A DNA stretch of 64,000 bases from Sulfurifustis variabilis (GTDB lineage: Bacteria; Pseudomonadota; Gammaproteobacteria; Acidiferrobacterales; Sulfurifustaceae): the NCBI RefSeq assembly GCF_002355415.1, contig NZ_AP014936.1:1054001-1118000 (forward strand), written 5' to 3'. Below are positions 1 through 64,000 of the stretch, piece after piece (the stretch's first letter is position 1; the number at the start of each line of letters is the position of its first letter). Below the pieces are notes generated by a model that worked only from the letters and a program-made list of their open reading frames with translations, was not told the origin of the DNA and did not search any database. The position numbers and the translations under genes are program-made.

Positions 1-541
1 GATCGGCCAGGGCGCCGCCCGCGGTCGTCGCCTCGATCGCGGCGGAGAGCTCGGCCGGCGCCTGGGGCAGGAGCTCGATCGCCTGCACCGCCTGGCGTTT
101 CAGGTGCAGCACGCGGGCCTCGATCTCCTTCGTCTCGGTCTCCGGTTCCTCGATGCGCTCGACGCGCGCGACGAGGTAGGGGAAGCCATCGAGGAACTCG
201 ACCGTGCGAAAGCGTCCCTGCCCCTGGCAGATGACATGGTGCGAGCCGTCCGGCGCGGTGACGTAGCGCAGGATGGCGGCGACGGTGCCGACCGCGTACA
301 GGTCGCCCGGCCCGGGCATGTCCACGCCGGGATCGTGCTGCTGCAGCACGCCGAGCGGCCGCTCGCTGCGCGCCGCCTCCTGCGCGGCGGCGATCGAGCG
401 CGGTCGCCCGACCGTCAGGGGAAGCACCATGTTCGGGAAGAGCACGGTGCTGCGGACGGGCAGGATGATCAAAGCGTCCTCGGGAAGCGGGCGCGGTGTC
501 TCCCCTGCGTTGGTCTGGGTGCTTTCGGCGTTCTGGTTCAT
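1..541 (-). CDS. lon: Lon protease, N-terminal part (runs off the window)
   Basis: This is the 5' portion of the ATP-dependent serine protease Lon, which degrades misfolded and regulatory proteins in the cytoplasm. The visible 180 residues form the substrate-binding LON domain: the segment DALIILPVRSTVLFPNMVLP near residue 20 is the family hallmark, followed by the GRPRS and GQGRFR turns. The ATPase and protease domains lie beyond the window edge. The start is the ATG at 541; an in-frame ATG at 547 overlaps the hsp20 stop as ATGA, so either start puts lon directly downstream of the small heat-shock gene, consistent with a joint proteostasis operon. Truncation is only from the window border. 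Confidence 0.93.
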   Translation of the reverse strand, partial: MNQNAESTQTNAGETPRPLPEDALIILPVRSTVLFPNMVLPLTVGRPRSIAAAQEAARSERPLGVLQQHDPGVDMPGPGDLYAVGTVAAILRYVTAPDGSHHVICQGQGRFRTVEFLDGFPYLVARVERIEEPETETKEIEARVLHLKRQAVQAIELLPQAPAELSAAIEATTAGGALAD

Positions 542-543
542 TG

Positions 544-936
544 TCATCCTTTGCGCAGGCTGATCGCGAGGCAGCCGTTCGCGAGCTCCTGGCGATCGGT
601 CTCGTAGACGCCGGGCGGCAGCTCGATCAGCCGCTCGAAGCGGCCGTGCGGAATCTCGAGGCGTTGGATGGTCGCCGCCCGCAACAGGGCGGGCAGCGGC
701 CGGATGCCCGTCACGCGCAGCACGCCGCCTTCCAGGTCGATCTGGATCTGCTCCGGCGGGACGCCGGGCAGCGCGACCAGCACGATCAGCCCGATGTCGG
801 TCTCGAATATGTCCACCGGCGGCTCCCAGGCCGGACCGCGCCCGGAGACCGTGCACTGGAAGAACTGCCGGTGCAGGCGCTCCGCGCGCTCGACGACCTG
901 CACCGCCTCCGCCCACATCCAGCTCCGATACCGCAC
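544..936 (-). CDS. Hsp20/alpha-crystallin small heat-shock protein
   Basis: An ATP-independent holdase chaperone of 130 residues that would bind unfolding proteins in the cytoplasm. The alpha-crystallin domain spans roughly residues 38-130, with the typical ALPGVPPEQI stretch, the GVLRVTG strand and the NGCLAISL end. The N-terminal arm is short and the C-terminal extension with an IXI motif is essentially absent, which may limit oligomer size. The start is GTG at 936, chosen because GAGGAG lies 6 bases upstream. The stop overlaps a possible lon start as ATGA, so both are probably cotranscribed and heat-responsive; no heat-shock promoter could be made out in the short upstream gap. Confidence 0.9.
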   Translation of the reverse strand: MRYRSWMWAEAVQVVERAERLHRQFFQCTVSGRGPAWEPPVDIFETDIGLIVLVALPGVPPEQIQIDLEGGVLRVTGIRPLPALLRAATIQRLEIPHGRFERLIELPPGVYETDRQELANGCLAISLRKG

Positions 937-1009
937 GCCGCGCTCCTCGTGATCCGTAAAGGTGCCTAGACTAAGCTGCGTTGCACGACGAGGGCAACCA
1001 CCGCAGACG

Positions 1010-2089
1010 TCAGCCCCCGGGCGGCGCGAAGGCCGCGAGTCGCCTGAGGGCTTGGCGTTTCTCGCCCGCGTCGACGGCGGCGCGCCCGAGCGCGTCGTGC
1101 AGCACCGCGATCGTGCGGTCGTACGTCTCGCGATCGACCGCGTAGGGCGTTCCGTCCTTGCCGCCGTGTGCGAAGGAGAAGCGCGCCGGGTCCCGCGTGC
1201 TCGCCGGGCTGCCGTAAATCAGCTCGGCGATGAGGGCGAGCGCCCGGAGCGTCTTCGCGCCGACGCCCGGAACGGCGAGCAGCGCGGCGAAATCGGCGGG
1301 CGCGCGCTCGTAGGTGCTGACCAGTATCTTGTGCAGGTAGCGCGGATCGATGTCCGCCGACGCGACCGGGTGCCGGCCGGGCAGCACGAGCGTCGGAAGC
1401 CGTTCGACGACGCGCGCGACGTCGCGGTCCGGCGTGCGCGCGAGCTCGGCGATCGCCGCTCGGCTCCCGTCGCTTTCCGCCGCGACGAGGTTCAGCACCT
1501 CGCCGCGCCGGTCGCAGCACACGGCCGCGTGCGGCTCGTTCACGAAGCTCTCGACGCGGCTGCCGAGCCAGTGATAGCGGCGCGCCGTGCCTTCGCCGTC
1601 GTTGAGCCCCTGCTGCACGACGCACCAGCGCCCGTTCCGGGTGAAGAAGAAGCTGTGGTGATAGAGCTCGTAGCCGTCCTGCACGGCCGCGCTGTCGACC
1701 TTCGCCGCCAGCCGGCTTGCCTGGACGAGCGCGTCGGGTGCGCGCGCGAGGCGCACGCACGCCGCTTCGATCTCGCCCGGCGTGCGCCGCGACGCGGCGC
1801 CCTTACCGCCTGCGGCGTAGAGGCCGAGCTCCTGCTCGAGTCCCTTCACGCCTTCCTTGATCGCGCCGCAGGTCGTCGTGGTGACGCCGCTCGAGTGCCA
1901 GTCGAAGCCGAGCACGCAGCCGAGGGCCTGGAACCAGTAGGGATCGGAAAGCCGCGCGAGCACTTCGTCCGGGCCGTGCTCGTCGACCACGTGGCAGACG
2001 ACGGCGCGCGCGAGCCGCACCATGCGCCGGAACAGCCAGGCCGGGGCCTTGCCCCCGTGCAGCGGGAGTTGCGCGAAGCCGGTGCGCAT
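1010..2089 (-). CDS. DUF763 domain-containing protein
   Basis: A 359-residue member of the DUF763 family, recognised by its opening TGFAQLPLHGGKAPAWL and overall length. The function is not established. Residues about 270-293 (ALLAVPGVGAKTLRALALIA) read as a helix-hairpin-helix, a non-specific DNA-binding element found in repair proteins. Conserved histidines and cysteines cluster around residues 64-75 and 140-195. The family is best known from archaea and thermophilic bacteria, so its presence here is uncommon. It is transcribed away from the metallopeptidase-like gene at 2163, with 73 bp between starts. A nucleic-acid role is an inference from the hairpin motif only. Confidence 0.8.
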   Translation of the reverse strand: MRTGFAQLPLHGGKAPAWLFRRMVRLARAVVCHVVDEHGPDEVLARLSDPYWFQALGCVLGFDWHSSGVTTTTCGAIKEGVKGLEQELGLYAAGGKGAASRRTPGEIEAACVRLARAPDALVQASRLAAKVDSAAVQDGYELYHHSFFFTRNGRWCVVQQGLNDGEGTARRYHWLGSRVESFVNEPHAAVCCDRRGEVLNLVAAESDGSRAAIAELARTPDRDVARVVERLPTLVLPGRHPVASADIDPRYLHKILVSTYERAPADFAALLAVPGVGAKTLRALALIAELIYGSPASTRDPARFSFAHGGKDGTPYAVDRETYDRTIAVLHDALGRAAVDAGEKRQALRRLAAFAPPGG

Positions 2090-2162
2090 CGCAGCATTAT
2101 ACGCGGCGCGCGGTTTTCCGGCGGGCGCGCGGAACGACGACCTTTCGGACGGCGGGCGGAGA

Positions 2163-2696
2163 ATGGCATTCGGCTACTACAAGCGGCTCAACCGCGCGCA
2201 GAAGGCGGTGTACCGTCAGAGCGACGAGGTGAGCGCGGTGCGCCTGCCCGAGCCGCGCCGGTTCCGCCCGACGATCGCGGAGCTCGCGTCCGCGCTCGAC
2301 CAGCAGAACCAGCCGCGCACGCAGGCGCTTTGTCAGCACCTCGTCGACGCGATGACGCACGGGCTGCGGGTGTCGCCCGTGCGCGTCACCGTGCTCGCGG
2401 TGCGTCCCGCCAACGACTGGGGAGAGCTGCACGGGTTCTATCGGCCCGAGGGGCAGGAGGAATCGGCCAGCATCACGGTCTGGATGCGCACCGCGCAGCG
2501 ACGCCAGGTGGTCGCCTTTCGCACTTTCCTGCGCACGCTGTTGCACGAGGTCTGTCATCACCTCGACTACACGCTGCTGGCGCTCGACTACTCGTTCCAC
2601 ACCCAGGGCTTCTATCGGCGCGAGTCGAGCCTGTTCCATCAGCTCGTGCCGGGCGCGAAGATATCGAGCGTCGGCGCGAGACGGGAGCAGGGCTGA
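2163..2696 (+). CDS. Putative zinc metallopeptidase-like protein (HExxH)
   Basis: A 177-residue cytoplasmic protein with no signal peptide. The motif LLHEVCHHLDY at residues 126-136 provides HExxH (H128, E129, H132); H146 or E154 a little downstream could be the third zinc ligand. This resembles SprT-like or minimal zincin proteins, but no named family was assigned. The ATG at 2163 starts just before MAFGYYKRLN and follows a GGAG very close to the codon, so a slightly different start is possible. It is divergent from the DUF763 gene. Activity and substrate are unknown. Confidence 0.7.
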   Translation: MAFGYYKRLNRAQKAVYRQSDEVSAVRLPEPRRFRPTIAELASALDQQNQPRTQALCQHLVDAMTHGLRVSPVRVTVLAVRPANDWGELHGFYRPEGQEESASITVWMRTAQRRQVVAFRTFLRTLLHEVCHHLDYTLLALDYSFHTQGFYRRESSLFHQLVPGAKISSVGARREQG

Positions 2697-2752
2697 GCGT
2701 TTGGCAAACCCCGGAGCGGCTTCGCCGTGGCGCCGCGAGAGAAGGGTCGGCG

Positions 2753-3634
2753 TCAGCGAAGCAGCCGGGTCATCGCCTGCTCGGTCTTCGCCTCGCCGAT
2801 CGCGATCAGTTCCTTCGCGCGATGGAACTCGTGGAACGCGCAGACATCGCGCGGCACGTCGATGATCACGTCCGGGGTGTAGGCCGCGAGCTTCAGGCGG
2901 GCGATCGTCTCCTGCATCGTGTCCATCGCGCGCAGCGCGATTTCGAAGAACCCGAGATCCTCGGGTTCGGGCTTCGGCGGGCTGGTCCAGAGGTTCTCGA
3001 TGAAGGCGCGGATCCGCTGCTTGTAGGATGTGGGCGGGGCCGGCAGGGGAGTGGCGGGTTCGGTCTTCGCCGCGGCGTCCGGCTTGCCGCTCAGGTTGAC
3101 GGCGATCGTGAGGTCGGTGCGATCGGTGAGCGTGGGGGCGATCGGGATCGGGTTGACCACGCCGCCGTCGACCAGGCGGCGGCCGTCCAGGCGCGAGGGA
3201 ACCAGGAGCAGCGGGATCGCGATCGATGCGCGGATCGCGTCGAACAGGCGCCCCTCGCGCAGCCAGACCTCCTTGCCGGTATCGAGGTCGGTCGCCACCG
3301 CGGTGTACGAGACGGGCAGCGCCTCGATTCGGCAGTCGCCGATCAGCTCGCGCAGCACATCCATGATGCGCTCCCCCTTGAAGAGCCCCGCGCGGGCGAA
3401 GGAGAGGTCGAGGAGGCGCAGCACGTCGAGGCGCTCGAGCGCCGAGACCCAGGCGGTGTACACGTCGAGCTTGCCCGTCGCGTACACACCGCCGATCAGC
3501 GCGCCCATCGAAGAGCCGGCGATCGAGCGGATCGCGTAGCCGTGGGCCTCGAGCCAGCGGATCACGCCGATGTGAGCGAGACCACGGGCCCCGCCGCTGC
3601 CGAGCACGAGCGAGACGGTCTGGCGCGCGTTCAA
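2753..3634 (-). CDS. Patatin-like phospholipase (RssA type)
   Basis: A 293-residue lipid acyl hydrolase of the bacterial patatin/RssA group, acting on phospholipid or acyl esters with a Ser-Asp dyad. The oxyanion loop GSGGARG is at residues 12-18, the nucleophile elbow GSSMG at 40-44 (Ser42), and the catalytic aspartate is in VDGGVVNP (Asp156). There is no signal peptide, so it acts in the cytoplasm. A proline-rich linker near residue 200 precedes a helical C-terminal region of about 80 residues specific to this subgroup. It is divergent from the lipoprotein gene at 3727. Confidence 0.9.
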   Translation of the reverse strand: MNARQTVSLVLGSGGARGLAHIGVIRWLEAHGYAIRSIAGSSMGALIGGVYATGKLDVYTAWVSALERLDVLRLLDLSFARAGLFKGERIMDVLRELIGDCRIEALPVSYTAVATDLDTGKEVWLREGRLFDAIRASIAIPLLLVPSRLDGRRLVDGGVVNPIPIAPTLTDRTDLTIAVNLSGKPDAAAKTEPATPLPAPPTSYKQRIRAFIENLWTSPPKPEPEDLGFFEIALRAMDTMQETIARLKLAAYTPDVIIDVPRDVCAFHEFHRAKELIAIGEAKTEQAMTRLLR

Positions 3635-3726
3635 TGCTTAACCCTACTTGGACCAGGACGTCGATCTTACCCCAAGGGTAGCCCGCCCGGTTGCGGCCCG
3701 CGCGGCGGGGGGTTTATAAAGCGGGC

Positions 3727-4191
3727 ATGGCATTCCTTCGCGGTTGGCGCCTGGCGGGGCTCGCGGTGCTGCTCGCCGGTTGCGCGGGTCTGACCGGCCC
3801 GCTCGAGCCGCCGAACGTCAGTCTGGTCGATCTGCGCGTGCTGGACGCCGGCCTGTTCGAGCAGCGCTACGGCCTCACGCTGCGCGTGCAGAACCCCAAC
3901 CCGGTCGCGATGCCGATCACCGGCATGGAGTACAAGCTGAGCCTCAACGACGTCGACTTCGGCCGGGGCGTCAGTCAACAGGCCGCGAACGTCCCCGCTT
4001 ACGGGGAATCGGTGCTCGAGGTCGAGGTCGTGAGCAACATCTTCGACCTCGTGCAGCGTGTGCAGGACCTGCAGAAGGGCCGCGGGCAGGGCCTGCGCAT
4101 CGCGATCGCCGGGGGAGTGAGCCTGGCGAACCGCGCGGGCGAGCTGCCGTTTCGCATGCAGAGCGACCTGACGGGCCGGCGACAAGAATAG
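3727..4191 (+). CDS. LEA type 2 family lipoprotein
   Basis: A 154-residue protein with a lipoprotein signal ending in LLAGC (Cys19 would be lipidated) followed by a single WHy/LEA14 beta-sandwich domain. NPNPVAMPITGMEY is the typical conserved strand-turn of LEA type 2 proteins, which occur in bacteria as envelope proteins of unclear, possibly stress-related, function. The residue after the Cys is Ala, not Asp, so outer-membrane sorting is likely. The ATG at 3727 is preferred because it places the signal peptide at the N terminus. It is followed after 14 bp by the monooxygenase gene, suggesting cotranscription. Confidence 0.82.
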   Translation: MAFLRGWRLAGLAVLLAGCAGLTGPLEPPNVSLVDLRVLDAGLFEQRYGLTLRVQNPNPVAMPITGMEYKLSLNDVDFGRGVSQQAANVPAYGESVLEVEVVSNIFDLVQRVQDLQKGRGQGLRIAIAGGVSLANRAGELPFRMQSDLTGRRQE

Positions 4192-4205
4192 CCAGGAGAG
4201 GAACC

Positions 4206-4505
4206 ATGCAGGTCTCGATCGTGTACGTGCACATCAAGCCCGAGCGGGTGAGCGACTTCATCGAGGCGACGCGGCGCAACCACGAAGGCTCGGTGAGGGA
4301 GCCGGGCAATCTGCGCTTCGACGTGCTGCAGTCGGCGTCCGATCCGACCCGCTTCATGCTGTACGAGGCGTACGTCTCCGCCGAGCAGGCGGCGGCGCAC
4401 AAGCAGACGGCGCATTACCTGCAATGGCGCGAAACCGTGGCCGACTGGATGGCCTCGCCGCGCCACGCGATGGCGTACGACGGTCTCTTTCCCCGCGGCC
4501 CGTGA
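4206..4505 (+). CDS. Antibiotic biosynthesis monooxygenase (ABM) family protein
   Basis: A small 99-residue ferredoxin-like-fold protein of the ABM/LsrG/YgiN superfamily, whose members catalyse cofactor-free oxygenations or isomerisations as dimers. Diagnostic features are the start VSIVYVHIKPERVSDFI, the EPGNLRFDVL strand and the FMLYEAYVS strand followed by AHKQTAHYLQW. It has a good ribosome site (AGGAG). Its stop codon overlaps the GTG start of the following alcohol dehydrogenase by four bases (GTGA), so the two are translationally coupled and probably act on related small molecules. The substrate cannot be told from sequence. Confidence 0.85.
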   Translation: MQVSIVYVHIKPERVSDFIEATRRNHEGSVREPGNLRFDVLQSASDPTRFMLYEAYVSAEQAAAHKQTAHYLQWRETVADWMASPRHAMAYDGLFPRGP

Positions 4506-5686
4506 AGCCGTTTTCGATCGCGCGTCTGCCGCGCATCGAGTTCGGCGCGGGCGTCGTCGCGAAGCTCCCCGGCATCCTCGCGCGCTACCCCGGCCCCGCG
4601 CTCCTCGTGACCGGGGCGCGCGCGTTCACGGCGAGCACGCAGTGGGCGGCGTTGACGAGCGAGCTTCGCCGCCGCGACATCGACTTCGAACACGTGCGCG
4701 TCGCGGGCGAGCCGTCTCCCTCGCTGGTCGACGAGGCGTCCGCGCTGTACCGGTCGCGGGGGATCGCCGTCGTCGCCGGCATCGGCGGGGGCAGCGCGCT
4801 CGACGCGGCGAAGGCGATCGCCGGGCTGCTCCGGGTCGGCCGCTCCGTCATGGATTATCTCGAAGGCGTCGGCCCGGAACTGCCCTACGAGGGACCGGCC
4901 GTGCCGTTTGTCGCCGTGCCGACGACCGCCGGCACGGGCAGCGAGGCGACGAAGAACGCCGTGCTCAGCGTGCAGGGCGCGGACGGCTTCAAGAAGTCGT
5001 TCCGCGACGAGCGGCTCGTCGCCGAATACGCGCTCGTCGATCCCGACCTGCTCGCGTCCTGCCCGAAGGAGATCGTCGCCGCGAACGGCATGGACGCGCT
5101 CACGCAGCTGCTCGAGTCCTACGTCTCCCTCAAGGCGAACGCCTTCACCGACGCGCTCGCCCGTTCGGGGCTCCAGGCCGCGCGCGACGGGCTGCTGCCG
5201 TGGTACGAGGGCAGGGGCGATCCGGGCGCGGCCCGGGCGCGCATGGCGTACGCCGCGCTCCTCTCCGGGGTGACGCTCGCGCAGGCGGGGCTCGGATCGG
5301 TGCACGGCCTGGCGTCGCCCCTCGGCGCCTTCTGCCCCATTCCCCACGGCGTGGTCTGCGGCACGCTCGTCGCGGAGGCGACGCGCGTGAACATCGCCGC
5401 CCTGCGAGACCGCGACGGCGCGAACCCCGCGCTCGCCAAGTACGCCGAGGCGGCGGCGCTTCTCTCGGGAAGCGTCTTCGGAAGCGCCGAGCAGGCGTGG
5501 ACGGCGCTGGTCGGTCTCCTCGAGGAGTGGACCGAGCGGCTCGATCTTCCTCGCCTGTCGCGCCACGGCCTCACGGCTACGGGGCTCGATCGCGTGGTCG
5601 CCCACTCGCGCGGCTCCAGCATGAAGACCAACCCCATCGTCCTCACGGACGCGGAAATCCGCGGGATCCTGCAGGCGCGTCTCTAG
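4502..5686 (+). CDS. Iron-containing (group III) alcohol dehydrogenase
   Basis: A 394-residue NAD(P)-dependent dehydrogenase of the iron-dependent family, likely oxidising an alcohol or reducing an aldehyde. The nucleotide-binding GGGSALDAAK is at residues 95-104 and the TTAGTGSE loop at about 141-148. Metal ligands appear as Asp198 (in NGMDALTQ), His268 (SVHGL) and His282 (IPHG), but the usual second ligand histidine is Gln202, so metal preference or activity may differ. The start is GTG at 4502, overlapping the preceding stop; this gives a normal N terminus at the first beta strand. Confidence 0.9.
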   Translation: MKPFSIARLPRIEFGAGVVAKLPGILARYPGPALLVTGARAFTASTQWAALTSELRRRDIDFEHVRVAGEPSPSLVDEASALYRSRGIAVVAGIGGGSALDAAKAIAGLLRVGRSVMDYLEGVGPELPYEGPAVPFVAVPTTAGTGSEATKNAVLSVQGADGFKKSFRDERLVAEYALVDPDLLASCPKEIVAANGMDALTQLLESYVSLKANAFTDALARSGLQAARDGLLPWYEGRGDPGAARARMAYAALLSGVTLAQAGLGSVHGLASPLGAFCPIPHGVVCGTLVAEATRVNIAALRDRDGANPALAKYAEAAALLSGSVFGSAEQAWTALVGLLEEWTERLDLPRLSRHGLTATGLDRVVAHSRGSSMKTNPIVLTDAEIRGILQARL

Positions 5687-5784
5687 TCCGGGGCCTTCGC
5701 CCGTCCGGGTGGCGGACCGGGCCGCCGGCCGTCGCCGGGGCCGGAATCCGGGCCGGGTAGCGGCGCCGGGCCGGTTCGCTAGTA

Positions 5785-5799
5785 TCTATATATATAAGG
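5785..5799 (+). promoter_or_regulatory. AT-rich promoter-like element (TATATATATA)
   Basis: A run of alternating T and A in an otherwise very GC-rich 143-bp gap, 30 bases upstream of the gene at 5830. It could serve as a -10 box; no convincing -35 box was seen at the proper distance. Confidence 0.35.
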
Positions 5800-5829
5800 T
5801 GTGACGATCCTCGGACGCGCGCATCCGCC

Positions 5830-6990
5830 ATGAACGTGCTCGAACACTTCACCGGCCTCTCGACCCTCTACCTGCTGACGCAGGACGGGAGGCTCGGCAC
5901 GGTGAACCCCCAGCGACGCTTCGAGGAGGACGACGACCTCGGGCGGGCATTCGGCGCACACAACCGCGAGCTCCTCGCGCAGTATGCGAACCAGGCGGGT
6001 CCGCCGTGGCGGCTCGGCATCGTCTATCGGGCGGCCGAAGCGCGGGCGTGGGGCAACGAGCTGATGTGGCTCGAGGAGGCCATGGTCCGCGAGCTCTACC
6101 GGGTGAGCGGCCCCGCCGGGTCGGAGCTCACGGCGTTTCAGAAGAAGAACCGCGAGACGAGCCTGTACCGCGGTGGCGAGCTGCTGCTGGATTTCCGTGC
6201 GGACGCGACCAGCACGACGCCGGTGTACTGCCCCGTGCTCTACAACCGGGGCCTGCCGCTCGGTCGGCTGGCCCCGGCGCTCGGTCTGGCGCCGGGCCTC
6301 GAGGAGGCGCGCGGTCCCGTGCTCGAGGTCCTCAATCTGCTTGCACCGATCCCGGTCTCGCGCCGCGACGTTCCGGCCGTCGCGATGCTGGTGGACCGTG
6401 TGCGTCGCCGGCTCGTCCGCAAGGAGATGCGCCGGACCAGCGGATTCTCGCTGCTCGACCGCGTCCATGCCGCGCCGGGCGACGCGGGCGCCGACTTCTT
6501 CGACGTGGACCGCCGCGACGATCGCGCCGTCACGCTCCCGACCGGTTTCGGACAGGGCGGCGATGCGGGCGAACGAATCGAGCAGGTGGACCGCTGGCTC
6601 GAGCGGCCGCACCGGCCGGTCGATGCGGCGCTGCTCCGCCGCTTCGTGCAATTCCGCGACCTGGACGATCGCCGGCTCGCGCTGCTCGCGCAGCGCAGTC
6701 TCGTGCACACGGCCCCGAGCGGGACTCGCCTGCTGAATCAGGGCATGACCGACACCTGGAACATGTATCTGCTCGAAGGCTCGCTCTCGCTGGAGGCGGC
6801 CGACGGGCAGTCGCTGCTCGTCGAGGCCGGCGGCGAGCGCGCGGCGAGCCCCGTTTCCTTCCTGAAGCCGCGCAAGTACACGGTGACCGCGCTCACGCCC
6901 GTAAGCTTTCTCTGGATTCCCGACGCCCTGCTCGCGGACGTGCTCGAGCCCGTCAAGGCCCGTACGGTACCGAGCGCGCTGAAGCGCTAA
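5830..6990 (+). CDS. Uncharacterised protein with cyclic-nucleotide-binding-like C-terminal domain
   Basis: A 386-residue soluble protein that I cannot assign to a named family. Residues about 270-380 have the pattern of a cNMP-binding/cupin beta-roll: LAQRSLVHTAPSGTRLLNQG, then NMYLLEGSLSLEAADGQ and a later VTALTPVSFLWIP strand. The phosphate-binding cassette RxAA signature is not clear, so ligand binding is doubtful. Residues 1-260 show alpha/beta character, with no helix-turn-helix, GGDEF or kinase motif. It stands alone between the dehydrogenase and CPBP genes. A regulatory role is a guess from the C-terminal fold. Confidence 0.6.
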   Translation: MNVLEHFTGLSTLYLLTQDGRLGTVNPQRRFEEDDDLGRAFGAHNRELLAQYANQAGPPWRLGIVYRAAEARAWGNELMWLEEAMVRELYRVSGPAGSELTAFQKKNRETSLYRGGELLLDFRADATSTTPVYCPVLYNRGLPLGRLAPALGLAPGLEEARGPVLEVLNLLAPIPVSRRDVPAVAMLVDRVRRRLVRKEMRRTSGFSLLDRVHAAPGDAGADFFDVDRRDDRAVTLPTGFGQGGDAGERIEQVDRWLERPHRPVDAALLRRFVQFRDLDDRRLALLAQRSLVHTAPSGTRLLNQGMTDTWNMYLLEGSLSLEAADGQSLLVEAGGERAASPVSFLKPRKYTVTALTPVSFLWIPDALLADVLEPVKARTVPSALKR

Positions 6991-7085
6991 GACCTCGTCG
7001 CTCCCCCGGTCACTCCCGCGCGGCTGGCCTCGTCCCGGTAACCCGGGGAGAATCGAAAAACACCGACCGAACGACAGGCGAACCC

Positions 7086-7778
7086 ATGAGCGTCGTGTCG
7101 CGGGAGGCGCCGGCGCGACGCGTTCAGCTCGTCGAAGTGCTGGTGTTCCTGCTGATCCTGCTGCCCTCGATGGTGCTGCCGGCCCTGGGCATGCGTCCGG
7201 ACGAGCTGCGATTCGCACTCGTGGCCGCGGCCGTCATCGCCCACAACGTCGCGCTCGTGAGCCTGATCGCCTACTTCGTCTGGCGCAGCGGGGAAGGGCT
7301 GCGGTCGGTGGGCTGGGCCGCGGCGCGTCCCGTGCGCGAGGCGCTGGTCGGCGTCGCCCTGTTCGTGCCGTTCTTCCTCGCCGTCGGGATGCTCGAACGC
7401 CTGCTGCGGCAGGCCGGGTTCACCGCGCCGTCCGCGCCTCCGGACTATCTCCTGCCCCAGACCGCCCCCGAGCAGCTGCTCGCGCTCGCGCTCATCACGG
7501 CGGTGGCGGTGGGCGAAGAGACGATCTTCCGCGGCTACCTGATTCGGCGCTTCGACGCCGTCACGGGCAGCCGTGCGACCGCGGTCGTGCTTTCGACCGT
7601 CATTTTCGCCCTCGGCCACGGCTACCAGGGTTCGCTCGGGATCGTCGCGGTCGGCTTCATCGGCGTCGGCTTCGCGCTGATTTATTTCTGGCGCGGGAGC
7701 CTGATCGCCCCGATGGTGATGCATTTCCTCCAGGACGTGATGGGCTTGCTGGTCGCCCCGCGCTTCATCGGCGGTTGA
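7086..7778 (+). CDS. CPBP family intramembrane glutamic endopeptidase
   Basis: A 230-residue inner-membrane protein with about six to seven membrane helices, belonging to the CPBP/CAAX-protease-like (ABI) family. The motifs are all present: EETIFRGY (Glu144, Glu145, Arg149), FALGHGYQG (His178) and MHFLQD (His213). Members cleave membrane peptides or provide self-protection from peptides in other bacteria; the substrate here is unknown. The ATG at 7086 is the first possible start for the hydrophobic core. No bacteriocin or prenylation gene lies nearby. Confidence 0.88.
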   Translation: MSVVSREAPARRVQLVEVLVFLLILLPSMVLPALGMRPDELRFALVAAAVIAHNVALVSLIAYFVWRSGEGLRSVGWAAARPVREALVGVALFVPFFLAVGMLERLLRQAGFTAPSAPPDYLLPQTAPEQLLALALITAVAVGEETIFRGYLIRRFDAVTGSRATAVVLSTVIFALGHGYQGSLGIVAVGFIGVGFALIYFWRGSLIAPMVMHFLQDVMGLLVAPRFIGG

Positions 7779-7813
7779 ACCCCGGCCGTCGCGGTCGGGC
7801 ATCCGCGTGACGG

Positions 7814-10654
<2,841 letters not shown>

Positions 10655-10815
10655 CCGCTGGCCTCCGGGGATGCGGGTCGACCGGAACGTATAGCATGCG
10701 GCGGCAGGCGCTGTTGATACCTGACAATTCGTAGGCAGGACGACATTGCGGCCATGGCACTTGGTTCGGCGCGCCGGAGCCGGCAACATGGGCACGCGCA
10801 GCCGAGCCGGAGCCC

Positions 10816-11979
10816 ATGCCCCTTCCCGATTACCGAGGCGGGAGCCTCGTCAACCTCATGAGCGCGCTCCTGCGGGCGCTCGGTGCGGAGCCGCCGACGG
10901 CGTATCCGCCGGTCGCCCTGCTCGGCCCGGATCTCGACCGGCGCACCGTGGTCCTTCTCGTGGTCGACGGAATGGGCGACGAGTTCCTGTTGCGGACCCA
11001 CGCGCCCGCGCTGGCCGGGCGCCGGCGCGGCCGGCTCACCTCGGTCTTTCCCTCGACCACCGCGACCGCCATCACGACCTTCCTCACCGGCGAGGCGCCG
11101 CAGCAGCACGGCCTGACCGGGTGGCACACCTACCTGAAGGAACTGGGGAGCATCGTGACCGTGCTGCCCTTCGTCGCCCGCCACGGCGGGGAGTCGCTTT
11201 CGCGGGCGGGCATCCAGGCCGGCCCCTTGCTGGGCCACACGCCCGTCTTCGACCGGTTGCGCGCGCGCAGCGTCGTGGTCGCCCCCGAGCGCATCATCCA
11301 CTCCGACTTCAACGTCGCGCACTCGGGCCGCGCGGAGCTGCGGGGATTCGCGACGCTCGCACAGCTGTTCGGCACCGTCGCCGCGGTCGCGCGCAGCGCG
11401 ACCGAGCGCACCTACGTCTATGCGTACTGGTCCGAGCTCGACCACCTGGCGCACGAGCAAGGCATCGGAAGCCGGGCCGTGCGCGCCCACCTGGCCGAGC
11501 TGGACGGCGCGTTCGGACGCTTCCTCGCGCACCTTCGCGGCACGGATACGACGGTGATCGTCACGGCCGACCACGGCTTCATCGACGTACCGCCCGAGCA
11601 CAACATCGAGCTCGATGCCCATCCCGGCCTCGCGGAGACGCTGGTGCTGCCGCTCTGCGGCGAGCGCCGGGCGCCGTACTGCTACGTGCATCCGCAGCGG
11701 CGGGACGACTTCGAACGCTACGTGCGCGAGCGGCTGGGGCATGCGTGCGAGCTGCACGAGAGCAGCGCGCTGATCGACGAGGGCTGGTTCGGTCTAGGGC
11801 CGCCGCATCCGCGGCTGCACGAGCGCGTCGGCCACTACACCCTGGTGATGAAGGAGAACTGGACGCTGAAGGACTGGCTGCCGGGCGAGCGTCGCTTCGT
11901 GCAGGCCGGCGTGCACGGCGGGCTGACGGCGGACGAAATGTACGTTCCCCTGATCGTCGCTGCGGCGGAGGAGGCCTGA
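10816..11979 (+). CDS. Alkaline phosphatase superfamily (type I phosphodiesterase/NPP-like) protein
   Basis: A 387-residue metal-dependent hydrolase of the phosphodiesterase/nucleotide pyrophosphatase branch. Visible metal and nucleophile motifs are VVDGMGDEF near residue 55, FPSTTATAITTFLTG near 77-91 (a Thr nucleophile), SELDHLAHEQG, TADHGFID near 258 and VHGGLTADEMYVPL at the end. There is no signal peptide or membrane helix, so it would act in the cytoplasm, unusual for the superfamily. It is divergent from the FAAL-acyltransferase gene with 161 bp between the starts; a shared role in phospholipid or phosphodiester turnover is only inferred from position. Confidence 0.83.
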   Translation: MPLPDYRGGSLVNLMSALLRALGAEPPTAYPPVALLGPDLDRRTVVLLVVDGMGDEFLLRTHAPALAGRRRGRLTSVFPSTTATAITTFLTGEAPQQHGLTGWHTYLKELGSIVTVLPFVARHGGESLSRAGIQAGPLLGHTPVFDRLRARSVVVAPERIIHSDFNVAHSGRAELRGFATLAQLFGTVAAVARSATERTYVYAYWSELDHLAHEQGIGSRAVRAHLAELDGAFGRFLAHLRGTDTTVIVTADHGFIDVPPEHNIELDAHPGLAETLVLPLCGERRAPYCYVHPQRRDDFERYVRERLGHACELHESSALIDEGWFGLGPPHPRLHERVGHYTLVMKENWTLKDWLPGERRFVQAGVHGGLTADEMYVPLIVAAAEEA

Positions 11980-12026
11980 GGACGCAAACCGCCGTCCCCG
12001 GTCCTCTTTCGCTGCGTGATGCCGCG

Positions 12027-13391
<1,365 letters not shown>

Positions 13392-13745
13392 GTGCGTTAT
13401 TCCTTTAGATAAGCGATGTGCCAAGGCCGGCCGCGCGCCCGGAGAGCGCCGGATTCAATCGGGGATCAGCGGGAGATGGCCCTGGCAGGCAGTCCGCGAC
13501 CGGTTTGCGAATACCGGTCTCGAGACGCAAAGCGAATCTGGCGGGTACTCAGGGCGCTCGTAGAGGGAACGCCGCGACAAACTGGCGCGCACGGTACCAC
13601 AGAACCGGGAAAGCGCCTAAGACTTTTTCGCGTCGCGGCATCCGCACGGGGTGCGCCGGTTGGAGCGCCGAGCGAGGAAGCCCCGATAGACGCACCCGGG
13701 CTCCCTCCGCGAGCATGCCGTTTTCGTCCGGCGCGGAGGTGACCT
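13392..13745. other. 354-bp divergent intergenic region between rhlE and a membrane protein gene
   Basis: No gene was found here. The region holds the 5' leaders of two divergent genes. At 13499-13518 two ACCGGT hexamers, each itself a palindrome, flank TTTGCGAA-like spacer sequence and could be an operator. No convincing -10/-35 pair was identified for either gene. Confidence 0.5.
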
Positions 13746-14216
13746 ATGACGAAATGGCAGCGTGTGGCGGCGGCGGGCGTCGTGCCCGGGATTCTCGCGG
13801 GCGCGGCGACCTCGATCGTCGCGGCGGTGCGCGGTCGCCTGGACTCGGGCAGCGCGCTCGCGCCGATCAACGCGCCGAGCCACGTGCTCTGGGGCGACCG
13901 CGCCGCGGCGGTGCGAAAGCCGACGTGGAGGCACACGGCGCTCGATTATCTGATCAACACCGCCGCCGGCGTGTTCTGGGCCTCCGTGCTGTATCGGCTC
14001 TTCGGTCGGGTGATCGAACGCGGAGGCGCCGGCGCCGCGCTGGCCGGAGGCGCGGCCACCGCCGGCATCGCCTACCTGACCGACTACCGTCTGGTCCCCG
14101 GCCGTCTGACGCCGGGCTACGAGAAGCGCGTGTCCGGACGCTCGCTGTTCCTGATCTACGGAGCGCTGGCGCTCGCGTTGGCCGCCGGCGCACGGATCGG
14201 GGGTCGTGCGCGCTGA
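13746..14216 (+). CDS. Hypothetical membrane protein
   Basis: A 156-residue protein with an N-terminal hydrophobic segment (residues about 6-28), a second one near 66-85, a glycine/alanine-rich segment about 93-110 and a last helix about 130-150, so probably three to four membrane spans. No named family was recognised. The ATG has GGAGG seven bases upstream, a strong ribosome site. It is followed after 18 bp by the DUF72 gene on the same strand, so both may be cotranscribed. Function unknown. Confidence 0.65.
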   Translation: MTKWQRVAAAGVVPGILAGAATSIVAAVRGRLDSGSALAPINAPSHVLWGDRAAAVRKPTWRHTALDYLINTAAGVFWASVLYRLFGRVIERGGAGAALAGGAATAGIAYLTDYRLVPGRLTPGYEKRVSGRSLFLIYGALALALAAGARIGGRAR

Positions 14217-14234
14217 AGCGCGGCTCTCTTGCCC

Positions 14235-15128
14235 ATGAGCGAGATCCGCGTCGGCGCGACGTCCTGGGCCGAGAAGACCCTGATCGAATCCGGCCGGTTT
14301 TATCCGCCCGGGGTCGACACCGCCGAGGATCGGCTGCGGTACTACGCGTCCCGGTTCGCCATGGTCGAGGTGGACAGCACGTACTACGGTCTTCCCTCGG
14401 AGCACAACGCGCTCCTTTGGGCGAGCCGGACGCCGCCGGGCTTCGTCTTCCACGTGAAGGCGTTCCGTCTTTTCACGCAGCACCAGACCCCGCCGGAAGC
14501 GCTGCCCCGCGACGTGCGCCAGCGCGTCGGCGTCCCGCCCAAGAAGAACGTCTATTACGACGATCTGCCGGACGACGCCAGAGACGACCTGTGGAGACGG
14601 TTCCGGCTCGCGCTGGAGCCGTTGCGCGCCAGCGGCAAGCTCGGGGCGGTCCTGTTCCAGTTTCCGCCGTGGTTCGTGCATCGACGCGACAGCCTGGCGC
14701 ACATCGAGGGCTGCGTACGGCGGATGAACGGCGATCTGCTCGCGGTGGAGTTCAGGAACAGGTCGTGGTTCGACGAGCGGCACCGGGACGCGACGCTGGA
14801 ATTCGAGCGCCGCCTTCGTCTCGTGCACGTGGTCACCGACGCACCGCAGGGGTTCCCGAGCAGCACGCCGCCCGTGTGGGAGGTGACCAACCCGGCGCTC
14901 GCCATCGTGCGGCTGCACGGGCGGAACGCCGCCACCTGGCAGCAGGCCACGCGCACCGCGGCCGAGCGCTTCGACTATCTCTACTCGGACGAGGAGCTGG
15001 AGAGCTTCGTCGGTCCGGTGCGCGCGATGGCCTCGCAAGCGCGGGCGGTCCACGTGCTTTTCAACAACTGCCGCGACGACAAGGCCCAGCGCAACGCCGC
15101 TCTCCTGCAAAGCAAGATCCGCGGCTAG
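14235..15128 (+). CDS. DUF72 (YecE-like) domain protein
   Basis: A 297-residue TIM-barrel protein of the widespread DUF72 family. Diagnostic elements are the opening RVGATSWAEKTLI, FYPPGV, the stretch VEVDSTYYGLPS and, further on, FVFHVKAFRLFT, LFQFPPWF and VEFRNRSW. The biochemical role of the family is not established; a hydrolase-like function has been suggested from fold. The ATG at 14235 is used; a TTG two codons upstream is less likely. It lies downstream of a small membrane protein and upstream of an orphan histidine kinase. Confidence 0.87.
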   Translation: MSEIRVGATSWAEKTLIESGRFYPPGVDTAEDRLRYYASRFAMVEVDSTYYGLPSEHNALLWASRTPPGFVFHVKAFRLFTQHQTPPEALPRDVRQRVGVPPKKNVYYDDLPDDARDDLWRRFRLALEPLRASGKLGAVLFQFPPWFVHRRDSLAHIEGCVRRMNGDLLAVEFRNRSWFDERHRDATLEFERRLRLVHVVTDAPQGFPSSTPPVWEVTNPALAIVRLHGRNAATWQQATRTAAERFDYLYSDEELESFVGPVRAMASQARAVHVLFNNCRDDKAQRNAALLQSKIRG

Positions 15129-15323
15129 CGCTCGCGATCGCTTCTCCGTCTGCGGTCGCCCGGCGAAAGCCCCGGCAGGCGCGCGGAAAAGGCCGTGCGC
15201 CCGCGGCCGCGTGGCCGTTCCGCCCTCGTCGTACGTCGCCCGACCCCCCATAATGCCGTTTTCGCGCGGTATGCCATTTTCTCCCAGCACGCACATAAGG
15301 CGCGCGCTACCCAGACCCAGCCG

Positions 15324-16946
15324 ATGTCCGTTGAAAGCGTCGACGTTCTCCAGAATCTCGCCAGGCACGCGGGTGCGTTCTTTTACAGGATGTCTCTCCC
15401 CGATGGCCGCTACCAATACCTCAGCACGGGTTGCACCGAGCTGACCGGTCATGCCCCCGAGGATTTCTATGCGCGACCGCTGCTGGTGAAGGAGATCCTG
15501 CACCCCGGCTCGCGCGCCTACTTCGAAGCGGCGTGGGAGGCGCTGCTCCGGGGCGAAATGCCTCCCTCGTACGAGTACGCGATCGTGGATCGGTCGGGCC
15601 GGACGCGCTGGTTGCGGCAGCAGAACGTCCTGGTGCGCGACGAGAAAGGGCGGCCGATCGCCATCGAGGGCGTGGTCAGCGAGTTCACCGACCTCAAGTG
15701 TCTCCAGGCGGAGCTGGAGTCGGCCGTGCGCGACCGCACCGAGAGCCTCGAGTCCGCCAACCGGCGACTGCGGGAGGAAGTCGCGCTGCACCAGCAGGCA
15801 CTGTCCGAGCTGCGCGACAGCGAGGCGCAGCTGCGCCTGCTCACCGACCATCTGCCGGCCGCGATCTCCTACGTCGATGCCGGGGAGCGCTATCGTTTCA
15901 ACAATTCGACCTACGAGGACTGGTTCGGGCGGACGCAGGCCGAAGTCCGGGGCAAGTCGGTGCGGGAAGTGGTCGGGGACGCCGCCTACGCCCTCATCGC
16001 GGACAAGATCAGGACAGCGCTTTCCGGCGAGGCGGTGACGTTCGAGGCCGCGCTGCCGTACGCGCGCGGCGGAACGCGTTTCGTGCGGGCGAGCTACGTT
16101 CCCCACCGCGACGAGCATCGCGGCGTGAAGGGCTTTTTCGTGCTCGTGAGCGACATCTCGGACGCCAGGCGCATCGAGGCGGCCGAACGCCGGCATCTCC
16201 AGGAGCTCGCGCACGCGGCGCGACTCGCGAGCCTGGGCGAAATGGCGAGCGAGCTCACGCACGAGCTCGGTCAGCCGCTCTCCGCGATCATGAATTACAC
16301 CGAAACGTGCGGGCTCCTGCTCGAGCGGGGCCGAATCGAGGAGCTGAGAAGCGTCGCACAGCATCTCGGAAGGCAGGCGCAGCGCGCGATGGAGATCATC
16401 CACGGCTTCCGGCGTTTCCTCCAGAAGGGGACGCCCGAAGTGCGCCCGCTCGATCCCCGCAAGACGCTCGCCGCGGCCGTCGCCCTCGTCGGGTGGGAGG
16501 CCGAGGCGCGCCGCGTGCCGCTCAAGCTCGATGTCCCGGAAGGATTGCCCGCGGTCCGCGCCGATTCCGGGCTCATCGAGCAGGTGATCGTCAATCTGCT
16601 CCGCAACGCGCTCGAAGCCATCGGCGACCGTCCGGCGGAAGGGCAGGACATCACGGTGACGGCGCGCGCGCGGGGCGACGGGGTCGAGGTCCTTGTCCGC
16701 GACCGCGGCTCGGGTCTTTCCGCGGAGGCGAGGGCGCACCTGTTCGAGCCGTTCTTCACCACGAAGCGCAACGGCGTGGGCATCGGCCTCGCCGTCTGCC
16801 GCCGCATCATCGAGAGCCATGGCGGAACGCTCTGGGCCGACGACAATCCCGAGGGCCCGGGCGCCGAGTTCCATTTCACGCTTCCGGCGGCGCGCGAACA
16901 GAAAGGCGGCCGCACCCCGCCCGCCGATCCGGCAGGCGAGCTCTAG
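15324..16946 (+). CDS. Orphan PAS-domain sensor histidine kinase
   Basis: A 540-residue kinase without membrane helices. Two PAS domains occupy about residues 12-125 and 170-285, joined by a coiled coil (about 125-168). The HisKA segment includes ELTHELGQPLSAI with His313 as phosphoacceptor, and the ATPase domain shows NLLRNALEAI (N box), RDRGSGLS (G1) and GVGIGLAVC (G2). The HELGQPL form resembles FixL/DctB-like kinases. The start is the ATG at 15324, which puts the first PAS at the N terminus. No response regulator gene is adjacent, so its partner is elsewhere. The signal could be cytoplasmic redox, gas or a metabolite; no heme-binding residue was claimed. Confidence 0.88.
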   Translation: MSVESVDVLQNLARHAGAFFYRMSLPDGRYQYLSTGCTELTGHAPEDFYARPLLVKEILHPGSRAYFEAAWEALLRGEMPPSYEYAIVDRSGRTRWLRQQNVLVRDEKGRPIAIEGVVSEFTDLKCLQAELESAVRDRTESLESANRRLREEVALHQQALSELRDSEAQLRLLTDHLPAAISYVDAGERYRFNNSTYEDWFGRTQAEVRGKSVREVVGDAAYALIADKIRTALSGEAVTFEAALPYARGGTRFVRASYVPHRDEHRGVKGFFVLVSDISDARRIEAAERRHLQELAHAARLASLGEMASELTHELGQPLSAIMNYTETCGLLLERGRIEELRSVAQHLGRQAQRAMEIIHGFRRFLQKGTPEVRPLDPRKTLAAAVALVGWEAEARRVPLKLDVPEGLPAVRADSGLIEQVIVNLLRNALEAIGDRPAEGQDITVTARARGDGVEVLVRDRGSGLSAEARAHLFEPFFTTKRNGVGIGLAVCRRIIESHGGTLWADDNPEGPGAEFHFTLPAAREQKGGRTPPADPAGEL

Positions 16947-17009
16947 CGGTCCCCGGCCGGAGGCGCAACCGCGATCGCCGGGGCAGGCACGTCGCTGACG
17001 CGCCGTTCC

Positions 17010-17450
17010 TCAGGCGCGCTGCTGCTTCAACAGGTCGCGAATCTCCCCGAGCAGCTGCTCTTCCTTGGTCGGCGGCAGAGGAGCGGTGGGCTCCTCCTTT
17101 TTCGTTTTCATCACGAAGCCCAGGAACTTGACCATGAAGATGTAGAGCGCCAGGGCGATGATCAGAAAGTTCACGACCTCGCCGATGAACAGCCCGTAGG
17201 GCACTTCCTTGGCGCCGATCACGAGCTTCCAGCCGAGGTAACCCTGCTCGGCGGGAAAGACCAGGCTCACCAGCGGCATGATGATGTGTTTGACCAGCGA
17301 GTCGACGATCTTGGCGAAAGCCGTGCCGATCACGACCGCGATCGCGAGATCGATGACGTTGCCTTTGAGCGCGAACGCCTTGAACTCCGCGAGCAGCGAT
17401 GACGCTTTCCTGCCCGGGCGCAGGGAACCGGCGGTGACTGCGGATTTCAT
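17010..17450 (-). CDS. mscL: Large-conductance mechanosensitive channel MscL
   Basis: An inner-membrane pentameric channel that opens under membrane tension to release solutes during osmotic downshock. The 146-residue protein has the amphipathic start LLAEFKAFALKGNVIDLAIA, the pore-lining helix VVIGTAFAKIVDSLVKHIIM, a periplasmic loop and a second helix ending in the charged KTKKEEP, followed by the cytoplasmic helix. The N terminus is about 15 residues longer than in E. coli. The ATG at 17450 has GGAG nine bases upstream. It sits alone and is divergent from the hydrolase gene at 17669. Confidence 0.95.
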   Translation of the reverse strand: MKSAVTAGSLRPGRKASSLLAEFKAFALKGNVIDLAIAVVIGTAFAKIVDSLVKHIIMPLVSLVFPAEQGYLGWKLVIGAKEVPYGLFIGEVVNFLIIALALYIFMVKFLGFVMKTKKEEPTAPLPPTKEEQLLGEIRDLLKQQRA

Positions 17451-17581
17451 GTCTTCTGCTCCTGGTGGGTGGGAGGTTGAGCGGCCCGTTGCCGGGCCCG
17501 CGAACAATGGCCGAATGCTAGAAGATACACTGCCTTAGCGCGTTGATCTGCAGCAAACTTTACGAGGCGCGGGACGAAAAA

Positions 17582-17611
17582 TCGACGCTTCCGGCGCGCA
17601 CCTCGTATACT
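17582..17611 (+). promoter_or_regulatory. Putative promoter upstream of the SleB-like hydrolase
   Basis: TATACT at 17606-17611 resembles a -10 box, and TCGACG at 17582-17587 (four of six consensus bases) lies 18 bases upstream. The site is 58 bp before the ATG at 17669. Confidence 0.4.
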
Positions 17612-17668
17612 TTCGGTAATCGATAACGGAATACACCACGTCCTGTTCGCGGTTGGACGCTCACGCAC

Positions 17669-18250
17669 ATGTACCGGAGACGGTCTCGCAGAACCCGGGC
17701 CGGACGCCTTGCCTCGGCGCTTTCGCTGTGGTGGAGCGACCTGCGCTTTCGCTGGCAGGCAGCCGACAAGACCCCATTGGTCGTCGTCTTCCTCGTGGGA
17801 GCGTTGGCCGGCGGCTTCGGATGGCTGCTTCAATCCCTTTCGGCAGACAGGGTCGAGCGCCAGAACCTCGCCTGCCTGGCGCTGAACGTCTATTTCGAGG
17901 CCCGGGGCGAGCCCGAAGCCGGTCAGCAGGCCGTCGCGGAGGTGACGATGAACCGCGTTGCCTCGCGGCATTATCCGGACACGGTCTGCGGCGTGGTGTA
18001 CCAGAAGAACTGGGACCCGTTGCGCAAGCGTTACGTGAGCGCCTTCTCCTGGACCGAGTTCGACACGGTGCCGACACCCGAGGGTGAGGAGTGGGACCGC
18101 GCGTTGAAAGTCGCCCGCGACGTGTATTACCAGCGGCATGAGCCGAAGCTCGCCGGCGTCCTGCATTACCACGCGACCTACGTGAGGCCGAGCTGGTCGC
18201 GCAAGAAGATTCCCGTCGCGCAGATCGGCAATCACCGGTTCTACCGATAA
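17669..18250 (+). CDS. SleB-type cell wall hydrolase
   Basis: A 193-residue peptidoglycan-cleaving enzyme of the Hydrolase_2/SleB family (lytic transglycosylase or amidase-like). A basic cytoplasmic start is followed by a membrane helix at about residues 36-58, so the catalytic domain faces the periplasm. The core motif LNVYFEARGEPEAGQQAVAE contains the likely catalytic Glu; further family stretches are VTMNRV, PDTVCGVVYQ, QFSW-like AFSW and LHYHATYVRPSW. Gram-negative members help wall remodelling rather than spore germination. The gene is monocistronic in appearance. Confidence 0.87.
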   Translation: MYRRRSRRTRAGRLASALSLWWSDLRFRWQAADKTPLVVVFLVGALAGGFGWLLQSLSADRVERQNLACLALNVYFEARGEPEAGQQAVAEVTMNRVASRHYPDTVCGVVYQKNWDPLRKRYVSAFSWTEFDTVPTPEGEEWDRALKVARDVYYQRHEPKLAGVLHYHATYVRPSWSRKKIPVAQIGNHRFYR

Positions 18251-18349
18251 CCTGCGCCGCACCTTTCCGGGTGCCCGCGGCGTCGCGATCCCGATACCCT
18301 TCGAGTCGCGGCCGGGTCACTTCCCGGCAGAGCAGCGCCCTCCGGGATC

Positions 18350-19711
18350 ATGCGTATCGGGGCTCGACAGGGCCATGGCCCGCCCAAGGCGTATTCGCGG
18401 CGTGGGTCGCGCCGGCGACACCGCGTCGCCAAGCTCGCCTGGCTGGCGCTGCTTGCCGGCACCGCGAGCGCCGGTGCGCAGGAGGTTCCGCCGATGCGAC
18501 CCGAACAACGTTGGGGGATCGGCATCGGCCTGCGCTACGCCCATTTCCCTTTCGCGGTCCCCGATCAGAGCGCGACGGATCTCGTGCCGCTGCTGTTCTA
18601 TGAAGGCGAGCGCGTTTTTCTGCGCGGGATGGAGGGCGGCGTCGGCCTCTTCGGCAACGCGCGCTGGCGGCTCAACGCCTACATGCGCTACCGGTTTCCC
18701 GACGGCCCGTCGACGGCCGACGAGGTGCGCCGGGACGCGTGGGACATCGGCCCGCAGCTCCGGTACACGTTCGACGACGGCCTGGAGCTGCGGTCGGAGC
18801 TGCTGTCCGACGGAGACGGCCGAACGTACCTCGACGTGGGCGTCGAGCGCCGTTTCGGCGACGACCACGCCCGGTTCGAACCGTACGTGGGCGCGAGGAT
18901 CAAGTCCGCGGCGTTCAACGACTGGTACTTCGGGCTCGCACGCGAGGAGCTCGGCGCCGGAATCGACGTGCGCGCGCACCTGCAAGGGCGGCTTCATCTG
19001 GCCGGCAACCTCTTTCTGATCGGCCGGGTCGGCGGCTATTACCTCGACCACGACGCGCGCAAGAGCCCGCTCTTCGAGGACGACGTGGGGTGGGAGGCTT
19101 TCGCCGGTGTCGCGTTCTTCAACGATCCGGGGCGCAGGCGCAAGGACGCGCCCGCCTTCTCCCCGTACTGGCGCCTGGCGCACGGATGGGCCACACCCTC
19201 GACGCTGGGGCAGATCCTGACCGGCGACAGCGAAGAGGATGAGTTCAATAATCAGCTGACGTCGTTCTTTTACGGCCATCCGCTCTCGGACGAACTCTTC
19301 GGGCTGCCCCTCGACATCTACCTCACGCCGGGCCTGGTCGTGCACCACGGCTCGGACGTGCAGGATCGCTCGTTCGAGTACGTGATCGCGATCAAGGCTT
19401 ACTACACGGCGAAGTGGCCGGTGCGGCTGCGCTTCGGCGTCGCGGAGGGTTTCTCCTACGTCCGGCAGGTGACCTATATAGAACGGACCAACCTGGAGGA
19501 CAAAGGCAACACGCCGAGCCGCCTCCTCAACTACCTGGACCTCAGCATCGACGTGAACGTGGGCGATCTCCTCGGGGCACGCCCGGCGAAGAGGCTGTGG
19601 CTCGGGTACGGCATCCACCATCGCTCCGGGATCTTCGAGTCCGGGTCGCAGTTCGGCGACATCCGCGGCGGCAGCAACTACAACACCGTGTACCTGCAAT
19701 GGCACTTCTGA
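18350..19711 (+). CDS. MipA/OmpV-like outer-membrane protein
   Basis: A 453-residue outer-membrane beta-barrel. A basic start and a hydrophobic stretch LAWLALLAGTASAGA form the signal peptide, with the cut likely before QEVPPM. Alternating strands and an ending of YNTVYLQWHF with a terminal Phe fit a Bam-assembled barrel. The first 270 residues have MipA/OmpV character (scaffold protein for murein hydrolases), while the C-terminal portion has an HHRSGIFE segment like those of other small barrels such as the lipid A deacylase PagL. The family assignment is moderate. The true start may be an internal codon, because about 25 residues precede the signal core. Confidence 0.72.
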   Translation: MRIGARQGHGPPKAYSRRGSRRRHRVAKLAWLALLAGTASAGAQEVPPMRPEQRWGIGIGLRYAHFPFAVPDQSATDLVPLLFYEGERVFLRGMEGGVGLFGNARWRLNAYMRYRFPDGPSTADEVRRDAWDIGPQLRYTFDDGLELRSELLSDGDGRTYLDVGVERRFGDDHARFEPYVGARIKSAAFNDWYFGLAREELGAGIDVRAHLQGRLHLAGNLFLIGRVGGYYLDHDARKSPLFEDDVGWEAFAGVAFFNDPGRRRKDAPAFSPYWRLAHGWATPSTLGQILTGDSEEDEFNNQLTSFFYGHPLSDELFGLPLDIYLTPGLVVHHGSDVQDRSFEYVIAIKAYYTAKWPVRLRFGVAEGFSYVRQVTYIERTNLEDKGNTPSRLLNYLDLSIDVNVGDLLGARPAKRLWLGYGIHHRSGIFESGSQFGDIRGGSNYNTVYLQWHF

Positions 19712-19724
19712 AACCCGTCCGCGG

Positions 19725-20600
19725 TCAACTGCCGCCCGCAGCCAGCCTCCGGATGGCGCCGTAAAGCCCGTCCACGACCCGCGCCATGCGCGCGTAATCG
19801 AGCTTCTCCGGCGTGTCGTGCGGCGTGTGGTAGTGGGCGTAACGGTAGAAGGCGGTGTCGGTCACCATCAGGGCGGGGTAGCCGACCATCCAGAACGAAA
19901 AGTGATCGCTCCAGGCGACCCCGGGGAGCCAGAAGGGCAGGGCGGCGGACTCCGCCGGAAAATCGCTTTCGGCGCGAAAGGCGCGCGTGAAGCGCTCGAG
20001 CGCGGCACGCGAGCGCAGGTTCGAGACGAAGGCGATGAAGTCGCCATGCGGCGGGTAAAAGTGCCTGAGCAGCGGCGGGTAGCGCTGGCTGCCGGGCGCC
20101 GTGTCGTAGTAGCCGAGCATCTCGAGCGAGATCATGAGCGGGATCGCCTCGTTGCGCTCGCGCACCGCCCGCGCGTACACGCGGCTGCCCTGGTCGGCGC
20201 TCATGAAGAAGGGCGGCTCCTCGTTGGTGAAGGCGACGAAGCGCACGGTCCGGTCGTTCGTGGTGCCGCGGAAGCGGCGCGAGAGCTCGAGCAGCACGGC
20301 GACCCCGCTCGCGTTGTCGTCCGCTCCCGGGCTGCCCTCGACCGAGTCGTAGTGCGCGCCCACGATGAGGATCTCGTGCGGCACGGCGGATCCCGGGCAG
20401 CCGACCTCGAGGTTCGCGCTCTCGACGCCCCGCACCCCATAGGTCTGCGCCTTCAGCGCGTAGCCGCAGGCGGCGAGCTCGGCACGGACATAGGCCTCGG
20501 CAGCGCGAAGGGCGTCGGGCCGAAAGACGTTGCGCTCGCCGATCTCGCCGGCGAGCGTTCGCACGTGGCGTCGCAACCGCTGTGCGACCTTTTCGTCCAT
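19725..20600 (-). CDS. M28 family zinc aminopeptidase-like protein
   Basis: A 291-residue di-zinc peptidase of family M28. The metal ligands are seen in order: GAHYDSVEGSPGADDNASG (His and bridging Asp), FTNEEPPF (catalytic Glu pair), SLEMLGYY and HYHTPHDTPEKL (last His). No signal peptide is visible, so it is probably cytoplasmic, in contrast to secreted relatives. The ATG at 20600 is used; a GTG 33 bases upstream is possible. It converges on the barrel gene with 13 bp between and is divergent from the DUF2459 lipoprotein gene. Confidence 0.9.
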   Translation of the reverse strand: MDEKVAQRLRRHVRTLAGEIGERNVFRPDALRAAEAYVRAELAACGYALKAQTYGVRGVESANLEVGCPGSAVPHEILIVGAHYDSVEGSPGADDNASGVAVLLELSRRFRGTTNDRTVRFVAFTNEEPPFFMSADQGSRVYARAVRERNEAIPLMISLEMLGYYDTAPGSQRYPPLLRHFYPPHGDFIAFVSNLRSRAALERFTRAFRAESDFPAESAALPFWLPGVAWSDHFSFWMVGYPALMVTDTAFYRYAHYHTPHDTPEKLDYARMARVVDGLYGAIRRLAAGGS

Positions 20601-20666
20601 CCCGTTCCCGGCTGTTCCGTCCAGGCGGCCCACGCTATTCTAGTTTTCCCGTCCCGACGAGACACG

Positions 20667-21347
20667 ATGCGCTTCGCGCATGCCCCGCCGCTGGTGTTGC
20701 TCTGTTCGCTCTGCGCGGGCTGTGCCACGCAGGCGCCCGCCACGCCCGCCGCGGTCCACGACGTCCGCTCGATTCACATCGTCGTTCACGGCTGGCACGC
20801 GGGCGTCGCGATCGCCCGCGAGGACATCGCGACGTCCGTCTGGCCGGAGGCCCTGGATTTTCCCGCGGCGGATCACATCGAAGCCGGTTGGGGCGACCGC
20901 GATTACTACACCGCGCCCGGGTTCCGGCTCTCGTACGCGCTCCGGGCGCTGTTCCTGCCCACGCCGAGCGTGCTGCACCTGGTCGGTATCCGGGGACGGG
21001 TCGCGTGTTTCCCGGCGCGCGACATCGTGGAGCTCCGCGTACCGCGCTCGAGCGTCGAGCGCCTCGTCGGGTACATCGCGGGCAGCCACGCGCGCGACGA
21101 GGCGGGCCGGGGGATCGTCGTCGCGCCGGGTCTGTACGGCGGCGGGCGCTTCTACCTGTCGAACGAGAGCTATCATTTGTTTCGTACCTCGAACGTCTGG
21201 CTCGCGCGCGGGCTGCGGGAGGCGGGCATCCGGGTCGTTCCGGGACTCGCCTTTTCGAGCACCGGGCTGATGAGCCAGCTGCGCGAGCTCGATTACGCGC
21301 ACGAGGTGGAATGCCCGTCGGGCATGGAGCGTCTCTCTAATCGGTAA
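20667..21347 (+). CDS. DUF2459 family lipoprotein
   Basis: A 226-residue protein of the DUF2459 family (also described as the TIGR02117 group), function unknown. The signal peptide ends in LCAGC with Cys19 as lipidation site. Conserved family features are IHIVVHGWHAGVAI, the EAGWGDRDYYT block, and near the C terminus LSNESYHLF followed by NVWLARGLREAG. It is followed after 17 bp by the thioredoxin-fold gene on the same strand, so they are likely cotranscribed and both act in the envelope. Confidence 0.87.
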   Translation: MRFAHAPPLVLLCSLCAGCATQAPATPAAVHDVRSIHIVVHGWHAGVAIAREDIATSVWPEALDFPAADHIEAGWGDRDYYTAPGFRLSYALRALFLPTPSVLHLVGIRGRVACFPARDIVELRVPRSSVERLVGYIAGSHARDEAGRGIVVAPGLYGGGRFYLSNESYHLFRTSNVWLARGLREAGIRVVPGLAFSSTGLMSQLRELDYAHEVECPSGMERLSNR

Positions 21348-21364
21348 CACGGAGACCCGTCACA

Positions 21365-21874
21365 ATGCGCTTGCGTCTTTCGGTGCTCGTCCTCTGGGCC
21401 GCGCTCGTCGCGGCGCCCGCGTTCGCGACGCCGCCCGACGTACCTCTCTCGGACTTCGATGGCCGCGTGCACAACGTCGGCACGCACCTCGGCAAGGGCC
21501 AATGGGTGCTCGTCGTGGCGTGGGCGCACGACTGCCACGTGTGCGAGGCGGAGATGGGCGAGATGGCCCGGTTTCACCGGGATTACGCGAAGAAGGACGC
21601 GCGCGTGATCGGGATTTCGATCGACGGCTTCGAGCTGCGCGACCGGGCGCGCGCCTTCGTGGAGCGACATCGGCTGCCGTTCCCCAATTTTCTCGTCGAG
21701 CCGGATCAGGAGATCATGATGCGCTTCGGCGGCGGGCCGTTCTACGGAACCCCGACGCACTATCTGTACGACCCCGCGGGGACGCTGGTCGCCATGAGCA
21801 CCGGCAGCATCACCGCGCAGGAGATCCGCGGCTACATCGACCGGAAGAAGGCGGGCGCCGGCGCGGCGCGCTAG
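21365..21874 (+). CDS. Periplasmic TlpA/peroxiredoxin-like thioredoxin-fold protein
   Basis: A 169-residue protein with a cleavable signal peptide (core LSVLVLWAALVAAPAFA) and a thioredoxin fold. The redox motif is CHVC at residues 57-60 (AHDCHVCEAEM), unusual compared with CGPC or CxxC of TlpA and CcmG. Later elements GISIDGF and the cis-proline region FYGTPTHYLYD are as expected. It probably reduces or oxidises thiols in the periplasm. It follows the DUF2459 gene. Its last four bases overlap the 3' end of senA, transcribed the other way, so the genes are tail to tail. Confidence 0.83.
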   Translation: MRLRLSVLVLWAALVAAPAFATPPDVPLSDFDGRVHNVGTHLGKGQWVLVVAWAHDCHVCEAEMGEMARFHRDYAKKDARVIGISIDGFELRDRARAFVERHRLPFPNFLVEPDQEIMMRFGGGPFYGTPTHYLYDPAGTLVAMSTGSITAQEIRGYIDRKKAGAGAAR

Positions 21875-23160
21875 CGCGCGCAGGTGCGAAAGCCGGCGTA
21901 GACGTCGTTGCGCTCGGGCGTGTAGAAGTTGCGCCAGGTGTTCCGGACGAGGCGCGCGGGCGTGACCCAGGAGCCGCCGCGCAGGACCTTCCGCGTGCCG
22001 AACCAGGGTTTCGAGTAATCCTCGTAGGGATCGGGCACGAAGCCGGGATAGGGCAGGAACGTGCTCGCGGTCCATTCCCACACGTTCCCGAGCATCTGAC
22101 GACAGCCACCCGCGCTGTCGCCGGCGGGGAGCGCGGCGACATCGACGTAGCCGCCGGAGGCGGCCCCGAGATTGGCCCGCGCGGCCTCCGGCGCTTCCTC
22201 GCCCCACGGGTAGCGGCGCTTTCCGCGCACGGGCTCGCCGTGCGGGCTTTCCACGGAGGCCGCGTACTCCCACTCCGCCTCGGTCGGCAGCCGCCGCCCG
22301 GCATAGCGGCAGTACGCGCCAGCCTCGTGCCAGCTCACGTGCACGACCGGCCGGTCCGGCGCGAGCGGTCGCCACCGGTCGAACCAGCGTGATTCCCAGC
22401 CCCCGTCGCCGCGTCGCCAGTGGACGGGCGCGGACAGGCCGGCCTGCGCTCGCCAGGCCCACCCGATGTCGTCCCAGAGCTCGCGGCGCCGGTATCCGCC
22501 GTCCTCGACGAAGCGCGCGTACTCGGCGTTCGTGACCGGCGCCCGTGCGATCCGAAAGGGCGCGATCGCCACCTCGTGCGCCCATTTCTCGTTGTCGAAG
22601 ACGAATACCCCATCCGCCTCGGCGCCGAGCGGGAAACGGCCACCGGGCAGCTCGATGTCGCCCGCCAGCGCGCCCGAGGGCGCGGGTTCGCGGGTCGTGC
22701 GGGCGAAGGCGGGGGCAGGGTAACCGAGCGTCTGGCGCATGTAAGCGAACGCCTCGGTGTGCATGTCCTCGTGGAAAATCGTAAGCTCGTAAAAATAGGC
22801 GCTCTGCTCGTCCACTCCCCGCGCGTGCAGCCGTTCGATCAGGGCCTCCTGTACGCGCCGGAGGTAGCCGAGCGTGTCGTCCAGGGACGGCAGCGGCAGG
22901 TCCCAACGGGTATCGTGCGGCACGGCCGAGGAGTCGTAGAGCCGATCGGCGTCCGGGAGGATCGGCGGGCGGTGGTCCAGGTGGCGGAGTATCCAGTGCT
23001 CGTGAAACCAGGCGAGGTGACCGATTTCCCACAGCAGCGGATTGACGATGGGAAGCCGCGGGCCCATGAGCTGCGCGCCGTCGAGCCCTTCGACGAGGGC
23101 GAGCGTGCGCGCGCGGGCGTCCTCGAGGTCGGCGATCAGTGTTGAGACGGTGACGCTCAT
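21871..23160 (-). CDS. senA: Selenoneine synthase SenA (EgtB homologue)
   Basis: A 429-residue non-heme iron enzyme that joins a selenosugar to hercynine, forming the C-Se bond that leads to selenoneine. The N-terminal DinB-like domain carries the three-histidine iron site: His48 (GHLAWFHEH), His130 and His134 (FHEDMHTEAFAY). From about residue 168 the formylglycine-generating-enzyme-like domain follows, with PVTNAEYARFVEDGGY, LPTEAEWEYAA, MLGNVWEWTAS and VLRGGSWVT. The fold alone fits ergothioneine synthase EgtB; the call as SenA rests on the adjoining senB and senC. Its ATG lies only 18 bp from the senB start on the other strand. Confidence 0.88.
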   Translation of the reverse strand: MSVTVSTLIADLEDARARTLALVEGLDGAQLMGPRLPIVNPLLWEIGHLAWFHEHWILRHLDHRPPILPDADRLYDSSAVPHDTRWDLPLPSLDDTLGYLRRVQEALIERLHARGVDEQSAYFYELTIFHEDMHTEAFAYMRQTLGYPAPAFARTTREPAPSGALAGDIELPGGRFPLGAEADGVFVFDNEKWAHEVAIAPFRIARAPVTNAEYARFVEDGGYRRRELWDDIGWAWRAQAGLSAPVHWRRGDGGWESRWFDRWRPLAPDRPVVHVSWHEAGAYCRYAGRRLPTEAEWEYAASVESPHGEPVRGKRRYPWGEEAPEAARANLGAASGGYVDVAALPAGDSAGGCRQMLGNVWEWTASTFLPYPGFVPDPYEDYSKPWFGTRKVLRGGSWVTPARLVRNTWRNFYTPERNDVYAGFRTCAR

Positions 23161-23178
23161 CCGGTTCGCATTCCCTCC

Positions 23179-24204
23179 GTGCGCATCGTTCTGATCACCC
23201 CGGCGAAGCGGGGCTCGAAGGCCGGCAATCGCGCGACCGCGGTGCGTTGGGCTCGCCACCTGCGCGCGCTGGGCCACCGCATCGACGTCGCGGTCGATTA
23301 CGACGGCCGGCCCGCCGATCTCATGGTCGCGCTGCACGCCTGGCGCAGCGCCGCCGCCGTAGAGCGCTTCCGCGAGCGCTATCCCGGAAGGCCTCTCATT
23401 CTAGCACTGACCGGGACCGACCTTTACCGCTTCCTCGCGACCGATCCCGAGGTCACCGTGCGGTCGATGGCGCTCGCGGACCGCCTCGTCGTGCTGCACG
23501 ACCTCGCGCACGAGGCGCTCGATCCCTCTCTGCGTCACAAGGTGCGCGTCATCCACCAGTCGGCGCTGCCGCTCGCTCGGCACCGCCGGCCGCCGACGCG
23601 GTACTTCGACGTCTGCGTCATCGGGCACCTGCGCGAGGAGAAGGACCCTTTTCGCGCCGCGTACGCCGCGCGCGGCCTGCCCGCCGGGTCGCGCATCCGG
23701 ATCGTTCATCTCGGCAAGGGGCACGGGCCCGAGTGGGAAGACGAGGCGCGCGACGAGATGCGGCGCAATCCTCGCTACCTCTGGCGCGGCGAGGTGCCGT
23801 TCGCGCGGGTGCGCGAGACCATGGCGCGCAGCCGGCTGATGGTGATCTCGTCGCGCATGGAGGGGGGCGCGAATGTCGTTTCCGAGGCGTGCGTGGCGCG
23901 GCTGCCCGTGATCGCCTCGGACATCCCGGGCAACGTCGGCCTGCTCGGGCCCGCGTATCCCGGCTACTACCCGCTCGAAGACTCCGCGGCGCTCGCCACC
24001 CTGCTGCTTCGCGCCGAACGCGACCCTGCGTTCTACCGCGCGTTGAAGCAGGCATGCACCGCACGCGCCCCGCTCTTCACGCCGGCTCGCGAGCGCCGTG
24101 CCTGGAAGTCGCTCCTCGCTGAAGTGACGGCGAGAGAATCAGAGGATCTTGAACCGCCAGGACGCCAAGGACGCCAAGGGGTGACTGAAATACCCGACCC
24201 ATAG
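23179..24204 (+). CDS. senB: Selenosugar synthase SenB (glycosyltransferase-like)
   Basis: A 341-residue GT-B-fold protein. In the sen pathway SenB uses selenophosphate and a UDP-sugar to make a selenosugar, the selenium donor for SenA. The sequence shows a glycosyltransferase-4-like start (RIVLITPAKRGSKAGNRATA), a central RYFDVCVIGHLREEKDP linker into the nucleotide-binding domain, and VISSRMEGGANVVSEA, the donor-sugar motif region. The start is GTG at 23179, since no ATG is available before residue 50. The last 20 or so codons run into an intergenic repeat (see 24149-24350), so the C-terminal tail EPPGRQGRQG is unlikely to be functional. Confidence 0.88.
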   Translation: MRIVLITPAKRGSKAGNRATAVRWARHLRALGHRIDVAVDYDGRPADLMVALHAWRSAAAVERFRERYPGRPLILALTGTDLYRFLATDPEVTVRSMALADRLVVLHDLAHEALDPSLRHKVRVIHQSALPLARHRRPPTRYFDVCVIGHLREEKDPFRAAYAARGLPAGSRIRIVHLGKGHGPEWEDEARDEMRRNPRYLWRGEVPFARVRETMARSRLMVISSRMEGGANVVSEACVARLPVIASDIPGNVGLLGPAYPGYYPLEDSAALATLLLRAERDPAFYRALKQACTARAPLFTPARERRAWKSLLAEVTARESEDLEPPGRQGRQGVTEIPDP

Positions 24205-24350
24205 GGAATCCCGACGATGCCGGCGTGTCATCGCGAACGCCGCGAAGCGATCCACGTATTCCGAGATGGCGCCGTCGCGTCGCTCCTCGCAATGACGCGT
24301 CGGGCGGACGTCTCTCGCCTTCGCGTTCCTGGTGTCCTGGGCGGTTCAGA
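24149..24350. repeat. Composite inverted repeat between senB and senC
   Basis: The outer arms match in inverted orientation: TTGAACCGCCAGGACGCC at 24149-24166, with a second AAGGACGCC unit after it, and GGTGTCCTGGGCGGTTCAG at 24331-24349. Nested inside is a second dyad, TGTCATCGCGAACGCCGCGA at 24226-24245 against GTCGCTCCTCGCAATGACG at 24280-24298. The inner unit recurs at 43187-43253. The left outer arm encodes the SenB C terminus, and the right arm contains the senC stop. It probably forms a transcript hairpin between the convergent genes. Confidence 0.75.
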
Positions 24351-26571
24351 ACAACAGCGTGATCGGTTCCGGTGAGTCGCTTGCGGGTCGGACGGTGCCG
24401 ATAACGGCCGCGTCGGCGTAGCCGAGAGCGCGCAGCGCCTCGACGCAGTCATCGGCACGATCGGCAGGCACCGAGGCGAGCAGGCCGCCCGAGGTCTGGG
24501 GATCGAAGAGCAGGGGATAGAGCGGGTGGCGCGCGGCCGCCTCCAGGTTACGTATCGCGCGGCGCAGGCGCACGTTCTCGGGAGCGAGCGTGCTCGCGAT
24601 GCCCGCGGCCAGGGTCTCCGGCGCGCCGGAGAGCGACGGCAGCGCGCCGAGCGCGATCTCCGCATCCATCGCGGACGCCCTGGTCATCTCGAGCAGGTGG
24701 CCGAGGAGACCGAAGCCGGTCACGTCCGTACAGGCGCTCGCGCCGTGCTCGCGCACGCACCCCGCCGCCCGGCGGTTCGACTGCAACATCATCGCGATCG
24801 CGGCGTCCACCCAGCGACCCTTCGCCTTTCCGCGCATGTCGGCGGCGAAGAGCGTCCCGGTGCCGAGCGGTTTGGTGAGTATGAGCCGCTCCCCCGCACG
24901 CATCCCCGACTTGCGCATGAGCCGATCCGGTTCCGCGATGCCGTTGACCGCGAGCCCGAAGGCGAGCTCGGCGCCTTCGGTGGTGTGGCCGCCGACGAGC
25001 GCGGCACCGCCTTCGTCGAGCGCGGTGAGGGCGCCGGCGAGGAGCTCGTAGAGCTGCTGCTCCATCTTCTCTTCCGGCGCGAGCGGCAGCGTCGCGATCG
25101 CGAGCGCCGACTGCGGACGGGCGCCCATGGCATAGATGTCGCTCAAACTGTGGTTCGCCGCGATCGCGCCGAAGGTGTAGGCGTCGTCGATCAAGGCCCG
25201 GAAGAAATCCACGGTGTGCACCATGACCGCGCCTTGCGGAACGGCGACGACCGCGGCGTCGTCGGGCGCGTCGAGGCCGATGAGAATGTCCTCACGTGCC
25301 CGGCCCGGCAGCCGCGCGAGCACGCGCGTCAGGACCGCGCTGCCCACCTTGGAGCCGCAGCCGCCGCAGCGCATGGCCAGCGCCGAAATGGCGGGTGCCG
25401 CTTCCGTTTGCGGCGCGGCGGACTCCGTCATCTTCGCGGGGAGCTCCTGGTATCCCCGCATCCAGCGTCGGTCGATCCAGTCCTTCCAGCGCCAGACCCA
25501 CTCGCCTTCGAAGGACCATCTGCCGCGCGACGCCACCGCGCAGCGGTTGCCGGTACTGATCAAGGCGAGGAACCGCTTCTGGGGCGTGAAGCGGCGCGGA
25601 CGGCGTCCCTCGAGCGCGCGCCGCAGGTTCTCGGCGAGCGGCGGACCGGAACGGACCGCGATCACGCCGGATTTTTCGCGCGGATGGTTCCGGATCGTGG
25701 CCACGTCGCCGGCCGCGTAGACGCCGGGGTGGGAGGTCGATCGCAGGCAGTCGTCGACTTCGATGAAGCCCCGCTTCGTGAGGGCGAGCCCCGTCTGTGC
25801 GAGCCACGCGGGGGCGGATGCCTGCGTGACCCAGACCACCGCATCGCAAGGAAGCATTTCGCCGTTCTCCGCCCGCAACCCGCCGTCCTCGACCGCCACC
25901 ACGCGCCGGTTCGTATGCACGGCGATGCCGCGCGTCTTCAGGATGCGCTGGAACCGGCGCCGCACGGCCGGATTGTGCGTCGGCAGGATCTCGGCCGTGT
26001 CGGTGACGAGCAGAAAGCTGGCGCCGCCGCCTTGCCGCCGCAGGCGGTGCTGGAGCGAGAGCGAAAGTTCTACCCCACCGGCCCCGCCGCCGACCACCGC
26101 GATTCGAAAGCCGGGACTCGCCGCGAGCGCCCGCCCGGCGATACGCGCCCAGCCCTCCAGAAACCGGTCGACCGGCTTGACCGGCAGGACACGCTCGGCG
26201 CCGGGTATACCCACGCGGCTCGGCTGCGATCCGGTGTCGATCGAAAGGAGGTCGTAGGGCACCGGGGGCCGGCTGCGGCAGAGCACCAGGCGGTTGCCGG
26301 GATCGAGCCCGACCATCTCGTCGTGGTAGAGGCGTGCGCCCGCGAACTGCGCGAGGGGGCGCAGATCGATGTGCGCTTCGTCGTAGGTATAGTGTCCGGC
26401 GAGGTAGCCGGGAAGCATGCCGGAGTAGGGCGTCTGCACGTCGCGCGCGATGAGCGTCAGGCGCACGCCTTCCATCGGGCGCATGCCGAACCGCTTGAGC
26501 ACCGCGACGTGGCTGTGGCCGCCGCCCACCAAAACGAGATCCCTGCGGACCGGCCCCTTTGTGCTCTGCAT
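24346..26571 (-). CDS. senC: SenC: FAD oxidoreductase fused to selenophosphate synthetase
   Basis: A 741-residue fusion. Residues 1-385 are a two-dinucleotide-binding-domain FAD oxidoreductase of the NADH-dehydrogenase-like group, with VLVGGGHSHV at 13-22, AVVGGGAGGVEL at 158-169 and GVYAAGDVA at 283-291. Residues about 397-741 are a SelD-type selenophosphate synthetase that makes selenophosphate from selenide and ATP: RCGGCGSK at 401-408 keeps the catalytic Cys405 and Lys408, then GLDAPDDAAVV, GGHTTEGAE and TDVTGFGLLGH. No selenocysteine codon is seen at the active site. The flavin half may reduce selenium to selenide or sense redox state; that is inferred. It converges on senB and lies just downstream of a small conserved-looking gene. 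Confidence 0.9.
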   Translation of the reverse strand: MQSTKGPVRRDLVLVGGGHSHVAVLKRFGMRPMEGVRLTLIARDVQTPYSGMLPGYLAGHYTYDEAHIDLRPLAQFAGARLYHDEMVGLDPGNRLVLCRSRPPVPYDLLSIDTGSQPSRVGIPGAERVLPVKPVDRFLEGWARIAGRALAASPGFRIAVVGGGAGGVELSLSLQHRLRRQGGGASFLLVTDTAEILPTHNPAVRRRFQRILKTRGIAVHTNRRVVAVEDGGLRAENGEMLPCDAVVWVTQASAPAWLAQTGLALTKRGFIEVDDCLRSTSHPGVYAAGDVATIRNHPREKSGVIAVRSGPPLAENLRRALEGRRPRRFTPQKRFLALISTGNRCAVASRGRWSFEGEWVWRWKDWIDRRWMRGYQELPAKMTESAAPQTEAAPAISALAMRCGGCGSKVGSAVLTRVLARLPGRAREDILIGLDAPDDAAVVAVPQGAVMVHTVDFFRALIDDAYTFGAIAANHSLSDIYAMGARPQSALAIATLPLAPEEKMEQQLYELLAGALTALDEGGAALVGGHTTEGAELAFGLAVNGIAEPDRLMRKSGMRAGERLILTKPLGTGTLFAADMRGKAKGRWVDAAIAMMLQSNRRAAGCVREHGASACTDVTGFGLLGHLLEMTRASAMDAEIALGALPSLSGAPETLAAGIASTLAPENVRLRRAIRNLEAAARHPLYPLLFDPQTSGGLLASVPADRADDCVEALRALGYADAAVIGTVRPASDSPEPITLLF

Positions 26572-26635
26572 GCTCGCGCCCCGTTGCGCGCGTTATCGTC
26601 CCACAGGCACTGCGCAGCGACAACCGCGCATCGCC

Positions 26636-26866
26636 TCACCTCCGGTAGAAGGCCAGCTCCCATCGATCCGCCGCCGCGTCGTGGCGCACGACGTAGCTCG
26701 CGCCGTCGTCGCCGCGCACCTTGAAGTAGCGATGGTCGGGGGCGATCCAGCGGTCGAGGATTTCCTCGACGGCGATGCGCCGTTGCCCGATCGAGAACGC
26801 GCGCGGCTCCTGCTCGCCGCGGTAGCCGGCATAGCACTCGACGCTCACTTCGAGCGGGGTCTTCAC
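26636..26866 (-). CDS. Small hypothetical protein upstream of senC
   Basis: A 76-residue protein beginning at a GTG at 26866 (MKTPLEVSVECYAGY). It has a beta-rich pattern with RIAVEEILDRWI, then HRYFKVRGDDGASYVVRHD and a terminal WELAFYRR, resembling short uncharacterised domains that occur in many bacteria and are annotated as hypothetical. No catalytic motif is obvious. It lies on the same strand as senC, 64 bp upstream, so it may be cotranscribed with it. The start is uncertain because no strong ribosome site was seen. Confidence 0.6.
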   Translation of the reverse strand: MKTPLEVSVECYAGYRGEQEPRAFSIGQRRIAVEEILDRWIAPDHRYFKVRGDDGASYVVRHDAAADRWELAFYRR

Positions 26867-26931
26867 GGGAGCAGGCTGACATCCGGCAAGGAGCGGGGCA
26901 AGATCCGGCCCCGCGGGAGCCCGGGCGCGCC

Positions 26932-27894
26932 TTACGCCGCCGGAATCTCGCACTCCTCGTTCTGACCGAACCAGAACGTGAGATCCTTGGCGAGGAACTC
27001 CTCGACCGGCATGTAGTGCGAGCCGTCGCAGGAGAACGTGAGGCCGACCAGCGCGTTCATTACGTTGAGCGAGCCGGAGCGCAGGTAAATGGTCTCGTCC
27101 GCGAAGCGCAGCGCCTTGAAGGCGGTCAGCACCTGGTCGATCTGCCCGGCTGCGACCTTGGCGTTTTCCGGGTAACCGCGCAGGGGGTAGGCGAGGCAGA
27201 GCTCCGGGTCGACGATCTCCTCGACGCCGTGCAGGCGATAGTTGTACGGGTCGTCCATCAGCCACAGCGAGAACCGGCCGCTCGAGAAATGGATCTTGCT
27301 GTGAAACACGCCGTGATCGCGCATCAGCGTGCCGATCGCCGCAAGCACCTCGTCCATGCGCTCGTCGAGCAGGCTGTGCGCGCGCGTCTGGGTGAAGACC
27401 GTGCCGCGCACGGCGGGGTCGCCGCGGAACTGGCGCCACCCCTGCGCCGGGCGCGCGAGCTCGGCGTTCCGCAGCAGGTCCGTCACGGCGAAATCGGCAG
27501 CGACGAAGCCGAGCAGCTGGTCGCCGCGGCGGACGGCCTGCAGCGCCGTGACGCAGGGCTTGTTGGTATAGACGCTCTGGTACACCGACGACAGCATGGT
27601 GCCTTCGAACGGAAGGCTGTGCTTCAGGTACGGGCGCTGCGAGAGGTCCCGGCCGCGCCACGCGGTGTCCGTCCCGTCGGGCCCGACCATCGAGGAAAGC
27701 TCGATGCCGTGCAGGTCCCAGCAGTACAGCAGGTGGCAGGCCGGTACGGTGTGGATCGCCTCGAGGAGGATGGCGTCCAGCCGGTCGGGATCCGGCCACG
27801 CCTCCGCGCACCGGCGGGCGATCGCGCTGAGCGGCGCCCGTATCGCCTGCGCGAGCGCGGCTTTCTTGGCGAGTATCGCTTGTTGCACCGGCAT
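26932..27894 (-). CDS. PDC sensor domain-like protein
   Basis: A 320-residue soluble protein. Residues about 30-150 match the PDC/Cache sensor fold: LLYCWDLHGIELSSMVG, DLSQRPYLKHSLPFEGTMLS and VTALQAVRRGDQLLGFVAADF, the last two being classic PDC ligand-pocket strands. Unlike most PDC proteins there is no signal peptide, membrane helix or output domain; the C-terminal 170 residues contain a repeated helical and beta pattern not recognised. It may bind a small molecule in the cytoplasm. Neighbours give no clear hint. Confidence 0.65.
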   Translation of the reverse strand: MPVQQAILAKKAALAQAIRAPLSAIARRCAEAWPDPDRLDAILLEAIHTVPACHLLYCWDLHGIELSSMVGPDGTDTAWRGRDLSQRPYLKHSLPFEGTMLSSVYQSVYTNKPCVTALQAVRRGDQLLGFVAADFAVTDLLRNAELARPAQGWRQFRGDPAVRGTVFTQTRAHSLLDERMDEVLAAIGTLMRDHGVFHSKIHFSSGRFSLWLMDDPYNYRLHGVEEIVDPELCLAYPLRGYPENAKVAAGQIDQVLTAFKALRFADETIYLRSGSLNVMNALVGLTFSCDGSHYMPVEEFLAKDLTFWFGQNEECEIPAA

Positions 27895-27973
27895 GGGTCT
27901 CTTCCCTGATGCGCGGACGGATCGCCGCGCATCCAGGTTAGTCTACCGGGTTTTCAGCGAGATGACGCGCCGA

Positions 27974-28642
27974 CTACGCCTCGGCGACGATGGGCTCGAT
28001 GTAGATCTCGACGCGCCGGTTCAGGCGGCGGCCTTCGGGCGTGGCGTTGCTCGCGCGCGGCGCCGCGAGGCCGCGACCCTCGGCCGCGAGGCGCTCGGGA
28101 ATCACGCCCCTGTTGCCGAAGTACTGCTGAACGGACTGCGCGCGCCGCTCGGACAGCTTCTGGTTGTACTGCGCGGTGCCGACGTTGTCGGTGTGTCCGA
28201 CGATCGTGAGGTGCGTCTTGCCGTATCGGTTCACGACCTCGGAGATCTTGTCCATGGTGCTGTAGAAGCCCGGCTTGATTTCGGCCGAGTCGAACTCGAA
28301 GGCGGTCTGGTCGGTCATCGTGACCCGCAGTACGTCGCCCTGCATCTTCTCGATCTGGATCGCCCCGGTCGAGCGCTCCTGGGTGAGGACCTTCTCGAGA
28401 TCCTGCTTCTGCTTGTCCATGTAGTGACCGACCGCCGCGCCCGCGATGCCGCCGCCGACCGCGCCGAGCAGCACGCCCTTCTTGCGATCGTTCTTGGAAG
28501 CGATGCCGCCGAGCACGGCGCCGCTCGCCGCGCCGATGATCGCGCCGCGTTCGGCGTCCGTGAGCGGCCGGCCGGTCGCGCAGGCGGTCAACCCGAAAGC
28601 GGTGGCGGTCGCGAGTAGCAGCAGTGTGCGAGAGAGCTTCAT
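27974..28642 (-). CDS. OmpA family lipoprotein with glycine zipper
   Basis: A 222-residue outer-membrane lipoprotein that anchors to peptidoglycan. The lipobox LTAC ends with Cys21; residues about 33-75 form a glycine-zipper segment (AIIGAASGAVLGGIA, LLGAVGGGIAGAAVG); residues about 105-220 are the OmpA C-terminal domain with FEFDSAEIKPGF, GHTDNVGTAQYNQKLSERRA and NRRVEIYI. The conserved Asp and Arg that bind diaminopimelate are in these motifs. The ATG at 28642 has AAGGAGA eight bases upstream. It is divergent from the antitoxin-like gene. Confidence 0.92.
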   Translation of the reverse strand: MKLSRTLLLLATATAFGLTACATGRPLTDAERGAIIGAASGAVLGGIASKNDRKKGVLLGAVGGGIAGAAVGHYMDKQKQDLEKVLTQERSTGAIQIEKMQGDVLRVTMTDQTAFEFDSAEIKPGFYSTMDKISEVVNRYGKTHLTIVGHTDNVGTAQYNQKLSERRAQSVQQYFGNRGVIPERLAAEGRGLAAPRASNATPEGRRLNRRVEIYIEPIVAEA

Positions 28643-28866
28643 GCCGTCTCCTTGTATTCCCATGTGGCAAGACCGTACGAACAATGCGTGTAGAGGCGAA
28701 ACGGGAAAGATTATAGCGGGGACAACCGGCCGCGCGCGCCCCGGGAATGCCGAACGGCGGAAGCGCCCGGCCGTCGGTCCTCGCGGTTGCCCCGTCGCGA
28801 GGCTAGGCTCTACTATGTGCCCCGTCGTTCCCGTCCATTGATGCTTCGCTCCCGCCCGGAGGCCGC

Positions 28867-29268
28867 GTGCAATCCCTGAATCCCGAAGACCGTCTGCAGC
28901 TGGCCCGCATGATCGTGAACCTGCTGGACGAATGGGGCGTCGAGCCGGCCGGACAGGTCCTGTTGCTCGGCCTGCCCGAGGAGACGAAGCCGCGATCGAT
29001 GGCGCGTTACGGGCGGGATCTCCCGCTCCCGGAGGACGCCGAGGTGATGGAGCGGGTCGAGCACCTGGTCGGCATCGCGGACGCGCTGCGCACGACGTTC
29101 CCGCGCAACGCGCGCATGGGCACGCTCTGGCTGAATCAGAGGAACAACCGCTTCAACGACCGCGTGCCGCTCGACGTGATGCTGGAGGACGGGCTCGCCG
29201 GCGTCATTGCGGTGCGCGCCCACCTCGACTGCGCCTTCGACTGGGACATGAGCGGGTCGAAGGCCTGA
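28867..29268 (+). CDS. Xre/MbcA/ParS-type antitoxin domain protein
   Basis: A 133-residue protein with the DUF2384-type MbcA/ParS/Xre toxin-binding domain in its second half (VEHLVGIADALRTTF, then LNQRNNRFNDRVPLDVMLEDG). In typical systems this domain neutralises a RES-domain toxin. The N-terminal half is helical and could bind DNA. No RES toxin is adjacent on either side; the next gene downstream converges and encodes a Sel1 protein. So it may be a solitary regulator or an orphan antitoxin. The start is the GTG at 28867. Confidence 0.8.
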   Translation: MQSLNPEDRLQLARMIVNLLDEWGVEPAGQVLLLGLPEETKPRSMARYGRDLPLPEDAEVMERVEHLVGIADALRTTFPRNARMGTLWLNQRNNRFNDRVPLDVMLEDGLAGVIAVRAHLDCAFDWDMSGSKA

Positions 29269-29286
29269 TCGGCCCCGTCGGGCGCC

Positions 29287-29895
29287 TTACTCGAAGACGT
29301 TCCCCGCGGCCTTGGCCCGCTTGATCTCGGCCTCCCAGGCCTTCTTGAAGGCGGCGCGCCGCGCCGCCTCGCGCTTCGCGGCGGCGTTCCGTTCCGCATC
29401 GGCCTTGGCCAGCCGCTGGGCGGCGATCCGGGCCTCCTCTTCGGCCTTGTTCTTCGCCGCTTCGGCCGCTTTGGCCTGACGCACCGATTCCTCGTCGGAT
29501 TTCCTGCGGGCGATCTCCGCGGCCTGGGCGGCACGCGCCGCCTCCTCCGCGGCGCGTCGGCGCGCGGCCTCGGCTGCCTTCTCGCTGTCGTCGCGCACGC
29601 GGGCGATCTGCATCGATTTCTGCTCTTCGTCCAGGCGACGCTTCGCGAGAGGGTGCCCGCCCTTGGCGGCGCGGTCGTACCACTCGAGGGCCTTCTCGTG
29701 GTTCTCCTCGGTGCCGAGGCCGTTCTCGTACATCTCGCCAAGGTGGTACATGCCCTGGGGGTCGCCCTTCTGGGCGATCGCGAGCTGGGCCTGGAACAGC
29801 CGCTCGTAGGCGTCGTCGAGCCCGGCCGCATGGACGAGGGAGCCGGCCAGCAGGCCGGCGGCCAGTAGCAGGATGTGTGGTATGCGAAATGGCAT
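29287..29895 (-). CDS. Sel1-repeat protein with Ala/Lys/Glu-rich coiled coil
   Basis: A 202-residue exported protein. A signal peptide (HILLLAAGLLAGSLVHA) is followed by one or two Sel1/TPR repeats at about residues 28-90 (AIAQKGDPQGMYHLGEMYEN, then EKALEWYDRAAKGGHPLAK) and then a long coiled coil of alternating Ala, Lys, Arg and Glu up to the end. Such proteins act as periplasmic scaffolds, comparable in composition to TolA. It is convergent with the antitoxin gene, with 18 bp between the stops. Confidence 0.78.
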   Translation of the reverse strand: MPFRIPHILLLAAGLLAGSLVHAAGLDDAYERLFQAQLAIAQKGDPQGMYHLGEMYENGLGTEENHEKALEWYDRAAKGGHPLAKRRLDEEQKSMQIARVRDDSEKAAEAARRRAAEEAARAAQAAEIARRKSDEESVRQAKAAEAAKNKAEEEARIAAQRLAKADAERNAAAKREAARRAAFKKAWEAEIKRAKAAGNVFE

Positions 29896-29976
29896 CTCGG
29901 TCCCCTCCCTTCTGCGCTCTCTCTAAATAAGCGTAGTCGTCGGTAAGTGTAGGCAAAGGGTATGCCGCAACTACTA

Positions 29977-29998
29977 TCAGTACTTAAGGAAGTACTGA
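29977..29998 (-). terminator. Perfect hairpin after the bactofilin-like gene
   Basis: TCAGTACTT and AAGTACTGA form a 9-bp perfect stem with an AAGG loop, starting two bases after the stop codon of the gene at 30000-31097. No T-tract follows, so it may be a transcript-stabilising element, not an intrinsic terminator. Confidence 0.55.
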
Positions 29999-29999
29999 A

Positions 30000-31097
30000 T
30001 TACATACCGGGGGCGGGCGGGGCGGTCGGCGGCGCGTAGCGGTACCGATCGAACGTGGCGAGCAGCAGGGCGCCCGTTCCGAAGAGCAGGACGAAGAAGG
30101 TGGCGAGCCCCCCGAGTACCGGGACCAGACGCACGAGCCACAAGAGCGCGAGGGCGGCGATCAGCGCCGCGACGATCCCGAGACGGGCGTGCATCCGTGC
30201 CGGGGCGAGTCGCGAGAGGCCGAGGTCGCCGAGGGACAGGATGCCGACCAGGAAGCCGGCCAGCAGCAGTATGAGATAGGCCGCGAGCAGGGCGAGCGCG
30301 AGCGGAATGCCGATCACGCTGGCCAGGAGCAGGATTACCAGCACCGGGATCGCGGCGAGACTCGCGAACCCGACGACGAGCGCGCGCCAAGGGGCCGATC
30401 TCAGGGTGCGCGCGGCGCCGAGGGCGAAACGGGGAAACAGGAGGTACAGCACGATGCCGGCGAGCGCCAGGGCGGCGAGCGCCACCAGCCCCCCGGTGGC
30501 GCGCACGGCGGGGCCGACCGCGGGCGCGTCGAGCGCAATCCGGCGGACCTCGCCGTCCACGCGCGCTCCGGGCGCAATGCGGGCTTCGCTCGGGCTGCGG
30601 TAGACGAGGTTGCCGGCGACGTGCGCGCCCGGCCGCAGCTCGACGGTTTGGGCCGCCAAATCGGCGTCGCCCCCGATCGCGCCGGCGAGGGCGAGCGTGC
30701 CGCCCGCCGCGCGCAGCTCGCCGGCGATACGTCCCTCGATCACCACCTCGCTGCCCGCGAGCCACGCGCGTCCGCCGACGGTGCCGGTGCCGGCGAGGTG
30801 CACCCGGCCTCCCGCCACCACCGCGTCGTCGCCGACCGCGGACGACACCGTCACCGTGCCGCCCGCCGCGCGCAGATCGTCCCCGACCGGCGCGCGCACA
30901 TCGACCGTTCCGCCGGCGAGCATCGCGTCGCGCCCGACCGGCCGGGCGAGCGCGAGCGTGCCTCCGGCGGCGAGCAGGTCGCCGCGCGTCTCGCTGTCGA
31001 TGTGCAGGTTCGCCCCGGCCATGTAGACGTCGTCCTCCGCGGCCGCCGCCGGCACGGCGACACAGGCGAGCAGAGCGAGCAGCGCGAGGCGGTTCAC
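30000..31097 (-). CDS. Bactofilin-like polymer-forming membrane protein
   Basis: A 365-residue protein with a signal peptide (LALLALLACVAVPAAAA), then about 170 residues of short beta repeats such as GDLLAAGGTLALARPVG and VGDDAVVAGGRVHLAG, a right-handed beta-solenoid like bactofilins (polymer-forming cytoskeletal domain). From about residue 205 follow four to five membrane helices. The solenoid would lie outside the inner membrane, unlike classical cytoplasmic bactofilins. The GTG start overlaps the stop of the acetyltransferase gene (GTGA), so translation is coupled. Function unknown; a structural envelope role is inferred. Confidence 0.8.
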   Translation of the reverse strand: MNRLALLALLACVAVPAAAAEDDVYMAGANLHIDSETRGDLLAAGGTLALARPVGRDAMLAGGTVDVRAPVGDDLRAAGGTVTVSSAVGDDAVVAGGRVHLAGTGTVGGRAWLAGSEVVIEGRIAGELRAAGGTLALAGAIGGDADLAAQTVELRPGAHVAGNLVYRSPSEARIAPGARVDGEVRRIALDAPAVGPAVRATGGLVALAALALAGIVLYLLFPRFALGAARTLRSAPWRALVVGFASLAAIPVLVILLLASVIGIPLALALLAAYLILLLAGFLVGILSLGDLGLSRLAPARMHARLGIVAALIAALALLWLVRLVPVLGGLATFFVLLFGTGALLLATFDRYRYAPPTAPPAPGM

Positions 31098-33769
31098 AGG
31101 CGCCGCACCACGGTCTTCACGTGCGGGTCGTCGGGGCTCGGGTGCACCTCGAAGCCGAGCTTGCGAACGAGGTGCAGCATCGGCGCGTTTTCCTCGAGCA
31201 CCTCGCCGTCGATGCTCCGGAGTCCGCGGCTACGCGCCGCGTCGATGAGCGCGCCCAGCAGGCGCGAACCGATGCCCTTCGCCTGCCATTCGTCCGCCAC
31301 GACCAGGGCGAACTCGCCGCTCTCGCCGTCGGGATTGAGGACGTAACGCGTCACGCCGATCTCGACGTCGTGCCCGTCCTGGCGCGTGACGGCGATCAGC
31401 GCCAGCTCACGGTCGTAATCGATCTGGGTGAAGCGCACGAGCATCTCGGGCGTGAGCTCGCGCAGGGTCTGCATGAAGCGGAAATATTTCGAGCGCGAGG
31501 ACAGCTTGCGGACGAAGGTCTGCTCGATCTCGGCGTCCTCCGGACGTATCGGCCGGATGACGATGTCCGTGCCGTCGGGGAGCTGAAGCCGCGTGGTGAA
31601 GTGCACGGGGTAGGGATGGATCGCCATGTGCGCGTAGGGCCGCGCAGCGGGCGCGGGCGCGCTGACCACGATGCGCGCGTCGAGCGCCACGACGCCATGC
31701 TCGTCGGCCATGAGCGGGTTGATGTCGAGCTCGCGTATCTGCGGGAGCTCGCACACCATCTCCGAGACGCGCCGAAGCAGAGCGAGCAGCGCGTCGAAGT
31801 CGATGGCAGGCAGGCTGCGGAACGGGCCGAGCATGCCCGCGATCCGCGTGCGCTCGATCAGCCGCCGCGCGATGAAGTCGTTGAGCGGGGGTAACGCGAC
31901 CGCGCGGTCGCGCAGGACCTCGACCGCCGTGCCGCCGGCACCGAAGGCGATCACCGGACCGAAGACCGGGTCGCGCAGCACGCCGACGAGCAGCTCCCGC
32001 CCGTGCGTGCCCCGGTACATCCGCTCGACGGTCGCGCCGCGGATGTCCGCGTCGGGCCGCTTCTCGCGCACGCTCCGGACGAGGTCGTTGTACGCCCCGC
32101 GTACGGCCGCCGCGTCCTGGATGTTGAGGCGTACACCGGCGACTTCGGACTTGTGCGTGATCGCGGGGGAGCTGATCTTGAGCGCCACCGGAAAACCGAG
32201 CGACTCGGCCGCGACGAGTGCTTCGTTCGCCGATCGCGCCTCGATCGCCGGCATCACCGGGATGCCGAAGGCGCGCAGGACGGCCCCGGTCTCGAGGCCC
32301 GTGAGCAGCGTGCGGCGTTCGGCGAGCGCCCCTTCGATGATCAGCCGCGCGCCGGCGGTGTCCGGCTCGCTCCCGCGGGCCAGAGGCCCGGGCACCTGAC
32401 GCAGGAGCGCCTGGTTCTTCTGGTAATGCGCGAGGTGCGCGAACGCCTCGACCGCGCTCTCGGGGCGCAGGAACGTCGGGACGCCGGCCGCGAGCAGTCG
32501 CGCGCGCCCCTCGCGCACCTGGCGCTCGCCCAGCCAGCATGCGAGCAGCGGCTTCTCGCTGTCCGCGGCCGCGCCGATGACGGCGTCCGCGCACTCGGTC
32601 GGATGCGTCATGGCCTGCGGCGTGAGCATGACCAGCACGCCGTCGACGTTCGGATCCGAGAGCGCGGCGCGCGTCGCCGCGCCGTAGCGCGCCGGGTCGG
32701 CGTCGCCCAGGATGTCGATCGGATTGCCGTGCGACCATGTCGGCGGCAGCGCGTCGTTCAGGCCCGCTATCGTGGACGGCGCGATTTCCGCGATCCCGAT
32801 GCCGAGGTCCACCGCGCGGTCGGTCGCCATGACGCCGGGCCCGCCGGCGTTGGTCACCATCGCGACGCGGTCGCCGCGGACGCGGCAGCGCGTGGCAAGG
32901 AGCTGCGCGGCGGCGAAAAGTTGCGAAATGGTGTAGACGCGCACGGCGCCGGCACGCGCGAGCGCCGCGTCGAACACGTCGTCGCCGCCGACCAGCGCGC
33001 CCGTATGCGACTGCACCGCGCGCGAGCCCTCGGCGTGCCGGCCGGCCTTGATGACCACGACGGGTTTGAGCCGCGCCGCGACCCGCAGCCCGCTGAGGAA
33101 GCTGCGGGCATTGCGGATGCCCTCGATATAAAGAAGGATGCTCCGGGTCTGGGGATCCAGCGCGAGGTAGTCCAGCACGTCGCCGAAGTCCACGTCGGCG
33201 GCGGCACCGAGCGAGACCATGGCCGAGAAGCCGATCCCGCGCGCCTCCGCCCAGTCGAGGATCGCGGTGCACAGGGCGCCCGACTGCGAGACGAGCGCGA
33301 GGGGGCCGGGGAGCGCCTGGTTGTTGCTGAAGGTGGCGTTGAGACGCGCCTGCGGCCGGATGAGGCCGAGGCAGTTGGGGCCGAGGATGCGCAGGTTGTA
33401 GCGGCGCGCCACCTCGAGCATCGCCCGCTCGCGCTCCGCGCCGCCCTCGACCTCCGCGAAGCCGGCGGACATGACGATCGCCGCGCGTACGCCGTGCTCG
33501 CCGCAGGCGTGGAGGATCTCGGGGACGGTGCGAGCCGGCGTCGCGATGACGGCGAGGTCGACGGGCTGTCCGATCTCGTCGATCGTTTCGTAGCAGCGCA
33601 GGCCCTCGATCTCCCGGTACTTCGGATTGATCGGGTGGATCGGGCCCGCGAAGCCCGCGGCACGGACGTTCGCGAGCACCCGCCCGCCCACGGTCTCCGC
33701 CTTCGGACTCGCGCCGAAGACCGCGAGCGCGTGCGGGCCGAAGAGGTGATCGAGGTAGTGCTGTCCCAT
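31094..33769 (-). CDS. Protein lysine acetyltransferase Pat (acyl-CoA synthetase-like fused to GNAT)
   Basis: An 891-residue protein of the PatZ/Pka group. Residues about 1-130 are a CoA-binding Rossmann domain (AVFGASPKAETVGGRV), about 150-460 a succinyl-CoA synthetase-like part (GPLALVSQSGALC, MVTNAGGPGVM), about 480-700 an ATP-grasp domain, and about 735-891 a GNAT acetyltransferase (VADEWQAKGIGSRLLGALID is motif A). Such enzymes acetylate lysines, for example of acetyl-CoA synthetase, to tune carbon metabolism. The conserved ligase His (in SHTGALVGG) is present, so the ligase half may keep activity. Its stop overlaps the GTG of the bactofilin-like gene. Confidence 0.9.
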   Translation of the reverse strand: MGQHYLDHLFGPHALAVFGASPKAETVGGRVLANVRAAGFAGPIHPINPKYREIEGLRCYETIDEIGQPVDLAVIATPARTVPEILHACGEHGVRAAIVMSAGFAEVEGGAERERAMLEVARRYNLRILGPNCLGLIRPQARLNATFSNNQALPGPLALVSQSGALCTAILDWAEARGIGFSAMVSLGAAADVDFGDVLDYLALDPQTRSILLYIEGIRNARSFLSGLRVAARLKPVVVIKAGRHAEGSRAVQSHTGALVGGDDVFDAALARAGAVRVYTISQLFAAAQLLATRCRVRGDRVAMVTNAGGPGVMATDRAVDLGIGIAEIAPSTIAGLNDALPPTWSHGNPIDILGDADPARYGAATRAALSDPNVDGVLVMLTPQAMTHPTECADAVIGAAADSEKPLLACWLGERQVREGRARLLAAGVPTFLRPESAVEAFAHLAHYQKNQALLRQVPGPLARGSEPDTAGARLIIEGALAERRTLLTGLETGAVLRAFGIPVMPAIEARSANEALVAAESLGFPVALKISSPAITHKSEVAGVRLNIQDAAAVRGAYNDLVRSVREKRPDADIRGATVERMYRGTHGRELLVGVLRDPVFGPVIAFGAGGTAVEVLRDRAVALPPLNDFIARRLIERTRIAGMLGPFRSLPAIDFDALLALLRRVSEMVCELPQIRELDINPLMADEHGVVALDARIVVSAPAPAARPYAHMAIHPYPVHFTTRLQLPDGTDIVIRPIRPEDAEIEQTFVRKLSSRSKYFRFMQTLRELTPEMLVRFTQIDYDRELALIAVTRQDGHDVEIGVTRYVLNPDGESGEFALVVADEWQAKGIGSRLLGALIDAARSRGLRSIDGEVLEENAPMLHLVRKLGFEVHPSPDDPHVKTVVRRL

Positions 33770-33825
33770 GGCAGTCCCTTCCGTCGGAGGATACGCGAAG
33801 CGTCGTCGCCGCGTCTTGCGCGCCG

Positions 33826-36297
33826 TCAGGGCGCGCCGTCGACGAGCCGCAGGGGCAGGGCGCGCAGGCGCCGCCGGGTCGCGGCCCAGACCGCGTTGGC
33901 GACCGCCGGCGCGAGGGGCGGCACGCCCGGTTCGCCAACTCCACCCGGGGCCCGGTCGGAACCGACGAAATGCACGTCGACCTCGGGCATCTCGCTCCAT
34001 CGGACGATCGGGTAGTCATGAAAACTCTGTGCCTGAACGGCGCCGTTCTCGATACGGATCTCGCCGTGGAGCGCGGCGGAGAGGGCGAACGCCACCGCGC
34101 CTTCCATCTGCGCGCGAACGAGATCGGGATGGACCACCGTGCCGCAGTCGAGCGCGCAGGTAACGCGGTGCACGCGGATCCCGTCCGCCGCCACGGACAC
34201 CTCCGCCACCTGCGCGACCCAGCTTCCGAACGACCGATAAACCGCGATGCCCTGGTGACGCCCGGCCGGGGGCCGGCCCCAGCCCGCCTCCCGCGCCGCG
34301 AGCTCGAGCACGCCGCGATGGCGCGGCGATTCCCCGAGGAGCGCGAGGCGATAGTCGAGGGGATCCCGGCCTGCGGCGTCAGCCAGCTCGTCGAGGAAGC
34401 ATTCGATCGCGAATGCGTTCTGCGAAGCGCCGACCGAGCGCCAGGCGCCCACCGGCACGGCCGTTTCCTCGACGACATGCTCCTCGCGCACGTGCGGGAT
34501 GGCGTAGGGCAGATCGATGCCGTTCATGACGAGCTCGGGGCCGACGATGCGGTGGTGCCACGCGCACGGCATGCCGCTCCCGTCGAGTCCCGCCACGAGC
34601 GAGGCGAGATGGCCGGGACGATAAAAGTCGTGCTGCAGGTCGTCCGCGCGCGTCCACCACACCTGCACGGGCGTCCCGCTCGCGCGCGCGAGCCTGACCG
34701 CCTCCGCGACGAAGTCCTGCTCCTGCCGCCTTCCGAACCCGCCGCCGAGGAAGGTCGTGTGCACGTGCACGGCGTGCGCCGGCAGGCCGGTGATCGCCAT
34801 CGCGGTTTCCTGCGCCCCCGTTTGCGCTTGGGTCGGAACCCACACGTCGCAGCGCTCGTGCGTCACGCGCGCGGTGCAGTTCATGGGCTCCATCGTGGCG
34901 TGGGCGAGATAGGGCGTCTCGTACCGTGCCTCGAGCCTTCGCGCCGCGCGCCCGAGGGCGCGCGTGACGTTCCCTTGACGCCGCACGGCGCGGCCCTTGG
35001 TCTGCGCCCGCTCGCGAAAGCGCGCCCGGATGAGCGCGCTCGAGAGCGCGGCGCCATCGCCGTCGGACCAGGCGATCGAGAGTCGCCCGCGTCCGCGCCA
35101 CGCGGACCAGAAATCGTCGGCGAGCACCGCCACGCCTTCCTCGATCTCGAGGACATCGCGCACGCCGGACACGGCGCGCGCCGCGTCGGAGTCGAACGAC
35201 GCCACGCGGCCGCCGAAGACCGGGCAGCGCGCGACCAGCGCGACGCGCATTCCGGGAACCGTGATATCGCCGCCGAAGACGGCACGGCCGGTCACGAGAT
35301 CCGGTATCTCGAGGCGTGGAGAGGATCTGCCGATGAAACGGTACTGCGACGCGGTCTTGAGCGGAGGCCGCTTGCGCGCCGGTCGGATCCCCCTCGCCCG
35401 CGACGCGAGCGCGCCGTAGGAAAGGCGTCGGCCGCTCCCGCGGTGCACGACGGCGCCGCGCGAGGCGAAGCATTCGTCGGGTGCGACCTCCCACGTCCGC
35501 GCGGCCGCGCGGATCAGCGTCTCGCGCGCGCCGGCGCCGGCGACGCGCAGCGCCTCCCAGGCGGCGCGCACGCTCGTGCTGCCGCCCGTCATCTGCGACC
35601 CGAGCCGGGGATTCGCGTAGTCGCCGGACGCCGGGGCGAACGCGATCCGCACCTGTTCGAGATCCACCTCGAGCTCCTCGGCGATCAGCGTCGCGAGGCC
35701 GGTCACGACACCCTGACCCATCTCGGAGCGGTCGATGACGAGCGTGACGGCGCCGTCGGCGCCGATGCGGATCCAGGGGTTGGGCGCGAAAAGCGCGTCT
35801 TCCGGCGGATCGACCACGCGGGGGCCCGCGGGCATCGCGGCGGCCGCGACGTCGCCGGCGACGGCGCGCGCGATCGCGCGGCCGATGCGGAGGTAGGTCC
35901 CGCAACGGCAGAGCACGCCGTCCATCGCCTCCGCGACGTCGGCGGCCGCGGGGCGCGCGTTCGCTTCGAGCAGCGCGGCGGCGGCCATGAGCTGACCGGG
36001 CTGGCAGTACCCGCACTGCGGCACCTGCTCCGCGATCCACGCGTCGATCAGCCGATGGCCGCGCGCGGCCAGGCCTTCGACCGTGAGCACGTCGGCGCCG
36101 TCGATCTCCGCAGCCGGCACCATGCATGCGCGCGCCGCGCGGCGGTTGAGGTGAACCGTGCAGATCCCGCAGACGCCCACGCCGCAGCCGTACTTCGTGC
36201 CCTTGAGGCCGAGCTCGTCGCGCAAGATCCAGAGAAGGGGTTTTTCGGGATCGACCGAAAGGCGGTGCGGGGTGCCGTTCACGGTCACAGAGATCAT
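33826..36297 (-). CDS. One-chain molybdenum hydroxylase (IorAB-type fusion)
   Basis: An 823-residue fusion of the small [2Fe-2S] subunit and the large molybdopterin subunit of an isoquinoline 1-oxidoreductase-like aldehyde/N-heterocycle hydroxylase. Residues 1-155 carry two clusters: CGVGVCGICTVHL (plant-type) and CGYCQPGQ with VLCRCGTY. From about residue 160 follow Mo-cofactor motifs: SEMGQGVVTGLATLIAEE, ATMEPMNC, TFLGGGFGRRQEQDF and near the C terminus GVGEPGVPPLAP, which holds the catalytic Glu. In most species these are two genes, iorA and iorB. No FAD subunit or maturation gene is nearby. The length of the Mo half, about 660 residues, is shorter than usual IorB, so it may be trimmed. 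Confidence 0.86.
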   Translation of the reverse strand: MISVTVNGTPHRLSVDPEKPLLWILRDELGLKGTKYGCGVGVCGICTVHLNRRAARACMVPAAEIDGADVLTVEGLAARGHRLIDAWIAEQVPQCGYCQPGQLMAAAALLEANARPAAADVAEAMDGVLCRCGTYLRIGRAIARAVAGDVAAAAMPAGPRVVDPPEDALFAPNPWIRIGADGAVTLVIDRSEMGQGVVTGLATLIAEELEVDLEQVRIAFAPASGDYANPRLGSQMTGGSTSVRAAWEALRVAGAGARETLIRAAARTWEVAPDECFASRGAVVHRGSGRRLSYGALASRARGIRPARKRPPLKTASQYRFIGRSSPRLEIPDLVTGRAVFGGDITVPGMRVALVARCPVFGGRVASFDSDAARAVSGVRDVLEIEEGVAVLADDFWSAWRGRGRLSIAWSDGDGAALSSALIRARFRERAQTKGRAVRRQGNVTRALGRAARRLEARYETPYLAHATMEPMNCTARVTHERCDVWVPTQAQTGAQETAMAITGLPAHAVHVHTTFLGGGFGRRQEQDFVAEAVRLARASGTPVQVWWTRADDLQHDFYRPGHLASLVAGLDGSGMPCAWHHRIVGPELVMNGIDLPYAIPHVREEHVVEETAVPVGAWRSVGASQNAFAIECFLDELADAAGRDPLDYRLALLGESPRHRGVLELAAREAGWGRPPAGRHQGIAVYRSFGSWVAQVAEVSVAADGIRVHRVTCALDCGTVVHPDLVRAQMEGAVAFALSAALHGEIRIENGAVQAQSFHDYPIVRWSEMPEVDVHFVGSDRAPGGVGEPGVPPLAPAVANAVWAATRRRLRALPLRLVDGAP

Positions 36298-36319
36298 CCG
36301 TGTCTCCGGACCGCGGGGT

Positions 36320-37186
36320 TCAATGCATCGCGTCGGCGAGCTGCGACTGGTAATGCCGGACGCGCGCGTCCTCGGGGCCGAGCATCTGGAACAGGGCGAG
36401 CAGTCCGTCGCGGGCGGCGTTGTCGCGGAAGGCGTGGTCGCGGCGCACGATCTCGAGCAGCTGGTTCATGGCACCCTCGTAGTCGTCCTGCACGACCCTG
36501 GCGGCCGCGAGCTGGTAGCGCGCCTCGAGGTTCTCGGGGTCGCTGGCGATCGCGCTCTCCAGGGCGTCGGGCGGCGGGGCGCTCTGCGACGTGCTGATGA
36601 AATCGAGATGCGCGGACAGGTTGCGCAGCTCCGCGTTGTCCTTCGCGGGGCCGGGCAGGGACTTGAGGAGCCGCGAGGCCTCGGGAAACCGGCCGGCCAG
36701 CATGAGGAGCTTGGCGAGATCGAGCGGGATCTGCGGATTGCCGGGCTCGGCGAGCGCGGCTTCCGCCGCGAGGCGCACGGCGCGGTCGAGCTCGCCCTTC
36801 TGGTAGGCCTCGACCGCCTGCCCGTAGAGCGGCGTGACCGTCTTGGCCGGGACATGCTTGCCGATGAAATCACGCAGGACGGGGTCGGACTCGGCACCGT
36901 GCAGCGTGTCGACGACCTTGCCGCCCCGGAACATCTTCACGGTGGGCACGCTCATCACGCCCTGCTCGCGCGCCAAGGGTCCGTACTCGTCGGTGTTCAG
37001 GAGCGCGAGCAGGAACCGGCCGTTGAACTCCGTGGCGAGGCGGATCAGGCGCGGGAGCAGCATCATGCAAGGGCCGGCCCGCGGCGACCAGTAGCTCACC
37101 AGCACCGGGCCCTTGTCCGAATTTTCCAGCACGACCGCGTGGAAATTCTCGGCGGTCGCGTCGACGATGTAGGAGGGGGTCCCCAT
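36320..37186 (-). CDS. Thioredoxin-fold TPR cochaperone (CnoX/YbbN-like)
   Basis: A 288-residue cytoplasmic protein: a thioredoxin domain (about 1-110) followed by tetratricopeptide-like repeats (about 115-285; YQKGELDRAVRLAAEAA, AGRFPEASRLLKSLPG). CnoX-type proteins hold unfolding proteins and protect them from oxidation, passing them to chaperonins. The active site is SPRAGPC: the nucleophilic Cys of WCGPC is Ala37 and only Cys40 remains, so it cannot work as a dithiol reductase. It is divergent from aroG, with 70 bp between starts. Confidence 0.88.
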   Translation of the reverse strand: MGTPSYIVDATAENFHAVVLENSDKGPVLVSYWSPRAGPCMMLLPRLIRLATEFNGRFLLALLNTDEYGPLAREQGVMSVPTVKMFRGGKVVDTLHGAESDPVLRDFIGKHVPAKTVTPLYGQAVEAYQKGELDRAVRLAAEAALAEPGNPQIPLDLAKLLMLAGRFPEASRLLKSLPGPAKDNAELRNLSAHLDFISTSQSAPPPDALESAIASDPENLEARYQLAAARVVQDDYEGAMNQLLEIVRRDHAFRDNAARDGLLALFQMLGPEDARVRHYQSQLADAMH

Positions 37187-37240
37187 GGAAGGGCGTTACG
37201 ATACAGAAACGCCATCGCCCTCGACAAGCCGCCAAGGCTG

Positions 37241-37246
37241 TATAAT
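37241..37246 (+). promoter_or_regulatory. TATAAT box close to the aroG start
   Basis: A perfect -10 consensus ending 10 bases before the aroG ATG at 37257; TCGACA at 37221-37226 is a weak, too close (14-base spacer) -35 candidate. Transcription from it would start about 3-4 bases before the ATG. Confidence 0.55.
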
Positions 37247-37256
37247 CCGCGAGGTC

Positions 37257-38336
37257 ATGAGCGCCAACGGCATCAACAACGTCAACGTCGTCTCGCAGGA
37301 GCTGCTGCCGACGCCCGAGCAGGTGAAGGCGGCGCTGCCGCTCACCGCCGCGGCCGAGCGCACCGTCCGCGAGGGGCGCGCGACGCTCCGCCGGATCCTC
37401 GCGCGCGAGGATCCGCGTCTCTTCGTGGTCGTCGGTCCCTGCTCGATCCACGACGCCGGAGCGGCGCGCGAGTACGCGACGCGCCTTCGCCGGCTTGCCG
37501 ACGAGGTGGCCGGCAGCCTCTTCCTGATCATGCGCGTGTACTTCGAGAAGCCCCGTACGACCGTTGGGTGGAAGGGGCTCATCAACGACCCGTTCATGGA
37601 CGATTCCTTCCACATCGAGAAGGGGCTTTACCTCGCGCGGGAGCTGCTCCTGTACATCGCCGAGCTCGGGCTGCCGGCCGCGACGGAGGCGCTCGACCCG
37701 ATCACGCCGCAGTACCTGAACGACCTCGTCACCTGGACCGCCATCGGCGCGCGCACCACGGAGTCGCAGACCCATCGCGAGATGGCGAGCGGCCTGTCGA
37801 CGCCCGTCGGCTTCAAGAACGGCACCGACGGCAGCCTCGGGGTCGCGATCAACGCGCTCAAGTCGGTCGCGCGCCCGCACCATTTCCTCGGCATCAACCA
37901 GAACGGGCAGTGCGCGGTCTTCCGCACGCGCGGCAACCGCGACGCGCACGTCGTGCTCCGCGGCGGAGGCGGGCGCCCGAACTACGACTCGGTCTCGATC
38001 GCGATGTGCGAGCGTGAGCTCGCCGAGAACGGCCTGCCGGCGAACATCGTCGTCGACTGCTCGCACGGCAACTCGAACAAGGATCCCGCCCTTCAGTCGC
38101 TCGTGGCGGAGAACTGCGTCAACCAGATCCTGGAAGGCAACCGCTCCATCGTGGGGCTCATGCTCGAGAGCAACCTCCACTGGGGCAACCAGCCGATCCC
38201 GAAGAACCTCGCGCAGCTGAAATACGGCGTGTCGGTCACGGACGCCTGCATCGACTGGTCCGCCACCGAGACGCTGCTGAAGTCCGCCGCCGCGAAGATG
38301 CGGCCTCTGCTCGCGGCGCGCGCCGGCGCCGCCTAG
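37257..38336 (+). CDS. aroG: 3-deoxy-7-phosphoheptulonate synthase, class I
   Basis: The first enzyme of the shikimate pathway, condensing phosphoenolpyruvate with erythrose 4-phosphate. At 359 residues it has the length of AroG/AroF/AroH. Motifs: VVVGPCSIHD, MRVYFEKPRTTVGWKGLIND, GARTTESQTHREMASGLS, PVGFKNGTDG, DCSHGNSNKD and VTDACIDW; the metal ligands Cys (GPCSIH), His, Glu and Asp are in these. It is likely feedback-regulated like its homologues, but which aromatic amino acid cannot be told here. The ATG at 37257 aligns with the family N terminus and is followed at once by coding, with a TATAAT only ten bases upstream. Confidence 0.94.
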   Translation: MSANGINNVNVVSQELLPTPEQVKAALPLTAAAERTVREGRATLRRILAREDPRLFVVVGPCSIHDAGAAREYATRLRRLADEVAGSLFLIMRVYFEKPRTTVGWKGLINDPFMDDSFHIEKGLYLARELLLYIAELGLPAATEALDPITPQYLNDLVTWTAIGARTTESQTHREMASGLSTPVGFKNGTDGSLGVAINALKSVARPHHFLGINQNGQCAVFRTRGNRDAHVVLRGGGGRPNYDSVSIAMCERELAENGLPANIVVDCSHGNSNKDPALQSLVAENCVNQILEGNRSIVGLMLESNLHWGNQPIPKNLAQLKYGVSVTDACIDWSATETLLKSAAAKMRPLLAARAGAA

Positions 38337-38366
38337 GACCCCTGCGGGAATTTCGCCCGTTTCCGG

Positions 38367-38388
38367 TATAATCGCGCGCTTTCGCGCG
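38367..38388 (+). promoter_or_regulatory. TATAAT box and hairpin directly before prfC
   Basis: TATAAT at 38367-38372 is followed immediately by CGCGCG CTTT CGCGCG (38373-38388), a perfect 6-bp stem, ending five bases before the prfC ATG. No Shine-Dalgarno sequence is visible between them. Confidence 0.5.
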
Positions 38389-38393
38389 TCCCC

Positions 38394-39971
<1,578 letters not shown>

Positions 39972-40029
39972 AGGCACCGGGCGGCCGCCCGGACCGCGAG
40001 TGGTACACTCGGGCCGGAGGGAACGCGCG

Positions 40030-40956
40030 ATGACCGACGTCCGCCTCAGCCGGCGCGCGATGCTCCGGCTGCTTCTCGCCTCGGCGCCGCTCGCGGCCGG
40101 CGTCCGCCCGGCTCGCGCCGCAGGCGAACCCATGACGCAGCGCACGATTCCGGTCTCGGGGGAGCGCATTCCCGTCATCGGTCTCGGTACGTGGCAGACC
40201 TTCGACGTCGGCCCGGCCGAAACCGAGCGCGCGCCGCTGCGCGAAGTCCTGCGCCTGTTCCTCGCGCACGGGGGGCGGGTCGTCGACTCCTCGCCGATGT
40301 ACGGCAGCGCCGAGTCGGTGCTCGGCGATCTCGCCGCGGAGCTGCGCGCGCACGACCGGCTCTTCCTCGCGACCAAGGTCTGGACCGGCGGCGAGGCCGC
40401 CGGCGTGCGGCAGATGGAGGAGTCGCTCGAGCGAATGCGTGCCCGGCGGCTCGATCTCGTGCAGGTCCACAACCTGCTCGACTGGCGCACGCACCTCAAG
40501 ACGCTGCGCGCATGGAAGGAGCAGGGGCGGGTACGCTACCTCGGCGTCACCCATTACACCGCCTCGGCGTACGAGGAGCTCGAACGCGTGATGGAGAGCG
40601 AGCCGCTCGATTTCGTGCAGCTCAACTATTCGATCGCCGAGCGCGAGGCCGAGCGGCGGCTCCTGCCGCTCGCGCGCGAGCGCGGCATCGCGGTGCTCGC
40701 GAACCGTCCCTTTGCCAAGGCAGGGCTCTTCCGGCGCGTGCGCGGGCGCGCGCTGCCCGCCTGGGCCGCCGAGTTCGACTGTGCGAGCTGGGCGCAGTTC
40801 TTCCTCAAGTTCGTGATCGGCCACCCGGCCGTGACCTGCGCGATCCCGGCGACGAGCAATCCGAAGCACGCCGTCGACAACATGCAGGCCGGCTACGGTC
40901 GCCTGCCGGACGGAGCGATGCGGCAGCGGATGGCGGAGCGGGTGCGGCAGCTCTAG
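40030..40956 (+). CDS. Tat-exported aldo/keto reductase
   Basis: A 308-residue NAD(P)H-dependent oxidoreductase with TIM-barrel fold. An N-terminal twin-arginine signal (LSRRAMLRLLLASAPLAAGVR) suggests export to the periplasm, which is uncommon for the family and raises the question of its cofactor. The catalytic residues are the Asp and Tyr in VVDSSPMYG, Lys in FLATKVW and His in VQVHNLLDW. The ATG at 40030 has GGAGGG ten bases upstream. The gene is probably independent of prfC. Confidence 0.87.
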   Translation: MTDVRLSRRAMLRLLLASAPLAAGVRPARAAGEPMTQRTIPVSGERIPVIGLGTWQTFDVGPAETERAPLREVLRLFLAHGGRVVDSSPMYGSAESVLGDLAAELRAHDRLFLATKVWTGGEAAGVRQMEESLERMRARRLDLVQVHNLLDWRTHLKTLRAWKEQGRVRYLGVTHYTASAYEELERVMESEPLDFVQLNYSIAEREAERRLLPLARERGIAVLANRPFAKAGLFRRVRGRALPAWAAEFDCASWAQFFLKFVIGHPAVTCAIPATSNPKHAVDNMQAGYGRLPDGAMRQRMAERVRQL

Positions 40957-41054
40957 AAGGCAGCGCTCACTGCCAGGTTCCAGGTCTCCGGTTGCAATGC
41001 GCGCTTCGCGCGCTCATCGACTTATCGCTTATCACTGTGCACTCGGCGCTGACC

Positions 41055-41369
41055 TTACTGCAGGTGCACGAACCGGTGCTCGAGCTCGAGCGCGGTCAGC
41101 CGGCTGCCGAGGACCACCACTCGGCCCCGCTCCCGGTCGCCGGAAGGAGTGCCGTACTCGAAATGGTAGGCGCGCTCGAGCCGGATGCGGCCGTCCGCGT
41201 CTCGCCGCAGCGCCAGGCGGCCGAGCGCCACCGTTTCGTCGAGGAACTGCATGCCGGCGCGCTCGCACTCGCGCCGCGCCGCCCGTACCCCGATCTCCTG
41301 CACGCGCCGGCCGTCCACCCAGAGTGCGAGGGCAAGCGCGATGAACAGGATGAGTCCGAGCTCGATCAT
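41055..41369 (-). CDS. DUF3301 family membrane-anchored protein
   Basis: A 104-residue protein with one N-terminal membrane helix (ELGLILFIALALALWV) followed by a soluble beta-rich domain carrying the DUF3301 features: AARRECERAGMQFLDETVALG, then LERAYHFEYG and a VVLGSRLTALEL ending. Function unknown; the family is typical of Gammaproteobacteria. The ATG at 41369 is near the divergent small gene that starts at 41423 or 41372. Confidence 0.85.
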   Translation of the reverse strand: MIELGLILFIALALALWVDGRRVQEIGVRAARRECERAGMQFLDETVALGRLALRRDADGRIRLERAYHFEYGTPSGDRERGRVVVLGSRLTALELEHRFVHLQ

Positions 41370-41422
41370 GCGTGGCCGCGCGGTATTCTAAGGGCCGGGC
41401 GGAGAATGGCGAGGACCGGACC

Positions 41423-41626
41423 GTGGCCGACGAGCATCTTCGAATCCGCTTCCTGACGGAACGCGACGGCGCCGAGGCGACGCGCGTCTGGGTGGCGCGA
41501 ACACTCAAGATCTACCGCGAAGCGCTTCAGGGCGAATCGAACTATACCTCGCTCCCCGAATACCGGTCGCGCTTCGAGGAGGCGATTCGCGCCTTCGAGG
41601 AGTATCTCGCGCGCGAACCGCGCTAG
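41423..41626 (+). CDS. Small hypothetical protein
   Basis: A small protein of 67 residues from the GTG at 41423 (or 84 from the GTG at 41372). It is helical, with the stretch LKIYREALQGESNYT and LPEYRSRFEEAIRAFEEYL. No family was recognised. It is divergent from the DUF3301 gene, and the following 151 bp before the stop of the NADH dehydrogenase gene contain no recognisable feature apart from short GC-rich palindromes. Coding is likely because of its regular helix pattern, but not proven. Confidence 0.5.
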   Translation: MADEHLRIRFLTERDGAEATRVWVARTLKIYREALQGESNYTSLPEYRSRFEEAIRAFEEYLAREPR

Positions 41627-41777
41627 CGAAACCGCGGTCCTCACGGACCCGCCGATCCGGCGTTCGTTCCGTCACGGCCAGCGTCGCCAGGCGGTCCGAC
41701 CGAGATCGAACGCCGCCGGCCGAGAGGTTGCTTCGCCGCGTCGCTCCTTCGATCGTTCGTCCCCGGGCACCCGGGCG

Positions 41778-43115
41778 TCAATGCAGCTTCGTCCGCGGGC
41801 GCGTCGGCCGGGTGAGCGTGTCGGCGACGACGAGCAGTCCCGTCCGCAAGGCGCCGAAGAGCGCGCGCTGGTGCAGGCGATAGAGACTGCGGTAGAGCAC
41901 GCGGGCGAGCCAGCCCTCGACGTGCACCGACCCGGTGAGGTTGCCCATGAGACTGCCGACCGTGCTGTATTCGCTCAGCGAGACGAGCGAGCCGTAATCG
42001 CGGTAGACGTACTCAGGCAGGGGCTCGCCGCGAAGCCTTCGCGCGAGCGAGCGCACGAGCAGGGAGGCCTGCTGGTGCGCGGCCTGCGCGGTCGGCGGAA
42101 CCGGCTTGTCGTGGCCCGGGCGCGGGCAGCTCGCGCAGTCGCCGAAGGCGAAGATGTCGTCGTCGCGCGTCGTCTGCAGCGTGCGGCGCACCACCAGCTG
42201 GTTGAGGCGGTTGGTCTCGAGGCCGGCGAGGTCGCGGAGGAAATCGGGCGCCTTGATGCCCGCCGCCCAGACTTTGTGCTCGGCCGCGATGAACAGCCCG
42301 TCGTGCGTCGTCAGCCCTTCGGCGGCGGCCCGGGTGACGCGCTTGCCCGTGTGCACCTGAACGTTCAGGCGCTTCAGCTCGCGCTCGGCCGGCTCCGCCA
42401 GCCGGCGCGGGAGGGCGGGCAGGATCCGGTCGGAGGCCTCGATGATCACGAGCCGCACGTCCTTCTCCGGGACGATACGGTCGAAGCCGTAGGCCACCAT
42501 CTGGCGCGCGACGTGGTGCAGCTCGGCGGCGAGCTCGACGCCGGTCGCGCCCGCACCCACGATCGCCACGTTGAGCTGCCCCTCGCGAAGCGGCTCGGTC
42601 TGCGTCTGGGCGCGCATGTAGCTCTCGAGCAGCCGGCGCTGGAAACGGTCGGCGTCGTCGCGGCTGTCGAGGAACGCGCAGTGCTCGCGCACGCCCTCGA
42701 TGCCGAAGTCGTTGGTCACGCTGCCGACGGCGACGACGAGCAGGTCGTACGGCACCGTGCGTGCCGGGATGATCACTTCCCCGCGCTCGTCCAGGGTCGG
42801 CGCGATGCGCACCGCCTTCGCCGCCCGGTCGATGTCCTGCATGCGTCCCAGCCGGAACTCGAAGCCCCGCGAGGCCGCCTGCGCGATGTAGTCGACGTCG
42901 TCGTCGTGGGAGTCGAGCGTGCCCGCGGCGACCTCGTGCAGCAGCGGCTTCCACAGATGCGTGAGCGCGTGATCGACGAGCGTGACGTGCGCCCGGCCCC
43001 GCCGTCCCAGCGTGCGCCCGAGGCGGCTCGCGAGCTCGAGCCCGCCCGCGCCGCCGCCGACCACGACGATGCGCGGCACGACGTGCATGGCGACCCGGTC
43101 CGCGCGTGCGTCCAT
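41778..43115 (-). CDS. Type II NADH dehydrogenase-like FAD oxidoreductase
   Basis: A 445-residue non-proton-pumping NADH:quinone oxidoreductase (Ndh). FAD-binding VVVGGGAGGLELA lies near the N terminus, the NADH-binding VAIVGAGATGVELAAEL in the middle and FAFGDCASCP further on. The C-terminal 45 residues include a hydrophobic/basic amphipathic segment (LARVLYRSLYRLHQRALFG) that would attach the enzyme to the inner membrane. The start may be the ATG at 43115, 43121 or 43088; 43115 is used. It lies downstream of a repeat element that separates it from rep. Confidence 0.87.
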   Translation of the reverse strand: MDARADRVAMHVVPRIVVVGGGAGGLELASRLGRTLGRRGRAHVTLVDHALTHLWKPLLHEVAAGTLDSHDDDVDYIAQAASRGFEFRLGRMQDIDRAAKAVRIAPTLDERGEVIIPARTVPYDLLVVAVGSVTNDFGIEGVREHCAFLDSRDDADRFQRRLLESYMRAQTQTEPLREGQLNVAIVGAGATGVELAAELHHVARQMVAYGFDRIVPEKDVRLVIIEASDRILPALPRRLAEPAERELKRLNVQVHTGKRVTRAAAEGLTTHDGLFIAAEHKVWAAGIKAPDFLRDLAGLETNRLNQLVVRRTLQTTRDDDIFAFGDCASCPRPGHDKPVPPTAQAAHQQASLLVRSLARRLRGEPLPEYVYRDYGSLVSLSEYSTVGSLMGNLTGSVHVEGWLARVLYRSLYRLHQRALFGALRTGLLVVADTLTRPTRPRTKLH

Positions 43116-43186
43116 CCGCATTACCCCGGTCAACGGCGCAGGCTTGCGATCTGCCCGCACCGACGATCGATCTTCGAAAGCGCGAG

Positions 43187-43253
43187 TGTCATTGCGAGGA
43201 GCGAAGCGACGAAGCCTTCCGGTCGCGGAGATCGCTTCGCTGCGCTCGCAATG
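43187..43253. repeat. REP-like dyad between ndh-like gene and rep
   Basis: TGTCATTGCGAGGAGCGAAG at 43187-43206 pairs imperfectly with CGCTTCGCTGCGCTCGCAATG at 43233-43253. The unit matches the inner dyad at 24226-24298 and resembles widely spread intergenic repeats of proteobacteria. Confidence 0.65.
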
Positions 43254-43328
43254 GCGAAAGCGCTTAGTCTAGTGCGATGGCGGGCGTCGCGCACCTCGCC
43301 CGCGAGCGGTGCGCGGCGTCCGGTGCGT

Positions 43329-45320
43329 TCAGCCCGTGGCGTTTCCCGGCTTGGCGAGCATGGCCTTGAGGGCGGCCAGGCTCGCGATCCCGTCGCTGCG
43401 ATCGTCGGGGTCGCGCTTCGCTCCGGACCGGATGGCCTCCTCGCCCAGCTCGGCGATGAAGCGGCTCGGCTCGCAGGTCTGCCATTCCTTCCCCCGCCGG
43501 CGTTTCAGGCAATGGCTCACGAAGAGCTGCTTCTGCGCGCGCGTGACGGCCACGTACATCAATCGGCGCTCCTCGTCGATCTTGCCGGCCTCGACCGACT
43601 CGCGATGCGGCAGGATGTCCTCTTCGACCCCGACCAGGAACACGTACGGAAATTCGAGGCCCTTCGCGGCGTGGATGGTGCTCAGGCTCACCGCGTCCGA
43701 TTCGTCGTTGCGCCCTTCGAGCAGGTTCATGAGCGCAACCGTTTGCGTGAGCTCGAGCAGGGTCTTCTCGTCGGCTTCGGCCTTGTCGGCGAGCCAGGCG
43801 GTGAATTTCTGCACGTTGTCCCAGCGCGTCTCGGCGTCGCGGGTATCGAGGCTGTCGAACAGGTGGCTGCGGTAATCGATGGCGCTCAGCAGATCGTCGA
43901 GCACGTCCCTGGCGGGCTCGCCCTGCTCGGCGCGATGGCCGATCCGGTTGATGAAGTCGCAGAAGGTCCGGAGCGGCCCGAGCTGTTGCGGCTTGAGCCG
44001 GGAGGCGAGGCCGAGCTCGTACACGGCCGCGAACATGCTCATGTGGCGTTCGCCGGCGTAGGCCCCGAGCGCTTCCAGCGTCTGCGGACCGATGCCGCGG
44101 CGCGGCGTGGTCACCGCGCGGATGAACGCCGGATCGTCGTCGACGTTGGCGACGAGCCGCAGATACGCCGTCAGGTCCTTGATCTCCGCGCGCTCGAAGA
44201 ACGACTGCCCGCCCGAGAGCCGGTAGGGGATGCGCTGGTTGCGAAGGTACTGCTCGAACACGCGCGCCTGGTGATTGCCGCGGTAGAGGATCGCGTAGTC
44301 GGCGTAAGCGGTGCGGTGCTGGATGCGGTGCGCGGCGATGCGCATCACGACCGACTCGGCCTCGTGCTCCTCGTCCTTCATGGCCGTGACCTGCACCGGC
44401 TCGCCGGCGCCGAGCTCGGACCACAGGCGCTTCTCGAAGAGCTTCGGGTTGTTCGCGATGAGCGTGTTGGCCGCCTGGAGGATGCGGCCGGTGGAGCGGT
44501 AGTTCTGCTCGAGCTTGATCACCTTGAGCTGCGGGTAGTCGGTCTGAAGCGTGTTCAGGTTCTCCACGTTCGCCCCCCGCCAGGCGTAGATCGCCTGGTC
44601 GTCGTCGCCGACCGCCGTGAAGCGTCCGGCCTCCCCGCACAGCAGGCGCAGCAGCCGGTACTGCGCGCCGTTCGTGTCCTGGTACTCGTCGATCAGAAAA
44701 TAGCGCAGCCGGTCGCGCCAGCGCCCGAGCGCGTCGGCGTGCTCGCTGAAGAGCTGCACGGGCAGCCCGATCAGGTCGTCGAAGTCGACGGCCTGGTAGG
44801 CGCGCAGCGTGAGGTCGTACTGCCGATAGGCGCGGGCGAGCGTCGCGTGCTGCTCGTCGGTCGCCTGCTTCTCCGCCTCTTCGGGCGAGAGCAGGGCGTT
44901 CTTCCAGGACGAGATCTGCCACTGCGCGCGGCGGATCGTCTGCTTGTCGACGCTGCCGATGAGCTGCGCGAGGATCGCGAACGCGTCGTCGGCGTCGAGG
45001 ATCGAGAAGCGGGGTTTCAGACCGAGGGCCGCGGCCTCGCCGCGCAGGATCCTGACGCCGAGCGCGTGAAACGTGGAGATCGTGAGCTCGCGCACGGCCC
45101 GGTTGCCCGGCGCCATGGCGCCGATGCGCTCCTGCATCTCGCGCGCCGCCTTGTTCGTGAAGGTGATCGCGGCCACGTGCTTGGGCGCGCAGCCGCGGCC
45201 GACGAGGTGCGCGATCTTGTGCGTGATGACGCGGGTCTTGCCGCTGCCGGCCCCGGCGAGCACGAGCAACGGGCCGTCGAGGTAGCGCACGGCTTCGATC
45301 TGCCGGGGGTTGAGCGACAC
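43329..45320 (-). CDS. rep: ATP-dependent DNA helicase Rep
   Basis: A 663-residue superfamily 1A 3'-5' helicase that aids replication fork progress and restart. Motif I is LAGAGSGKTRVITHKIAHLV near residue 23, Ia AITFTNKAAREM, II FLIDEYQDTNGAQY, III VGDDDQAIYAWRGA, IV QNYRSTGRIL, V STIHAAKGLEFPYVFL and VI MYVAVTRAQKQL. The start VSLNPRQIEAV (GTG at 45320) fits the E. coli Rep N terminus. The alternative UvrD is less likely because of length and motif spelling. The gene is the last of the pepA-holC-valS-rep string on the minus strand, though 146 bp separates it from valS. Confidence 0.92.
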   Translation of the reverse strand: MSLNPRQIEAVRYLDGPLLVLAGAGSGKTRVITHKIAHLVGRGCAPKHVAAITFTNKAAREMQERIGAMAPGNRAVRELTISTFHALGVRILRGEAAALGLKPRFSILDADDAFAILAQLIGSVDKQTIRRAQWQISSWKNALLSPEEAEKQATDEQHATLARAYRQYDLTLRAYQAVDFDDLIGLPVQLFSEHADALGRWRDRLRYFLIDEYQDTNGAQYRLLRLLCGEAGRFTAVGDDDQAIYAWRGANVENLNTLQTDYPQLKVIKLEQNYRSTGRILQAANTLIANNPKLFEKRLWSELGAGEPVQVTAMKDEEHEAESVVMRIAAHRIQHRTAYADYAILYRGNHQARVFEQYLRNQRIPYRLSGGQSFFERAEIKDLTAYLRLVANVDDDPAFIRAVTTPRRGIGPQTLEALGAYAGERHMSMFAAVYELGLASRLKPQQLGPLRTFCDFINRIGHRAEQGEPARDVLDDLLSAIDYRSHLFDSLDTRDAETRWDNVQKFTAWLADKAEADEKTLLELTQTVALMNLLEGRNDESDAVSLSTIHAAKGLEFPYVFLVGVEEDILPHRESVEAGKIDEERRLMYVAVTRAQKQLFVSHCLKRRRGKEWQTCEPSRFIAELGEEAIRSGAKRDPDDRSDGIASLAALKAMLAKPGNATG

Positions 45321-45466
45321 GGATTCTTCTTCTGATGCGAGACGCGGGAGGCGAAGTATAACCGAGACGTCGGCCCGCGCGACGTGCACGAGGACGCATT
45401 AACAGCGAGAGGACGAGGAGAGAAACGCGGCGCGACTGTCAACACGCGCCGGACCGGCGGCGCGTG

Positions 45467-48457
45467 CTAGCCGGGGAGCGCCTTCACCTTTTCCTGCTGG
45501 CTCTCGAGATCCGCGAGCGTCGCCTCGAAATGCCGGGCGCGCTGTTGCATCTGCTCGACGACCTGTTTCGGCGCGCGCGCGACGAAAGCCTCGTTCTCGA
45601 GGCTGGACCGTGCCTTGGCCAGCTCCTTCTCGGCCTTGTCGATCTCCTTCTCGAGCCGCTCGAGCTCGGCGGCCCTGTCGATGAGCGAGCCGAGCGGCAC
45701 GAGCACCTTCATGCGGCCGACGAGCTGCATCACGGCCTCCGGCGCCGCCTCGGCGCGATCGAGCCAGGTGAGCGGCTCCATGCGGCCGAGGAGTTTCAGG
45801 TAGGCCGCGTTCTTTTCCATCCACGCCCGCTCGCGCGCCTCGCCCTCGGCGAGGAGCACGGGGAGCGGCTTCGACGGCGCGATGTCGCGCTCGCTGCGCA
45901 CCGTCCGCACCGCGCCGATCACCGCCATGACCCAGCCGAGCTCCTCGATCGCCGCCGCGTCGATCCTCGACTCGTCGGCCATCGGGTAGGGCTCGCGCAT
46001 GATGCTCGGGCCCGCTTTGCCCGCGAGCGGCGCGACGCGCAGCCAGATTTCCTCGGTGATGAACGGCATGATCGGATGCAGGAGCCGCAGCAGCGACTCG
46101 AGCACGTGCACCAGCGTGTGGCGCGTGCCGCGCTGCGCGTCCGCCGGACCCGCGCGGTCCGTCAGCACGACCTTGGAGAGCTCGAGGTACCAGTCGCAGT
46201 ACTCGTACCAGGTGAAGCTGTAGAGCGCCTGGGCGGCGAGGTCGAAGCGGTACTCGGAAAGATTCTTTCGCACCTCGGCCGTAAGCTGCTGCAGTCGGCC
46301 GAGGATCCAGCGGTCGACGTGGTTGAGCGAAAGCTTGCCGCCGCGTTGCCCACAGTCCTGCCCCTCGGTGTTCATCAGGACGTAGCGCGCGGCGTTCCAG
46401 AGCTTGTTGCAGAAGTTGCGGTAGCCCTCGATGCGCCCGAGGTCGAACTTGATGTCCCGGCCCTGGGTGGCGAGGCTCGCCATGGTGAATCGCAGGGCGT
46501 CGGTGCCGAAGGCGGGGATGCCGTTCGGGTACTCCTTGCGCGTGGCCTGCTCGATGCGCCTGGCCATCTGCGGCTGCATCAGGCCGGTCGTGCGTTTGGC
46601 GAGGAGCGACTCCAGGTCGATGCCGTCGATCAGGTCGAGCGGGTCGAGAATGTTGCCCTTGGACTTCGACATCTTCTGCCCATGCGCGTCGCGAATCAGC
46701 CCCGTGATGTAGACCTCTCGGAACGGCACGTCGTCCATGAACTTGAGGCCCATCATGATCATGCGCGCGACCCAGAAGAAGATGATGTCGAATCCGGTCA
46801 CGAGCACGTTCGTGGGGTAGAAGGTCTCCAGTTCGCGCGTCTTCTCCGGCCAGCCGAGCGTCGAGAACGGCCAGAGCGCCGAGGAGAACCAGGTGTCGAG
46901 CACGTCCGGATCCTGCCTGAGTGCGATCTCGCGACCGAGCCGGTGCCGGGCGCGCACCTCGCTCTCGCTGCGTCCGACGTAGCAGGCGCCCTGGTCGTCG
47001 TACCACGCCGGGATGCGGTGGCCCCACCAGATCTGGCGCGAGATGCACCAGTCCTGGATGTTGCGCATCCATTCGAAGTAGGTCTTGGCCCAGGCATCGG
47101 GCACGAAGCGGATGCGGCCGTCCTCGACGGCCCTGATCGCCTCCTCCGCGAGCGGCCCGACTTTCACGTACCACTGGTCGGTGAGATAGGGCTCGATCAC
47201 GGCGTTCGTGCGGTCGCCGCGCGGCACCATGAGCTTGTGCGCCTCGGTCTTCTCGAGGAGCCCCGCCGCGTCGAGATCGGCGACGAGCTGCTTGCGGCAC
47301 TCGAAGCGGTCGAGGCCGCGGTACGGGAAGGGGATGAGCGCCGCGGTCGACTCCCACGGCGCCTCGCCGTCGGCGTGCGGCGTGCCCGCGCGGTCGGGCG
47401 CGCGGTGGCCCCAGGTCTGGTCGTCGCGCGCGTCGCTTTTCAGGCGCGCATCGGGCGTGAAGATGTTGATCAGCCCGTTCTGCGGCACGTTCCGGAGGGG
47501 CGTCTCGTCGCGGTGCCGCAGCCACACCTGGTAGTCGTTGAAGTCGTGCGCCGGCGTGATCTTGACGCAGCCGGTGCCGAAGGCGGGATCGACGTACTCG
47601 TCCGCGATGATCGGGATGCGGCGGCCCGTCAGGGGCAGCTCGACGAGCGCGCCGATCAGGTGCTTATAGCGATCGTCGTTCGGGTGCACCGCGACCGCGG
47701 CGTCGCCGAGGAGCGTTTCGGGGCGGGTCGTCGCGACGACCAGGTGCCCGGCTCCGCTCGTTCCCGGCGTCTTGCCTCCCGCGGCGCTCGCGCGTCCGCG
47801 TGCGGCTTCGGCGAGCGGATAGCGGATGTGCCAGAGCGAGCCGTTCTCCTCTTCGGAAACCACTTCCAGGTCGGACACGGCGGTATGAAGCACCGGATCC
47901 CAGTTGACCAGCCGCTTGCCGCGATAGATGAGACCTTCCTCGTACAGCCGGACGAACACCTCGGCGACGGCACGCGACAGCCCCTCGTCCATGGTGAAGC
48001 GCTCGCGCGACCAGTCGAGCGAGGCGCCGAGGCGGCGGAGCTGCTTCGTGATGCGCCCGCCGGACTGCGCCTTCCATTCCCAGACGCGCTCGATGAATTT
48101 GTCGCGCCCGAGATCGTGGCGCGTCTTGCCTTCGGCTTCGAGCTGGCGCTCGACCACCATCTGCGTCGCGATGCCCGCGTGGTCCGTGCCCGCCTGCCAC
48201 AGCGCGCGCTCGCCGGACATCCGGTGGAAGCGGGTGAGCGTGTCCATGAGCGTGTCCTGGAACGCGTGGCCCATGTGCAGGCTGCCCGTGACGTTGGGCG
48301 GCGGGATCATGATGCAGTACGGCGCGCCGTCGCCGCCGGGCGCGAAGTAGCCGGCCTGCTCCCAGCGCGCGTACAGGCGCTGCTCGATCGCGTGGGGCTC
48401 GTAGGCCTTGGGGAGCGGCGCCTCTTCGGCGCCCGGTGCCGGGGTGTCATGGCTCAT
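45467..48457 (-). CDS. valS: Valine--tRNA ligase
   Basis: A 996-residue class I aminoacyl-tRNA synthetase charging tRNA-Val. Signatures: [17 protein letters not shown] (HIGH-type), the editing domain with [11 protein letters not shown], and [18 protein letters not shown] (KMSKS), then the anticodon-binding region and a C-terminal coiled coil ([15 protein letters not shown]) typical of ValRS. Compared with E. coli, the editing domain has two insertions rich in Ala, Gly and charged residues at about 225-240 and 350-390. The ATG at 48457 gives the normal start. It is downstream of an uncharacterised gene and holC. Confidence 0.96.
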
Positions 48458-48503
48458 GGCGGACGCGGATTGTAGCGGGAAGAAACGGGGTTGCGCGACG
48501 CGG

Positions 48504-49391
48504 TCAGGCGCCGCGCGGGGGGTCGCCGGGGGCGAGCGCGTCGCGGAGCAGCTTCTGCAGGCGTTCGATCGTGCGGATATCGAGCGGCGGCTCGCCCGCC
48601 TTGCGCCGCTCGATGTTGAGCCGCGCGACCACGCGGATGGCGATCGCGCGCGCCTGCTCCGGCGTGGCGAGCTCGTGACCCGCCTCGAGCTCGGCGATTT
48701 CGCGAAGCACCGGGATGCCGTCGTCGAGGGCCGGCGATCCGGGAATCCCGGACGAAGAGGGCGACACCGTTTCGGGAGGCCCCGCCCCGGTCGGTTCACT
48801 TGCCGCGCCGGTTTCGGCTTCGCCCGTCGGCCGATCCTTGCCGGTCGGCTCCCCGACGGTCGCTGTTGCCGCCGGTGTCGCGGGTGCCGCGTCCGAATCG
48901 CTTTCCTCGCGCTTCTCCTCCTTCAGCAGGGAAGCGAGGGAAGGCGGCGGTTCCTCGAAGGGCAGGGCATCCTGCAACCCGTACCGCGGCACGGTGCCTT
49001 CGACCCCGGCATCGTCCTCGCGCTCCGACCCGGCCGCGCCGCGGGAGACGGGCCCCGTATCCGGCGGAACACGCAGATCCTCCGGCGGCGGGGGCTCGTC
49101 GAGGGGCCACTCGGCTTCGGACGGAAGCGCTGCGGTGTCGATCGGCGGGTTCTCGCGCGCGTGCCTGGCGGGCTCGATCAGCTCGTGCGTGATGAGCGCA
49201 TCGAGCTTGTCGAGCGCCCGATCGAAGGCATCCGGGATGGACCCGGCGGGTGGCGCCGGAGGCGACGACGGCGCGGTGTCGGCGTCGCGGCGGGAAACGA
49301 TGTCGTTGCGGATCAGGTCCTGAAGCGACTTCAGCACTTCCTCGAGCGTGCGCTTGGGGGAGGGCTTGTGCTTGGGCTTCTCGTCCGCCAT
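48504..49391 (-). CDS. Hypothetical protein between holC and valS
   Basis: A 295-residue acidic, low-complexity protein. N-terminal residues 1-35 ([18 protein letters not shown]) form an amphipathic helix, residues about 65-260 are rich in Pro, Glu, Asp, Ser and Ala, and the C-terminal 70 residues are an ordered helical domain ([16 protein letters not shown], then [20 protein letters not shown] and [14 protein letters not shown]). No family was recognised. It sits 12 bp after holC and 46 bp before valS, so it belongs to that operon; the location suggests a role near replication or translation but no evidence supports more. Confidence 0.65.
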
Positions 49392-49402
49392 GGCGCGATG
49401 AC

Positions 49403-49828
49403 TCAGAGCTGATGGGTCTGCGGCGGGTGTCCGCGCTCGCGGTAGAAGCGAAAGCGTTCGCGGCCCCTCGCACGGTCCTCCTCGCTCGCGCCGACCAGCT
49501 CCGCGACACGATCGAAGCGGTCGAAGAACGCCGGGGCCTGGGAAGCCAGCGAGATCAGCACGCTGTTGGCGGCGGCGGGGGGTTCGCTGTGGCCGATGAT
49601 CACCGGAAGCGGCGGCCCGGACGTGTGCGGGTGGATCCCGTGCGGAATGAAGCTCCCGGCGCTGAAGGTCCACAGCAGCCGGTCGAGCTGCTCCGACTCC
49701 TCGGGTCCGCCGGTCAGTATATAGACGCCGTGCCCGAGCCGGTAGGCCTTGTGCGTGAGCTTGCAGGCCGCGAGATGTTTGCCGCCCGTGTCGGCGTCCG
49801 GGAGGAGATAGAAATCGACCCGCGTCAT
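49403..49828 (-). CDS. holC: DNA polymerase III subunit chi
   Basis: A 141-residue clamp-loader accessory protein that links DNA polymerase III to single-stranded-DNA-binding protein. The fold signature [13 protein letters not shown] and [17 protein letters not shown] with a late [12 protein letters not shown] are typical of HolC. It starts within the last codons of pepA (ATGA overlap at 49825-49828), and pepA-holC-valS is the usual order in Gammaproteobacteria. Confidence 0.93.
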
Positions 49829-51339
49829 TCGGCCGCCACGCCCTCCTTGGCCGCGCGGTTGATCAGGAACTGCGTGAGCAGGGGAACCGGCCGTCCGGTC
49901 GCGCCCTTCTCCTTCCCGGTCTTCCAGGCGGTGCCCGCGATATCGAGGTGCGCCCACTTGTAGTCCCGCGTGTAGCGCGCGAGGAACGAGCCGCCGATGA
50001 TCGCGCCCGCCTCGCGTCCGCCGATGTTCGCCATGTCGGCGAAGTTGCTGTCGAGCTGCTTCTGGTACTCGTCCCACAGCGGCAGCTGCCACGCGCGGTC
50101 GTAGGTGTATTTTCCGGCATTCAGCAGCTCGCGCGCGAGCGCATCGCTGTTCGCCAGCAGGCCGCTCGCGTGGTTGCCGAGCGCGATGACGCAGGCGCCG
50201 GTGAGCGTCGCGATGTCGACGACGACGGCGGGGTTGTAGCGACCGACATAGGTGAGCGCGTCGCACAGGATCAGCCGCCCCTCGGCGTCGGTGTTCAGCA
50301 CCTCGATGGTCTGACCGGACATCGAGGTGACGATGTCGCCCGGCTTGTTGGCGTTCCCGTCGGGAAGGTTCTCGGAGCTCGGGATGACGCCGACGACGTT
50401 GATCGGCAGCCTGATCTCGGCGGCCGCCTTGACCGCGCCGAGCACCGAGGCCGCGCCGCACATGTCGTACTTCATCTCGTCCATGTTCGCGGCCGGCTTG
50501 ATCGAGATGCCGCCGGCGTCGAACGTGAGCCCCTTGCCGACCAGCGCCACGGGCGCCTCGCCCTCGGCGCCGCCGCGGTACTCGAGCACGATGAGCTTCG
50601 GCGGCTGGCGGCTGCCGCGCGCGACGGACAGCAGGGCGCCCATGCCGAGCTCGCGCATGTCGCTCTCCTCGAGCACGGTGACCTTCACGCCGTTCTGGTT
50701 CCCGAGCGCCACGGCCTGCTCGGCGAGATAGGTCGGGGTACAGATGTTGCCGGGAAGGTTGCCGAGGTCCCTGGCGAGCTTCACGCCACCGGCGATCGCG
50801 AGGCCCTGCCGGATCGCGGTCTCGCCGGACTGCAGGTCGCTGCGCTTGGAGACCGCGAGCACCATGCGCTTGAGGTTGCGCCGGTTGTTGGCGTCGTTCT
50901 TCTTGCTCTTGAGCTGATCGAACCGGTACAGGCTCGCCTCGGTCGCCTCGACCGTGTGGCGGATCTTCCAGAAGACGTCCCGGCCCTTGACCTCGAGCTC
51001 GGTGAGGTACGACGTCGCCTCGGTCGCGCCGGTGTCCTTCAGCGCGCCGATCGCCGCCGCGACGCTCTCGCGAAAACGCGCTTCGTTGAACTCCTTGTCC
51101 TTGCCGCAACCCACGAGGAGAACGCGCTCGCTGGGCAGGTTGGGAAGATGGTGCAGCAGCAGCGTCTGACCCGCCTTGCCCTGGTGGTCTCCGCGGCGCA
51201 GCACCTGGCCGACGGCTCCGCCCGTCACTTCGTCGATTTGCTGCGCGGCGGAGGAGAGCCTGCGCCCCGCATACACGCCCACGACGAGGCAGCCGCTGCG
51301 CTGCTTCTCGGGAGTCCCGCTTTTGACGCTGTATTCCAT
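49825..51339 (-). CDS. pepA: Leucyl aminopeptidase PepA
   Basis: A 504-residue M17 dimetal aminopeptidase, cytoplasmic and hexameric, removing N-terminal residues from peptides; in E. coli it also binds DNA. The metal site is seen in [16 protein letters not shown] (Lys and Asp), [11 protein letters not shown] and [14 protein letters not shown] with the catalytic Arg. The N-terminal domain is about 180 residues, as expected. It is divergent from lptF with about 213 bp between them, and overlaps holC by four bases. Confidence 0.95.
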
Positions 51340-51382
51340 GTTTTTCCGGCTGATCGAACGCTGGGTTGGCGGCGAATTGTGC

Positions 51383-51388
51383 TATAGT
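51383..51388 (+). promoter_or_regulatory. Putative -10 box upstream of lptF
   Basis: TATAGT within GCTATAGTGCCG, the only AT-rich hexamer of this type in the pepA-lptF gap; it would give a leader of about 160 bases. The -35 region is not convincing. Confidence 0.35.
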
Positions 51389-51552
51389 GCCGCGGCGCTT
51401 TGGGACCCGTTCCTCTTGCCGCTCAATCGTTTAGCGACATTCGTGATCGGAAATCAGGACCAATCGGGGACGTTTCCCGTGCGGGCCTCGGTTGCGCCGC
51501 ATTTTCCGTTTTTTGTTTCCCCGTTGTCAAAAACCCCGGAGCGCGTCGGGCC

Positions 51553-52653
51553 GTGATCGTTCACCGGGCCTTCTATCGCGAAGCGGTCCAGTCGACGGCC
51601 GCGATCGTCGTCATCCTGCTGGTGGTGCTGGTCTTCTTCGGCCTCACCGCGGTCCTCGGGCGCGCGGCGCGCGGCGATTTCGCGCAAACCATCGTGCTCA
51701 AGCTGCTCGGCTGGCAGACGGCGAAGCGGCTCGACCTGCTGCTGCCCCTCGGGCTCTATCTGGGCACGCTCCTCACCCTCAGCCGCTGGTATCGCGACAG
51801 CGAGATGACGGTCCTCTCCGCGTGCGGGGTGGGGCTGACACAGCTGCTGCGCCCCGTCCTCGTCCTGGCCGTCCTGGTCGCCGCGCTGGTCGCCGCGGCC
51901 TCGTTCTACGTGACGCCGCTTGCCAACCGCCAGATCGAGGTGGTGAAGCTGCAGAGTGAACGCCGGCCGGAGCTCGCGGGGATCACCCCGGGCAGCTTCA
52001 CCGAGGCGGCGGCGGGCGGTCGGATCCTCTATGCCGAGCGGGTCGAGGGCGACGGTCGCCTCGGTCATGTGTTCGTCGCGAGCCCCGTCGATGCGGACCG
52101 ACCGCGTGTCGTCCTGGCTGCGCAGGGCGAACCGTATATCGACCGGAAGACGGGCGACCGCTTCGTCGTGCTGAAGGACGGCTGGGGCTACGAGGGCAGG
52201 CCGGGAGCGGCGGACTACCGGGTCGTGAACTTCGAGCGCTATCACGTCCGCATCACGGCGCGGCCGCTCGATCCGCCGCCGACGCGCGCGCAGGCGATGA
52301 CCACGCGCGAGCTGCTCGCGGCGCGGGACGAGGCGGCGCTGGCCGAATGGCACTGGCGGTTGTCGAAGCCGCTGTTCGTCCCCGTTCTGGCGGCCTTCGC
52401 GCTCGTGCTGGCGCACACGGACGCCCGGCGCGGGCGACTGGCGAACCTCTTCGCCGCGATCCTCGTCTACTTCATCTACTCGAACCTGCTCGGGCTCGGC
52501 GAAACGCTGCTCCGCAAGGGGCAGGTGCCGGGATGGCTCGGGCTCTGGTGGGTACACGTTCCGTTCGCCTTGCTCGCCATGCACTTCCTGGCGCGGCGTA
52601 GCGCGAACAAGCCGCTGTTCGGCTGGATTTTGCGGCGCGCGAGGGCGGCATGA
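51553..52653 (+). CDS. lptF: LPS export ABC transporter permease LptF
   Basis: A 366-residue inner-membrane permease of the LptB2FG complex, which extracts lipopolysaccharide from the inner membrane and sends it over the LptC/LptA bridge. There are three N-terminal membrane helices (AAIVVILLVVLVFFGLTAVL, LDLLLPLGLYLG, VLVLAVLVAALVAAASF), a periplasmic beta-jellyroll (about 145-255) and three C-terminal helices. The GTG at 51553 puts the start right before VIVHRAFYREAV. The next gene lptG starts within its last codon (ATGA). Confidence 0.93.
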   Translation: MIVHRAFYREAVQSTAAIVVILLVVLVFFGLTAVLGRAARGDFAQTIVLKLLGWQTAKRLDLLLPLGLYLGTLLTLSRWYRDSEMTVLSACGVGLTQLLRPVLVLAVLVAALVAAASFYVTPLANRQIEVVKLQSERRPELAGITPGSFTEAAAGGRILYAERVEGDGRLGHVFVASPVDADRPRVVLAAQGEPYIDRKTGDRFVVLKDGWGYEGRPGAADYRVVNFERYHVRITARPLDPPPTRAQAMTTRELLAARDEAALAEWHWRLSKPLFVPVLAAFALVLAHTDARRGRLANLFAAILVYFIYSNLLGLGETLLRKGQVPGWLGLWWVHVPFALLAMHFLARRSANKPLFGWILRRARAA

Positions 52654-53714
52654 TCGCGATCCTCGACCGGCATATCGGCCGCAGCCTCCTGCTGGCGACC
52701 CTGCTCGTGACCGGCGTGCTGCTCGCGCTCTTCGTGTTCATCTCCGTAGTCGACGTGCTTCCCGACTATGGCAAGGGGACGTTCGGCGGCTATGAGCTGC
52801 TGCGCTATGTCGCGCTCAGCCAGCCGCGCAAGCTGTACGAGGCATTTCCGGTGGCGGTGCTCGTCGGCACGCTGCTCGGGCTGTCCACGCTCGCCCTGAA
52901 CGCGGAGCTGACCGCGATGCGCGCGGCCGGCGTCTCCAAGGCGCGCATCGTTTCGGCGGCGATGAAGACCGGGCTGCTGCTGATGCTCCTTGCCGTGGCC
53001 CTGGGCGAGTACGTCGTGCCGGCCGCGGAGACCCAGGCGCAGACCGGCCGTGCGCGTGCCCTCGCGACGGGATTCCAGCAGAAGGGCTCGGGCCTGTGGC
53101 TGCGGGACGGAGCGAGCTTCGTCAGTCTCGGCGAGGTGCTCCCGGACCTGAGCCTGCTGCGGGTCGCCATATACGAATTCGCCCCCGATCGCCGCCTGCT
53201 CCGGCTGACCTCCGCGGAGCGCGCGGTGTACGACGAGGGGCGCTGGCGGCTCGAAGGCGTACAGCGGACGCGATTGAGCGAGGAACGGGTCGAGGCCGAG
53301 GCGATCACCGAGCAGAGCTGGATCGCCCGCCTGACGCCCGAGGTAGTCGCGGTCTATACCGTCAAGCCCGAGGCGCTCTCCATCGCGCAGCTCTCCGCGT
53401 ATATCCGTCATCTCGAGCAGAACGGCCAGGAAACCGGGCGTTACCGGCTGACGATGTGGCAAAAGGCGTTCATGCCCCTGGCCACCGCGATCATGGTCCT
53501 GCTCGCGACGCCCTTCGTCTTCCAGGAGGCGAGAAGCGGCGGGCTCGCGCAGCGCGTCTTCATCGGCGTCATGATCGGGCTCGCCTTTGTCGTGCTCACC
53601 CGCAGCGCCGGGTACCTGGGCGTGATCTACGGCGCTCCGCCCCTCCTGGGGGCGGTGTTGCCCCTCGCGCTTTTTCTCGGGCTTGCGGTCGTCCTTCTCC
53701 GGCGCAACGCATGA
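52650..53714 (+). CDS. lptG: LPS export ABC transporter permease LptG
   Basis: A 354-residue second permease of LptB2FG. Same architecture as LptF: helices at about 9-35, 62-82 and 101-120, a periplasmic domain (about 130-255), and three C-terminal helices; the conserved AFPVAVLVGTLLGLSTLALN and the RMT-like coupling region TMWQKAFMPLATAIMVLLATPFVF are seen. The ATG overlaps the stop of lptF. Downstream is a 285-bp AT-richer gap before ccmF. Confidence 0.93.
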   Translation: MIAILDRHIGRSLLLATLLVTGVLLALFVFISVVDVLPDYGKGTFGGYELLRYVALSQPRKLYEAFPVAVLVGTLLGLSTLALNAELTAMRAAGVSKARIVSAAMKTGLLLMLLAVALGEYVVPAAETQAQTGRARALATGFQQKGSGLWLRDGASFVSLGEVLPDLSLLRVAIYEFAPDRRLLRLTSAERAVYDEGRWRLEGVQRTRLSEERVEAEAITEQSWIARLTPEVVAVYTVKPEALSIAQLSAYIRHLEQNGQETGRYRLTMWQKAFMPLATAIMVLLATPFVFQEARSGGLAQRVFIGVMIGLAFVVLTRSAGYLGVIYGAPPLLGAVLPLALFLGLAVVLLRRNA

Positions 53715-53811
53715 AGCTTGTGCACAACCGCGGGTAAACCCCATGCCGGCCGCGATTTGCCAAAAAGACACACTCCCGTGCGAGAAGCGTTTCCCTGTTT
53801 TGAAGCGCGTC

Positions 53812-53832
53812 GCGCATGTTTAAAAAATGCGC
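53812..53832. other. Hairpin in the lptG-ccmF gap
   Basis: GCGCAT at 53812-53817 pairs with ATGCGC at 53827-53832 around a GTTTAAAAA loop. It lies about 100 bp after lptG and could end its transcript or lie in the ccmF leader. Confidence 0.4.
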
Positions 53833-53896
53833 AAAGTAAGCGGAGTGCTTTTTTGCAAAGCGACGGAAGGAACCGGCGGGCGATTTAGCCACATAC

Positions 53897-53905
53897 TTAT
53901 CCACA
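53897..53905 (+). promoter_or_regulatory. DnaA-box-like sequence TTATCCACA
   Basis: An exact copy of the strongest DnaA box of E. coli, about 95 bp before ccmF. Only one was seen in the gap, so it is more likely a regulatory site or chance than an origin. Confidence 0.35.
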
Positions 53906-53967
53906 ATTTCTGTTAGTAATTATTTCGACGTATGCGGTTTTTTACTCGCGCACCCGTTGCAAGTAAA

Positions 53968-54003
53968 ATGACGCGGCCTTCCGCCTCCGGGCCCGTCCAT
54001 TGA
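53968..54003 (+). other. Mini reading frame ending on the ccmF start
   Basis: ATG ACG CGG and so on encodes MTRPSASGPVH and stops at a TGA (54001-54003) that overlaps the ccmF TTG start as TTGA. It could couple translation of ccmF to a short leader; evidence is positional only. Confidence 0.35.
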
Positions 54004-55997
54004 ACCTGTCGCTGCATCTCGTCGAGCTCGGCCACTTCGCGGCCTACATGGCCCTCGTCGCCGCGGGCGTGCAGGCCGTGGCGCCGCTTGCCGCGCGGTG
54101 GCTGCGCGCCCCGCAGCTCGCCGCCATGAGCGTGAACGCCACCATCGCGGTGTTCGCGCTGACGAGCCTCGGTGGGGCGGCGCTGATTCACGCCTTCGTG
54201 TCGAGCAACTTCTCGGTGCAGTACGTCGCGGCGAACTCGAACCTGCAGTTGCCCCTTTTCTATAAGGTCGCGGCGCTCTGGGGCGGACACGAAGGCTCGC
54301 TCTACCTTTGGGTCTGGGTGCTCACGCTCTACACCGCGATCGTCGCGTGGCACGGCCGCCGCCACTATCCGCAGCATCTGCCGGTGATCCTCGCCGTGCA
54401 GGGCTGGCTCGTCATCGGGTTCTTCGGCCTCATTCTGTTCCTCTCGAATCCCTTCGAACGACTGATCCCGATGCCGCCGGACGGGCGGGACCTGAACCCG
54501 CTGCTGCAGGACCCCGGGATGGTGTTTCACCCGCCGATGCTCTACCTCGGCTACGTCGGGACATCCGTGCCGTTCGCGTTCGCGATGGCGGCGCTGCTTA
54601 CGCGCTGGAAGAGCGAGCTCTGGATCGGACACATCCGCCGCTGGGCGCTCGTCGCCTGGGGATTCCTCACGACGGGAATCCTGCTCGGAGGGTGGTGGGC
54701 CTATTACGAGCTCGGCTGGGGCGGCTACTGGGCCTGGGATCCGGTCGAAAACGCCTCCTTCATGCCCTGGCTGCTCGCGACCGCGCTCGTGCACTCGATC
54801 ACGGTCCAGGATCGCCGGCGCATGCTCCACGCGTGGAACATCTTTCTCGTCATCAGCACCTTTTCGCTCTCGCTTCTCGGCACCTTCCTGGTGCGCTCCG
54901 GCGTGCTGTCCTCGGTGCACGCCTTCGCCGTCGATCCGGGGCGCGGCGCCTATATTCTCGCCTTCATGACGCTCGTGCTCGGCGTCTCCTTCGGCATCTT
55001 CCTCGCCAAGGGGCGGTACCAGCAGGCGGAGGAGGCGATCACCTCCTTCCTCTCGCGCGAGTCGCTCTTCGTCTGGAACAACGTGATATTCACGGTCGCG
55101 TGCGCCTGCGTGCTTCTCGGGACGCTCTATCCGCTCGCGCTCGATGCGTTTACCGGCATGAAGATCACCGTCGGGGCGCCGTACTTCAATACCGTGCTGG
55201 TGCCGATCTTCCTGGTCCTGATCCTGCTCATGGCGATCGGACCGCTCGTCCCGTGGCGCAAGGCGAACGTCGAGCGCCTCCGGCACCGCCTGTTGTGGCC
55301 GGCGATCGTCGGCATCGTCGCGGCCGTGGCGACGGTCCTTGTCTTCGGCGGTCGCCACTGGACGGCCCCGGTGGGCGCCGGGCTCGCGCTGTTCGCGGCG
55401 GCCGCGCTCATCACCGATTACCTCCGTGCGATCCGGCAGCGCCGCGTCCAGTTGAGCGAGCCGTGGGGGAGGGCGGCCCTGAAGACGGTGCTCGGCAATC
55501 GCCGGCACTACGGGGGCATGGTGGTGCACTTCGGGATCGTCATCATGACCCTCGGTTTCATCGGTTCGGGCCTCTTTCGCTCGGAAGCCGCGGTGGTGAT
55601 GGGTCCCGGCGAGGAGCTGGTGATCGCCGGCGAACGGCTGCGTTTCGAGGGTGTGCGCACCTTCCGCCGCGCGAATTACGAAAGCACCGAAGGCGCCTTC
55701 GTGCTGAACGGATCCGGCGGCGTGGTCACGCCCGAAAGGAGGCGTTATCCCCGTCAGGAGGCGCCGATGACCGAAACGGGCATACACTCCACGCCCCTGC
55801 GCGACGTCTACGTCGTCCTGGCCGAGCCCGTCGGCGACGGCCGCTGGGGCGTGCACGTGTACGTCAACCCCCTGGTGCAGTTCATCTGGTTCGGCGGCGG
55901 TTTCCTGCTGGGCGGGCTCGCGTTGTCGCTGAGCGGGCGGCGGAAGGCACGAGCGGCGGGCGCCGAGGCTCCGGCAGGCGCCGTTGCGGTGAAGTGA
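54000..55997 (+). CDS. ccmF: Cytochrome c heme lyase subunit CcmF
   Basis: A 665-residue polytopic inner-membrane protein of the System I heme lyase, which attaches heme to apocytochrome c together with CcmH. The tryptophan-rich heme-binding motif GGYWAWDPVENASFMPW is at about residues 240-256, preceded by WWAYYELG. The periplasmic domain precedes the last membrane helix. The only in-frame start before the conserved LVELGHFAAYMAL is TTG at 54000; it overlaps the stop of a mini frame. The stop overlaps the ATG of ccmH, TGATG. Confidence 0.93.
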   Translation: MNLSLHLVELGHFAAYMALVAAGVQAVAPLAARWLRAPQLAAMSVNATIAVFALTSLGGAALIHAFVSSNFSVQYVAANSNLQLPLFYKVAALWGGHEGSLYLWVWVLTLYTAIVAWHGRRHYPQHLPVILAVQGWLVIGFFGLILFLSNPFERLIPMPPDGRDLNPLLQDPGMVFHPPMLYLGYVGTSVPFAFAMAALLTRWKSELWIGHIRRWALVAWGFLTTGILLGGWWAYYELGWGGYWAWDPVENASFMPWLLATALVHSITVQDRRRMLHAWNIFLVISTFSLSLLGTFLVRSGVLSSVHAFAVDPGRGAYILAFMTLVLGVSFGIFLAKGRYQQAEEAITSFLSRESLFVWNNVIFTVACACVLLGTLYPLALDAFTGMKITVGAPYFNTVLVPIFLVLILLMAIGPLVPWRKANVERLRHRLLWPAIVGIVAAVATVLVFGGRHWTAPVGAGLALFAAAALITDYLRAIRQRRVQLSEPWGRAALKTVLGNRRHYGGMVVHFGIVIMTLGFIGSGLFRSEAAVVMGPGEELVIAGERLRFEGVRTFRRANYESTEGAFVLNGSGGVVTPERRRYPRQEAPMTETGIHSTPLRDVYVVLAEPVGDGRWGVHVYVNPLVQFIWFGGGFLLGGLALSLSGRRKARAAGAEAPAGAVAVK

Positions 55998-56443
55998 TGC
56001 GCCGGGCGTGGCTCCTGTTCCTGCTTCTGGTCGCTGCGCCCGCGACGAGCGCGCCGGTGTCCGAGGACCCGCTGGAACGCCGGATGCTGGAGATCGCCAA
56101 GGACCTCCGCTGCGCGGTTTGCCAGAATCAGCCGGTTTCGGAGTCGAACGCCGATCTCGCGCGCGATATGCGCGCCATCATTCGGGAGCAGCTGGCGGCG
56201 GGAAAGACGCGCGAGGAGATTGTCGATTATTTCGTCGCCCGCTACGGCGACTACGTGCTGCTGAAGCCGCCGTACCAGGGGCCGGGCTTCGTCCTCTGGG
56301 TGACGCCCGCGCTGGTCCTGATCGGGCTCGCGCTCTTCGCGTTCGCCTACATCAAGCGACGCCAGGGCAGGCCGCTCCCGCCGCCGCCGGAGCTCTCCGA
56401 AGAGGACCTGGCGCGCGTGCGCGCCGCCCGCTCGCAGGACTGA
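55997..56443 (+). CDS. ccmH: Cytochrome c maturation protein CcmH
   Basis: A 148-residue thiol oxidoreductase that keeps the heme-binding CXXCH thiols of apocytochrome reduced for ligation. A signal peptide (AWLLFLLLVAAPATSA) is followed by the motif DLRCAVCQNQPV and one C-terminal membrane helix (GFVLWVTPALVLIGLALFAF). It is the short CcmH form lacking the TPR part, which is supplied by the next gene ccmI. The start overlaps the end of ccmF. Confidence 0.95.
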   Translation: MRRAWLLFLLLVAAPATSAPVSEDPLERRMLEIAKDLRCAVCQNQPVSESNADLARDMRAIIREQLAAGKTREEIVDYFVARYGDYVLLKPPYQGPGFVLWVTPALVLIGLALFAFAYIKRRQGRPLPPPPELSEEDLARVRAARSQD

Positions 56444-56444
56444 C

Positions 56445-57314
56445 ATGACCGTTCTCATCGTGCTCGCGGCGCTGGTCGTCGGCGCCACCGTCTGGTTCAT
56501 CGCCTGGCCCCTCAAGCGTCCTCGCGTCGCGCTTCGCGAGGGAACGACGCAGCTGGTCCAGCTCCGCGACCGGCTGCTCGTGCAGCTCAACGAGCTCGAT
56601 GTCGAGACCGGCGATCGCAACATGGACCCGGCCGTCGTCGCGGACGAGCGCCGGCGGGTCGAGGCCGAGCTGGCGCAGACCCTCAAGGAGCTCGAGCGGT
56701 GCGAAGAGAACCCCAAGGCGGATCGACAGGAAACGCGCAGCCTGTGGGGCGCGGCCGTCATCGTGCTCGCGCTCGCCGTGCCGCTGCTCGCGGGCGGGCT
56801 TTACTACGTCACGAATCGTGTGACGCTCGCGCAGCTTCCCGAGGTCGGCGGCGCGACTGCCGGCCTGCCGCCGATGGTGATGGAGATGGTCGCGCGTCTC
56901 GAGCAACGGCTCGCGCAGCAGCCGGACGACCCGGAGGGCTGGGCGCGGCTCGGTCGCGCCTACCAGGTGCTCGAGCGGTGGGAGGAGGCGCGCGCGGCCT
57001 ACGCCCGCGCCCACAAGCTGGCACCGAACGATGCGGAAATTCTATCGGCCTACGCCGGTTTTCTCGTCTCCGAGAATCCAGGCGATCCGTCTCCGGAAGC
57101 CGTGGCGCTGTTTCGCCGTCTCCACCAGATGGAGCCCGAGCATCCGGGGGCCCTCTGGGTGCTCGGCCTTGCTTCCTACAATGCCTCGGAGTTCAAGCAG
57201 GCTGTCCGGTATTGGGAGAGCCTTCTGAAGATTCTTCCGCCCGGAAGCGAGGTCGAGCCGCAGGTGCGGCGGGCGATCGATACGGCGCGCGGGCAGCCCG
57301 ACCCAGCGCGCTGA
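56445..57314 (+). CDS. ccmI: Apocytochrome chaperone CcmI (TPR)
   Basis: A 289-residue inner-membrane protein with two N-terminal helices (VLIVLAALVVGATVWFIAWP and LWGAAVIVLALAVPLLAGGLYY) separated by a cytoplasmic coiled coil, then TPR repeats in the periplasm (about 145-285; GWARLGRAYQVLERWEEARA, WVLGLASYNASEFKQAV). CcmI holds the C-terminal helix of apocytochrome c. The stop TGA (57312-57314) touches the stop of ccmG on the other strand with no gap. Confidence 0.92.
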   Translation: MTVLIVLAALVVGATVWFIAWPLKRPRVALREGTTQLVQLRDRLLVQLNELDVETGDRNMDPAVVADERRRVEAELAQTLKELERCEENPKADRQETRSLWGAAVIVLALAVPLLAGGLYYVTNRVTLAQLPEVGGATAGLPPMVMEMVARLEQRLAQQPDDPEGWARLGRAYQVLERWEEARAAYARAHKLAPNDAEILSAYAGFLVSENPGDPSPEAVALFRRLHQMEPEHPGALWVLGLASYNASEFKQAVRYWESLLKILPPGSEVEPQVRRAIDTARGQPDPAR

Positions 57315-57863
57315 TCAGCGGTTGCTGACGGCGGGGATCCTGCCGCCCAGCTCGGCCACCTTGGGCAGGAGAACCTCGTTGAGCGTCCGTGGCGTGACCG
57401 GACCGATGTGCTTGTAACGGATCACGCCGTCGCGGTCGATCAGGAAGGTTTCCGGCACGCCGTACACCCCAAGCTCGATCCCCACGCGCCCCTCGAGATC
57501 AGCGAGACTGAGCTCGTAAGGATCACCCAGCGTCTTCAGCCACCGCATCGCGTCTTCGCGCTTGTCCTTGTAATTGAGGCCGATGATGGGCACCGTTCGC
57601 GTCCTCGCCAGCTCGACCAGAAGCGGATGCTCCTCGCGACAGGCGACGCACCAGGATGCCCAGACGTTGAGCAGATAGACCCGCCCCCGCAGGTCCGCCG
57701 TGGCGACCGTGCGCGCGGGGTCGGACACCACCGGCAGCGCGAACGCCGGCAGCGGCTTGTCGATCAGGGGTGAGGGGATCTTGCGCGGGTCGAGCCGGAG
57801 GCCGTAGGCGAGCAGCAGCCCGATCAGCGCAAAGACGACGACGGGAATCGCGAATTTTTTCAC
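57315..57863 (-). CDS. ccmG: Thiol:disulfide interchange protein CcmG/DsbE
   Basis: A 182-residue membrane-tethered thioredoxin-fold protein that reduces the CXXCH thiols of apocytochrome c in the periplasm. The N-terminal helix (AIPVVVFALIGLLLAYGL) is a signal anchor; the active site is WASWCVACREEHP; the cis-proline is in VYGVPETFLID. It starts four bases inside the end of ccmE (ATGA). It is the last gene of the minus-strand ccm operon. Confidence 0.95.
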   Translation of the reverse strand: MKKFAIPVVVFALIGLLLAYGLRLDPRKIPSPLIDKPLPAFALPVVSDPARTVATADLRGRVYLLNVWASWCVACREEHPLLVELARTRTVPIIGLNYKDKREDAMRWLKTLGDPYELSLADLEGRVGIELGVYGVPETFLIDRDGVIRYKHIGPVTPRTLNEVLLPKVAELGGRIPAVSNR

Positions 57864-58306
57864 CGCGACGCCTTGTCGCCCACCGCGTAGGAGCCGCCTT
57901 TCATCGCCTGAGCGGCCTCCGGGGGCATGTAGTTCTCGTCGTGCTTGGCCAGCACTTCGCTCGCAACGAACCGACCCTCGCCGTATCGCCCTTGCGCGAC
58001 CACGCCCTGCCCCTCGCGGAACAGGTCCGGAAGGATTCCCTGGTAGAAGACCGGCACCTGCCTGTGGCCGTCGGTCACCACGAAATCCACTTTGAGCCCG
58101 TCGGGGGAACGGCGCACGCTGCCCGTTTCCACCATCCCGCCGATGCGGAAGGGCTGGTCGACGGGGGCCTTGCCTTCGAGCACCTCGGTCGGCGAGTAGA
58201 AGAACACCAGGTTGCTCCGAAACGCGTTCAACACGAAGAGCGACGCGAGCGTGAGCCCGGCGACGCCGATGACGATAATGGCGAGTCGTTTGTGTCGTGC
58301 TTTCAT
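57860..58306 (-). CDS. ccmE: Heme chaperone CcmE
   Basis: A 148-residue periplasmic heme carrier that binds heme covalently and passes it from CcmC to CcmF. The N-terminal helix (LAIIVIGVAGLTLASLFVL) anchors it; the OB-fold domain ends with VLAKHDENYMPPE, in which the His binds heme and the Tyr coordinates iron. It overlaps both neighbours by four bases, ccmD upstream and ccmG downstream. Confidence 0.96.
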   Translation of the reverse strand: MKARHKRLAIIVIGVAGLTLASLFVLNAFRSNLVFFYSPTEVLEGKAPVDQPFRIGGMVETGSVRRSPDGLKVDFVVTDGHRQVPVFYQGILPDLFREGQGVVAQGRYGEGRFVASEVLAKHDENYMPPEAAQAMKGGSYAVGDKASR

Positions 58307-58470
58307 GTGTCGTCCCGCAGACGCTGGTACTCCTCGAGCCGCTGCCGCACCGACTTTCGCCGCAGGAGCGGAAGCAGCACGTTGACGCAGAGGATCACGG
58401 CCGCCAGGAGATACGACGTCCACACGTAGAAGCCGTAACCCCCCATGCCGAAGAAGTCGGACCAGTTCAT
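58303..58470 (-). CDS. ccmD: Heme exporter protein CcmD
   Basis: A 55-residue membrane protein that helps release holo-CcmE from CcmC. The core GYGFYVWTSYLLAAVILCVN is the membrane helix; the C-terminal half is basic (LRRKSVRQRLEEYQRLR). It has ATGA overlaps on both sides, so it is translationally locked into the ccm operon. Confidence 0.93.
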   Translation of the reverse strand: MNWSDFFGMGGYGFYVWTSYLLAAVILCVNVLLPLLRRKSVRQRLEEYQRLRDDT

Positions 58471-59198
58471 GCGGCTTTCGTTCCGAGGATCTCGGCCACC
58501 CAGGAGGTATGGCGCTCGCGCTCCAGGATGTCGTTCCGCATGCGCATGAGCAGGACGGTCACGAAATAGGCCTTGAACGCCAGCGCCATGACGAGAAGCG
58601 GGAGGAGCAGGCTCAGGTGGATGGCGGGCCGGCCGATCCGGCCGACCGAGGCCGGCTGGTGCAGCGTGTTCCACCATTCGACCGAGAAGTGAATGATCGG
58701 GATGTTGACCACGCCGACGAGCGCGAGGATCGCCGCAGCCCGCGCGGCGCGCTTGGGGTCGTCGATCGCCGCCTGCAGCGCCATGAACCCGACATACAGG
58801 AAGAGCAGGATCAGCTCCGAGGTGATGCGGGCGTCCCACGCCCACCACGTGCCCCACATCGGTTTGCCCCAGAGCGATCCGGTCGCGAGCGCGAGCAGGG
58901 TGAACGAAGCGCCGATCGGGGCGCAGGCGCGGGCCGCGACCTCGGCGAGCTTGGTGTTCCAGACCAGACCGACGGCACCGGCCCCCGCCATCAGCACATA
59001 AATGAACATCGACATCCAGGCGGCCGGCACGTGGATGAACATGATGCGGACGCTTTCGCCCTGCTGGTAATCGGGCGGGGCGACGAAGAGAGCGAGATAG
59101 AGGCCGGCCGCCAGAAGAACGACGGTGAGGACGGCGAGCCACGGAACCAGCCGGCCGGCCAGGGGATAGAAGTGCTTGGGCGACGCGTACTTGTACAT
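58467..59198 (-). CDS. ccmC: Heme ABC transporter permease/heme delivery protein CcmC
   Basis: A 243-residue six-helix membrane protein that loads heme onto CcmE. The tryptophan-rich motif GTWWAWDARITSELILLFLY and conserved periplasmic histidines (FIHVPAAW and LHQPAS) are present. The ATG at 59198 (MYKYASPKHF) gives the length of E. coli CcmC; a GTG at 59228 would add ten residues. A hairpin repeat lies between ccmB and this gene. Confidence 0.94.
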   Translation of the reverse strand: MYKYASPKHFYPLAGRLVPWLAVLTVVLLAAGLYLALFVAPPDYQQGESVRIMFIHVPAAWMSMFIYVLMAGAGAVGLVWNTKLAEVAARACAPIGASFTLLALATGSLWGKPMWGTWWAWDARITSELILLFLYVGFMALQAAIDDPKRAARAAAILALVGVVNIPIIHFSVEWWNTLHQPASVGRIGRPAIHLSLLLPLLVMALAFKAYFVTVLLMRMRNDILERERHTSWVAEILGTKAA

Positions 59199-59261
59199 GT
59201 CGATCTCGACTACCTTCACCAGCTGCACGTATCCCGCCCGGGACTAGCGGGACAGGTCGAT

Positions 59262-59306
59262 CTTCCCACTCTCCCTCATTCCCTCGCTCTCGAGGAGAGA
59301 GGGAAG
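59262..59306. repeat. Imperfect inverted repeat between ccmB and ccmC
   Basis: CTTCCCACTCTCCCTC at 59262-59277 pairs with GAGGAGAGAGGGAAG at 59292-59306, an extended hairpin in the only sizeable gap inside the minus-strand ccm operon. It resembles common intergenic repeats and may stabilise or partly end the ccmAB transcript. Confidence 0.6.
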
Positions 59307-59336
59307 CGAGCCGAGCGTGCCGCGCACGATTCTCAT

Positions 59337-60013
59337 TCAATCGAGCGAGACGCGCAGGGCGGCGGCAGTGGCCCAGGGAGCGAAGCTCAACGCCAGAACC
59401 AGGAAAGCACCCAGAAGGGAAAAGTGCGCTTCGGTGTCTAGACCGGTGACGGCCGCCGCGACGCTGCCGGCGCCAAAAATGAGGACGGGAGTATATAGCG
59501 GCAGCACCAGCAGCGAAACCAGAACGCCGCCGCCGCGCAGGCCGAGCGTGAGCGCCGCTCCGGTGGCGCCGAGGAGGCTCAGTACCGGCGTCCCCAGGAG
59601 CAGCGAGAGCACCAGGGCCGGCATGCCGGCCGCGGGAAGCTGCATCTGAAGGGCGAGGAGCGGCGACAGCAGGACGAGCGGCAGACCGGTCAACAGCCAG
59701 TGCGCGGCGACCTTCGCGAGGACCAGCACCCCGAGCGGATGGGGAGCGAGGAGCAGCTGCTCCAGCGTTCCGTCGGCGTAGTCGTTCGCGAACAGGCGAT
59801 TGAGCGAGAGCATCGTCGCAAGCAGCGCCGCGACCCAGACGACGCCGGGGGCGAGGGTCGCCAGTACGCCGGGCTCGGGACCGACGCCCAACGGGAAGAG
59901 GCTGACCACGATCGCGAAGAAGATGACGGGCGTCAGCACGTCCTGTGCGCGTCGCAGCGCGGCGGTCAGGTCGCGCCGGGCCACGCAGAGCGCTGCCGAG
60001 AAAAGGGAAGCGC

Positions 60014-60017
<4 letters not shown>
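59337..60017 (-). CDS. ccmB: Heme exporter protein CcmB
   Basis: A 226-residue six-helix membrane permease that pairs with the ATPase CcmA. The N terminus (AALCVARRDLTAALRRAQD) and the FFAIVVSLFPLGVGPEP, NRLFANDYADGTLEQLLLAP and LGTPVLSLLGATGAALTLGLR stretches are the family features. The GTG at 60017 overlaps the TGA of ccmA (GTGA). The C terminus runs up to a 138-bp gap before ccmC. Confidence 0.94.
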
Positions 60018-60712
<695 letters not shown>

Positions 60713-60727
60713 AGGTTCCTCGCAAAC

Positions 60728-60803
60728 TGGTGCCCCGGAGACGAATTGAACGTCCGACCTGCCGCTTAGGAGGCGGCTGCTCTATCCACTGAGCTACCGG
60801 GGC
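60728..60803 (-). tRNA. tRNA-Arg (CCT)
   Basis: A 76-base cloverleaf including the encoded CCA end. The acceptor stem begins GCCCCGG and ends CCGGGGC-ACCA; the D arm is GCTCAGTGGATAGAGC; the anticodon loop is CTCCTAA (anticodon CCT) between GCCGC and GCGGC. It reads AGG codons of arginine. Confidence 0.95.
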
Positions 60804-60910
60804 GTCGGGCGAATTCTAGCGGAAATGAGGGGGTGCCGCAGACGACTGCCGGGGATCGTGAGGATGGCGGAACCCGGGCGGGTTCCGCCTTGATCAGGAT
60901 CAACGGGATT

Positions 60911-60986
<76 letters not shown>

Positions 60987-61005
60987 GTGAGTGCTCGCAA
61001 TTGTA

Positions 61006-62955
61006 TTACAAGCCCGATGGTTTGGTCATCCGTGGGCCGAGCGAGGAAGCAGCAGAAGGCGGATGGTCCAGTTCTTCAAGGACCCTGGCCCAGCGCTTCA
61101 TCTCCTCCGTATCTCCCCGTCGCCCGGCCAATTGGTGCACTTCTCGGGCAAGGGAAGCGAAGCTGCCCAAGTCGGTCTCTATGGACGCCCACTGCTTTAC
61201 GCCCTTGGACACCTCGTACGCCTTTCCTTCTTCCCCTCTCCGTACGTACAGTTTAGTCAGCTCCAATCGAATCACGCTGGCGGTCGGAAGGCGGCGGAGC
61301 GCTTCTTCAAGAAGCGCCTGCGCAGGCGCAAGGCGATTCGGGTCTCCGGAGGCGATATGAACCCTTGCCAGATAGAACTGGGAAAACGGCATGCCAGGGC
61401 CGTATTCGGCAAAGCGCTCGGCTTCCTTCATCGCGTGTTCGCAATAGTAAAGGCGCTCTTCCCGCGTCAGGGCCGATTCGGCACGGCGGACGAAGTACCA
61501 TATGAGCCATTCGCGGGGCGCAAGGTTTGATGATCGAACAGCGGACAGCACGTTTGACAACCGAAACTGCATCGTGCTGTCCAGCCGCGATATCCACGGC
61601 CTGCTGTCCGAGTAGATCTTGAAGATCAACCCATCGATCACGAGGCTGACGGTGGCAAGGAGGAGCAGCGCGATACCCATTGCCCTGAGTGCGGCGCGTG
61701 CCGGCTTTCCAGGGAGGAGGCCGCTCGTCTTCGCTGGAAATGCAACTTCCCACGAGCGGGCGAGGAACAGTCCGGTCAGCAGGATCAACGCCGGTACGTT
61801 GTGGATGAAGTTCACGGACGCATGCAACGAAATGGCGGCGATGCCGAGAAGCAAGCCGCAAGAGTCTCGGCAGGAAGGGTTTCGCGCCATTGCTCTTCCG
61901 AAAAGCCAGACGGGCACCGCAACCGTGAAAAGCAGAAGAAAAATGAAGAGGACAACCCCGCCTTCCTGAAGGGCCTGGAGATAGTCGTTGTGAGCGAAGT
62001 TGCCCGCTGAGGTGTCCATGGGCGAACGATAAGCGGCGTAAAGGGTCTTGAAAGTACCCAAGCCGGTACCGATTATCGGCGCTCCCTCGTTAACGAATAT
62101 CTTCCAGGTCCCCTCCCACAACAATAAGCGTTCACGCACGGAGGCATCCGCCTGAATGTAGGCGGCCGGTTGGGAAGGTATGCCCGACTGCGGCTCCGGG
62201 GACCGTATTGCCGGCGACCAACCCACGGCAAGGTAGGCAAAGGCCGCAAGCGCAAGGAAGCGAATTATGCGCGGTCGCGCTCCGGCTATACCGCGGGCCG
62301 CCCATGCGGCGAGCGGCAACGTGAGCGCAAGCGCCAAAAGCGCCCCGCGCGACTGCGACATGAAGAGCGCCGCGATCAGAAGCAGGGCGATGCCGAGCAC
62401 GACCTTCGGGCTGAAACCTCGCGGCGTCTCGCCGCGAAAATACTGATAGGTCAGTGGCAGGAGAAGCATGTTGAGCAGGGCGCCGAACGCGTTCGGATCG
62501 TTGAACGGACCGTGCGCGCGCTCGTGGAAATAGACGTAATCGACGGCCGCCCACACGGCGAGGAAGGCGCCAGCCACCACCAAGGCCCGCCAAAGCTTTC
62601 GCCAGGAAGCGTCGCTGTCTCCCTGCAGCGGCCACGCGAGAAACGACACCGGCAGCGCCGCCAGCGTTAGCGCGTGCAGCCAGGAGATGTGTGGATAGAT
62701 GCTCCACGCGGGCGAGATCAGGAGCCAAGCCAGATAAGCGATGGCGAGAAGAGAAATCGGCTGAAACCCGGTCCATCCGGACCAGCGGACCGCGGCGACC
62801 AGCCAGGCTGCAAGCAGCGCGGCAGTGAGCGAGAAGACGTGCAGGTTATGGGCGGGCCCGAGGTAGAAGGCCGAGGCAACGATGCTGAGGAACAGGAGCC
62901 AGACGGAGACCGGTGGAACGCTCCCGTGCTGCGGAGATTGCTGAGCGTCCGACAA
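61006..62955 (-). CDS. O-antigen ligase-like pilin glycosyltransferase (PglL/TfpO type)
   Basis: A 649-residue inner-membrane protein with about 11-12 helices and a periplasmic loop carrying the conserved FAHNDYLQALQEGG (His322), the signature of Wzy_C/WaaL/PglL ligases. The last 200 residues are a TPR-like domain typical of the PglL branch that glycosylates type IV pilins. The gene lies directly downstream of pilA, supporting that role. Its base composition is visibly lower in GC than the neighbouring core genes, hinting at transfer. The start was placed at TTG 62955 because upstream codons cross the pilA terminator; this is uncertain. Confidence 0.82.
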   Translation of the reverse strand: MSDAQQSPQHGSVPPVSVWLLFLSIVASAFYLGPAHNLHVFSLTAALLAAWLVAAVRWSGWTGFQPISLLAIAYLAWLLISPAWSIYPHISWLHALTLAALPVSFLAWPLQGDSDASWRKLWRALVVAGAFLAVWAAVDYVYFHERAHGPFNDPNAFGALLNMLLLPLTYQYFRGETPRGFSPKVVLGIALLLIAALFMSQSRGALLALALTLPLAAWAARGIAGARPRIIRFLALAAFAYLAVGWSPAIRSPEPQSGIPSQPAAYIQADASVRERLLLWEGTWKIFVNEGAPIIGTGLGTFKTLYAAYRSPMDTSAGNFAHNDYLQALQEGGVVLFIFLLLFTVAVPVWLFGRAMARNPSCRDSCGLLLGIAAISLHASVNFIHNVPALILLTGLFLARSWEVAFPAKTSGLLPGKPARAALRAMGIALLLLATVSLVIDGLIFKIYSDSRPWISRLDSTMQFRLSNVLSAVRSSNLAPREWLIWYFVRRAESALTREERLYYCEHAMKEAERFAEYGPGMPFSQFYLARVHIASGDPNRLAPAQALLEEALRRLPTASVIRLELTKLYVRRGEEGKAYEVSKGVKQWASIETDLGSFASLAREVHQLAGRRGDTEEMKRWARVLEELDHPPSAASSLGPRMTKPSGL

Positions 62956-62987
62956 GGCGAGCTTCAGTTGTTGTTTGCGGGTTCCAG

Positions 62988-63020
62988 AAAAAAGAAAAGC
63001 CAGCGAAATCGCTGGCTTTT
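62988..63020 (-). terminator. Intrinsic terminator after pilA
   Basis: AAAAGCCAGCG and CGCTGGCTTTT form an 11-bp stem with an ATTT loop, followed on the minus strand by a C and six T residues. It begins 19 bp after the pilA stop and probably limits read-through into the ligase gene. Confidence 0.85.
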
Positions 63021-63038
63021 CCCAAGCTCCGTGACAGG

Positions 63039-63503
63039 TTACGGGAGACTGGCGTCGGTCGTCCGGCAATTGCTCGGAATGAACTTCACATCCGTGCCGG
63101 AAATAGTAGTCACGCAGGTCCAGCGAATACTGTTGTCGGTGTCAACTTCACCCTGCAGGCCGACCTTCTCGCTGTTCAGCACGCCGTTGATGTTCTGCAT
63201 CGTGGCACTGATGCGCACCAGGCTGGCGCTGGAATCGAACGAGTACCCCATCGCGCTGATGTAGTTCGCGTTCGGTGCCGTGTTGATGCCGGCTTCATCG
63301 GCATCCGCGGGCGGGTTGGGGTTGCTGGCAACGAACTCCGCAACCGAAGCCTTGGCGCCGTCGAGGTACGCGAGCGGCTCAGACACCTTGGAACGCGCGA
63401 TGTACTCCTGATAAGCGGGCAGCGCGATCGCGGCGAGAATGCCGACGATGGCCACCACGATCATCAGTTCGATGAGGGTGAAACCCTTTTGGACTGTTCT
63501 CAT
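63039..63503 (-). CDS. pilA: Type IV major pilin PilA
   Basis: A 154-residue prepilin. The short leader MRTVQKG is cut before Phe8 ([10 protein letters not shown]); the mature Glu5 (Glu12) needed for assembly is present. The N-terminal hydrophobic helix ([20 protein letters not shown]) forms the fibre core, and the C-terminal disulfide loop is bounded by Cys130 and Cys146, with a short tail DASLP that could hold a glycosylation Ser. The start at 63503 has GGAGG five bases upstream. The neighbouring pilR suggests control by PilSR, although no sigma-54 box was clear. Confidence 0.94.
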
Positions 63504-63646
63504 GTTGCCTCCAGTTTTAACCTCGTTGAACGAGGGCGTCCCGGAAATAACCGGCCCACTCACTGTGGTACCGTTCTTGGTTGAGCATTTGGCCCTTGGC
63601 GAGTCCCTTCCGGGCCGATGCTTTCCGGAACATCCTCCACTTGGTT

Positions 63647-63675
63647 TTACTTAGCAGCGCCCGTCCCGATGTCAA
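63647..63675 (-). promoter_or_regulatory. Putative sigma-70 promoter for pilA
   Basis: TTGACA (63675-63670) is a perfect -35 box; the hexamer TAAGTA 17 bases downstream (63652-63647) is a poor -10. It would give a leader of about 140 bases. Confidence 0.4.
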
Positions 63676-63853
63676 CGCGGGTCCGGGTGCGGCCGCCGAT
63701 ACGCGAACGTATCGGCGTAAAATCATGCAGGGAATATGCCACCGGATTGGTGCGTGGCTGGGGGCGGGCACTACGTTGATCGCCCGATTCGTTGTGCTCG
63801 TCGCGATTTCGGGGTTCGGAACCGGCCCCGCAGAGTCGGACGGAACGGGAGGT

Positions 63854-63887
63854 GCCGATTTTCGTCAATTTACTGACGAAAAGCGGC
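63854..63887 (-). terminator. Strong hairpin after pilR
   Basis: GCCG-(mismatch)-TTTTCGTCA pairs with TGACGAAAA-(mismatch)-CGGC around a six-base loop, ten bases after the pilR stop. No T-tract follows the stem, so it may work as a 3' end stabiliser or factor-independent pause. Confidence 0.6.
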
Positions 63888-63896
63888 TCACGGCCG

Positions 63897-64000
63897 TCAG
63901 GTGATGCCCAGTTTCTCGAGCTTGTAGCGCAGCGCCCGAAAGCTGATCCCCAGCAGCTTGGCCGCCGCGGTCTTGTTCTGGCTGGTGCGCGCCAGGGCGC
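63897..64000 (-). CDS. pilR: PilR-type response regulator, C-terminal end (runs off the window)
   Basis: Only the last 33 residues and stop are visible: a Fis-type helix-turn-helix (SQNKTAAAKLLGISFRALRY followed by KLEKLGIT) as found at the C terminus of NtrC-family activators. The position directly upstream of pilA on the same strand makes PilR the most likely member. PilR activates pilA with sigma-54 RNA polymerase. Confidence 0.8.
   Translation of the reverse strand, partial: ALARTSQNKTAAAKLLGISFRALRYKLEKLGIT

Follow-up and report, generated by a model that had tools for sequence, protein, structure and literature searches.

The sen locus in the window

Do three adjacent genes in Sulfurifustis variabilis, lying on both strands, make up a complete locus for selenoneine biosynthesis, and if so, where would its hercynine come from and is its arrangement unusual? 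An earlier note on this DNA had named the genes senA, senB and senC, a selenoneine set with senA and senB divergent and senB and senC convergent, and had described this gene order and these orientations as unusual. We re-examined these claims in the window, i.e. the whole stretch of 64,000 nucleotides analysed (C1:1054001-1118000 of a genome made of one contig of 3,958,814 bases). The adjacency, positions and strands of the three genes are as had been described (Table 1), and the assignment to selenoneine stands; the word unusual does not, as discussed below.

Table 1. Coordinates of the sen locus features (positions in the window)
Feature	Position	Strand	Evidence
senA, selenoneine synthase, 429 aa, ATG start	21871..23160	-	NCBIfam, Pfam, tree, iron-site residues
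senA-senB start-codon space, 18 bp	23161..23178		no sigma-70-like promoter match
senB, selenosugar synthase (Se-glycosyltransferase), 341 aa, GTG start at 23179	23179..24204	+	TIGR04348, PDB matches
senC, NADH/FAD oxidoreductase-SelD fusion, 741 aa	24346..26571	-	TIGR03169, TIGR00476
senC oxidoreductase domain, residues 11-373	25453..26541	-	NCBIfam and Pfam
senC SelD domain, residues 401-705	24457..25371	-	NCBIfam, Pfam, alignment
Imperfect inverted-repeat element in senB/senC tail gap	24157..24340		arms, RNA fold, inner repeat

The senA start was set at the ATG at 23160 by comparison with relatives, the listed 488-aa open reading frame beginning further upstream. Two features are added here to the earlier description, namely an oxidoreductase domain ahead of SelD, about 360 aa long, and the 18-bp spacing of the senA and senB starts. 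A scan of positions 21800-27000 for sigma-70-like promoters gave no match (0.2 expected), a terminator scan gave 2 matches against 1.9 expected, and an Rfam search of positions 20000-29000 gave none. The neighbouring open reading frames at 26636-26866 and 26932-27894 have no Pfam match at E 0.1, and homologues of them next to SelD are absent from the surveyed loci. Base composition across the sen locus is free of any sharp break.

SenB and the oxidoreductase-SelD fusion

The SenB protein scores 438.1 bits against the SenB-specific model TIGR04348 (cut-off 300), carries a Glycos_transf_1 domain (Pfam) and matches four SenB sequences in the PDB (E 1e-56 to 1.6e-55). Residues N20, T23, K158 and E231 of Variovorax SenB are described as important catalytic or donor-site residues (PMC10891094); they align to N17, T20, K155 and E228 of the window protein, which are conserved in 84, 81, 84 and 84 of 84 loci, respectively. 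The earlier note had asked whether this protein might belong to an unrelated glycosyltransferase clade, and the score over the TIGR04348 cut-off together with the retention of the four residues places it with SenB. The EGGAHV sequence named as a conserved SenB motif (PMC10891094) has its His replaced by Asn in 82 of 84 loci, including the window (EGGANV).

SenC had been taken for a selenophosphate synthetase. That activity can be kept, but the protein is not a plain SelD, since it is a 741-aa fusion whose N-terminal part is a pyridine nucleotide-disulfide oxidoreductase domain (TIGR03169, 485 bits, cut-off 310). The SelD part scores 305.4 bits against TIGR00476 (cut-off 125), and the match to TIGR04369 ("fusion_not_SelD") stays below its cut-off (474.3 against 700). 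A CxxC motif (Cys402, Cys405) in the SelD part is found in 48/48 fused proteins and Lys408 in at least 47/48. Cys405 and Lys408 align with a Cys and a Lys of 3u0o and are presumably the active-site Cys and Lys of SelD.

Fusions of this kind are by far the commonest type of SelD fusion according to PMC4561486, and the fused NADH oxidoreductase has been proposed to reduce a selenium compound for SelD (PMC2432076). SelD was found in 151/397 genomes of the phylum. Among 80 SelD regions compared (75 among the phylum matches listed and 5 from the order), SenB lies in the flanks (at most 5 kb per side) of 7/34 fused and 3/46 stand-alone SelDs; L231 is counted here as stand-alone, the automated tally having called it fused from a second, separate open reading frame. 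The profile of the fused type itself favours SenB loci, because it was built from SenB-locus proteins. That an Ndh-SelD fusion marks selenoneine as a general rule is rejected, as SenB flanks just 7 of the 34 fused SelDs.

Hercynine source and selenium users in the genome

No EgtD-like methyltransferase had been seen in the window, so that hercynine was expected to come from elsewhere in the genome or from uptake. A search of the whole genome for egtD bears out the first part and finds the source: the single EgtD (C1:528008-528901, 399.1 bits, cut-off 290.9) lies outside the window, directly preceded by a true EgtB (C1:526737-527948, 593 bits, cut-off 360), and this egtB-egtD pair (C1:526737-528901) is about 550 kb from the sen locus. 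Since egtD is in the genome, the cell has its own means of making hercynine, and a need for its uptake is rejected. With both EgtD and a true EgtB encoded, ergothioneine can probably be made as well, and hercynine would then be shared by both pathways.

One SelD exceeds the cut-off in this genome, with two weak further matches (68 and 25 bits). A genome search for SelA returned nothing at E 0.001 and one for MnmH nothing over the cut-off (two short matches, 28 and 22 bits). By these two markers, the ones searched, the SelD is of the orphan type (no SelA, no MnmH), which leaves SenB as its only visible customer. The putative selenate transporter family TIGR04553 has no genome match over its cut-off (best 31.9 against 250 bits). 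The main text of PMC5024460, on Sulfurifustis variabilis skN76 and Sulfuricaulis limicola HA5, contains no words in "selen-" and does not mention ergothioneine.

Within the order, SenB exceeds the cut-off in 5/57 genomes: Sulfurifustis variabilis, the sole SenB genome among 20 of its family, and four genomes of one genus in another family (G051, G053, G054 and G055). All five have the three-gene block with a fused SelD next to SenB, the layout of the four relatives being that of the window, with SenA up to 66% and SenB 64-66% identical to the window proteins. The tail gaps between senB and senC differ, at -11 to 20 bp in the four relatives and 141 bp in the window. EgtD is found in 4/5 of these genomes, with none at threshold in G053 (97% complete). 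Among the five, EgtB exceeds the cut-off in the window's genome alone, the only match at threshold in the other four being SenA itself; in that genus hercynine would serve SenA alone, because EgtB over the cut-off is absent there. The 8 other SelD copies in the order are all stand-alone (5 checked directly, 3 by open-frame length only).

Identity of the iron enzyme and the proposed pathway

The product of senA has the DinB_2 and FGE-sulfatase domains of the non-haem iron type (Pfam) and scores 549.4 bits against the SenA model NF041186 (cut-off 420). Its assignment among SenA, EgtB and OvsA nevertheless needed care, because phmmer against the PDB ranks both OvsA (342 bits) and an EgtB entry (4x8b, 294) ahead of Variovorax SenA (279; a diverged row in our tree), and because NF041186 also accepts OvsA: locus L079, which matches the PDB OvsA segment at 431/442 positions, scores 427.6 against the cut-off of 420. 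The score of this model alone is therefore not decisive for SenA, a caution that applies wherever the NCBIfam model is used. The iron site that had been read as H-x3-H plus His48 is confirmed, consisting of His48, His130 and His134, and is identical in 57/57 SenA rows.

To place the protein we used a tree of 78 proteins, obtained by a quick search with SH-aLRT as its sole support measure, in which 21 of 75 inner branches are open and EgtB and L044 have long branches; the SenA fragments of L093 and L117 were left out, as was L045. In this tree 17 EgtB-type rows are split from 61 SenA/OvsA rows (SH-aLRT 100), so that the comparison of SenA with EgtB called for by the earlier note finds SenA outside EgtB. 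The window protein groups (98) with the SenA rows of the four relatives from its order. OvsA forms a separate clade with L058, L079 and L085 on a long stem (1.47), and the window SenA lies outside this clade.

These results bear directly on the three other ways in which the locus could be read. That the iron enzyme is a second ergothioneine EgtB beside unrelated neighbours would fit its match to TIGR03440 (E 3.4e-106), but the protein, at 355.8 bits, misses the EgtB cut-off (360), the true EgtB lies elsewhere, adjoining egtD, and SenB accompanies the gene in 62/85 surveyed loci (among the matches listed). Together with the split in the tree, on which the EgtB identity is rejected, this leaves hardly any room for such a reading. 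An ovoselenol-type locus, in which the enzyme would be OvsA and place selenium on histidine rather than hercynine, gains from the phmmer ranking and from the acceptance of OvsA by the SenA model. The OvsA identity is nevertheless rejected by placement in the tree; the TIGR04373 (egtB_X) signature is strong in the window protein (95.1, cut-off 71) and weak in the L079 OvsA (44) and in this genome's EgtB (34); positions 132 and 137 are Asp and Ala, the residues of at least 96% of 57 SenA rows, against Asn and Ser in the four OvsA-clade rows; the three OvsA-clade loci differ from the window in gene layout; and the genome has EgtD. We regard this reading as very improbable.

Equally improbable in our view is that the pathway mainly yields a selenosugar, or some other compound that depends on SenB, with SenA in a minor part. 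The 16/85 loci (among the matches listed) in which senB faces the SelD fusion and SenA is absent from the stretch examined suggest that SenB may serve otherwise, and one of them, L110, has a putative selenate transporter as its facing neighbour; against this, senA is present and open, along with SenB, in the window and in the four relatives of the order.

The locus is thus best read as a complete selenoneine locus, in which the SelD half of senC, SenB and SenA would make selenoneine from hercynine supplied by EgtD, and as judged from sequence we hold this to be highly probable. The earlier identification of the three genes as the selenoneine set is upheld by SenA and SenB scores over their cut-offs, by the position of SenA in the tree and by the catalytic residues kept, and the recurrence of the block with a fused SelD in all five SenB genomes of the order adds to it. 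Counting against it, besides the phmmer ranking and the acceptance of OvsA by the SenA model, are the lack of an EgtD at threshold in G053 and of a TIGR04553 match over the cut-off in this genome. The conversion of selenide through selenophosphate and a selenosugar to selenoneine is known for relatives, Variovorax among them (PMC10702425, PMC9814287, PMC10891094), and we infer that the sen proteins perform this chemistry in Sulfurifustis variabilis. The flavin oxidoreductase half of senC would probably act as electron donor in the reduction of a selenium compound to selenide, as has been proposed for such fusions (PMC2432076), and the SelD half would turn selenide and ATP into selenophosphate. 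From selenophosphate and a UDP-sugar, SenB would form the selenosugar, which SenA, a mononuclear iron enzyme, would couple oxidatively to hercynine; the resulting selenoxide would eliminate and then be reduced to selenoneine. The hercynine would come from the EgtD encoded with the true EgtB about 550 kb away.

Gene layout across SenB loci

To place the arrangement of the window among others, we scanned a genome collection of 84,980 species with a six-sequence SenB alignment, which gave at least 575 stretches encoding a SenB relative. The survey consists of 85 loci: 80 kept from the matches listed, the window, L041 and three plasmid loci. L039, L040 and L042 were left out because they coincide with L047, L046 and L049, and the near copies L043 and L045 are both counted.

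The window's layout (senA divergent from senB and the SelD fusion convergent with it, within at most 1.5 kb) is the largest class among the matches listed, with 28/85 loci including the window itself. Two further classes, again among the matches listed, are senB convergent with a SelD fusion and SenA absent from the stretch examined (16/85), and senA and senB divergent with SelD absent from the stretch examined (13/85; one of these, L059, has an oxidoreductase open reading frame in its stretch). In further loci SelD is distant or on another side. Both senA and senB are present in 62/85 loci among the matches listed, divergent in 55 and co-directional in 7. Mapped on the SenA tree, orientation requires two changes among 59 rows, 53 of them divergent, and pairwise identity among divergent rows goes down to 30%, the lowest pair including L058, with its two genes 3 kb from each other. 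The arrangement is therefore an old and common one, and the earlier description of it as unusual is wrong.

The two genes are also found off the chromosome: plasmid copies of senA and senB in Methylorubrum sit beside an IS6 element, with SelD absent from the stretch shown, and the pair can thus be carried by mobile or mobilizable replicons. The enzymes, the pathway and the oxidoreductase-SelD fusion are already known, and this locus is a further member. No description of the interlocked sen layout was found in the literature searched, which did not extend to the two founding papers (2022, 2024).

Gene spacing and possible overlapping transcription

The spacing within these loci is tight. In the 54 divergent loci with a start-to-start gap of less than 1 kb between senA and senB (start codons picked by match to the window's proteins; L058, with a gap of 2987 bp, is not among them), the median gap is 37 bp, and it is at most 60 bp in 42. 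By inspection, several of these gaps hold a ribosome-binding-like sequence per gene and little else. At the other end, 52 loci have SelD convergent with senB; 28 of them show overlapping gene ends, and in 38 the ends either overlap or lie at most 30 bp apart. Control gaps from 100 kb of two annotated records, one of them with genes missing from its table, so that its gaps may come out too long, are at most 60 bp in 2/15 divergent and at most 30 bp in 1/16 convergent cases. Fisher p-values overstate the tightness, because the sen loci are related (11 of the 18 convergent ones lacking senA are from Marinobacter).

Genes packed this closely have little space between them for ordinary promoters or terminators, and this is the geometry described for noncontiguous operons (PMC7154746). 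By analogy, the sen locus could be a deeply conserved noncontiguous operon, with senC and senA on one transcript that would run antisense through senB, and a senB transcript that would start inside senA and end inside senC; we consider this rather improbable. Were it so, the making and the use of the selenosugar would be opposed by overlapping transcription, and the interlocked ends would therefore be kept across classes. Kinship among the loci and block transfer would also preserve the layout, and the 13/85 loci (among the matches listed) that are divergent without SelD in the stretch speak against a general senC-senB-senA unit, as do the loci with SelD distant or on another side.

The window itself departs from the tight pattern, as its gap of 141 bp between senB and senC is filled by an inverted repeat. 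The arms (24157-24184 and 24313-24340, 28 nt) are 79% complementary, the element encodes the last 16 senB codons including the stop, its RNA fold reaches -103.5 kcal/mol (z -4.6), and its inner repeat recurs at 43187-43211. With this inverted repeat in place, read-through from senC into senA is less likely here.

Comparison with known systems

These results place a complete selenoneine gene set in a bacterium that probably oxidises sulfur and in which the single SelD seems to work for a small molecule. A SelD of the orphan type thereby gains a clear customer, and discrimination between selenium and sulfur becomes testable in a sulfur-rich physiology. The interlocked head-to-head and tail-to-tail layout, the commonest in our sample, yields a specific prediction of overlapping transcription.

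A close parallel is the sen cluster of Variovorax paradoxus, in which the three activities lie side by side as they do here. The window SenB keeps the equivalents of N20, T23, K158 and E231, and the window SenA has the three-His iron site. In contrast to Variovorax, SelD is fused to an oxidoreductase, the SenB motif reads EGGANV instead of EGGAHV, and the two SenA proteins are distant in the tree. The fusion itself has the domain order described for Ndh-SelD proteins (COG1252-SelD; TIGR03169), including a CxxC in the SelD part (PMC2398784). Extended SelDs are reported by PMC4561486 from genomes with Sec machinery, whereas no SelA was found in the window's genome.

The ovs locus of Vreelandella utahensis (L079) resembles the window in having a SenB relative and a nearby SelD fusion, but its iron enzyme belongs to the OvsA clade, its senB and ovsA are co-directional, and its SelD lies 3 kb from senB. 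As for the layout, the noncontiguous operon menE-menC-MW1733-ytkD of S. aureus, as described in PMC7154746, likewise has an opposite-strand gene set with almost no space between putative operon genes. The sen locus is likened to it by layout alone, and in the window, unlike in S. aureus, an inverted repeat parts senB from senC.

Layout of senB and its neighbours

At least 16 loci, among the matches listed from the 85-locus survey, have senB convergent with the gene for an oxidoreductase-SelD fusion, with SenA absent from the stretch examined (L057, L088, L089, L092, L094, L099, L104, L108-L111, L114, L115, L121, L124 and L125). At L110, the gene that faces senB encodes the putative binding protein of a selenate ABC transporter (417.3 bits with TIGR04553, cut-off 250), and L104, L124 and L057 look similar on inspection by eye. 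It is possible that SenB has a further use in these senA-less loci, or else that senA lies at another place in the genome.

Other arrangements were also found. Among the matches listed from the phylum sample, three genomes (L230, L231 and L240) have SenB next to a SelD that is stand-alone, and an oxidoreductase-like ORF, separate from SelD, lies nearby in L231. Among the matches listed, senA and senB are co-directional in L098, L103, L113, L116 and L117, with an egtD match immediately following senB in the first two; the bins carrying this variant are labelled Acidobacteria, Planctomycetota and Bacillota. Two Methylorubrum populi plasmids (L043 and L045) carry senA-senB with an IS6-family transposase gene abutting senA, SelD being absent from the stretch examined.

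Features flanking senC in the window
Feature	Position	Strand	Remark
Inverted-repeat element	24157-24340		Between senB and senC; encodes the last part of SenB
Gene, 76-aa protein	26636-26866	minus	Upstream of senC, same strand
Gene, 320-aa protein	26932-27894	minus	Upstream of senC, same strand

An inner part of the inverted-repeat element is found again at 43187-43211. Neither protein encoded upstream of senC has a Pfam match, or homologues beside SelD in the loci examined.

SenA and OvsA

A near-identical copy of OvsA, the iron enzyme of the ovoselenol pathway, in the Vreelandella utahensis ovs locus (L079:11099-12457) passes the NCBIfam SenA equivalog model (427.6 against a cut-off of 420), and OvsA may therefore be included among database 'SenA' labels. 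The egtB_X signature TIGR04373 told SenA and OvsA apart in the proteins tested.
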